From positions 1 to 30,884 of IMG/VR virus record IMGVR_UViG_3300018080_003472: a stretch of 30,884 nucleotides of DNA. One strand, 5' to 3'. Numbering within the stretch: the stretch's first letter is position 1; every line of letters begins with the position of its first letter. Shown here in pieces: positions 1 through 30,884 of this stretch. The notes below the pieces were generated by a model. The model was not told the origin of the DNA and searched no databases. It saw only the letters and a list, made by a program, of their open reading frames with translations. The position numbers and the translations under genes were made by a program. Source of the DNA: a virus.

Positions 1-226
1 CACGCGCCGCATGACACGCCGCATAATACGCCGCATCCGCCGCACGATACGCCGCACGCGCCGCAGCATCCGCCGCATCCGCCGCAGCATCCGCCGCAGC
101 ATCCGCCGCAGCATCCGCCGCAGCATGCGCCACAGCATGCGCCGCATAATACGCCGCATCCGCCGCATAATACGCCACATCCGCCGCAGCATCCGCCGCA
201 CGCGCCGCAGCATGCGCCGCATGATG
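1..226. repeat. 21-bp-period coding repeats (heptad tail of copy 1)
   Basis: Tandem, imperfect units of about 21 bases are built from cgccgca plus catccgc/taatacg/gcatacg variants. On the minus strand each unit encodes one A-A-[YHD]-[YA]-A-A-[DR] heptad of the protein starting at 607. The array continues past the window start. Because the period is a multiple of three, every frame stays open; the Arg-rich and His/Pro-rich translations in other frames are by-products. Confidence 0.85.
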
Positions 227-607
227 CGCATCATTGCACAATGACTCATCGCCAGTTTGTAGCCACGCTAAAACAACGTCTGGGGGGTCCCAGTACGGCA
301 CAACATCCAATGCGCAAAACCGTGCAAATTCGCGCAGCACCTCCGTTGCGTCGTACATCCACAACACCTCGCGCGTTGTGCCGACTATCTTATCGTCCCC
401 CTCAACAACATCACCGCCTATTTCAACGCGACACACAACGGGCCCAGGAGCGTATCTCAACGCATCCAGCGGGCGCTTGCTTCCATGTAAGCCACGCACA
501 CACAGCTCAGAAGGCCCATCGACCGTGTATGTTTCGCCAGCGATAACTTCGCGGTTATCACCGTAGCCAAGACAACGATCTTCTCTCAAAAAATGCCATG
601 CTTTCAC
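1..607 (-). CDS. DUF7666-like core protein with alanine-rich heptad tail, copy 1 (partial, runs off left edge)
   Basis: The frame is open from a GTG start (605-607) to the window edge, so the C-terminus is missing. A GGAGG ribosome site lies 5 bases before the GTG, and the start overlaps the stop of the TOPRIM gene as GTGA, which implies translational coupling. The first ~125 residues repeat the core of the copy at 1656-2366, with key pieces KAWHFLR, LGYGDNREV, ELCVRGLHGSKRPLDALRYAPG and REVLWMYDATEVLREF. I recognise this as the phage DUF7666-type family; its function is unknown. The core runs straight into a low-complexity helical tail in which an A-A-Y/H-Y/A-A-A-D/R heptad recurs, encoded by 21-bp DNA repeats. 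Base differences from copy 2 are few, so this is a recent duplicate. No catalytic role can be assigned from sequence. Confidence 0.8.
   Translation of the reverse strand, partial: MKAWHFLREDRCLGYGDNREVIAGETYTVDGPSELCVRGLHGSKRPLDALRYAPGPVVCRVEIGGDVVEGDDKIVGTTREVLWMYDATEVLREFARFCALDVVPYWDPPDVVLAWLQTGDESLCNDAHHAAHAAARAADAAADVAYYAADAAYYAAHAVAHAAADAAADAAADAAADAADAAARAAYRAADAAYYAACHAAR
227..606. repeat. Direct repeat, copy 1 (pairs with 1986-2365)
   Basis: About 380 bases match 1986-2365 with ten differences by my alignment, all of them transitions. The repeat covers the core of the DUF7666-like gene. Identity stops abruptly at the start codon (GTG here, ATG in copy 2) and at the junction with the heptad array. 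Both copies have the same orientation and flank the TOPRIM gene. Confidence 0.9.
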
Positions 608-1659
608 TGGGACCTCCTCATCTTGACACAGACAGTGGCCGGCAAACATTTTCTTATTTCCCCGGCATATTTATCCCCCTGCGCGTCGTTGTCTGTTGAT
701 ATTATTACATTTGTTCCTGCAGGCCACTGTATGCCCCTAAGAGCGTTTATGCCACCCTGGTATATACCCAACACCCCAAAAGCCTCGCACAGGCCCGTTC
801 CGGCGCTCCTGCGATCTGACTCTTTCCTACATGCCCACACACTTGCAGATATGTAGTCTGTGAGTCCCTCAACAATAACAACGCCGGCCAAATTGGCCTG
901 CCATTTGCCCCGCAATAAAGCCCTGCCGCGATCATTGGCAAACATGCTGTTTTTACAGCCATATCCCTTGGGCCAGACTGTTTTAGGTTTTTTATCTGAG
1001 TAAATAGCCCTAGCTTGCAATGTCACTAGTTTGCCCGTTGCGTCATATGCTGGCGCCACAAGGCCATAGGCCTTCAGCCACGGCGCCGGAAACCAGCTAG
1101 GTGCAACAAAATGTCGATATTTGTGACTATCTGATGGGGTTTTTGTCCCAATTTGGGTATTGTTGGGCACAATATTGTTACCGCCGGTCATGATATTGTT
1201 GCCGCTGGGCAATGCGCGAGCAATGTCCGGAGATATCCGCGACACGTCAAATTTTCGAGATCTCAGATATTTGATAGTGTCTAAATATATCTTATCACTG
1301 TGTTTTTCATTAAGTGGCCTGCAACTGTCCCAAAATGTGGCTATTTCATCAGCTGGCGGAAAATGGCACTGTGGATCCACAGATGGCTGGCCGTCATAAT
1401 TGGGGTTTGACTTACCTTGTCCCAGAGATCTAGAAACAATGTAATTCAATTCCCTTTCTGAAAATGTTTTATCTATGAGATGGGCTGCAGCTGCACAAAT
1501 TTCATCAGCTGTTTTTTTTTCTGATAGTCTGCTGGCGCCAATAAGACGCCCAAGGCCATAGGCTATTTTGTTTATTGTGTCACTGCGCTGACCCTTGCAG
1601 GCTTGCGATATTGCATCAATGCCATTTTGCATAGCTCGTTCAGCGTATATGTCATTCAT
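604..1659 (-). CDS. TOPRIM-domain primase-like protein
   Basis: A 351-residue product. The ATG at 1659 is chosen because it overlaps the stop of the upstream gene as ATGA; a longer frame would run into the upstream repeats. Residues ~15-85 resemble the helical segment seen in phage primase/helicase proteins (GQRSDTINKIAYGLGRLIGA, then ERELNYIVSRSLGQGK). Residues ~180-240 resemble a primase-associated segment (APAYDATGKLVTLQARAIY). The C-terminal TOPRIM fold has the conserved Glu in VVIVEGLTDY (E264) and the D-x-D pair in IISTDNDAQG (D323, D325) that bind catalytic metal. No zinc finger or helicase Walker motif is present, so it is either a stripped-down primase or another TOPRIM nucleotidyl-transfer enzyme. 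It is coupled at both ends to the two DUF7666-like genes. Confidence 0.8.
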   Translation of the reverse strand: MNDIYAERAMQNGIDAISQACKGQRSDTINKIAYGLGRLIGASRLSEKKTADEICAAAAHLIDKTFSERELNYIVSRSLGQGKSNPNYDGQPSVDPQCHFPPADEIATFWDSCRPLNEKHSDKIYLDTIKYLRSRKFDVSRISPDIARALPSGNNIMTGGNNIVPNNTQIGTKTPSDSHKYRHFVAPSWFPAPWLKAYGLVAPAYDATGKLVTLQARAIYSDKKPKTVWPKGYGCKNSMFANDRGRALLRGKWQANLAGVVIVEGLTDYISASVWACRKESDRRSAGTGLCEAFGVLGIYQGGINALRGIQWPAGTNVIISTDNDAQGDKYAGEIRKCLPATVCVKMRRSQ

Positions 1660-2366
1660 TTTGGCCTGCCTTCCATCAACATCTTGCTCAGCCGCGTGTT
1701 TTGCGCCACATCCGTCGCACAATACGCCATATCTGCCGCACGCGGCGTATAATACGCCGCGTGCGCCGTACAATACGCAGCACGCGCCGCAGCATACGCA
1801 GCACGCGCCGCACGATACGCCGCACGCGCCGCATCCGCCCCACGATACGCCGCACGCGCCGCATAATACGCCGCACGCGCCGCATAATACGCCGCATCCG
1901 CCGCAGCATACGCCGCATCCGCCGCAGCATACGCCGCACGCGCCGCATAATACGCCGCATCCGCCGCAGCATACGCCGCACTATACGCATCATTGCACAA
2001 TGACTCATCGCCAGTTTGTAGCCACGCTAAAACAACGTCTGGGGGGTCCCAGTACGGCACAACATCTAATGCGCAAAACCGTACAAATTCGCGCAGCACC
2101 TCCGTTGCGTCGTACATCCACAACACCTCGCGCGTTGTGCCGGCCATCTTATCGTCCCCCTCAACAACATCACCGCCTATTTCAACGCGACACACAACGG
2201 GCCCGGGGGCATATTTCAACGCATCCAGCGGGCGCTTGCTTCCATGTAAGCCACGCACACACAGCTCAGAAGGCCCATCGACCGTGTATGTTTCGCCAGC
2301 GATAACTTCGCGGTTATCGCCGTAGCCAAGACAACGATCTTTTCTCAAAAAATGCCATGCTTTCAT
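1656..2366 (-). CDS. DUF7666-like core protein with alanine-rich heptad tail, copy 2
   Basis: A 236-residue product. The ATG at 2366 is preceded by GGAGG with an 8-base spacer and overlaps the nuclease stop as ATGA. Residues 1-125 are the core: KAWHFLRKD, LGYGDNREV, GETYTVDGP, LCVRGLHGSKRPLDALKYAPG, CRVEIGGDVVEGDDK, TTREVLWMYDATEVLREF. Residues ~126-218 form an alanine-rich array with Tyr and Asp/Arg recurring every seven residues, which should be strongly helical. The tail ends in a basic, non-repetitive NTRLSKMLMEGRPK-type end. From memory this architecture matches the uncharacterised DUF7666 phage family, whose members often carry Ala-rich repeat tails. Biochemical function is unknown. Membership in an operon with a nuclease and a primase-like protein suggests an early DNA-metabolism or host-takeover role, but that is inference. 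Confidence 0.82.
   Translation of the reverse strand: MKAWHFLRKDRCLGYGDNREVIAGETYTVDGPSELCVRGLHGSKRPLDALKYAPGPVVCRVEIGGDVVEGDDKMAGTTREVLWMYDATEVLREFVRFCALDVVPYWDPPDVVLAWLQTGDESLCNDAYSAAYAAADAAYYAARAAYAAADAAYAAADAAYYAARAAYYAARAAYRGADAARAAYRAARAAYAAARAAYCTAHAAYYTPRAADMAYCATDVAQNTRLSKMLMEGRPK
1690..1985. repeat. 21-bp-period coding repeats (heptad tail of copy 2)
   Basis: Imperfect tandem units of about 21 bases (cgccgca followed by taatacg, cgatacg, gcatacg or catccgc) encode the Ala-rich heptads on the minus strand. The order of units differs from that in the array at 1-226, so the tails have diverged or been reshuffled while the neighbouring core stayed 97 percent identical. Confidence 0.85.
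1986..2365. repeat. Direct repeat, copy 2 (pairs with 227-606)
   Basis: Second copy of the ~380-base core duplication, in the same orientation and offset by 1759 bases from the first. Homologous recombination between the two would delete or amplify the intervening TOPRIM gene together with one heptad tail. Confidence 0.9.
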
Positions 2367-3529
2367 TTCAATTTCCTCCATCCCCATCGTGCAGCCATTT
2401 GCTTTTTTTCAAGCAAGCCCATCTCTCTGATGCCATCAAAAAAGGCCCTTCTGTCAGCCGGCTTTTTCTTGTGCTTTTTTAATGCTGTTTCTATGGCGCC
2501 TTTTGTTGTTTTGGCTGCATTCATTGCAGTTTCAACATCTGTTTCAAAAGCCAGGCTGTTTAGCACTGCTGTGTGATCTCGTATTTCATCCCTTGAAGAT
2601 GGTCTGCCCTTCCATTCGAGGCCTGCTTTCACATCAACAATGGGGCCATTTTCTAACACCCATCTCTTTGCAGCATCCTTGGCTTCATTGAGACGTTGTT
2701 CGAGTGCTGGTAGTGCCACAAGGAATTTGAATACATCTTTTTGGGCAAGAAATTCTCCACCCACATATGGCGCCATAACATGGACTTCAATGTCCTTGTA
2801 TTTTTGTTTGAAGTCATTGCAGTGAGATCTTGCTAAGCACATTGAACAATGTGCGCCAACATTGAATTTTTCTCTATTGTCCCAGATGAAAAGCAATTTT
2901 TCAGCCAGCATGTCAGCCATTTTTGCCAGCTGTTTTGCATCAACAACAACAGCATCCATATCCATTTTTGCCGGATAGACTTTGGCCACTGTGACAGCAT
3001 CAAAATGTTTCAGCTGTTTTGTGATAGTTACAGCATAGGCTATCATTTGCAGGTCATTTGCTGTTTTTTCCCATTGGCTTGGATCTGTGTAAAATTTGTA
3101 ATCAATAACATTGATATGCCCTGGGTTTTCGTGGCCATACCAATAAAGATCTATGTGGCCTGTTAATAAAATATCTGCAACGCTGCATTCTACTGGCACT
3201 TCAACGCCAAAATGATCGCCAGGCAGTGGCGCCACATCTGTTTTTTCAAACCAGGCCCATGCCTCGCGCAGTGTCAGCGCAAAGTCTTCTGTTGCGTCGC
3301 TTTCAGATAAAAACACATCGCCATCGCCACCCATCATCATTATTTCAAGATATTCATGGCCAAGTGTGCCCAGGTTTGTTGCTGACGTGCCCAGATCTAC
3401 ATTTTGCATGTTTAGCGCGTCTTGCAAGAAAACGCGCCCAGGGCATATAGTACCATTGTTGATACTGCTGGCCCTAATTGTGGGTTTGTAATTGGGATCA
3501 ATGTCCCAGGGGAATGGTTTTATTTCCAT
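2363..3529 (-). CDS. PD-(D/E)XK nuclease with Fe-S cysteine cluster (Cas4/AddB-like, DUF2800-type)
   Basis: A 388-residue product. The ATG at 3529 (MEIKPFPW) is chosen because it sits 7 bases after AAAGGTGG; a TTG two codons upstream is the alternative. Nuclease residues visible: LGHEYLE (H58), the LTGHIDLYW motif (D127), NVIDYKF (D143 and K145) and QMIAYA (Q161). Cysteines C29 (ICPGR) and C228, C231, C237 (CSMCLARSHC) have the split one-plus-three spacing of Cas4/AddB-type 4Fe-4S nucleases. The basic C-terminal third may be family-specific. The overall layout resembles the phage DUF2800 group. The likely role is end-processing exonuclease in phage recombination or replication. The gene overlaps its upstream neighbour by 10 bases and the downstream DUF7666-like gene by ATGA. 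Confidence 0.85.
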   Translation of the reverse strand: MEIKPFPWDIDPNYKPTIRASSINNGTICPGRVFLQDALNMQNVDLGTSATNLGTLGHEYLEIMMMGGDGDVFLSESDATEDFALTLREAWAWFEKTDVAPLPGDHFGVEVPVECSVADILLTGHIDLYWYGHENPGHINVIDYKFYTDPSQWEKTANDLQMIAYAVTITKQLKHFDAVTVAKVYPAKMDMDAVVVDAKQLAKMADMLAEKLLFIWDNREKFNVGAHCSMCLARSHCNDFKQKYKDIEVHVMAPYVGGEFLAQKDVFKFLVALPALEQRLNEAKDAAKRWVLENGPIVDVKAGLEWKGRPSSRDEIRDHTAVLNSLAFETDVETAMNAAKTTKGAIETALKKHKKKPADRRAFFDGIREMGLLEKKQMAARWGWRKLK

Positions 3530-4359
3530 GGCCAATCCACCTTTCTAAAAAAACCACCTCTGATCCTTGCTTTTTCCCCATCACAGTCAAGCAGGTCTTC
3601 CCTTTTAAACCTTGCTTCTATCAGCACGTCTGTTGGGTGATGTTTAAAATATGTGAACGCGTTGGCGGCAGATGTAACGTGAATTCCCGGACAGCACGTT
3701 CCACAGCCGGCTGGACACGCATCCGGATCGTACCATTCACCAATGGGCTGTTCAAACCGGCTATTCCATTTTCCTGTTAAATTGTCCCGGACGGCCCGAT
3801 ATGCTTTTGCTTCGCCATCCGCATCAAAGAATATCCCAATAAAACTTGCATGAAACAAAACGCGATCTCTGATGTTTTTGTCACACCAATCGCCACCATG
3901 CCAAATGCCACCACGCCAAACGCCACTATGCCAATCGCCACCACACCAATCGCCACCACGCCAAACGCCACTATGCCAATCGCCACCACACCAATCGCCA
4001 CCACGCCAAACGCCATCACGCCAAACGCCATCACGCCAAACGCCATCATGCCAAACGCCACCACGCCAATCGCCACCACGCCAAACGCCATCATGCCAAA
4101 TGCCATCACGCCAAACGCCACTATGCCAATCGCCACCACACCAAACGCCACCACGCCAAATGCCACCACGCCAAACGCCACTATGCCAATCGCCACCACG
4201 CCAATCGCCACCATGCCAAATGCCACCACGCCAAACGCCATCACGCCAAACGCCATCATGCCAAATAACGCAGCTACCATCCATTTCAACATTTTCATTT
4301 TTCACCGTGGCATTCAATAGCCACTGCGGAGCACGCGCCAGCTCTGAAATTCTCGCCAT
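3520..4359 (-). CDS. W-x-x-G pentapeptide-repeat protein with C-terminal DUF7666-like core
   Basis: A 279-residue product. The ATG at 4359 follows a strong GGAGG with a 5-base spacer. Residues 1-30 form a short lead-in (NATVKNENVEMDG). Residues 31-160 are 26 uninterrupted five-residue units of the form G-[VID]-W-[RHC]-[DGS], predicted to make a narrow beta-helix related to pentapeptide-repeat folds. Residues ~170-279 form a globular domain with AYRAVRDNLTG, PIGEWYDP, a Cys-rich CPAGCGTCCPG, GIHVTSAANAFTYF, VLIEARFKREDLLDCDGEKAR and GGFF. The order of these pieces parallels the core of the DUF7666-like proteins downstream (aromatic-R start, IGE, C..G(L/I)H, A..Y/F, V..E, D..EK.R). This is the first gene of the left operon. 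Similar W/F-x-x-G arrays occur in other phage proteins; I know of no demonstrated function. Confidence 0.8.
   Translation of the reverse strand: MARISELARAPQWLLNATVKNENVEMDGSCVIWHDGVWRDGVWRGGIWHGGDWRGGDWHSGVWRGGIWRGGVWCGGDWHSGVWRDGIWHDGVWRGGDWRGGVWHDGVWRDGVWRDGVWRGGDWCGGDWHSGVWRGGDWCGGDWHSGVWRGGIWHGGDWCDKNIRDRVLFHASFIGIFFDADGEAKAYRAVRDNLTGKWNSRFEQPIGEWYDPDACPAGCGTCCPGIHVTSAANAFTYFKHHPTDVLIEARFKREDLLDCDGEKARIRGGFFRKVDWPWK
3880..4269. repeat. 15-bp tandem repeat array, 26 units
   Basis: Twenty-six in-phase 15-base units (on the plus strand cgccaAACGCCAcca and close variants such as cgccaATCGCCActa) encode the W-x-x-G pentapeptides on the minus strand. Units differ mainly at a few positions, giving V/I/D before Trp and R/H/C after it. 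Since 15 is a multiple of three, long open frames exist in several frames through the array; I treat these as by-products. Confidence 0.9.
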
Positions 4360-4394
4360 GTTTTCCTCCGAATACTGTCAGATGTTGACAGCAT
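4314..4394 (-). CDS. Possible 26-codon leader ORF overlapping the start of the repeat-protein gene
   Basis: An ATG at 4394 has GGAGG 4 bases upstream and opens a 26-codon frame (MLSTSDSIRRKTW...). It passes through the ribosome site and start of the 279-residue gene in another frame and stops at 4314. It could be a translation-attenuating leader peptide, or the GGAGG-ATG could be chance in a purine-rich leader. It has no recognisable homology and conservation is unknown. Confidence 0.25.
   Translation of the reverse strand: MLSTSDSIRRKTWREFQSWRVLRSGY
4375..4391. promoter_or_regulatory. Operator-like dyad CTGTCA-N5-TGACAG
   Basis: Perfect 6-base arms with a 5-base spacer lie 16-32 bases upstream of the ATG at 4359, in the leader of the left operon. 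The right arm contains TTGACA on the plus strand. The geometry (hexamer arms, N5) matches that of the other dyad at 4583-4601 although the sequence differs. It is consistent with a repressor site; the binding protein is not identified. Confidence 0.4.
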
Positions 4395-4414
4395 ATGTCC
4401 TCCAAATTACCTCC

Positions 4415-4434
4415 GTTGGGCCGGCCAGCCCAAC
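4415..4434. promoter_or_regulatory. GC-rich hairpin between divergent operons
   Basis: GTTGGGC and GCCCAAC form a perfect 7-bp stem around a 6-base loop (cggcca). No T-tract follows on either strand, so it is not a typical intrinsic terminator. On the minus strand it is immediately followed by two GGAGG motifs leading into the left operon, so an RNA hairpin affecting translation or attenuation is possible. Confidence 0.35.
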
Positions 4435-4582
4435 ACACTGAAATCGGAGGACTTTTTGGCATGGGGACCAAAATCTCAGCATGTTGGGCTTTAGGCATTG
4501 CCTACCGGCAAAACCCATATCTCACAGACATGAAAAAAATACTAGAAAAAATTCCCCCTAATTGTGGTTTGGGGGTTGTTGA

Positions 4583-4601
4583 TGTAACCAATTCGGTTAC
4601 A
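4583..4601. promoter_or_regulatory. Operator-like dyad TGTAACC-N5-GGTTACA
   Basis: Perfect 7-base arms surround a 5-base spacer (aattc). The site ends four bases before the GAGG ribosome site of the plus-strand gene at 4615, where a bound protein would block transcription or translation initiation. The RHH protein encoded as the second gene of this unit is the obvious candidate ligand (autoregulation), by inference only. Confidence 0.5.
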
Positions 4602-4614
4602 ATTGAGGTAGGGG

Positions 4615-4848
4615 GTGTTGGCAATAATGGGACCATTCACAAAAGAAAACACAAGTGGGTTTTCTCAGCAGGAAATTAGCCAGTTAAACCGAAAATTTGT
4701 ACGGTTTTGCATTCGTCACAAGAAAGATCCCAATTTTATCACAAGATGTTTGGCAGGAGGGCCATTGCGCAGACTTGACAGTGCCAAGAAATTCGCAATG
4801 GAAATGGCCTGGTTTGAATTTGTTGGAGAGAAAAAGGGGTTAAAATGA
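4615..4848 (+). CDS. Small uncharacterised protein (77 aa), first gene of plus-strand pair
   Basis: A GTG start at 4615 is chosen because GAGG (4605-4608) lies 6 bases before it; ATG at 4627 (MGPFTKEN) is the alternative. The product is basic and mostly helical (SQQEISQLNRKFVRFCIRHKKDPNFITRCL, then LDSAKKFAMEMAWFEF) with no signal peptide or membrane segment. The stop overlaps the next start as ATGA, so the two genes are translationally coupled. I do not recognise the family. Being divergent from the replication-type operon and paired with an RHH protein, it could be an early regulator or an accessory pair (an antitoxin-like layout is conceivable), but nothing in the sequence proves this. Confidence 0.65.
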   Translation: MLAIMGPFTKENTSGFSQQEISQLNRKFVRFCIRHKKDPNFITRCLAGGPLRRLDSAKKFAMEMAWFEFVGEKKGLK

Positions 4849-5048
4849 AAAAGCGTTTTAGTATTGATCTGCCAAATTCAACTTTGGCATTGCTGGAAGA
4901 ATGGATCCGTCAAGCCGAAAACGAGACCGGGCTGGCGTTTTCAAAAAATGCAGCTGTCGGCTACATAGTGCGCCGATGGCTGATAGGGCAACAAGTACCA
5001 GACGCAGGCCAAATTGGCCCATCATGGGACCAGCTCAAAAAGGCTTGA
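4845..5048 (+). CDS. Ribbon-helix-helix (RHH) DNA-binding protein
   Basis: A 67-residue product. The ATG at 4845 follows AAAAAGGGG and overlaps the upstream stop (ATGA). The N-terminus reads as an RHH unit: a short basic beta strand (KKRFSIDLP), helix A (NSTLALLEEWIRQAEN) and, after a turn, helix B (SKNAAVGYIVRRWLIGQQ). The polar residues of the strand would enter the DNA major groove in a dimer, as in Arc/MetJ/CopG-type regulators. The last ~15 residues are a short tail. It probably binds a dyad such as 4583-4601 and controls the divergent region; target and sign of control are inferred. Confidence 0.65.
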   Translation: MKKRFSIDLPNSTLALLEEWIRQAENETGLAFSKNAAVGYIVRRWLIGQQVPDAGQIGPSWDQLKKA

Positions 5049-5056
5049 CGCAGATC

Positions 5057-5081
5057 TTTGCGCGTGATACCCACACGCAAA
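5057..5081 (+). other. Hairpin after the RHH gene
   Basis: TTTGCGCGTG and CACACGCAAA form a 10-bp stem with one mismatch around a 5-base loop, starting 9 bases after the stop of the RHH gene. No T-run follows, so it is a weak terminator or 3'-end stabilising structure at best. Confidence 0.3.
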
Positions 5082-5129
5082 CAACCACGCTGGCTCACAG
5101 AGGGGGCATTTTGTGTTGGTTGTTAGCCG

Positions 5130-5185
5130 GCCACCGCCCGCAATGTTAACCTGGGACGGGGATGCAAGAAAGGGCGGTGGCTTTT
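5130..5185 (+). terminator. Putative terminator of the plus-strand pair
   Basis: GCCACCGCCC (5130-5139) pairs perfectly with GGGCGGTGGC (5172-5181) and is followed by TTTTA on the plus strand. The stem is strong but the 32-base loop is long for an intrinsic terminator. No T-run follows on the minus strand, so it would act on plus-strand transcripts only. Confidence 0.45.
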
Positions 5186-5191
5186 ACTCGG

Positions 5192-5225
5192 TTGGCCTGT
5201 TTCACTGTACAATGAAACCAGCCAA
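5192..5225. other. 34-bp near-perfect palindrome at a convergent junction
   Basis: Centred between 5208 and 5209, 14 of 17 base pairs are complementary. The outer arms are TTGGC/GCCAA and the inner core is GTTTCACTGTACAATGAAAC, with one mismatched pair in the core. It ends 10 bases from the stop of the minus-strand metalloprotease gene. It could be a bidirectional 3' hairpin, a protein-binding dyad or a recombination-type site; no T-run supports simple termination. Confidence 0.5.
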
Positions 5226-5234
5226 TGGCTACAT

Positions 5235-5702
5235 CTACTCAGGCCAGTCACAAGCCGCTGGTTCAAAACCGGTCGCACACATCCAGGGGTGATGATCTTT
5301 GTTGGCAAGTGGCTCTTGCGGTGCGTGCCACAAGACAATGTGGCCCAGCTCATGCCACAACAAAGCAACAGGCGGCACATCTGCCATTGTGGAAATTTTT
5401 ATTGTTTTATTCGGATAGGCCCAAGACACACCGCCATCTATTTGTTCAACAGAATAGAATTCAACAACAGTGCCCCACACTGCATCTTTCAGTCTATCTT
5501 CTTTGAAATAGGGCAAAAACCAGGCTACCACGTTCTCTGTTGTTTGCTCTATTTCATCCTGTGTCGGCTGGTTTTTGTTACATTCAACGACGGCTATTCC
5601 GTGTTTTGTAGTGTATGAAATTTCACCCGAGCATGATGCTGCTAGCACTGCATAAAAATAGACAAGCAGCACAATGAATAGGGTCCAGAGCCAGTCTCTC
5701 AT
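5235..5702 (-). CDS. Lipobox-bearing HExxH zinc metalloprotease-like protein
   Basis: A 155-residue product. The ATG at 5702 overlaps the endolysin stop as ATGA. Residues 4-22 are a hydrophobic signal segment ending in the lipobox LAASC (C24), which predicts a lipoprotein or secreted protein. The catalytic motif is LLWHELGHIVLWH: zinc ligands H117 and H121 with E118, and possibly H126. A Cys-containing C-terminal stretch (HHPWMCATGFEPAACDW) follows. HExxH proteins of this size are metallopeptidases of uncertain subfamily. It is the last gene of the lysis region, so a job in envelope degradation, spanin-like disruption or superinfection exclusion is plausible. The substrate cannot be told from sequence. 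Confidence 0.75.
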   Translation of the reverse strand: MRDWLWTLFIVLLVYFYAVLAASCSGEISYTTKHGIAVVECNKNQPTQDEIEQTTENVVAWFLPYFKEDRLKDAVWGTVVEFYSVEQIDGGVSWAYPNKTIKISTMADVPPVALLWHELGHIVLWHAPQEPLANKDHHPWMCATGFEPAACDWPE

Positions 5703-6247
5703 TTGCTATAACTGGGATATTCCCAGATCCTTCTGCGTTGCAGTATGTCTAAATGAATTGTCTTGGCACCAAGGCCAAGCCCAATTTTTAGCCATGGATC
5801 TGAAGTCCACAGCCGCCTAACCACTGTTTCGGCGATGCGTCTGTGGTTCTTGGTCCTGAAGTCAAAGTCTATCGCGCTGGCGGTAATATGGGCTGAATTT
5901 TCAACGCCACCCACGGCAGCATTGTAATTTGGACAGGTAGGTCTATACCAATTTCTCAGATAGACTGGATAGTCTATTTTCTTTCTGAAAATGTCGCCAA
6001 TGAGACAAATGGCAGCCCCTCTAGGCCACCATTTTTGAGGTGGCATGAGATAAGTTAACCCCATATCTGCAGCCACCTTTTGGTTATGTGGCGCAACTAA
6101 TTCCCTTGCAGTGAAAAACCGCACGCCAACCCTGTCAAGATATCTCTGAAAGTCTTCTGGGTGAAAGGAATAGGGATCAATGTCCCTTCCGCCAAACCGC
6201 ACAATGGCACACATTGACGGCTCTTGGCTATGTTCCAGAATTGGCAT
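5699..6247 (-). CDS. Endolysin, M15-type D-Ala-D-Ala/L-Ala-D-Glu peptidase
   Basis: A 182-residue product. The ATG at 6247 has GAG seven bases upstream and overlaps the previous gene by 20 bases. The M15 zinc signature is visible: SAHITASAIDFDF gives H120 and D127 (H-x6-D), and KTIHLDI supplies the third ligand H165 with catalytic-type D167. Peptidoglycan peptidases of this family cleave peptide crosslinks during lysis; the compact single-domain form without a binding repeat fits a Gram-negative host. No signal peptide is seen, so it needs a holin for export. It lies directly upstream of the metalloprotease and downstream of small membrane proteins, the expected lysis-cassette position. Confidence 0.85.
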   Translation of the reverse strand: MPILEHSQEPSMCAIVRFGGRDIDPYSFHPEDFQRYLDRVGVRFFTARELVAPHNQKVAADMGLTYLMPPQKWWPRGAAICLIGDIFRKKIDYPVYLRNWYRPTCPNYNAAVGGVENSAHITASAIDFDFRTKNHRRIAETVVRRLWTSDPWLKIGLGLGAKTIHLDILQRRRIWEYPSYSK

Positions 6248-6470
6248 TTAAATTCTCAATTTCAGACTCGATGTGTCTTATTTTTTTGATGGCGGCATCC
6301 AGGTTAAATGTGGCCCTCAGTATCAAGTCCTTGGCTTTGTCTGTGTCTTCCTGCGCGGATATCAACTTATAGTTTAGGTCCGTTATCCGCTCTTGGCACG
6401 GCTTGATCAAGTCTGGCCTGTTCTGCGTCGGAGATTGTTGTTCTAATTTTTTGGATCCGTTGAATTTCAA
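6228..6470 (-). CDS. Small coiled-coil protein (80 aa)
   Basis: The frame opens at a TTG (6470) with GGAG about 9 bases upstream; no ATG is available, so the start is uncertain. The product is polar and helical (ERITDLNYKLISAQEDTDKAKDLILRATFNLDAAIKKI is the middle region) and looks like a short coiled coil. It overlaps the preceding 76-residue gene by about 104 bases in another frame and the endolysin by 20. Extensive overlap is common for small lysis-accessory genes, but there is no membrane segment or lipobox here. I do not recognise a family. Confidence 0.45.
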   Translation of the reverse strand: MKFNGSKKLEQQSPTQNRPDLIKPCQERITDLNYKLISAQEDTDKAKDLILRATFNLDAAIKKIRHIESEIENLNANSGT

Positions 6471-6597
6471 TTTCTACTTCTCCAATGGAAAGAGTTGACG
6501 CCTTTTTAAACAAACCAACCAATTCAGAAACCAGGGATATCCCCTCACCCACAGCAGCAGAGATCAATGCAATTTTATCTAGCGTTTCATGGTTCAT
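6367..6597 (-). CDS. Small uncharacterised protein of the lysis region (76 aa)
   Basis: The ATG at 6597 is chosen because it overlaps the lipoprotein stop as ATGA and follows GGGGGG. The N-terminal half is moderately hydrophobic (KIALISAAVGEGISLVSELVGLF), possibly a membrane-associated helix, and the rest is a charged helix (EVEIEIQRIQKIRTTISDAEQARLDQA). Size and place between membrane proteins and endolysin suit a holin/antiholin or spanin accessory, but the hydrophobic stretch contains acidic residues, which weakens that. No family recognised. Confidence 0.55.
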   Translation of the reverse strand: MNHETLDKIALISAAVGEGISLVSELVGLFKKASTLSIGEVEIEIQRIQKIRTTISDAEQARLDQAVPRADNGPKL

Positions 6598-6974
6598 AAT
6601 TGGACCCCCCACATATGAAGAATGACGCGCAGCTCAGCTAATATTTCAAAGGCCTTCAACAGCTTCTGGTTTGCGTGGTCTTGCTCTTGTATCTCTACCG
6701 CCGAAAGTCCCATTTTCACAGCATGTTGCAATGACTCAATGACGCGGAAAACAGGGTCTCTGCGCTGTTGACATATCATCAGATCTATGCAAGGGTTCTG
6801 TTTGTTGTCAATGCAGCGTTGCAGCGTTGGCTCACACAGCCGTTCCGTAACATTCATGGCCCGCTTGGCCGTTTTGTGGACGGCTTCTAGTGCATTCCTT
6901 GTGTTATCTTGCCAGCCAAAATGCACACAGCCTGGCAAGCACATAAAAACAACCAAAATGCATAGTTTTTTCAC
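6594..6974 (-). CDS. Cysteine-rich lipoprotein
   Basis: A 126-residue product from GTG 6974, which overlaps the upstream stop as GTGA and has AGGAG 8 bases before it. This gives a textbook MKKL start; GTG codons at 6983 and 6980 would only lengthen the n-region. Hydrophobic residues 4-13 lead to the lipobox CLPGC, so C16 would be lipidated and the mature protein anchored to a membrane. The mature part is helical with further cysteines (LCEPTLQRCIDNKQNPCIDLMICQQRR) that could form disulphides in the periplasm. An outer-membrane spanin component is one possibility given its position, but it is longer and more Cys-rich than usual Rz1-type spanins. Confidence 0.7.
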   Translation of the reverse strand: MKKLCILVVFMCLPGCVHFGWQDNTRNALEAVHKTAKRAMNVTERLCEPTLQRCIDNKQNPCIDLMICQQRRDPVFRVIESLQHAVKMGLSAVEIQEQDHANQKLLKAFEILAELRVILHMWGVQL

Positions 6975-7240
6975 TTCCACCACTCCTGTTTTCTTTTTCT
7001 GTAACGCTGTTCAAGTTTCCTTATTTGCTCTATCCTGTCTGGCTTTGGGCCAGGCATGATAGGCAATTTGAAACGGCCAAAGACATTCTTGGACGCCATG
7101 ATAGATAGGACTTCCGTTGCAAACAACAAGGCCCTTTTCCAGCCAAGATGGGTTGAATAATGATCTGTGGCCATGTTGACAATGTTTGCAGCTAGCCACA
7201 AACCAAATATGATGCATTCAAAGATAATTTCAGTTTCCAT
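6971..7240 (-). CDS. Small membrane protein, holin candidate
   Basis: An 89-residue product. ATG 7240 is preferred over an upstream TTG (7255) because AGG lies 7 bases before it; it overlaps the previous gene by 11 bases. Residues ~4-24 (IIFECIIFGLWLAANIVNMA) form a likely membrane helix, and a second, weaker hydrophobic stretch (ALLFATEVLSIMAS) follows a polar turn. The C-terminus is strongly basic (RKLEQRYRKRKQEWWK), as in many holins. With the endolysin nearby, a class II-like holin is the best guess; sequence alone cannot separate it from an inner-membrane accessory protein. Confidence 0.6.
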   Translation of the reverse strand: METEIIFECIIFGLWLAANIVNMATDHYSTHLGWKRALLFATEVLSIMASKNVFGRFKLPIMPGPKPDRIEQIRKLEQRYRKRKQEWWK

Positions 7241-7463
7241 TCCGAAACCTATCAAAGCGATCTATCAGCTTATTGGTTGAGTCTAATAGCAACTCAATGC
7301 GATCCATGACACGTTGCTGTGAATAGACCAACGTTGTGATCTCATCTTTGGCAACATTGCAGCCTGTTGGCTTTTTCTTTGATATCAGGCTTTCGACAAC
7401 CCTTACCAAAACAAACAAAACGCCAACCAACCCAGCTGTTATGCCTGCTGTTTCAACTGACAT
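7230..7463 (-). CDS. Membrane-anchored coiled-coil protein, holin or inner-spanin candidate
   Basis: A 77-residue product. The ATG at 7463 shares the A of the preceding TAA (TAATG). One membrane helix (TAGLVGVLFVLVRVVESLI, residues ~9-27) is followed by a basic patch KKK and a helical tail (DEITTLVYSQQRVMDRIELLLDSTNKLIDRF) with heptad-like hydrophobics. An N-terminal anchor plus coiled coil is the shape of inner-membrane spanins and of some small phage holins. Its place as first gene of the lysis block, just after the spike gene, fits either. Confidence 0.55.
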   Translation of the reverse strand: MSVETAGITAGLVGVLFVLVRVVESLISKKKPTGCNVAKDEITTLVYSQQRVMDRIELLLDSTNKLIDRFDRFRNGN

Positions 7464-8533
7464 TAATCCGTCCAGTCTATTAGTGAGCCAGAAGATGCAG
7501 CAACTGTTCTGCTAATAAGTTTGCCGCCAGAAAAAACAAGGGTGACGCGCTCTGTGCTGCCATCATCCAAAACAAGTGTGCCAGAAACGCCAGACGCGGC
7601 CAGGTAGTTTACCGTGCCAGAAATACTGCTATCTGGGAAGTAGGCTTCTTGTACGTTCAGCGTTGATCCTGCCTCAACAGTCAATGACGTTCCGCTGGCA
7701 ATACTTTGTACCAGGCCCGTAAACAAGGTCACGTTTGATGCGCCAGCGCCGTCCTTGATCTCCATTGCATTTGCAGCATAGGCGCCACAGATAATGCCAT
7801 CCGCCTGAACCGTCGAGTTTTCAAATATTGCCGCCGATGTGGTTCCGTCGAGCGCAAGCCAGCGCGCATTGACAACGGTTACGGGCTGCGCTGCACCTTG
7901 GTTTTTGATATAAAGCAAACACCCCTGGGTCGGAGAATTGGCATTCGTGTTGAATTCTGTGTCATTGGTGAATTGCACGTCAGCCACATTGTCAATATAT
8001 GTGGCTCCATTGCATTTGCATCTGTCAAACGTAAATGAACAGCCAGACGAACAGTCTTTTATGTAAAGGCAATAGCCATCTGATGGTTGTTCTGTAAATG
8101 AGCAGTCAATTGCAGATATATTCAAATTGGTTTTTGTGTCTGCGACAATGCAGGACTTTCCAGAGCCAGAGGCATCGCAGGCTATGTTCTGAAGCGTAAA
8201 GGTTGTATTTGATGCTGGCGTAAATATGTCGCCGGTTAGGTGGCTAATTAATACCACTGCTTTGCTGTCGCCAATGATGTGACAGAATTTTTTGGGGGTT
8301 AAGTTTTCTTCAACATAGTTCCCGGCTGCCAAATGAATTTCATATATATTTGATCCATCTGTTTCAGCTATGGCTGCCGCAATGGTTGTAAATGGCTTAG
8401 CCAGGCTTCCGTCAGAGTCACCGCCGGCGTAGTTTGGATCACATCGCAGTGTCCGCGTAACCTCATTTGATGCAGCTATTCCGCCACCACCGCTACCACT
8501 TCCACCCAAATAGCTTGATAGATATCCTGGCAT
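7463..8533 (-). CDS. Tail spike/fibre with predicted right-handed beta-helix
   Basis: A 356-residue product. The ATG at 8533 follows AAGGG with a 7-base spacer. The N-terminus MPGYLSSYLGGSGSGGGGI is a glycine-rich tag shared with the fibre at 9224-10429, presumably the tail-docking element. A pectin-lyase-like segment follows (RCDPNYAGGDSDGSLAKPF, a parallel-beta-helix entry motif, then repeated short beta runs such as HIIGDSKAVVLI, FTLQNIACDASGSG, LNISAIDCSF and FTFDRCKCNGA). Several paired cysteines occur. The family usually forms trimeric spikes that bind or cut surface polysaccharide. No catalytic residues could be identified. Confidence 0.7.
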   Translation of the reverse strand: MPGYLSSYLGGSGSGGGGIAASNEVTRTLRCDPNYAGGDSDGSLAKPFTTIAAAIAETDGSNIYEIHLAAGNYVEENLTPKKFCHIIGDSKAVVLISHLTGDIFTPASNTTFTLQNIACDASGSGKSCIVADTKTNLNISAIDCSFTEQPSDGYCLYIKDCSSGCSFTFDRCKCNGATYIDNVADVQFTNDTEFNTNANSPTQGCLLYIKNQGAAQPVTVVNARWLALDGTTSAAIFENSTVQADGIICGAYAANAMEIKDGAGASNVTLFTGLVQSIASGTSLTVEAGSTLNVQEAYFPDSSISGTVNYLAASGVSGTLVLDDGSTERVTLVFSGGKLISRTVAASSGSLIDWTD

Positions 8534-8545
8534 GTTGTTACCCTT

Positions 8546-8872
8546 CTATTTTTTTGTCTGGCATGGTTGTCCGCCAGGCATCACCCAATGGTTGCTATCA
8601 TCCAGCCTGGCCCTAATAGGCACCTCACACGCTTCTTTCAGGTCCAGAAGGTATGTTTCAAATGCGGACAGGGAGTCATCCGCCTGGGCCCGACATGCAA
8701 GCATGTCTAGCCGTTGCGTTTCATCCATGTCCGAAACGGTCATCTCTTCTGGAATTTTTCCGTGTGATCTGGCAATTTCAATGCCCTTTTGTTTCAATTC
8801 AAGCCGCGCCCTTTCCTTGGCAAATTCCAGCTTGTTGACTGTTTCAATTTCACTTTTGTCTGGGTTTCTCAT
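8546..8872 (-). CDS. Small helical protein between the two fibres (possible fibre-assembly protein)
   Basis: A 108-residue product from ATG 8872 (MRNPDKSE), chosen because AAGGA lies 7-8 bases upstream; a longer frame to 8917 lacks this. The N-terminal half is a charged helix (ETVNKLEFAKERARLELKQKGIEIARSHG). The C-terminal half (ETQRLDMLACRAQADDSLSAFETYLLDLKEACEVP) recalls short tail-fibre assembly proteins in length and position. Its place directly upstream of the spike gene supports a chaperone role, but the similarity is weak and this is mostly inference. Confidence 0.55.
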   Translation of the reverse strand: MRNPDKSEIETVNKLEFAKERARLELKQKGIEIARSHGKIPEEMTVSDMDETQRLDMLACRAQADDSLSAFETYLLDLKEACEVPIRARLDDSNHWVMPGGQPCQTKK

Positions 8873-8889
8873 TTGCTTTTCCTTTTTTT

Positions 8890-8927
8890 GTAAACCACTC
8901 AATGCATAGTAATGCAAAAAGGTTTAC
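8890..8927. other. Inverted repeat in a fibre-region gap
   Basis: GTAAACC (8890-8896) and GGTTTAC (8921-8927) are perfect 7-base arms around a 24-base loop, in the 54-base gap between the 94-residue and 108-residue genes. No T-run follows in the direction of transcription. Possibly an mRNA processing or stability hairpin. Confidence 0.25.
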
Positions 8928-9211
8928 TATTCTATGCCCAGCTTGGCCTTTGCTGCATTGACCGTTTTGGTCCTCAACACATTTTGGAATGTTGTTTTTT
9001 CCTGTTCTGTGAGAGGAATTTTCAATTCAAATATTTTGCCACCGCGATAATTGATGGCCTCAATACCACAAACCATGTAGACAATATCGCCCTTTGCTGG
9101 CGGGTTATCTCCAAACCCCAGGCCCCTGGATGTGACTATCTTCCAATATTTGATATCTTCAGCTGTTGGGTTTTGGGCTACTGTGCCATCATTGTTGAAT
9201 TTCAAAGGCAT
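8927..9211 (-). CDS. Small virion-associated or fibre-assembly protein (94 aa)
   Basis: The ATG at 9211 follows AAAAGGA with a 7-base spacer. The product has a short beta-type start (MPLKFNNDGTVAQNPTAEDIKYW), a middle with GDNPPAKGDIVYMVCGIEA and a charged helix at the end (PLTEQEKTTFQNVLRTKTVNAAKAKLG). It has no signal peptide or membrane segment. It sits between the fibre at 9224-10429 and the spike-side genes, each with its own ribosome site. I do not recognise a family; a fibre-associated structural or folding role is inferred from context only. Confidence 0.55.
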   Translation of the reverse strand: MPLKFNNDGTVAQNPTAEDIKYWKIVTSRGLGFGDNPPAKGDIVYMVCGIEAINYRGGKIFELKIPLTEQEKTTFQNVLRTKTVNAAKAKLGIE

Positions 9212-9223
9212 GTTGTGATCCTT

Positions 9224-10429
9224 TTATTGGAAAAATGGAACATAGCTGGCAGTGCCAGCCACATAGATCTTCAGCCATCCAGCCTGCGTGCCGCTGACAC
9301 CCGTTGGAGTAGCAATATGTGAAACAGAATTAGAGTCAGCTGCAGCCGTAGCATTCGTGAGCGTTACAGTCGAGGCCTCTCCGCCACTGTCGCCGGCTGC
9401 TCGCAAACTACCAGAAGCGCGAAACAGCCCGCTTGAATACAGCTCTGCAGCGGTTGAATATCCGGCGCCGTTTATGTTGAAAGCCGCAACCCATTTGCCT
9501 GTTGGGTTTGCTGCGCCTTCAACTGGAACCAAGTAGTCCTGAAACAATACTTCTTGTGACTCTGCCGTGGCGTTGGTCTTCCAGCCTTGCCCACCAAGAA
9601 CACGCGCCGGGCTCCATTGTTGTGCGCCAGACTCCGCCTCTGTTGTGTTGATGCATTCAAAAGCTGTGTCTGTTGTGGCGCCAAGGGCCCATGCTCCGTT
9701 GGCTGCGTAGCTGGATGGCAATGCGTCTGATGCTATTCCAACATTGCCGGCAATTTCCAGCGTTGGATCGTCTGTGTCTGACATTGTGACAAGAAAGATA
9801 GGGGTTTCTGCATCTGGCACCCCAATAAATATCATTGATGTATTTATTGACCCTGTTCCCTCGATGGGAAACATTACCTGCCCGAAAAAGCCACCAATAG
9901 ACTGTGAGCCGTCCCATGCATTCCCGAAAAACGCTGAAAGCGGTGGCACTTGCACTGGCGCCAGGGCTGTTGCTGCCGTTGTTGTTGACTGTACAAACCC
10001 AACTTGTGGCTCCGCGCCATATTGCCAGTCGTTAATTGATGCCAGCTTTCCGGTTTGTGTGATGCCCCACAGGTTGGCAAAGTCAGACGCGCCCTGGGAC
10101 TTGCATCCAAATGCAAGGGCCCATTCGCCGAAGATGCCTGCAAGGGTCATCCTGTAAGAAATTTCCTCATTTGCACCGCCATAGTATTCAGTGCCAGAGA
10201 ATTGAATATAGGGCCAGTAATGTGGGGTATTTCCGCTCGACGACTCTGTTTCTGTTTTTAAAATGATGCCGGCTTGCTGCTTTGATGGGTTTGTGTAGTT
10301 ATTTATATAGACAACGTGGCCATCTTCTTCCTGGTATACCTGTCTGCCGCCATTGTAGGCATTTTGGTAGGTAACATCGGACAGGGAGATGCCGCCACCG
10401 CCGGAGTAGTTTGTCAAATATCCTGGCAT
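9224..10429 (-). CDS. Tail fibre / receptor-binding protein
   Basis: A 401-residue product. The ATG at 10429 follows AAGGA. The N-terminal tag MPGYLTNYSGGGGIS matches the spike at 7463-8533. The body is rich in Gly, Ser, Thr and Ala with short beta-prone runs, including FSGTEYYGGANEEISYRMTLAGIFGEWALAFG, ASDFANLWGITQTGKLASINDWQYGAEP and NVGIASDALPSSYAANGAWALGATTDTAF. The last reads like the phage fibre head/shaft segments that precede C-terminal chaperone or tip domains. The C-terminal residues form beta strands (GWLKIYVAGTASYVPFFQ). The tag plus variable body suggests a distal fibre that binds the host. Receptor unknown. Confidence 0.65.
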   Translation of the reverse strand: MPGYLTNYSGGGGISLSDVTYQNAYNGGRQVYQEEDGHVVYINNYTNPSKQQAGIILKTETESSSGNTPHYWPYIQFSGTEYYGGANEEISYRMTLAGIFGEWALAFGCKSQGASDFANLWGITQTGKLASINDWQYGAEPQVGFVQSTTTAATALAPVQVPPLSAFFGNAWDGSQSIGGFFGQVMFPIEGTGSINTSMIFIGVPDAETPIFLVTMSDTDDPTLEIAGNVGIASDALPSSYAANGAWALGATTDTAFECINTTEAESGAQQWSPARVLGGQGWKTNATAESQEVLFQDYLVPVEGAANPTGKWVAAFNINGAGYSTAAELYSSGLFRASGSLRAAGDSGGEASTVTLTNATAAADSNSVSHIATPTGVSGTQAGWLKIYVAGTASYVPFFQ

Positions 10430-10439
10430 TTTTTTTTCC

Positions 10440-11603
10440 TTATGAATACTCAGCCCAGGCCATAATGCCCCAGATGTAAATGATATCTGTTGGGTTTGCT
10501 ATTTGAGCCAACACATCCAATTTGTCTGTTGGCGTTCCAGAGATAAAACTGCCCGTGTTGGTTTGCAGATATACGTAGTTGCTTCCACCCGTACCGTACC
10601 ATGCAGGAGATCCTGTTACCGGTATCGTGAGGTCTGTTGTTGTTTGGCCCTCAAACCGTATGGTTCCACTTGCAGCGCCAACACATTCAGCCAGCACGCG
10701 ACACTGCACTTTTAGCCTGTGGTCGTTGCTTGTAACGTTAGCCCTGCCCTTTTTGTGTGTGACTATTGATGTGCCAGGGCTGTTTGACGTATTGCTTGAA
10801 AAACTTGGATCTAGAATGTTGGCCATTGACGTATATGACGCGCCAATAATTCTGAAACCCTGCCTTGTGCTTTGCGATGAAGGGTAAGCATATCCACCTG
10901 TGCCGGTTAGCTGGGCCCCCCAAGACATAATGATGGGCAGGTTTGTTGTCCTTGACTCATGGACAACATCACGGATGGTTTCAGGATACGCTTCTATCAC
11001 TTCGGCGCCAATGGATGGCCCAGGGACAGGCACATAGTCATCCAGGCCAGGGATAAGCATATTTCTTGGAACGTCTTGAATACAAACGTCACATGCAAGA
11101 AAGCCATTGAATGTGCTCAGCCCTTCTTCCTGTTCCCCTGGCGCTGCGCCTGTTCTCGTATGTAGATAGTCATAGTGCCATGCCTTTTGTGGGAAAAATT
11201 GACCTAGCGTTGTGCTACTCAGTGACCAGCTCTTTCCGGTTTGCTCTGTGGCGCCCCCACCATACCTTGCAGCATATCTAAGCCCGCCAGACGTTGTGCC
11301 CTGTCCTGTTAGAATGCCAGCGCGATAGGCCCTTGCGTTGGTTATCCCGTCATCATATCGCCACCGGTACAATGGATCTGCGCCAACCTGGTCCAGGTCC
11401 CATGGGTCCTGGCTTTGGCTGAAGATAACGCGACAAGTGTTCGATGCCATGTGGTTTGCGCCATTGGCCAACGCAGCCATTACAGATGACTTGCAGGGTG
11501 TTGGCGTGTACGTACCATCAGACTCCAACTTGTGGCTACTGGCAATGTTTTCAATGACAACAGGCTTGAAAACATTTGGCGGTTTTACGGTTTCATTCCC
11601 CAT
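10440..11603 (-). CDS. Minor tail structural protein (387 aa)
   Basis: The ATG at 11603 shares its A with the stop of the upstream gene (TAATG). The product is beta-rich with many aromatic/Gly turns (RWRYDDGITNARAYRAG, SGGLRYAARYGGG, FPQKAWHYDYLHTRTG) and a terminal beta-sandwich-like half (RLKVQCRVLAECVGAASGTIRFEG, NYVYLQTNTG, IYIWGIMAWAEYS). There is no signal peptide or coiled coil. It is coupled to the 191-residue gene upstream and precedes the fibre gene. Together they probably form part of the distal tail or adhesion device. The family is not recognised. Confidence 0.55.
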   Translation of the reverse strand: MGNETVKPPNVFKPVVIENIASSHKLESDGTYTPTPCKSSVMAALANGANHMASNTCRVIFSQSQDPWDLDQVGADPLYRWRYDDGITNARAYRAGILTGQGTTSGGLRYAARYGGGATEQTGKSWSLSSTTLGQFFPQKAWHYDYLHTRTGAAPGEQEEGLSTFNGFLACDVCIQDVPRNMLIPGLDDYVPVPGPSIGAEVIEAYPETIRDVVHESRTTNLPIIMSWGAQLTGTGGYAYPSSQSTRQGFRIIGASYTSMANILDPSFSSNTSNSPGTSIVTHKKGRANVTSNDHRLKVQCRVLAECVGAASGTIRFEGQTTTDLTIPVTGSPAWYGTGGSNYVYLQTNTGSFISGTPTDKLDVLAQIANPTDIIYIWGIMAWAEYS

Positions 11604-12178
11604 TATGTTGCAAACCCGAACATGGACAGTGTGAAATTGCTCAAATATGAATAATTATTCACAGCTGCAGTGTTGTTTTCTGCTGTCAAAATAAACATGG
11701 CGCGCGTCACATCACTTGTGAGCATCGGAAGCAATGGCGCGCCAATTTGTGAATGTGAGTTGCTGCTCAGTGACCCAAGGGAAAAGTAAGTCATCTTGGG
11801 TCCCATTGAGTCCCTTGCATCCTGGTCTATTGTCCTGGGCCCACTGTATGCAATATCTGTCACGTATAGGCGCCAAAGGGTAGATCCTGTTCCTGTGTTG
11901 TGTGCCCCCCCATATTCAACATATGCATATCTATACTCAGGAGGAATATACCTGAATGTAAACATTCTGATAATTTGCTCATCAGCATCATTGTCAACAC
12001 TTGTGCAAACATTGGCCGGAAACAGCTCATTGATCAAAATTGGCGCCTGTACCCACATCTTGGCGTTGCCAATGTTTTGTGCCATGTCAACCATGTATCT
12101 AGATGATAGGCAGTTTTTGTGCCCTGTTTCGGCTGTCGATACTGGCTCATATTGTTTTTCAAATAGATCGAAGGGCAT
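11603..12178 (-). CDS. Minor tail structural protein (191 aa)
   Basis: The ATG at 12178 overlaps the stop of the tail-hub gene (TAATG). The product is beta-prone (AKMWVQAPILINELFPANV, QIIRMFTFRYIPPEYRYAYVEYGG, STLWRLYVTDIAYSGP) and ends with a hydrophobic strand (YLSNFTLSMFGFAT). Its composition and beta-sandwich feel resemble the C-terminal half of the next gene, so the two may be structurally related, but I could not establish this by eye. Position directly after the large hub protein indicates a tail-tip accessory. No known family recognised. Confidence 0.55.
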   Translation of the reverse strand: MPFDLFEKQYEPVSTAETGHKNCLSSRYMVDMAQNIGNAKMWVQAPILINELFPANVCTSVDNDADEQIIRMFTFRYIPPEYRYAYVEYGGAHNTGTGSTLWRLYVTDIAYSGPRTIDQDARDSMGPKMTYFSLGSLSSNSHSQIGAPLLPMLTSDVTRAMFILTAENNTAAVNNYSYLSNFTLSMFGFAT

Positions 12179-15100
12179 TAGCTGTACCTATTTGCAAATT
12201 CACCATCTAGTTCCTTGCTGGCATCTTCAGCCAAGAATGTGTTTCTCTGGGCCTGTGCTGCCGGAACATTATCAACGTCAGCCGCAACAATAATGTATTT
12301 TGTGTTTCCTGTTGTGTCGAATGCAGTTAGCGTGGTGCCAGGCGCCAGTGTCAGGAGTTCAGCGCCGTCTGTTTCATAGTCTGACAGCACTGTTACATTG
12401 GTCCATGTTGTTGGACTTGTTGGGTCTGATGGCGCGCGTTCAATGATGTTTATCTTATCCAGGGCATAGAACCTGGCACCATCGTCTGGCTCATCAGATG
12501 CATAGTCGCCGTCAAATTCCTTGGAAACAAGAGTTAGCCTTTTGTTAACATTGTCCCAGCCACCATTTGCCGCACTGTGATCAATGGCTGCAGCGGCACC
12601 AATGGCGTGTTTCAGCGATGCCTCGTAAATGCTATACAGAAGGACCATTGCCGTCCCAGTGTAGTCTGAAAGAGACTGTGTTCTGTCCAACACAATGCCT
12701 TTTGCATCCACATCAAAGCCACCAAACCCATATGGATCTGGAAATGTTTCACTTTGAAAACGCACAATGTCGCCTATCTGGACCTTGTTGATCATGGACG
12801 GCTTTAGCGTTGTCCTGACAACGTACCAGGGGAAGCGCATCATTTCCCGCTTTTCAAATAGCAATGTGCGCAACATCTGGGTGAGGTTATCCACGCTCAG
12901 CCTATTGGCAGCTAGCCCTGGGTGATCTATTTCAACGGTCTTTGTTTCAACTAGCGCAGAGATGCTATTCATGTCTGACACTTCAACCTTGCGCGTTTTT
13001 TTGTTGGCATGGTTGTATGTCATTATGGACCAGTGGTTGATAACTGTCCCCGCACTCAATGTTGCATTTGGATATTCTATCAACTCCGCATTGGTGCCAT
13101 TATCAATGGAGTCCAGTGCGCTATCATCTGAATGTTGAAACGCCGGCTTTAGCCTAATTTTACCCCTGTCCCAGGCTAAAAAATGGCCAAATAGCTGGCA
13201 TTCCCTAGAAAGCATGTCTTTCAGGGATATGCTTTCAAAAATGGGATAAGCCCGTTTTGCCAGATCTGGGGCAATGGTTAGCGCATAGGCGTCTGCGCGT
13301 AAAAATGAATCCACATCAACAATGGAAGAGTCAATTCCTGCAGATAATTCAACTGGCATCCTGTCATAGGTTGCATCATTATAGCCACTTTGGCTTCCAG
13401 TGCTTAGCATTGGATATAGAAGCATTTCAAATGGGCCACGCTCTGTTTCAAGTGTGATCTGCGAGCTCCTAGTATTTACTCCATAGATCAACTTTGCCCT
13501 TGGCGCCTCTTCTGTTTCTCGCCTGTGGACCACATATGAGTCAAAACCATATTTATATTCAAATGAAAAGGTATTGTTTGATGCCAGGTCTATCTCTGCC
13601 ATCCACTCATATCTTGAATGCTCTGATATGTCATCAAATGCAACAATATAGTTTCCCTTGATCTCACTTCCGCCAGACTGCAAGATCGCATCTTCAACCA
13701 TTAAATAGCTGTAATCTGTGGCATCATCTGAATCGCCTTGATCTCGCCACCAATTTTCAAGGGCATCCCTTGAAAGGGTCATCTTCCCGCCGTTACAAGC
13801 CGGTGAAAGCGGGTGATAGGCGTGGGCTGGCTGGTCATCTGCTGTTTTTTCCGTTGGCGAGTCTGACTCAATGTCCAGTGTGCACTCAAACGGTTCCCAT
13901 GGCTTGAAACCGAGCGCAATAAGCGCATGACACGGAAACTGGCCATCCCATGGCCTAATTTTCCATGTAGCCTTTTTTACAACGCTGGCAAGGCCCTGAT
14001 CTGTCCAGTCAGAAGTGAATACAAACTTGTTAGATCCGCCACCGCCGAACCACGGCACTCCGTTGATGGCCGTTGGGGTTGGCGCGGAAGAGTCAACCTT
14101 CGTCCAGTACGTAAAATCCAGCTCAGTCACGCCAAGTGTAACGTTGAACGTGTCAGCTATTTTTTTATTGATCTCGTCTGCGAGTGCGCTGCAATTTGTG
14201 TATTCTCCCTCATCTACGGTGATGTACGTATAGGCAATTTCTGTGTCATACAGATCCCCACTGCCATCAACATCCCACGTTGGCCAACATTCAAGCCTGA
14301 ATGTTCTACCTCTGGCGCCTTGCAGGTTTATAAACCCATATAAAACCTGAAAGCCTTCTTGTCTAACGCCAGCGAATGCTGACTCTGGAAGGTTTTTTAC
14401 AACCTTTTTTTCTAGGTCTTTTAGGCAGCTTTCCCCTGAAATAACCCAATTTTGCTCCGCTGGGGCGAATGAAATTTCATTGTTTATTCTACCCGTCCAG
14501 ATCAACAATGAGTCATCATGGCCAAGATATCTGCCAAGATATGGGTCCCATGCTGTAACATATAACGCCATGCGACGGCCCAACATGGACATGGGAACGC
14601 TGGACGCCACTATCCCATCAACGCCGGGTTGTTCATCTGACTTTGTAAGCCTGAAAGTCTGCGCAAACCCATCACCAATGCATGGATATATGCCGCGCTG
14701 CACACCTGTGAATTTGTATTTTGCCGTGGGACTTCCGCCAACAGATGCAACGCCACCATAGCTGAACGCCTCAGATCCAAGATAGGCTATTCCGCTCACA
14801 TCCCAAGATGATAGATCTCTATCAACAAATATTTCAATTGCATCGCTGGCTAAAATGGCATCATCAAAGTCAGTGTCTGGATCTTCTATGGCAACAAGGG
14901 CATATTTGCTATTGCTTCTGGCCCATCTGCCAGGCGCAAACAGCTTGGAAAAATACCAGGCCGTTTCGTCATCCGGGTCTTTGACGTTTTTCAACTTTAC
15001 AGTAACGGCACTTGGATCAACAGTCATTGAATCCAGCGCCAGCCCATTGCTCCATTCTACTTCTGGCGGGTCCAGGCATTCAATTCCAGATCTATCATAA

Positions 15101-15225
15101 CCATATGTTGGAATTGCCTTGTCAGAATATTGCCAGAAAATGGGTTCAACGCCATCTATCATGAGATAAACGCGCCTATGTATTCCAGCATCCTGGGAAA
15201 GCAGTTCTTCGATGCGCGTAGTCAT
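12178..15225 (-). CDS. Large tail-tip / baseplate hub protein (1015 aa)
   Basis: The largest gene in the window. The ATG at 15225 overlaps the preceding stop as TAATG. The early part has features of tail hub proteins (EVEWSNGLALDSMTVDPSAVTVKLKNV; LLIWTGRINNEISFAPAEQNWVISGESCLKDLEKKV), the latter resembling the segment where hub proteins describe a local coordinate/filament domain. The centre has FECTLDIES and HPLSPACNGGKMTLSRD. The later part has PDLAKRAYPIFESISLKDMLSRECQLFGHFLAWDRGKIRLKP and an intact C-terminal beta region. Encoded after the tape measure and the 475/213-residue genes, it probably forms the central tip that nucleates the tube and carries the fibres. No enzymatic motif is seen. 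Confidence 0.65.
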   Translation of the reverse strand: MTTRIEELLSQDAGIHRRVYLMIDGVEPIFWQYSDKAIPTYGYDRSGIECLDPPEVEWSNGLALDSMTVDPSAVTVKLKNVKDPDDETAWYFSKLFAPGRWARSNSKYALVAIEDPDTDFDDAILASDAIEIFVDRDLSSWDVSGIAYLGSEAFSYGGVASVGGSPTAKYKFTGVQRGIYPCIGDGFAQTFRLTKSDEQPGVDGIVASSVPMSMLGRRMALYVTAWDPYLGRYLGHDDSLLIWTGRINNEISFAPAEQNWVISGESCLKDLEKKVVKNLPESAFAGVRQEGFQVLYGFINLQGARGRTFRLECWPTWDVDGSGDLYDTEIAYTYITVDEGEYTNCSALADEINKKIADTFNVTLGVTELDFTYWTKVDSSAPTPTAINGVPWFGGGGSNKFVFTSDWTDQGLASVVKKATWKIRPWDGQFPCHALIALGFKPWEPFECTLDIESDSPTEKTADDQPAHAYHPLSPACNGGKMTLSRDALENWWRDQGDSDDATDYSYLMVEDAILQSGGSEIKGNYIVAFDDISEHSRYEWMAEIDLASNNTFSFEYKYGFDSYVVHRRETEEAPRAKLIYGVNTRSSQITLETERGPFEMLLYPMLSTGSQSGYNDATYDRMPVELSAGIDSSIVDVDSFLRADAYALTIAPDLAKRAYPIFESISLKDMLSRECQLFGHFLAWDRGKIRLKPAFQHSDDSALDSIDNGTNAELIEYPNATLSAGTVINHWSIMTYNHANKKTRKVEVSDMNSISALVETKTVEIDHPGLAANRLSVDNLTQMLRTLLFEKREMMRFPWYVVRTTLKPSMINKVQIGDIVRFQSETFPDPYGFGGFDVDAKGIVLDRTQSLSDYTGTAMVLLYSIYEASLKHAIGAAAAIDHSAANGGWDNVNKRLTLVSKEFDGDYASDEPDDGARFYALDKINIIERAPSDPTSPTTWTNVTVLSDYETDGAELLTLAPGTTLTAFDTTGNTKYIIVAADVDNVPAAQAQRNTFLAEDASKELDGEFANRYS

Positions 15226-15866
15226 TAACTCACATAAAACATTTTTATGTTTCGATAGAGGTTAACAATGGTTGTTGCCGTGCCAGTCGTTGTGATGCCT
15301 ATTGCGCCAGTGCCAGTAGATGTAATGGGAGAGCTGTCATAAATAATTTGTTCTTCGCCGCATTTGCATCTGATGAATGTTTGACCATTGCATTCAACGG
15401 ATAGCTGCTGGACGCCCTGGTTAACATTGTCCAGAGATGGCTCGCCCATTGTAACGCCTTGGGTTGAAAGAGATGGCCCAGCTGTGGCCTTTTGACATCG
15501 CAGACCACCGCCACCGCGATCTTCTAGGCGAAACAGGTAGTGGAGTGCATTGCTTGAATACCTGCAAGCAACTATCATCCCAATGTCACTGTTTCCAGTG
15601 CTTAGGTTGAGGCAGTCTGCCATAATGCCATAGTTTGCATTTGATGGCGTTGTGTCTATAGGCAAATAAACACCGTTGAGAATACCATTCCCTGTCCCAT
15701 TGGTGGTTATTTCCATTTTGATCCAAGAAATGCCACCCTCGGTGACAACACTTTCACTATTAGATGTTACGCTGCTGCCAATGTCCGGGCTTTCAAACTG
15801 GTCCAGGTTTTCCCCATTCCATTCCCAAAATGGGGTTACATACTGAAAAGAAGTGAACGCTGTCAT
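15225..15866 (-). CDS. Tail protein with concanavalin/LamG-like domain (213 aa), paralogue of the upstream C-terminal half
   Basis: The ATG at 15866 overlaps the upstream stop (TAATG). Nearly the whole protein aligns with residues ~270-475 of the adjacent upstream gene: WEWNGENLDQFESPDIGSS, VVTEGGISWIKMEI, NYGIMADCL, the G..ACRY..N.LHYLFRL run, KATAGPSLSTQGVTMGEPSLD, CGEEQIIYDSSPIT and NLYRNIKMFYV. The pattern of alternating strands with a late D/G-x-G and a final NLYRNI strand is that of concanavalin-A-like (LamG/DUF1080-type) jelly rolls, which bind sugars. It appears to be a stand-alone duplicate domain, perhaps a carbohydrate-binding decoration of the tail tip. Confidence 0.65.
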   Translation of the reverse strand: MTAFTSFQYVTPFWEWNGENLDQFESPDIGSSVTSNSESVVTEGGISWIKMEITTNGTGNGILNGVYLPIDTTPSNANYGIMADCLNLSTGNSDIGMIVACRYSSNALHYLFRLEDRGGGGLRCQKATAGPSLSTQGVTMGEPSLDNVNQGVQQLSVECNGQTFIRCKCGEEQIIYDSSPITSTGTGAIGITTTGTATTIVNLYRNIKMFYVS

Positions 15867-17293
15867 TATGTAACCACAAAGCAGCGAATGTTTCTAAATA
15901 GGTTGATGGCGTTTCCTGACACATCTATTGTGCTGGTAAGAATGGCAGGCGCGCCAGCCTCGGTAATTGGAGAACTAGTATCATAGTATATTTGTTGTTC
16001 GCCGGCTATTGCCGTTACAACAGATTCACCAATGGTTTCCAGCTCTATATGGGTGCCCAGGTTGTTTGCGTCGATGTCTGGGTCGCCCATTTCAACGCCA
16101 ACCACTGGCGCTGTTGGTCCGGCAACCGCTTTCCTTATTTTCAAAAGGCTAGATCCACGCAAATTTGGACCAAAGGAATAATATGTTTCATCGCCGTCAA
16201 AGCGGGTTGCGACGCAGGCGCCTATTCTGCCACTTGTTGCGGCTTGCTTGCTTAACACGTCAGCCATGATGCCATAATTGGCAGATGGCGGGTTTGCCAA
16301 AATTGGTAGAATGCTTCCAGAGCTGGTCATGTTTCCAGATGTGGCTGTCACGTCCAACTCAATCCATTTTATGCCACCGTATGTAACAACCTGGGCGCTG
16401 CTAGATGTGACGTTGCTGCCATCAACAAGATCGCCAAACTGGCTTAGATCTTCGCCGTTCCATTCCCACCAAACTATCCTTTGGCCTATGTCCTCTGACA
16501 GTGCGGCAACCTCACCCGGAGTGTGTTCAACAAACGGCAAAACAACATCCCAGAGGCCCTGGTAAAAACGGACAGATCTGTCTATGTATTCCTCAAATGT
16601 GGCCAGATCTTCACCCTCTGAATACAGAATACCTGTCCGTATGTCAGATGATGCGCTTAGTGTTTTGTCTGGGTAAATTCTAATGGGCTGCGTTTCGTGA
16701 CATACATCTTGCCAGAAATGTTCAAGCACGTTATAGGGTGCTCCGCTTGACTCCCTTATCACATCTTCTTTCGGGAGCAACTGATATTCAATTTCCGCCT
16801 GCCTGTACGTGTTTCCTGCCAGGGCCCAGCTTTGGCCATCTTTGCTGCGCCCAGTGTAGCTAGAGCTGCCAGTGACCCAAAATTGTTGCAAGTCTACAGG
16901 AAAGTCACTTGGCGGCAATGTTGGCTGCCAGGTATATCTGGCGCCATAATTTGCGGTTTGGGTGGCAGAAAGAGATCTGTTTCCAGAAAAGCCAAGAATG
17001 TCCCTTATCTCGGTGTTGATCCATGTCAAAGATATTTGCACTGTGGGGTTATTGATAACAACCTTTCCGGTGGATGCGTCAAACGTGCATGTTGCTGACG
17101 TAAAACCAGTTTCAGCCTGCAGCAATGATGTTATTTTTTCGCAGAGTTGCTCTGTTGACTCTGAGGTATAGCCCGTGATGTAGTAATAGCCGGCTGGAAT
17201 GGTAATGGTAGCTGTGTTTGGCACATTGTTTTCAACATATATTTGCTGTTCTGCTATGTAGAAACGACCAAGGTATTGTTGATATGTTGTCAT
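15866..17293 (-). CDS. Distal tail protein with C-terminal concanavalin/LamG-like domain (475 aa)
   Basis: The ATG at 17293 overlaps the tape-measure stop (TAATG). Residues 1-~265 are a family-specific part (YIAEQQIYVENNVPNTATITIPAGYYYITG start; ILGFSGNRSLSATQ; YNVLEHFWQDVCHETQPIRIYPD; a FEEYIDRSVRFYQGLWDVVLPF helix). Its position immediately after the tape measure is where Dit-like distal tail proteins lie. Residues ~270-475 (WWEWNGEDLSQFGDLVDGS to NLFRNIRCFVV) are a jelly-roll-like domain duplicated in the next gene. Probably a tube-to-tip adaptor with a built-in glycan-binding module; the Dit assignment is inference. Confidence 0.6.
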   Translation of the reverse strand: MTTYQQYLGRFYIAEQQIYVENNVPNTATITIPAGYYYITGYTSESTEQLCEKITSLLQAETGFTSATCTFDASTGKVVINNPTVQISLTWINTEIRDILGFSGNRSLSATQTANYGARYTWQPTLPPSDFPVDLQQFWVTGSSSYTGRSKDGQSWALAGNTYRQAEIEYQLLPKEDVIRESSGAPYNVLEHFWQDVCHETQPIRIYPDKTLSASSDIRTGILYSEGEDLATFEEYIDRSVRFYQGLWDVVLPFVEHTPGEVAALSEDIGQRIVWWEWNGEDLSQFGDLVDGSNVTSSSAQVVTYGGIKWIELDVTATSGNMTSSGSILPILANPPSANYGIMADVLSKQAATSGRIGACVATRFDGDETYYSFGPNLRGSSLLKIRKAVAGPTAPVVGVEMGDPDIDANNLGTHIELETIGESVVTAIAGEQQIYYDTSSPITEAGAPAILTSTIDVSGNAINLFRNIRCFVVT

Positions 17294-19182
17294 TAGCTAG
17301 CCAGCTGGGCTTGAATTTGTTTTTGTGCGTGAAGGACCGCGCTCGGATCTGTTTGGTTTCCAAGGAATACCTTTATTACAATGGGCTTTTCATCCTTTTT
17401 CTTTTTTGTGCCAAAGTCTGGCTTTTTTTCTTCTTGTGGCCTGGCCGCACTTGTCCTGGCCGTACCTCCGCCCTTTTTTGCACCGCCAGCCTTGCCAAGG
17501 GCCATACCTGCGGCGCCGGCAACAGCGCCGGCTGCAGCAAACAGGCCCGCTGCAATGAAGTGGCTTCCCGCCTCGCCTGGGTTGGTAAACAACATAGCAA
17601 AACCGGCTGCCAGCTCAAAAATGGCTCTAACAAGGGCCTGTTGGGCTATTGACTTAAGCACAGATGCCGTCAGCTTGGCCATTGCCTGGCCAATGCTCAT
17701 TTCACCCTCTACTGCGGCTTCAATGGCGCCCCACATGCCCTGCGCAAACATATCCATGGCGCCAACACCCATATCCATGACAGTGTTGGCTGCGTTTTGC
17801 ATTCCCATGTCTTGGGCTTTTATTGCATTTAAAAATTGGCCAGAAACAGACTGCGCCACACGTTCTTGCTTGGTCGCATCTTTCATGGCCTGAATTTTAT
17901 CCTGCCATGCGTCCTGTTCTGCAGCCATCAATTCAAGGGCGCGTTCGCGCGTTGCGTTTCTTTGCAATTCCAGCTGAAGGTTTTCCATGCCCTCAAGCCA
18001 CATTTCACGCTGGAATTCTTTGTATTCTAGGGCTGACTCATCTAACAGTCTGCTGCTGTCTTTTATAATGTCCTCAAGATCTGGCACGCTTTCTTTTTTG
18101 GCGCCCTTTTTCTTGCCGCCAAGGCGCCCGGTTTCTTTCTTTTTGAAGGGCTTTCCACCGCCTGTTTTTCCTGGTCCCATGCGACCACCAAGAAAGGCTA
18201 GCCCTTCTTGCTCTGCCTTTCTTTGCTGCGCCATCTTCTTGTTGTGCGCATCAAGCTGGGCGTTCAGCTCCTTAATTCTTTCGTTTAGCTTGCCGCTGTT
18301 TCTTGACGCAAGGGCCATACCAACGGAATAGTTTCCCATTGCCGTACCAGCGTTAAACACTGCATTTTTTTGCCGCTCTAGCCCTTCGATCTGGGCCTTA
18401 ATTGACTCTGCAACCTCGTCTATGGTTTCCTTTTCTCTTTTTCTTTCACCGTCAAGAAATTCAATGGCACTGGCCAGCTCATTGACTCGCGATGTAACAG
18501 CCTTGGTTGCATCCTTGAATGCATCAGAGTCAAGAATTGCCGCGCCAAGCCGGCCCATTGCGCTTTCCATGCTGGCGTCCATCTTGCTCATTTCTTCATT
18601 GAAGTTTTCCACTTCAATTTTGGCACTACCGAAACGCTCTTCTAGCAGCCTGACAAAGTGGGCCGTTTTTTCTGACTTGGTACCAACTAACTCAACATTA
18701 ATGCCGAGCTCCCGAAGTGCCCTGTCAGATGCAGATCTGGCGCCACGGACAAGTTTTTGCAGACTGTCAGAAACCTCTGTTTTGTTGATCCTGGAATAGA
18801 TAATTGCGGCTTTTGATAAAGCCTGGAATTGCTTTTCTGAAACGTTGAATTCGTTGTTGACCAGCTGGGTTCTGGCCTTCATCAATTCAAGTGGTGAGAT
18901 AATTCCGTTTACTGCGCGCCTGGCCCCATCTATTGCGCTGGCGTTGCTGCCCATCCAGTCTTGCCAGTCGCGCCCAACTCTGATGGCATCCTTCATCCCG
19001 CCAACTATCTTGTTTACCGCACCAAGGAAAAGGCCAGATGTAACAATGCTTTTGGCCATAGCCGATCCAAGACCAGTGACACTGGACTTCATTTTGGTCA
19101 TAGACTTGTTGGCTTTGTCTATTGACTCCCTGCCTTTTATGACAGTGTTGATCTCAATAACGCCTTTTCTCTTAGTCGCCAC
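17293..19182 (-). CDS. Tape measure protein
   Basis: A 629-residue product from GTG 19182, overlapping the upstream stop by 11 bases. N-terminal helices (KGVIEINTVIKGRESIDKANKSMTKMKSSVTGLGSAMAKS) match the start of phage tape measures. A long helical, coiled-coil-rich middle follows (FLDGERKREKETIDEVAESIKAQIEGLERQKNA; LALELMAAEQDAW-type runs). A hydrophobic segment lies at about residues 510-580 (ALVRAIFELAAGFAMLF, FIAAGLFAAAGAVAGAAGMALG) and a Lys-rich region precedes the C-terminus. Such proteins set tail length and aid DNA entry. At ~0.15 nm per residue a tail near 95 nm would be expected (inference). It sits correctly after the chaperone pair. Confidence 0.88.
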   Translation of the reverse strand: MATKRKGVIEINTVIKGRESIDKANKSMTKMKSSVTGLGSAMAKSIVTSGLFLGAVNKIVGGMKDAIRVGRDWQDWMGSNASAIDGARRAVNGIISPLELMKARTQLVNNEFNVSEKQFQALSKAAIIYSRINKTEVSDSLQKLVRGARSASDRALRELGINVELVGTKSEKTAHFVRLLEERFGSAKIEVENFNEEMSKMDASMESAMGRLGAAILDSDAFKDATKAVTSRVNELASAIEFLDGERKREKETIDEVAESIKAQIEGLERQKNAVFNAGTAMGNYSVGMALASRNSGKLNERIKELNAQLDAHNKKMAQQRKAEQEGLAFLGGRMGPGKTGGGKPFKKKETGRLGGKKKGAKKESVPDLEDIIKDSSRLLDESALEYKEFQREMWLEGMENLQLELQRNATRERALELMAAEQDAWQDKIQAMKDATKQERVAQSVSGQFLNAIKAQDMGMQNAANTVMDMGVGAMDMFAQGMWGAIEAAVEGEMSIGQAMAKLTASVLKSIAQQALVRAIFELAAGFAMLFTNPGEAGSHFIAAGLFAAAGAVAGAAGMALGKAGGAKKGGGTARTSAARPQEEKKPDFGTKKKKDEKPIVIKVFLGNQTDPSAVLHAQKQIQAQLAS

Positions 19183-19609
19183 TACTTATTTGCTCCTGCA
19201 TTGCCGCATTCCAGCGGTTTGTTTCGTTTTCTGCGGCTTGAAAGTAGTCAACAAGGTCTGCGTCCATGTCCCACAGCTGGCCCAGGTTTCCGCGCGCATA
19301 TTCTTCTATATTAAAAAGAATCCACTGCACAAACTCATCTTCTTTGTATAGCCACTGTGGGCATGTTTTTGTTTCTATTAGCGGGTTTCCGTCTGTGTAT
19401 CCAACGGTGGCATTGCCGCGATATTCGTCAACATAGCCACAGCCAAACATTTTTTTTGTATGGTCTGGGCAGCCATCACATTCATTTGGGAATGGTATGG
19501 TGTTTATTTTGCTTGGCTTTTTTGTTTGCTTTGTGACTTTGATCCGGTAGCGCCAGATCGCACCCCGGATCTTTTGAATAAAGGGAAGCCACCCTCCGAC
19601 AAAATCCAA
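19172..19609 (-). CDS. Tail assembly chaperone, second (frameshift) ORF
   Basis: A 145-codon frame overlapping the 3' end of the 173-residue gene by 106 bases and placed -1 relative to it. Its only in-frame initiator near the 5' end is a TTG (19609) with no ribosome site, so it is probably expressed as an extension of the upstream protein by ribosomal frameshifting, as in lambda G/GT. The product has a Cys-rich patch (NECDGCPDHTKKMFGCG), an ETKTCPQWLYKEDEFVQWILFNIEEYARG helix and an acidic tail. The gene ends just inside the tape-measure start, the normal genomic slot. If it is translated alone, the start remains unknown. Confidence 0.65.
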   Translation of the reverse strand: MDFVGGWLPFIQKIRGAIWRYRIKVTKQTKKPSKINTIPFPNECDGCPDHTKKMFGCGYVDEYRGNATVGYTDGNPLIETKTCPQWLYKEDEFVQWILFNIEEYARGNLGQLWDMDADLVDYFQAAENETNRWNAAMQEQISSGD

Positions 19610-20025
19610 GCCGCAGATGCCAACTGGTCAATTAGAACCATGGGAAAGTCTGCGTTTCTTAACCATGCTTTTGTTACCAAAAAGCCGTCCTGTGTGCGCT
19701 CTAATTCTACCTCATTTATCCAGTCAACTATTTCATCGTTTTCATCTTCGATGGGCATGTTTTCAACGTGTTTGAGGCTGCAGCGTACAATGTATTCAGC
19801 CCTTTCCACGCTAGCATCATCCATGCCCTTGGCGTTTTGCCTTTGCCGATAGCTTAGACGGCCAAGCTCGAAAATGGTTGGCTTTTCGTTTTCAACAAAT
19901 GATAAAAACGACATATCACAGCCGTTTTCAAAATATTTGATCCAGTCTGACTTTTCCAGATCTATCGCGCTGTCTGTTTCAGAAACGAAACGGATCTTTG
20001 GCGTGCGCCTTTGCTTTAGTGCCAT
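19504..20025 (-). CDS. Tail assembly chaperone (G-like)
   Basis: A 173-residue product. The ATG at 20025 follows AAAAAGGA. It is acidic and helical in the centre (EKSDWIKYFENGCDMSFLSFVENEKPTIFELGRLSYRQRQNAKGMDDASVERAEYIVRCSLKH), ends in a Ser/Lys/Gln-rich tail (SKSQSKQKSQAK) and lies between tail tube and tape measure. That position and the -1 overlapping downstream frame are diagnostic of the chaperones that bind tape-measure protein during tail assembly. Slippage is most likely at or before the run of six A residues (minus strand, 19523-19518) near the stop; the run is not in the canonical phase. Confidence 0.75.
   Translation of the reverse strand: MALKQRRTPKIRFVSETDSAIDLEKSDWIKYFENGCDMSFLSFVENEKPTIFELGRLSYRQRQNAKGMDDASVERAEYIVRCSLKHVENMPIEDENDEIVDWINEVELERTQDGFLVTKAWLRNADFPMVLIDQLASAAWILSEGGFPLFKRSGVRSGATGSKSQSKQKSQAK
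19517..19523 (-). other. Candidate -1 frameshift site (AAAAAAG)
   Basis: Within the chaperone overlap the minus strand reads aaa-caa-aaa-agc in the upstream frame, i.e. six A then G. The P-site AAA tRNA could slip back one base onto AAA, entering the downstream frame (aca-aaa-aag). The canonical X-XXY-YYZ heptamer would need the other phase, so slippage here would be single-tRNA or from another site in the overlap. No clear downstream stem-loop was worked out. Confidence 0.35.
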
Positions 20026-20056
20026 TTTGCTTTTTCCTTTTTCCTTTTTGTTTTGT

Positions 20057-21319
20057 TTAGAACCAGTGAACCTTGAAGCTGGAACCGCGCAATTCCGTGG
20101 TCACGTCATTTGTGCCCCAGTCTGCGTGACCTGTCACATTGATCCCGGCCAATGAGCCAATGTCCACGCGGGTTGGCGCTGCATCCAAATAGAAGTTCTG
20201 CATTTCAATGGCGCAACATCGCTCTGCGGTGTGTCCAAACTGGGCAACAAGCCATTTTGCAGTTCCGTTTAGAAAGTCATCATGTAGGCCTGGCATCACG
20301 TCGGAGTCACTATCATCGAGTGTTACGTTAAAGCTCGCGCCTGGCCTTCCTGGAACGCGTTGCCATGTTGCAATTCCATTGGCGCCACATGGGCTTGGAA
20401 CCGGCTCATAGGTAACGTTTGGCTCAATTCCAAGATCTGAAATGTGAAACGTTTTCATTGTGGAGCCAGATGCATCATTAAATTGAAAACACCCAACACC
20501 CTTGTTGACGGGCGGGCGGTTCCCGAGCGCTGCGCTTGTTGGCTCTAGTTGATCAACACTTCCCTGGCTGGATTCTTCGCGGTAATCTCTGGCCATAAAA
20601 ATCCATTCGCATTGTGGTAACTCGCCTGGCGCCAGGCCCGAAAGTGTAAATGTTCCCTGGCAGCCAATTACATTCAGCTGATCTGATGCCTCATTGTAAC
20701 CAATGGCCGCAAAGTCCAAGAATTTTTGTGTTGACTGATCTGTGAGGTATGCTGTGTGACTGATGACAATGGCGTCGCCGTCTGATGGCGCGCCAGGCAG
20801 GCCAAACTTGAGATCAATGTAATCAGATCCTGTATCTTCAATGACGCCAACCCGGCCATCGCCTCTGCCGTCACCGCGAACGCCAACAAGCACGGCCATT
20901 CCCGGCTCGCAGTATGCTTCAACGCCACTTGAGTATAGCCGCGTTGCTGTGTGCACCCCACTGGAATCAAGATCGACGGTTTTGTTTGTTGTTGGGCTTT
21001 CAGTATCCCCAATGACAGCGCCCATGAGCGTACAAATTGGGTTTTCGTCTGTGTCAGATGAGCCAGATCCAAGGTATGTGTTGAATTTGATCTCGCCCTT
21101 CTGGAGTGTTGGGATGTTATTCGGCGCGCCATACATGCGATCTTGAAGTGTTGCATCTTCAGCCGCTTCATATGTCAAACCGCTGGCATCAAAGCCAGTG
21201 ATTCTCAATTTTGTTGCAGTACCAGGCGCCCAAGCGGCCTGGTCCAGATCTGTAAAGGCGGACGTTATTGACGATCCGGCTTTATAGCGCAGTTCTCTAA
21301 TTGCACTTGGTCCTGGCAT
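20057..21319 (-). CDS. Major tail (tube) protein
   Basis: A 420-residue product. The ATG at 21319 follows AGAGGT. The start (MPGPSAIRELRYKAGSS) is followed by beta-rich repeats typical of tube proteins (TKLRITGFDASGLTYEAAEDATL; NIPTLQKGEIKFNTYLG; TCTLMGAVIG-like run; GTFTLSGLAPGELPQCEWIFMARDYR; SFNVTLDDSDSDVMPG). It is longer than minimal 200-residue tube proteins, so an added surface domain is likely. It lies downstream of the terminator-like gene and upstream of the tail chaperones, the canonical place. It would polymerise into hexameric rings around the tape measure. Confidence 0.7.
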   Translation of the reverse strand: MPGPSAIRELRYKAGSSITSAFTDLDQAAWAPGTATKLRITGFDASGLTYEAAEDATLQDRMYGAPNNIPTLQKGEIKFNTYLGSGSSDTDENPICTLMGAVIGDTESPTTNKTVDLDSSGVHTATRLYSSGVEAYCEPGMAVLVGVRGDGRGDGRVGVIEDTGSDYIDLKFGLPGAPSDGDAIVISHTAYLTDQSTQKFLDFAAIGYNEASDQLNVIGCQGTFTLSGLAPGELPQCEWIFMARDYREESSQGSVDQLEPTSAALGNRPPVNKGVGCFQFNDASGSTMKTFHISDLGIEPNVTYEPVPSPCGANGIATWQRVPGRPGASFNVTLDDSDSDVMPGLHDDFLNGTAKWLVAQFGHTAERCCAIEMQNFYLDAAPTRVDIGSLAGINVTGHADWGTNDVTTELRGSSFKVHWF

Positions 21320-21320
21320 T

Positions 21321-21791
21321 TTATTCTACCTCTTGAATAACACACAGCCATCTACTAACAAATTCCCAAGAGTCATCATCTCTGACGATCTCGTCACCTA
21401 TCCTTTTTCTATTCCATAGGCCAATGTCAGCTGTGGTTTGTGTTTTTGAATATCCAACCCATAGGTCTGGGTTTCTCAGTGTGTTGTTTATATCATGCCT
21501 GTCTTGCAGAATAACCCGCTGCAGGTTTTGATAGCTTGAATCTATTGTTGGGTATTTTATCCTGATCTCATATTCATGATCAGAAACGCGATCAAAAAGA
21601 TCTGTTGGCTCCACATCTTCTGAAGAGCCAGACCATTCAACATAGAATGCGCGAATTTCCCCGCTCTGGTCGCCTGGCTCTAGGTCCCATGGATCATATT
21701 GCCTAAAGCGCTTTCTGTTTGCCAGAGTTGGCACCATGATCTGAAGGTTCCACGCTATATTGTCTGCCACCCTATGCGCATTGGTAGACAT
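21321..21791 (-). CDS. Tail terminator / tail-completion protein candidate
   Basis: A 156-residue product. The ATG at 21791 overlaps the previous stop (TAATG). Sequence pieces: NAHRVADNIAWNLQIMVPTLANRKRF (N-terminal helix), EIRAFYVEWSGSSEDVEPTDLFDRVSDHEYEIRIKYP (alternating strand and loop), ILQDRHDINNTLRNPDLW and EFVSRWLCVIQEV. A helix followed by a beta-sheet in ~150 residues, encoded just before the tail tube gene, is typical of gpU/Gp17-like terminators that cap the tail and join it to the head. Similarity is structural in feel rather than recognisable at sequence level. Confidence 0.55.
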   Translation of the reverse strand: MSTNAHRVADNIAWNLQIMVPTLANRKRFRQYDPWDLEPGDQSGEIRAFYVEWSGSSEDVEPTDLFDRVSDHEYEIRIKYPTIDSSYQNLQRVILQDRHDINNTLRNPDLWVGYSKTQTTADIGLWNRKRIGDEIVRDDDSWEFVSRWLCVIQEVE

Positions 21792-22699
21792 TATCTCACC
21801 AAGTCCAGAACTCTGTTGTCTGTTTCGTCTGCAGAAGATGACTCGTCTTGATCTGTGTCATGCCAGCTAAGGGTGGCTATTGCCGTTTCCTTTGACTCGT
21901 CAATTCTGCTTTCAATGCGATCAAGCGCTTCAGCCTGATCAAGGTTGCGCATGATTTTGGTGCCAGACTCCTGAAGCAAAAGCGCCAGCTCCCAGTAAGC
22001 CCAGTCTTCCAGATCTTCCGGGCTAACAACAAGGGCAGGCCTTTTCCCCAAATGCCTTAGCTCCCTTTTTATTTGCTCCCATGCCAGACCTCTTTGCCGC
22101 CTATAATCTTCGCCTTGTTGTTCTTCAAATTCTTGGCGCATAAGATCTGGCCAACGGCGCTTGATCCCGGCAACTGAAAGCGGATTCACCAATGGGTGCA
22201 GCACAACATCAAAAACCTGCGTAACGGTATAGTTGCCGCTGTCTGTTGCATATGTGGCGGTGGCAACGTTGGTATCCCTTAGCGTGTCTATATCTGCCGT
22301 CTGCAAGGCATAATAGAAACGGGTCCCAACAAATGTATCAGAATTTGCGTAGTCATACTCTATTGGCTCATCCAAAAGAATTTCTTTTGTGGATGAGTTA
22401 ACGCCGACTACGCGCACCCTTTCAGACTGGCCCAGGGAATTTGTGATCAAATATGTTGAACCAACAGATATGCCCGTTTCGTCTGCAACAGTAACAGACT
22501 CGTCGCCGATTGACGCAGACGCGGAAATTGTAGTGCTAACATTGTCTATCGTCACATTCGTGTCAGCTGCGGCAGATAGTTCAACGCCGTGTTTGGTCTT
22601 AGTGCCAACCTCTGGCGTGCTCGTTGGCCGGCCTTCCAGCGATTCAAAAACCAAAGACTGGCCGGCTTGATCTTTGATCAATTCAGGCCTAACCGCCAT
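21791..22699 (-). CDS. Head-tail connector / neck protein candidate (302 aa)
   Basis: The ATG at 22699 overlaps the previous stop (TAATG). The N-terminal half is beta-rich (GDESVTVADETGISVGSTYLITNSLGQSERVRVVGVNSSTKEILLDEPIEYDYANSDTF). The C-terminal half is helical and charged (IKRRWPDLMRQEFEEQQGEDYRRQRGLAWEQIKRELRHLGKRPALVV; EDLEDWAYWELALLLQESG; ALDRIESRIDESKETAIATLSW). Two-part proteins in this slot between capsid and tail terminator act as head-completion or adaptor proteins. The helical half with DxEDWAYWELALLLQ resembles gp6/gp15-like adaptor helices in pattern; the assignment is inferential. Confidence 0.5.
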   Translation of the reverse strand: MAVRPELIKDQAGQSLVFESLEGRPTSTPEVGTKTKHGVELSAAADTNVTIDNVSTTISASASIGDESVTVADETGISVGSTYLITNSLGQSERVRVVGVNSSTKEILLDEPIEYDYANSDTFVGTRFYYALQTADIDTLRDTNVATATYATDSGNYTVTQVFDVVLHPLVNPLSVAGIKRRWPDLMRQEFEEQQGEDYRRQRGLAWEQIKRELRHLGKRPALVVSPEDLEDWAYWELALLLQESGTKIMRNLDQAEALDRIESRIDESKETAIATLSWHDTDQDESSSADETDNRVLDLVR

Positions 22700-23130
22700 T
22701 AGCTGAATCCAATGAATGTATCAACAACCGGGTTTGTTCCGCCTGGCAATGCTGCCAGCTTGGTTGCCACCCTGTTGAATACTCTGCCCACGTTGATCTG
22801 ATAACACACGCCGAAGTCTCCGGCTGTTTGCCTAACGTCTGTGTCTGTTTTTTCCGTGAGGTCTTCGAGCATGAACCATTTGTCAACCGTAACGGCTGCG
22901 CCTGCAGCTGTTTCCGCATCTTCAATGAGGCCAAACACGCGAACATGGTGAGATCTTGTGCCAGAGTCAGCCGCAGAATATACGGCGACCTGGGTTTTTA
23001 AAACATTGCCGCGCCCATCTGGAATGGCGACGCCATCAGATGTTGTGCTCGGTGGCTCCTGCGCCGTGGCCTGGTCTGACAGGTCTTGAATAAATTTTGC
23101 CTGACCCAATACTTCCGTGAATTCAGCCAT
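22699..23130 (-). CDS. Virion structural protein, head region (143 aa)
   Basis: The ATG at 23130 has GGGG within the upstream 9 bases. The product is moderately acidic with a helical start (AEFTEVLGQAKFIQDLSDQATAQ), beta-type middle (RSHHVRVFGLIEDAETAAGAAVTVDKWFMLEDL) and end (VCYQINVGRVFNRVATKLAAL). It sits between the beta-repeat protein and the connector-like gene in the head block and is coupled to the latter by TAATG. A connector or minor capsid role is likely, but I do not recognise the family. Confidence 0.5.
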   Translation of the reverse strand: MAEFTEVLGQAKFIQDLSDQATAQEPPSTTSDGVAIPDGRGNVLKTQVAVYSAADSGTRSHHVRVFGLIEDAETAAGAAVTVDKWFMLEDLTEKTDTDVRQTAGDFGVCYQINVGRVFNRVATKLAALPGGTNPVVDTFIGFS

Positions 23131-23141
23131 GGGTTATCCCC

Positions 23142-23678
23142 TTATGCTTCGATGGTGACAACACAATGCAGAGATGGCGTTGCAGAGGCGGTGTCCCAGT
23201 CTGCGCTTGTGGTTACTTTCACGCCAATTAGCTGGCCGGCTGTAAACGTGTCTGTGTCTTTGTCTTGCCTGCCAAATGCAATCTGCGTGTCTGTATCATC
23301 CAAAACAGCCTGAAGGCCAGTGACACTGCCATCAACCGTTGCATCAACAGTGCAGGTACCAGCCGTTCTTGCAGACTCGGCCCATACGGCAATACCGGTT
23401 ATTGAGCCAGGCTTGTCCGTTGGAAAACCGAGAATTGCAGCATCGCCCGCAGAATTGACAGCCAGTGCAACCGCAGATTGCGATTCTGCGCAATCAGCCT
23501 GAGAAAACGAAAACCGACACTCAAAGCCGCCAGACGCGGAAACGTCACCACTGAACGTGCCAGTTGTGCCAGAGATTGCGCCGGCAGAGGTCACAGAGTC
23601 GACGGACAGTGCAGCGCCGCTAACAGCGCCAGTGGCTGTGACAGTGCCATCTGTTGAAATATTATCTTTCGTATACAT
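23142..23678 (-). CDS. Repeat-rich head decoration / fibrous protein (178 aa)
   Basis: ATG 23678 (MYTKDN) is chosen because CGGAG lies 5 bases before it; a longer frame to 23705 would start inside the hairpin described at 23694-23720. Residues 1-50 are Ala/Ser/Thr/Val/Gly repeats (GTVTATGAVSGAALSVDSVTSAGAISG) like the shafts of phage fibres. The rest is a compact beta domain with paired cysteines (FECRFSFSQADCAES, GTCTVDATVDGSVTGLQAVLDDTDTQIAFG, IGVKVTTSADWDT). It immediately follows the major capsid gene, where head fibres and decoration proteins are often encoded. Confidence 0.6.
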   Translation of the reverse strand: MYTKDNISTDGTVTATGAVSGAALSVDSVTSAGAISGTTGTFSGDVSASGGFECRFSFSQADCAESQSAVALAVNSAGDAAILGFPTDKPGSITGIAVWAESARTAGTCTVDATVDGSVTGLQAVLDDTDTQIAFGRQDKDTDTFTAGQLIGVKVTTSADWDTASATPSLHCVVTIEA

Positions 23679-23693
23679 TGTTTCTCCGAAAAT

Positions 23694-23720
23694 GCCAGGC
23701 CCCAAACTTCAGGGCCTGGC
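23694..23720 (-). terminator. Hairpin after the major capsid gene (partial terminator or mRNA processing site)
   Basis: GCCAGGCCC (23694-23702) pairs perfectly with GGGCCTGGC (23712-23720) around a 9-base loop. It lies 42 bases past the capsid stop. On the minus strand it is followed by ATTTTC, a weak T-run. Position after the most abundant head protein is typical of attenuating terminators that favour capsid over downstream genes. Confidence 0.5.
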
Positions 23721-23761
23721 TAAAACGATCCAGGAAAGAAAAAGCAAAAACCCAGATCGGC

Positions 23762-24643
23762 TTATGCTCCAGGGGAACCGAAAATACCACGCCAAATTTT
23801 GGCGCCAGCTGCAAAACGCATGTCCGCAGTGTAAACCATGTTCCCTGTTGGTCCGTCGACATAGGAACCGGTAACAAACGGGCGCCGCACGACAGACACA
23901 AGGCCGTGATTCATGGCTTGAAGGAAAAATGCGTCATCGTCGGTTAGCCATGGATCTGTGACCAGCTCCATTTTGTTCTTGAACCAGTTCACTTGGTTGT
24001 CAGTGGTGCCGTATTCGAGATCTGAACCAATGATCTGGCTGGCGGTTTTTTCTAGTTCGGGCGGCACAATCATTCGCACAGGGCGAAGAGGAGAAACGCG
24101 GCCACGGTGATCAACGGTTCGCATCATGGTGTACATGCATTCCGTCAGGGAGGACACAGACAGGTCACTGGAGACAGTCAATTCATTTTGTTCCGTTCCG
24201 GAAACAAGCGGGTGGTCAAGGGCCAAAAGGGCCTTTTCGTCACCATACGTGGTGGTGAAACCAGTGTTGAGAATGGATGCGTGGTTGATGGCAAGCCGTT
24301 CAGCTGCGGCGCGACCGAGATCTGCGGCAGTGTCGGCCACAACGCCAACCATGTCATCCTCTTCCATTTCCTTAGTCACGGCAAAGGACTTGCCATAGGA
24401 AACCATGGTCAACTCATAGCTGTACTGCTGAAGGGCATCATCCGACGGGTAAACATCACCCTCGGCTTTTTGGTCCATGGTGCCAAGTCCAGCATAAACA
24501 GCATACTTTTTGGTTGGCTTGTCCGCCGTTTCAAGGTTGAAATACAGCTGGTAGGGAAGTGGCACTGCTTCGAAAGATTCGAAGATGTGCTCTTCAACGT
24601 TTTTGTCATAAACGTTGGAAAAATTTGCTTCGATCATTGACAT
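23762..24643 (-). CDS. Major capsid protein
   Basis: A 293-residue product. The ATG at 24643 follows AAGAGGT with a 6-base spacer. Recognisable stretches are the N-arm (MIEANFSNVYDKNVEEHIFESFEAVPLPYQLYF), YSYELTMVSYGKSFAVTKEMEEDDMVGVV, then LGRAAAERLAINHASILNTGFTTTY and the P-loop-like PVRMIVPPELEKTASQIIGSD, ending with GNMVYTADMRFAAGAKIWRGIFGSP. These match HK97-fold capsid proteins of the Mu-F-like type, including a D/E-rich spine-helix region. It lacks an obvious delta domain; a scaffold is encoded separately (25431-26069). No maturation protease gene is present nearby. Confidence 0.85.
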   Translation of the reverse strand: MSMIEANFSNVYDKNVEEHIFESFEAVPLPYQLYFNLETADKPTKKYAVYAGLGTMDQKAEGDVYPSDDALQQYSYELTMVSYGKSFAVTKEMEEDDMVGVVADTAADLGRAAAERLAINHASILNTGFTTTYGDEKALLALDHPLVSGTEQNELTVSSDLSVSSLTECMYTMMRTVDHRGRVSPLRPVRMIVPPELEKTASQIIGSDLEYGTTDNQVNWFKNKMELVTDPWLTDDDAFFLQAMNHGLVSVVRRPFVTGSYVDGPTGNMVYTADMRFAAGAKIWRGIFGSPGA

Positions 24644-24657
24644 ATTGTTACCTCTTT

Positions 24658-25107
24658 CTAGTCAATTTGCGCCAAGAGGTGCTTGTTGATTTTGAATTTC
24701 CAGCGGCAATTTGCCGTTGCTGGCGCGTCATCTGGAAGGGCTGCGATCAACTTGAAAACGTCAGTGCTGCTCGCATCTTCATCAATTTGCATGATTCCGG
24801 TTGTACCAACGAGATCAACCTCATCTCCGGCGCCAACACCACTTGAATCTGCATTGGCAGTGCCAATAAAAACGGTGTCGGGATCGTCCCAGACCGGGAC
24901 CATTGTACTGGCAGCCAGGCCGGAACAGTCGCGTGCTATAACGCCCAGCAGTGCTGCACTGGAATCAAGTGCAACGTCAACAAGGTTGCTTGTGAGAATA
25001 ACTGCGTCGCCAGCCGCAAGGGTTTGTGACGCGGCAATAGGGTAATAGTTCATACGGGCCTCAGGATCTGCAGGGAAAAAACCCTTCCTGTTTTCTGCTT
25101 GTCCCAT
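24658..25107 (-). CDS. Head decoration protein candidate
   Basis: A 149-residue product. The ATG at 25107 follows AGAGGT. A short charged start is followed by a beta-barrel pattern (ASQTLAAGDAVILTSNLVDVALDSSAALLGVIARDCSG; DEVDLVGTTGIMQIDED). This is the arrangement of capsid-stabilising decoration proteins (DUF2190/gpD-like), and it lies directly upstream of the major capsid gene with a 14-base gap, as those usually do. Probably forms trimers at the capsid surface. Confidence 0.65.
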   Translation of the reverse strand: MGQAENRKGFFPADPEARMNYYPIAASQTLAAGDAVILTSNLVDVALDSSAALLGVIARDCSGLAASTMVPVWDDPDTVFIGTANADSSGVGAGDEVDLVGTTGIMQIDEDASSTDVFKLIAALPDDAPATANCRWKFKINKHLLAQID

Positions 25108-25110
25108 TTT

Positions 25111-25434
25111 CTACCTCTTTGAATGGTTTTTGATGTGGGGGTGTCCATCTACAATGGATGACTCCCGGTTGATTCTGTCCTTTTCAAGGAAAAATTCATT
25201 TCTGGAAATTGCCATTTCTTCAGGCATGTACATCACAACATGGCCAGGCAGGTTGCTTGTTTGTGTTTCATCAACAACCCATCCCATCATTTTTTTTAAT
25301 TCAACATTGGCTTGCCAGACATGCCTATATCGTTTGCCTGGTTCCTTGTTGGCCAGTGCCGTGCGATCTTTTCGGGTCCAGTCATGTCCCGTTGTTATGG
25401 ATTTTTCCCCGATATTGACTGTTGTTTTTTTCAT
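25111..25434 (-). CDS. Small conserved head-region protein (107 aa), unrecognised
   Basis: The ATG at 25434 overlaps the scaffold stop as ATGA. The product is basic and polar (KKTTVNIGEKSITTGHDWTRKDRTALANKEPGKRYRHVW; LKKMMGWVVDETQTSNLPGHVVMYMPEEMAISRNEFFLEKDR) with no membrane segment. Three bases separate it from the decoration protein. No motif recognised; it is likely a minor structural or assembly protein because it is locked into the head operon. Confidence 0.55.
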   Translation of the reverse strand: MKKTTVNIGEKSITTGHDWTRKDRTALANKEPGKRYRHVWQANVELKKMMGWVVDETQTSNLPGHVVMYMPEEMAISRNEFFLEKDRINRESSIVDGHPHIKNHSKR

Positions 25435-26069
25435 TTGCCTTTTCCTTTTTTGCCCATCATGTGCTCGAAAGATCTTTTGATGAGCTGCTCTTTCCTTTGC
25501 TCTGGCGTCAAATTTTGCGCCGGCTGCGGTGGACGTATTGCGCCAGATAAAAAGCCATCATTGCCTTTGTGCTCAGCCTGTCCCATTGTGGAAATTAGCT
25601 TGGCAATGTGGTCTTTTTTGGATTCCGGGTCTAGGTTTGCTGGTACAAGGTCCCTGATATGCTCTGGAAGTTTTTCCATCATTTCAGCGTTGCCCGCTTC
25701 AATTCTTTCAATGCGGGCTTTTTCTCTTTCCTCATACTCTGCCAGCTTGGCCGCTAGGCCCTCTGCCTTTTCCTTGAATTGGTTGCGCTCTTGGGAAATT
25801 GTTTCATTCAATTCTTTGAATTTTCCCTGTTCTTCCATCTTGGATCTTTCTTCCAAGCGTTTTTCTTCCGCAATTTTTTCAAGCTCGGCTTCTAGCTGTT
25901 TGATCCTTTTTCCAGATCCACGCAATTTTTTTAAAGCAAATTCTTCGGCAACTTGCTTGGCGTATGCTTCCGCTTCTGCCTTGGTCATTACTTCATTTTC
26001 TACAGCCTCGTTTTGCGAGCCAGTTTGTTTTTCCGGTTGCTCGGTTTCCGGATAGACTGCATCGTCCAT
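25431..26069 (-). CDS. Capsid scaffolding protein
   Basis: A 212-residue product. The ATG at 26069 follows AAAGGA. An acidic, disordered N-terminus (ETEQPEKQTGSQNEAVENE) is followed by a long Glu/Lys coiled coil (AEAEAYAKQVAEEFALKK to KARIERIEAGNAEMMEKL) and a short basic C-terminal helix (QLIKRSFEHMMGKKGKGK), the usual capsid-binding end of scaffolds. It lies between portal and capsid genes, the standard position. No Ser protease motif, so it is not a protease-scaffold fusion. Confidence 0.75.
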   Translation of the reverse strand: MDDAVYPETEQPEKQTGSQNEAVENEVMTKAEAEAYAKQVAEEFALKKLRGSGKRIKQLEAELEKIAEEKRLEERSKMEEQGKFKELNETISQERNQFKEKAEGLAAKLAEYEEREKARIERIEAGNAEMMEKLPEHIRDLVPANLDPESKKDHIAKLISTMGQAEHKGNDGFLSGAIRPPQPAQNLTPEQRKEQLIKRSFEHMMGKKGKGK

Positions 26070-26092
26070 TTGAGTTTTCCTTTATTCCAGGC

Positions 26093-27685
26093 TTATTCAG
26101 CGCCTGGCTCTGTTGGTTTGCTGTCCCTAACCACGGGGCCCATGGCACCATTTTGCTCGGCTGTCATGGATTCATTAGAAAGATCTGCAGGAATATTCCT
26201 TGCAGACTTTATATTTTGAATTTCTGATAATTGCTCAATGTTGCGCGTTAGATAGTCAAGTGCCCTGTCCTCGCTCCACGTTGGATGGTCTTGCAAGATC
26301 AAGTCAAGCAATGAGCTGGCCCCAACGCTGGCTTTTTGTTTGGCAAATTCAAGGTTTGCCATCGGATCTGTCGGGTATGTTATCGGGGCATGGATAACTT
26401 CAAGCTGCACGTTTGGATCTGGCGCATTTGGAATATTGTGCATCTTTGCTATCAAGCAAAATTTCCTATAATATTCCGCTTCAGCCTCTTTGAATATCTC
26501 TTCATTTCTTTCACGACGTTCAACAAGGCCCCGCTCTGACAGCTCCGCTACACTACTTGTCTGATATGACGTTTTACGTAACTTTTCAGCATTAATGCCT
26601 CGGCTAGCAGCGGCGCGGATCTCATCTGCGTCAATAACAGACTGCAGCTTTGTAAAGTCCACCTGCCAGTCAACAAGCTGAAAGCTGGGAGTTGCTGCGC
26701 GTATTTTTACAATGGCGCCAGGATCTAATAGCTGGCTTTCAACCTTAGGAATGTCTTCACCTGCAACAACAAGCTGCTTATGGCTGGACATCTTCAAAAG
26801 GTAATTCATGTATGTCTGCTGCCGACCAGTTTTCAATGTGAGCTGAATTAAGTCTTCCCCGGTTGACTGGTCCCAGAAATGTGGATGATGTGGGCTTTTA
26901 TGAATGAATACAAATGGCAATTCCCCAATGGGGTTTTCCCAACCTTCTGCATCATCTGGTATCTCAATGCCCGTTGCAGGATCAAGCCGTCTATGTTTTT
27001 CATCAAATAGACCACGCCAGTTATCTGTCCAAAAATGATAGTGGGTTTTGTCTTCACCCTCTATCGTTGTGAATTCATCAATAAGCAAAACAGACTCTGG
27101 TTCACTTGTGTCTGAATTTGAAAATGAAACACAAACAGCATCGCCAGCCGTCCACCTGTGACGCACAACCTTTTTTCCGTTGCGTTCAATAATAGTGGGC
27201 CAGACAACAACATCGTTGAATGCCTGCAGTGCCGTTTCAACTGTCTGCCAAAATGTCCCAAACTTGGTGCCGTTGGTTAGATCAATATATTTTTGACCAC
27301 TCTCTGGCGGTTCTGTGAATCTGCGCGCATGGGAGCGGTACAGGGTGGCCATCTCTTGCCATATGTCGCGGCATGGGTTCCTTGAGATGTCTACAAGGTT
27401 GCCCGTGGATCCACAAACAGCCTGATATATGGACCATGATAGCCTATTTTTCAGGTCTTCCCTGAGTAGATATTGCCAGCTGTCCCACAGTATAGATCTT
27501 CGCCGCGCTATTCTGTCGCGCCTGGTTTTCTCTCCGTTTGTTTCCGAAAAGGTAATAAGATCTCGGGCAACGTCAACAAAGTCTTTGACACTGCGGAGCT
27601 TTGTTTCTAGTACGATTTCTTCTATGCGCGTTCGCGGATAGATAACATCGTTTTCGGGTATGTCATAGGCAACAGATAGTGCCAT
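26093..27685 (-). CDS. Portal protein
   Basis: A 530-residue product. The ATG at 27685 overlaps the TerL stop (TAATG). N-terminal helices are followed by a wing-like beta region (KYIDLTNGTKFGTFWQTVETALQAFNDVVVWPTIIERNGKKVVRHRWTAGDAVCVSF), then PIGELPFVFIHKSPHHPHFWDQSTGEDLIQLTLKTGRQQTYMNYLLKMSSHKQLVV. Further on are ASRGINAEKLRKTSYQTSSVAELSERGLVERRERNEE and a helical crown end. This mirrors SPP1-gp6/HK97-type portals in size and order, lying between TerL and the scaffold. It would form the dodecameric DNA gate in the head vertex. Confidence 0.8.
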   Translation of the reverse strand: MALSVAYDIPENDVIYPRTRIEEIVLETKLRSVKDFVDVARDLITFSETNGEKTRRDRIARRRSILWDSWQYLLREDLKNRLSWSIYQAVCGSTGNLVDISRNPCRDIWQEMATLYRSHARRFTEPPESGQKYIDLTNGTKFGTFWQTVETALQAFNDVVVWPTIIERNGKKVVRHRWTAGDAVCVSFSNSDTSEPESVLLIDEFTTIEGEDKTHYHFWTDNWRGLFDEKHRRLDPATGIEIPDDAEGWENPIGELPFVFIHKSPHHPHFWDQSTGEDLIQLTLKTGRQQTYMNYLLKMSSHKQLVVAGEDIPKVESQLLDPGAIVKIRAATPSFQLVDWQVDFTKLQSVIDADEIRAAASRGINAEKLRKTSYQTSSVAELSERGLVERRERNEEIFKEAEAEYYRKFCLIAKMHNIPNAPDPNVQLEVIHAPITYPTDPMANLEFAKQKASVGASSLLDLILQDHPTWSEDRALDYLTRNIEQLSEIQNIKSARNIPADLSNESMTAEQNGAMGPVVRDSKPTEPGAE

Positions 27686-29202
27686 TATGCAGCCCTTTGT
27701 TCCATTTGCTCGAATCCTATCGTTGGCTTGAATAGTGCAAATATTGGGTAGCCAGCACTATCAGGCATGTGATCAAGATCTGCGGACTTGTCCGGTTTTC
27801 CGTTAACCAGCTCTTGGTTTTCAAGTGCCAGACACAGCTCTGGGCACTTGTCGGCATCAACAAAAAACCGTGGCGCGCCGTCTGCGTTTCGCATTAGCCC
27901 GTTAATTGCGTCAATTCTGGCCATCACTGGCGGGTTTTTCCGCCTGTGAAACATTTCAAAGCCTAATTTTTCAAGACGTTTTGATGCGCTTGGACCACCC
28001 TTTGAGTGTTGTCCCGTTGCATCATCAAAAACAGCGGCACCACTATATCCTCGGTTGTTCAACATGGTGCCAAGTGTGTGCACGTCGCTGTCCCTGTGAA
28101 GTGCAATTTCATCAATGGCAAACACGCCGGTTTTCCCATTGACCTCTACCACTTTCAAAACCGTTGCAAAATTTCTATTGGTGCCATAGTCAACACCAAT
28201 GACAAAATCGCATTCATAGTCCAATTCGGCTAACATGAATTCCTTGGTGATATCCTTGGCCCAGCCCGCCGATTTTGCTTTTGGCCAGCTTTCACAATGG
28301 GTTTCCCTGTCAAATAGGTAGTAAACTAGGCCTTCTTCTGACTCCCACTTTGCCTGAATTTCTCTGGCATATCTGCCGGGATCCATAATTGACTTGGCCA
28401 GGGCAAATGCTGTTCCTTCTCCAGTTTCAATAAATGGGTTTTCTTCCGAAGGAAACCTATAGAATTGTGCTTTGCCCTCTACCCTGAAACGCTCACACCG
28501 CGTTCTGAATACGCCAAGCCTTGGTGTTCCTGTGTGCCAGACCTGGAATTCTTCACCGCCGTCTGACAGGGCTGGCATGGCCAACTCAATAGCCTGATCT
28601 GATATGCTTTGGCTTTCATCAAAGGCCTGCCAGCCTATGCCCTCACCTATCAAGCTATCTGGTTTGTGTGCAGACATGAACTGCACACTTGCTCCATTGT
28701 GTAGCCTAATGAATTTTTCGGTTGTGTTTATGTAGTCTATCCATTCATATGGAAGGCCTTTCAACATATAGGCCCACATAATTTTGGATTTTGGAAATGA
28801 TGGGCAAACTATCTGCCCACCTATCCCTGGTTTCTCAACAAGGTTAACCAGACCCTTGTATCCAGATCCGCGTGACTTTCCACCGCGCCGACCAGATATG
28901 ACCATGATCAGCCTGGACTCAAAGTCCATTATAAATTTGAATTGGCGCCTGTGTACATCTAGCGTATGCACTCTCAACTTGGCGCGTTCCCTTGCCAGGT
29001 CATGCGGCGCCGTTTCTATCTGATGGGCTATTTCCTCATCTGATAGATACCTTTTTTCCCACTTGTTCCAGCGTCCGCCGAATATCCTCGAATACTCGCC
29101 AGTTTCTTTGCATCTTAGTCTTATGGCTATGTCATACTCATTACCAAGGCGGTTATTTTCCAGCCAGTGGATGGATCCTTGTAACTTTCGAATCTGCGCC
29201 AT
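27685..29202 (-). CDS. terL: Terminase large subunit (TerL)
   Basis: A 505-residue product. The ATG at 29202 overlaps the upstream gene by 50 bases; no strong ribosome site is visible. The ATPase has Walker A SGRRGGKS (104-110), Walker B IGWQAFDE (191-196) with the catalytic Glu next to it, and coupling motif VWHTGTP (221-227). The nuclease domain has VIGVDYG (D338), then AIDEIALHRD (about 362-371) and VFDDATGQ (D393/D394). These acidic residues bind metal for cutting packaged DNA. This pumps DNA through the portal (next gene) and cleaves concatemers. Confidence 0.93.
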   Translation of the reverse strand: MAQIRKLQGSIHWLENNRLGNEYDIAIRLRCKETGEYSRIFGGRWNKWEKRYLSDEEIAHQIETAPHDLARERAKLRVHTLDVHRRQFKFIMDFESRLIMVISGRRGGKSRGSGYKGLVNLVEKPGIGGQIVCPSFPKSKIMWAYMLKGLPYEWIDYINTTEKFIRLHNGASVQFMSAHKPDSLIGEGIGWQAFDESQSISDQAIELAMPALSDGGEEFQVWHTGTPRLGVFRTRCERFRVEGKAQFYRFPSEENPFIETGEGTAFALAKSIMDPGRYAREIQAKWESEEGLVYYLFDRETHCESWPKAKSAGWAKDITKEFMLAELDYECDFVIGVDYGTNRNFATVLKVVEVNGKTGVFAIDEIALHRDSDVHTLGTMLNNRGYSGAAVFDDATGQHSKGGPSASKRLEKLGFEMFHRRKNPPVMARIDAINGLMRNADGAPRFFVDADKCPELCLALENQELVNGKPDKSADLDHMPDSAGYPIFALFKPTIGFEQMEQRAA

Positions 29203-29641
29203 AGTTTTGCTGTTTTTGCAATCTTTCCCTCCACTCTGTTTCGTAAGCCAGCTTTTTCTCTATCTCGCCAATGTCAAGATATTGCTTGGCTGCCTGTGCA
29301 GCAGCACTGATGGCCTTCAATGCCCTTTGGTGCTCATCCAGTGCCGGCTGGGCTTTGACCTTTTGTGCCAGGTGCCAAAGCATTTGCAGCCAGTGTGTGG
29401 CCTGTGTGCCGTCTTGCTGAGTGTCGATTGCTGTGGGTTGGTCGTTTGCGTTTTCGCCTGCAAACTTGCGTTCTAGTTCTGCCGCCAAATTGCGCGCAGA
29501 TTCTTCATCTTCCCTGTATGACTGTTTCTTTTTCCCGTCTACATAATATGAGACCTGCCAGCCTGGGCCATGTTTTCGCGGGAATACGCTGCCAACCCGC
29601 GTTTTGGGCATGGGCGGCCTGCCTCTACCGCGTTTTTCCAT
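29153..29641 (-). CDS. Putative terminase small subunit with AT-hook and integrase-arm-like N-terminus
   Basis: A 162-residue product. The ATG at 29641 overlaps the GroES-like gene by 17 bases. Residues ~3-10 (KRGRGRPPMP) match an AT-hook. Residues ~17-55 (GSVFPRKHGPGWQVSYYVDGKKKQSYREDEESARNLAAELERK) look like the three-stranded arm-binding domain found at the N-terminus of tyrosine integrases. The rest is helical (HWLQMLWHLAQKVKAQPALDEHQRALKAISAAAQAAKQYL). It sits immediately before TerL, where TerS belongs. Probably DNA-recognising TerS, but no classical TerS helix-turn-helix is recognisable and no integrase catalytic domain is present. Confidence 0.55.
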   Translation of the reverse strand: MEKRGRGRPPMPKTRVGSVFPRKHGPGWQVSYYVDGKKKQSYREDEESARNLAAELERKFAGENANDQPTAIDTQQDGTQATHWLQMLWHLAQKVKAQPALDEHQRALKAISAAAQAAKQYLDIGEIEKKLAYETEWRERLQKQQNYGADSKVTRIHPLAGK

Positions 29642-29927
29642 TGTCCTCTATCGCCATCACGTCAGACTCGCGAACAATTTTCCACTCTGCGCCATCTGCA
29701 AAGAGGTCTTGGCCGGACTTCCAGGGAATACATACTCTGTCATCTGGCCCCAGTGTTGTTGGAATAAATGCGCCTTTTTTTGAAACGCGGCCAGGGCCAT
29801 TGGCAAGCACTGTGCCCCAAACAGATCTGACGCGGTTTTCCTCGGGGATAAATATTCCGCCGTCTGATTCTTCTGTTTCCGGGTCCAAACAAACAACAAG
29901 AAAATCCTGAACCGGAGTAAACAGCAT
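29625..29927 (-). CDS. GroES-type co-chaperonin
   Basis: A 100-residue product. The ATG at 29927 shares its A with the previous TAA. It aligns end to end with GroES: the opening strand (VQDFLVVCLDPETEESDGG), a mobile loop with the hydrophobic tripeptide GGIFIPE (E. coli GGIVLTG), WGTVLANGPGRVSKKG (GEVLAVGNGR), a DDRVCIPWKSG strand and the final ESDVMAIED (ESDILAIVE). It would cap host GroEL to fold phage proteins, probably capsid, as T4 gp31 does. No large chaperonin is encoded here. It lies directly upstream of the putative TerS, coupled to the 62-residue gene. Confidence 0.9.
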   Translation of the reverse strand: MLFTPVQDFLVVCLDPETEESDGGIFIPEENRVRSVWGTVLANGPGRVSKKGAFIPTTLGPDDRVCIPWKSGQDLFADGAEWKIVRESDVMAIEDNGKTR

Positions 29928-30115
29928 TAGTTTTCGCCTCGTTTCAAAATGGAATTTTCGAACTGTTCGGTTAAGTCCGAAACGAATTCACTTGTTGTTG
30001 TTTCTAATATTTTTGTTTCTGCGGGATCTGTGTTGAGTAGCTTTGACACTTCATTGCAAAACACGGCCAGGTTATAAAATGTGACAGCTGCTAATTCTTT
30101 CAGTAGATGTTTCAC
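29927..30115 (-). CDS. Small helical protein (62 aa)
   Basis: A GTG start at 30115 overlaps the upstream stop as GTGA. The N-terminal half is hydrophobic-helical (LLKELAAVTFYNLAVFCNEVSKLL), amphipathic rather than clearly membrane spanning, and the C-terminal half is acidic (ETTTSEFVSDLTEQFENS). Coupled to both neighbours, so it belongs to the packaging/head operon. Not recognised. Confidence 0.5.
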   Translation of the reverse strand: MKHLLKELAAVTFYNLAVFCNEVSKLLNTDPAETKILETTTSEFVSDLTEQFENSILKRGEN

Positions 30116-30780
30116 AGTTCCCTTGCCTGTTTTTCCAATGTTTTTCGCGTCGCTGTATCTAGCTCAGACTCAATGACGCCAAGTGGAAAATACTGTTTTC
30201 CACCTTTGCAATAGGCGCCTTTTTTCATGATGTTGATAACCTTGATGCGGCTTGGATGAATGTCTATCCAGGCCTTGGTCGGCTGGCTTTGATCAACAAC
30301 CGCATGCATACTATCGACAAGGCTACCAGAATCGACAAAGCCTATTTTGTTGTTTAAACTTTTAGGGTGCCCTGGGTCTGGATATCGCTTGGCAAATGCA
30401 GACTTGGCAGCTTTTTTCCGCGTGCTTTTCCTGGCCTTCAGCGGTTTTTTCCCAGCCTTGACCCTTTCTGCATTTTTCGCAGCCCTTATGGCTGCGCGTT
30501 CTTTCTGTTTCTGCGTGGCCCGTTTCCCGTAGGGCTTATCTGGGGGTTTTGTGTTTTTTTCGCGGCGCAGCTCCGTTGATCTCTTGATCTTCAGCTTGAC
30601 GCCACGGGCATCCTTGCCCTGCCAGAGTAATTCCCGAATTGCCCTTATGTGCTCGTCTACTGCCAGCTTGGAAATTTTGCCAGGATCCATCTCTTTTAAA
30701 ATAACATCTGGGATCTGTACGTTTATCCTGTTCCCCGATGTGCTGATTCCCTTGATAACCGTAGCCTTGTGACGGCCCAT
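30112..30780 (-). CDS. Basic protein with neck-protein-like DSGSLxDS motif (222 aa)
   Basis: The ATG at 30780 follows GGAG with a 4-base spacer and is the first gene seen in this minus-strand operon. The N-terminal third is helical/beta (GNRINVQIPDVILKEMDPGKISKLAVDEHIRAIRELL). The middle is extremely Lys/Arg-rich (KRATQKQKERAAIRAAKNAERVKAGKKPLKARKSTRKKAAKS), and a compact C-terminal part contains GFVDSGSLVDSMHAVVD followed by strand-like WIDIHPSRIKVINI. A DTG-x-L-x-x-S pattern near the middle of such proteins marks gpS/HK97-gp10-like neck or virion-morphogenesis families, but placing one upstream of the terminase is unusual. Nucleic-acid binding is likely from charge alone. Confidence 0.55.
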   Translation of the reverse strand: MGRHKATVIKGISTSGNRINVQIPDVILKEMDPGKISKLAVDEHIRAIRELLWQGKDARGVKLKIKRSTELRREKNTKPPDKPYGKRATQKQKERAAIRAAKNAERVKAGKKPLKARKSTRKKAAKSAFAKRYPDPGHPKSLNNKIGFVDSGSLVDSMHAVVDQSQPTKAWIDIHPSRIKVINIMKKGAYCKGGKQYFPLGVIESELDTATRKTLEKQAREL

Positions 30781-30884
30781 TTTTCTCCATCTAGTGTTAA
30801 ATGATTTCAGGCGCCTAGAAACGCGGTGGTGTATTTCACCGTGTAATTCCCTAGGAATTTCACAAAGTTGTGCAAAAAAAGGGG
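30781..30884 (-). promoter_or_regulatory. Upstream leader of the packaging/head operon with two dyads
   Basis: The region upstream of ATG 30780 contains a near-perfect 8-base inverted repeat (30821-30828 with 30837-30844, one mismatch, 8-base spacer) and a perfect AATTCC-CTA-GGAATT dyad (30845-30859), end to end. No clear -35/-10 pair is visible, and the upstream gene lies outside the window. A promoter with operator-like sites is possible. Confidence 0.35.

Follow-up and report, generated by a model that had tools for sequence, protein, structure and literature searches.

The five genes at one end of this viral contig raise the question of whether a single small domain has been joined to different short-period repeats in neighbouring proteins and, if so, what that domain is. 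The window, meaning the whole stretch of 30,884 nucleotides that was analysed, comprises positions 1-30,884 of IMG/VR record IMGVR_UViG_3300018080_003472, and the five-gene run occupies positions 1-4359, with all features described here on the minus strand. The initial annotation had assigned one core to three proteins, and the open reading frames were found where it had placed them, at 3520..4359 (p5), 1656..2366 (p3) and <1..607 (p1, truncated by the contig end). Its description of one core on different repeat modules was also borne out, the core being N-terminal in p1 and p3 and C-terminal in p5.

Both p1 and p3 matched DUF7666 (PF24703), at E = 1.5e-10 and 3e-10 and with 41.9 and 40.9 bits respectively, above the curated Pfam cut-off of 27 bits. 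In p3 the DUF7666 core (2022..2366; model pLDDT 91.6) is followed by a tail of Ala-rich 7-residue (21-base) repeats (1735..1981), and p1 likewise joins a DUF7666 core to Ala-rich heptads. It was noted that the two cores are 96% identical as protein and approximately 90% identical as DNA, and that the shared DNA begins at the start codon, with the repeat tail as the main difference. This near-identity and the match from the start codon indicate that p1 and p3 derive from one recent duplication and are not two independent witnesses, which reduces the three copies first counted within 4.4 kb to effectively two. DUF7666 proteins elsewhere in phages and prophages have the same arrangement of a core and a short-period repeat tail; in most of those sampled the tail consists of 8- or 9-residue Gly/Ser/Ala/Thr repeats, whereas in members of the window type it consists of Ala heptads, and repeat number differs strongly among relatives. 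The duplication could also mean that the DUF7666 copies are low-function cargo, a duplicating cassette that inserts after stop codons as ATGA or GTGA and whose tails grow by slippage. The DNA shared from the start codon, the variable repeat number and the tandem occurrence of p5-type genes (L031, L032) would fit such a cassette; however, in both p1 and p3 the frame has stayed open and the core conserved, the fold is widespread, and cargo status says nothing about the core itself. We consider this explanation rather unlikely.

The p5 protein comprises an N-cap (residues 1-32; 4264..4359) with the consensus MKISELxNAPxWLxxAxTxNADVxIxDGxV, a pentapeptide array (residues 33-157; 3889..4263) and a core (residues 165-279; 3523..3867), and this three-part layout recurs in six other viral contigs. 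The array had been described as 26 W-x-x-G pentapeptides; we counted 25 exact W-[RHC]-[GDS]-G-[VDI] units, the 26th W lacking its G. The N-cap is common to W-x-x-G proteins both with and without the p5 core. Other W-x-x-G phage proteins have the cap and array of p5 but either carry a different C-terminal domain, marked by IGC/AGC...W motifs, or lack one, and among W-x-x-G proteins the p5 core was encountered only in the p5 type (seven contigs including the window). The proposed modular toolkit proved wider than had been seen, with DUF7666 joined to other repeats elsewhere and W-x-x-G arrays joined to other domains. No Pfam or PHROG model was found for the W-x-x-G pentapeptide proteins. The p5 core matched nothing in Pfam (the curated DUF7666 model included), NCBIfam or PHROG, and a sequence search of phage records, plasmids and bacterial genome contigs returned no significant relatives; the weak matches to RIIB in that search are, in hindsight, real. 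DUF5758 (PF19062), which we take to be a domain of pentapeptide-repeat proteins, was considered as a bridge and rejected, as nothing in the window matched it at a threshold as loose as E = 10, and it is presumably like p5 by layout only, with pentapeptide repeats followed by a small domain.

Profile, HMM and structure-model searches identified the p5 core as a C-terminal RIIB domain of the T4 type (RIIB-C). The p5 family aligned with RIIB-C in hhalign at a score of 53.9 (P = 6e-9), which none of 100 shuffles reached (maximum 20.9). The p5-family HMM gave 22.4 bits for T4 RIIB and 21-22 bits for two Vibrio RIIBs (RIIB range 16-22), compared to at most 8.4 bits on 3000 shuffled sequences, and an RIIB-C HMM built without p5 ranked p5 first among the 194 window ORFs (E = 4e-4; next 2.4). 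Using the AlphaFold model of the core (pLDDT 91.1, pTM 0.84), Foldseek returned 19 BFVD matches at E <= 1e-3. Of those with a name, the majority were RIIB, and the best viral match was an RIIB at E = 3.5e-6 and TM 0.74, which compares prediction with prediction; proteins of giant viruses were also among the BFVD matches. All five PHROGs of the RIIB lysis inhibitor (609, 3803, 36818, 11221 and 2886, from T4-like, N4-like and other phages) matched residues 191-310 of T4 RIIB, the same domain as the p5 core. The C-terminal domain of RIIB (T4 residues about 190-310) is homologous to the whole p5 core, and a leading helix, LxxFMxxxxIxxxxDGxxxAY[KR], is common to the two. In the remainder the proteins differ, RIIB having an N-terminal HTH, a middle region and RIIA as partner, and p5 having the N-cap and W-x-x-G array instead. 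Consistent with this, p5 matched no RIIB PHROG, and its N-cap gave no HMM match to RIIB, so that we rejected the idea of a RIIB middle region into which the array had been inserted. There is no Pfam model for RIIB-C, and the RIIB identity of the core had been missed in the initial annotation.

The relation between p5 and DUF7666 was then found to run through RIIB. Direct BLASTP of p5 against DUF7666 gave no match, and the direct profile-profile comparison of the p5 core with DUF7666 gave P = 0.03, which was reached by 7 of 200 column shuffles and is background. RIIB-C and DUF7666 aligned in hhalign at 34.1 (P = 3e-5; none of 100 shuffles, maximum 23.3), and both RIIB-C links, to p5 and to DUF7666, are whole-domain and in register. 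A DUF7666 HMM other than that of Pfam, run on the same 194 ORFs, placed p5 directly after p1 and p3 (E = 0.14, 5.9 bits; next 0.92), and DUF7666-named proteins were returned with probability 1.00 (E = 5.8e-3 and 1.5e-2) when BFVD was searched with the p5 core. The p5-core and DUF7666 models follow one element order, namely a strand, a short strand, a strand bearing GIH or GLH, a helix, a long strand and two further strands. Three sites mark the superfamily: the first strand carries A-[YWF]-[KRH], a middle strand carries C-x-x-G-[LIF]-H, and a K lies close to the end. DUF7666 lacks the leading helix that is present in RIIB-C and p5.

Since the direct similarity lies at background, it is the RIIB bridge and the structure models that establish the p5 core, RIIB-C and DUF7666 as one superfamily with a shared predicted fold, and homology among them is very likely in the explanation that we prefer. 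The pieces shared by p5 and DUF7666 could instead be coincidental, as the two direct comparisons would allow, but with links to RIIB-C that each beat all 100 shuffles, the same element order in both models and DUF7666-named proteins among the structural matches, chance is extremely unlikely. The claim of a core shared beyond chance thus failed in direct comparison and held by way of RIIB and the models; once RIIB supplied a deeper profile, the two cores showed neither different folds nor a lack of profile similarity. Carriers of the superfamily include W-x-x-G arrays, Ala heptads, 8- or 9-residue Gly-Ser-Ala repeats and HTH domains. It was also noted that p5-type and DUF7666 genes occur together in 3 of 7 p5-type contigs, compared to 0 of 20 W-x-x-G contigs without the core (p = 0.012; p = 0.046 without the window), a co-occurrence that is suggestive only.

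We examined the setting of these genes, which overlap end to end in the order p5, exonuclease, p3, TOPRIM and p1. The second gene, p4 (2363..3529), whose start overlaps the end of p5, encodes a PD-(D/E)XK exonuclease (PF12705, E = 6.4e-11; phrog_69 exonuclease, E = 1.5e-17), and p2 (604..1659) encodes a TOPRIM (primase-like) protein (PF13155, E = 2.3e-5; phrog_239 DNA primase/helicase, E = 2.2e-4). The p3 ATG at 2366 overlaps the p4 stop as ATGA, p2 overlaps p3 by another ATGA, and the p1 GTG at 607 overlaps the p2 stop as GTGA; purine-rich ribosome sites accompany these overlaps. Such a layout argues for translation from one transcript, which very probably carries all five genes. A perfect inverted repeat read from the sequence, CTGTCA-ACATC-TGACAG (4375..4391), lies 15 bases before the p5 start codon and is a possible candidate operator of the operon.

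The suggested coupling to a nuclease and a TOPRIM protein is present here as an overlapping operon, but tblastn did not find these neighbours beside relatives, whose neighbourhoods do not preserve the individual genes. Relatives adjoin exonuclease genes (L049) or lie upstream of genes for a Sak4-like annealing protein, a replication initiator and a DnaB helicase (L051), and a recombination or replication neighbourhood may therefore recur around them. This setting bears on whether the proteins are instead displayed on the virion or surface, with fibrous rods that bear the core as a head for binding receptors or glycans. Short-period repeats with small terminal domains are typical of fibres, and one DUF7666 tail weakly resembles the beta-roll family PF21300 (E = 0.04). 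However, the genes stand in a run with a nuclease and TOPRIM gene and apart from the head and tail genes, relatives adjoin replication genes, and the closest relatives, RIIB, are filed by PHROG under lysis and not as structural, which makes display very unlikely.

An intriguing question is whether the superfamily has an ADP-ribosyltransferase (ART)-like fold, as a small (pseudo)enzyme binding NAD, nucleotide or RNA ends, in which case the target of RIIB, DUF7666 and p5 would be a nucleotide signal of the host or of a defence system. The same CNF-type protein ranked first in the PDB Foldseek searches with both models (E = 0.5 and 0.4), the DUF7666-model match covering its domains 4-5, and the p5-core list was rich in ART folds, including the PARP domains of PARP10, RCD1 and SRO1 and the TreTu and RhsP2 domains. 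The conserved Y-[KR] on the first strand and G-[IL]-H-[VA] before the helix also stand at what we take to be the motif places of the ART fold. However, the PDB matches of both models were not significant (TM about 0.4 or less), the enrichment was seen for p5 only, with no other recognised ART among the DUF7666-model matches listed, and no conserved Glu of the ART triads was seen, the residue conserved there being Lys. KptA was tried as a sequence link and rejected, the RIIB-C and DUF7666 profiles scoring at or below shuffles; RIIB-C plus p5 gave 18.4 (P = 0.035). The ART-fold resemblance of the two predicted cores is weak, and we regard an ART-like superfamily as unlikely. Its broadest form, in which RIIB-C, DUF7666 and the W-x-x-G-linked cores would be one large viral superfamily of ART-derived fold for sensing or modifying a defence signal based on a nucleotide or linked to NAD, and which phages (perhaps also giant viruses, via ankyrin proteins) would use as a counter-defence toolkit by mounting it on exchangeable repeat scaffolds, is quite improbable. 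If true, it would be the first biochemical hypothesis for T4 RIIB.

Our preferred explanation combines the RIIB-C/DUF7666 superfamily and the single operon with a role of p5, p1 and p3 as early-expressed, non-enzymatic adaptor or sensor proteins, early expression being suggested by gene neighbours only, and we place the probability of the whole at roughly 0.6. The small RIIB-type domain would bind a component of the host or of a rival element; that no catalytic family was identified for the core hints weakly at such a binding role. The repeat module (W-x-x-G, Ala heptads or Gly-Ser-Ala) would give length, multivalency or oligomerisation, a part that in T4 RIIB would fall to the HTH and the middle region. 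A search of the window and of six p5-type contigs, some of which are fragmentary, gave no GHKL ATPase of the RIIA type (PF13589), so the system would need a partner other than RIIA, or none. The infection would be protected, in the manner of RIIB, while replication and recombination proceed, with Rex-type abortive systems as one example of what it is protected from. This protective function, in host takeover or counter-defence, is a tentative proposal by analogy, as in five diverse phages RIIA and RIIB act against RexAB and can be dispensed with where it is absent (PMC11879866). In the literature searched, we found neither a function for any p5-type or DUF7666 protein nor a link of RIIB to DUF7666 or to an ART.

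Benzer's fine mapping and the triplet-code experiment were both carried out at the rII locus, and to our knowledge the molecular job of RIIA and RIIB is still open after seventy years. The RII module was called widespread yet poorly understood in a 2025 paper (PMC11879866), and RIIB has been treated as a transcription factor (PMC7824862). The present analysis names the C-terminal domain of a class of phage proteins that no family library searched recognises. It presents the RIIB C-terminal domain as a mobile module, shared with the DUF7666 repeat proteins of phages and prophages and found without RIIA or an HTH, and this status sets the domain apart from the remainder of RIIB. Small proteins are now at hand in which its fold, its ligand and its anti-Rex activity may be tested.

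The minus strand of the 30,884-base window, a single viral contig, carries head, tail and lysis genes (names partly by our own reading), and at its low end five minus-strand genes form an overlapping run. These encode the W-x-x-G repeat protein p5 with its C-terminal core (3520-4359), a PD-(D/E)XK exonuclease (2363-3529), the DUF7666 protein p3 with Ala heptads (1656-2366), a TOPRIM protein (604-1659) and a second DUF7666 protein with Ala heptads, p1 (<1-607). Ten bases are common to the p5 and exonuclease genes, ATGA overlaps were found at exonuclease/p3 and p3/TOPRIM, and a GTGA overlap at TOPRIM/p1; because of these overlaps, co-translation of the run is very likely in the window phage. It was also noted that a perfect 6-base inverted repeat (CTGTCA-ACATC-TGACAG, 4375-4391) stands 15 bases ahead of the p5 start codon and looks like a candidate operator; its CTGT...ACAG ends are similar to a LexA box, with the spacing one base over.

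The initial annotation had described one core on three neighbouring proteins, p5, p3 and p1, and both this observation and their coordinates were correct. We found PF24703 matches in p1 and p3 (E about 1e-10), followed by Ala-rich heptads, a layout that also occurs in other viral contigs and one Bacillota MAG contig. The two cores have 96% protein identity and the DNA is ~90% identical beginning at the start codon; the pair is a single recent duplication. A GCGGCG-type codon repeat keeps their Ala-heptad tails (1735-1981 and 5-221) free of stops in several frames of either strand, and long spurious ORFs, Arg-rich and Pro/His-rich, result.

In p5, an N-cap is followed by 25 exact W-x-x-G-x units and a core of ~115 residues, which matched nothing in any family library searched. 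Through a DNA-pattern search for W-x-x-G arrays, which gave 39 viral stretches, and a profile search, the p5-type core was found at ~50% identity in six further contigs: L024, L031/L049, L032/L047 (two copies), L041/L050, L016/L051 and L048. Tandem pairs were observed in L031/L049 and L032/L047; the second L031 copy lost its core after RLAFMA, apparently by frameshift or truncation, and a TnpB/OrfB-type IS605 gene (L047:3097-4245:-) lies downstream of the other pair. Since the N-cap is common to W-x-x-G proteins ending in different domains, the C-terminal module is exchangeable. Phage W-x-x-G proteins with another C-terminal domain were recorded in L012, L020, L022, L034, L036, L039 and L043, with a p5-like N-cap where the start is in view and, in several, a common I[GA]C[KRE]...W motif.

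Direct comparison of the p5 core with DUF7666 gave no BLASTP match, and the profile-profile comparison proposed in the initial annotation was at background (P 0.03, equalled by 7/200 column shuffles). Because these sequence tests failed, both cores were modelled from alignments of the window and related loci (pLDDT 91.1 for p5, 91.6 for DUF7666). Both models are confident and have the same element order, in line with the shared fold that the annotation had named as supporting its idea: strand, short strands, G-[IL]-H strand, one helix, long strand, two strands.

Compared by Foldseek with predicted viral proteins, the p5 model gave 19 matches at E <= 1e-3, led by RIIB (E 3.5e-6, TM 0.74), with proteins named DUF7666 further down (probability 1.00). 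The p5-family HMM scored T4 RIIB and three divergent relatives at 22.4, 21.7, 21.2 and 16.2 bits, against a maximum of 8.4 bits in 3000 shuffles of those sequences. In T4 RIIB (L147:1466-2404:-), all five RIIB PHROGs match residues 191-310, which correspond to this C-terminal domain (RIIB-C); Pfam has no model for ~190-310, and its sole matches in the protein are weak ones to HTH families at the N-terminal end. With 13 RIIB domains added to the four fetched, hhalign linked RIIB-C to the p5 family (53.9, P 6e-9; shuffles <= 20.9) and to DUF7666 (34.1, P 3e-5; shuffles <= 23.3), both links spanning the whole domain in register at C-x-x-G-[LIF]-H. A RIIB-C HMM built without p5 ranked p5 first of 194 window ORFs (E 4e-4; next 2.4), and a DUF7666 HMM ranked it third, behind p1 and p3. 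As independent evidence, the Pfam DUF7666 model has a sub-threshold hit (E 0.015) at C-x-x-G-[LIF]-H in the RIIB-like protein from phage Astolliot. We regard homology as shown for the p5 core and RIIB-C, and as well supported for RIIB-C and DUF7666. The annotation's interpretation was partly correct and is improved by recognising in the core the C-terminal domain of RIIB.

Its idea of a modular core on repeats was borne out: among 80 viral loci related to a canonical DUF7666 protein, the domain mostly precedes 8- or 9-residue repeats (e.g. GYQSAASNT, GDSGTATA), window-type members carry Ala heptads, and giant-virus ankyrin proteins are present in the Foldseek list. In many DUF7666 proteins (L072, L082, L094, L106 and others), the 9-residue repeats lead into another conserved domain that ends the protein, SVAxSxGIEGRAKASAGSAIVL...ILHIRASKVGENGVKPDTWYQL.

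The proposed functional system with nuclease and TOPRIM genes agrees with the overlapping run in the window, but neither gene was found adjoining relatives. The p5-type genes do, however, lie repeatedly in the vicinity of recombination and replication genes, namely exonucleases in L049 and a Sak4-like annealing protein, replication initiator and DnaB helicase in L051. Both p5-type and DUF7666 genes occurred in 3/7 contigs, directly adjacent in L024, and in 0/20 control contigs, a co-occurrence that is suggestive only.

In several phages, RIIA/RIIB counteract RexAB and can be dispensed with where it is absent (PMC11879866); their mechanism of action is not known (PMC11879866; PMC8594841). RIIB has been described as a transcription factor (PMC7824862), a label that would fit the HTH and leaves the C-terminal domain unexplained. 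Unlike RIIB, p5 is without an HTH, and RIIA was not found near it. An alternative of low probability is that the common fold is like that of an ADP-ribosyltransferase (ART): the PDB matches, none of them significant, share this theme for the p5 model, and comparison with the ART family KptA gives it no support. Most economically, RIIB-C would be a portable binding module, and p5, p3 and p1 may be early adaptor proteins with a RIIB-like protective function, using their repeats as a scaffold. Recognition of the core as part of RIIB opens a long-standing question to small, testable proteins.
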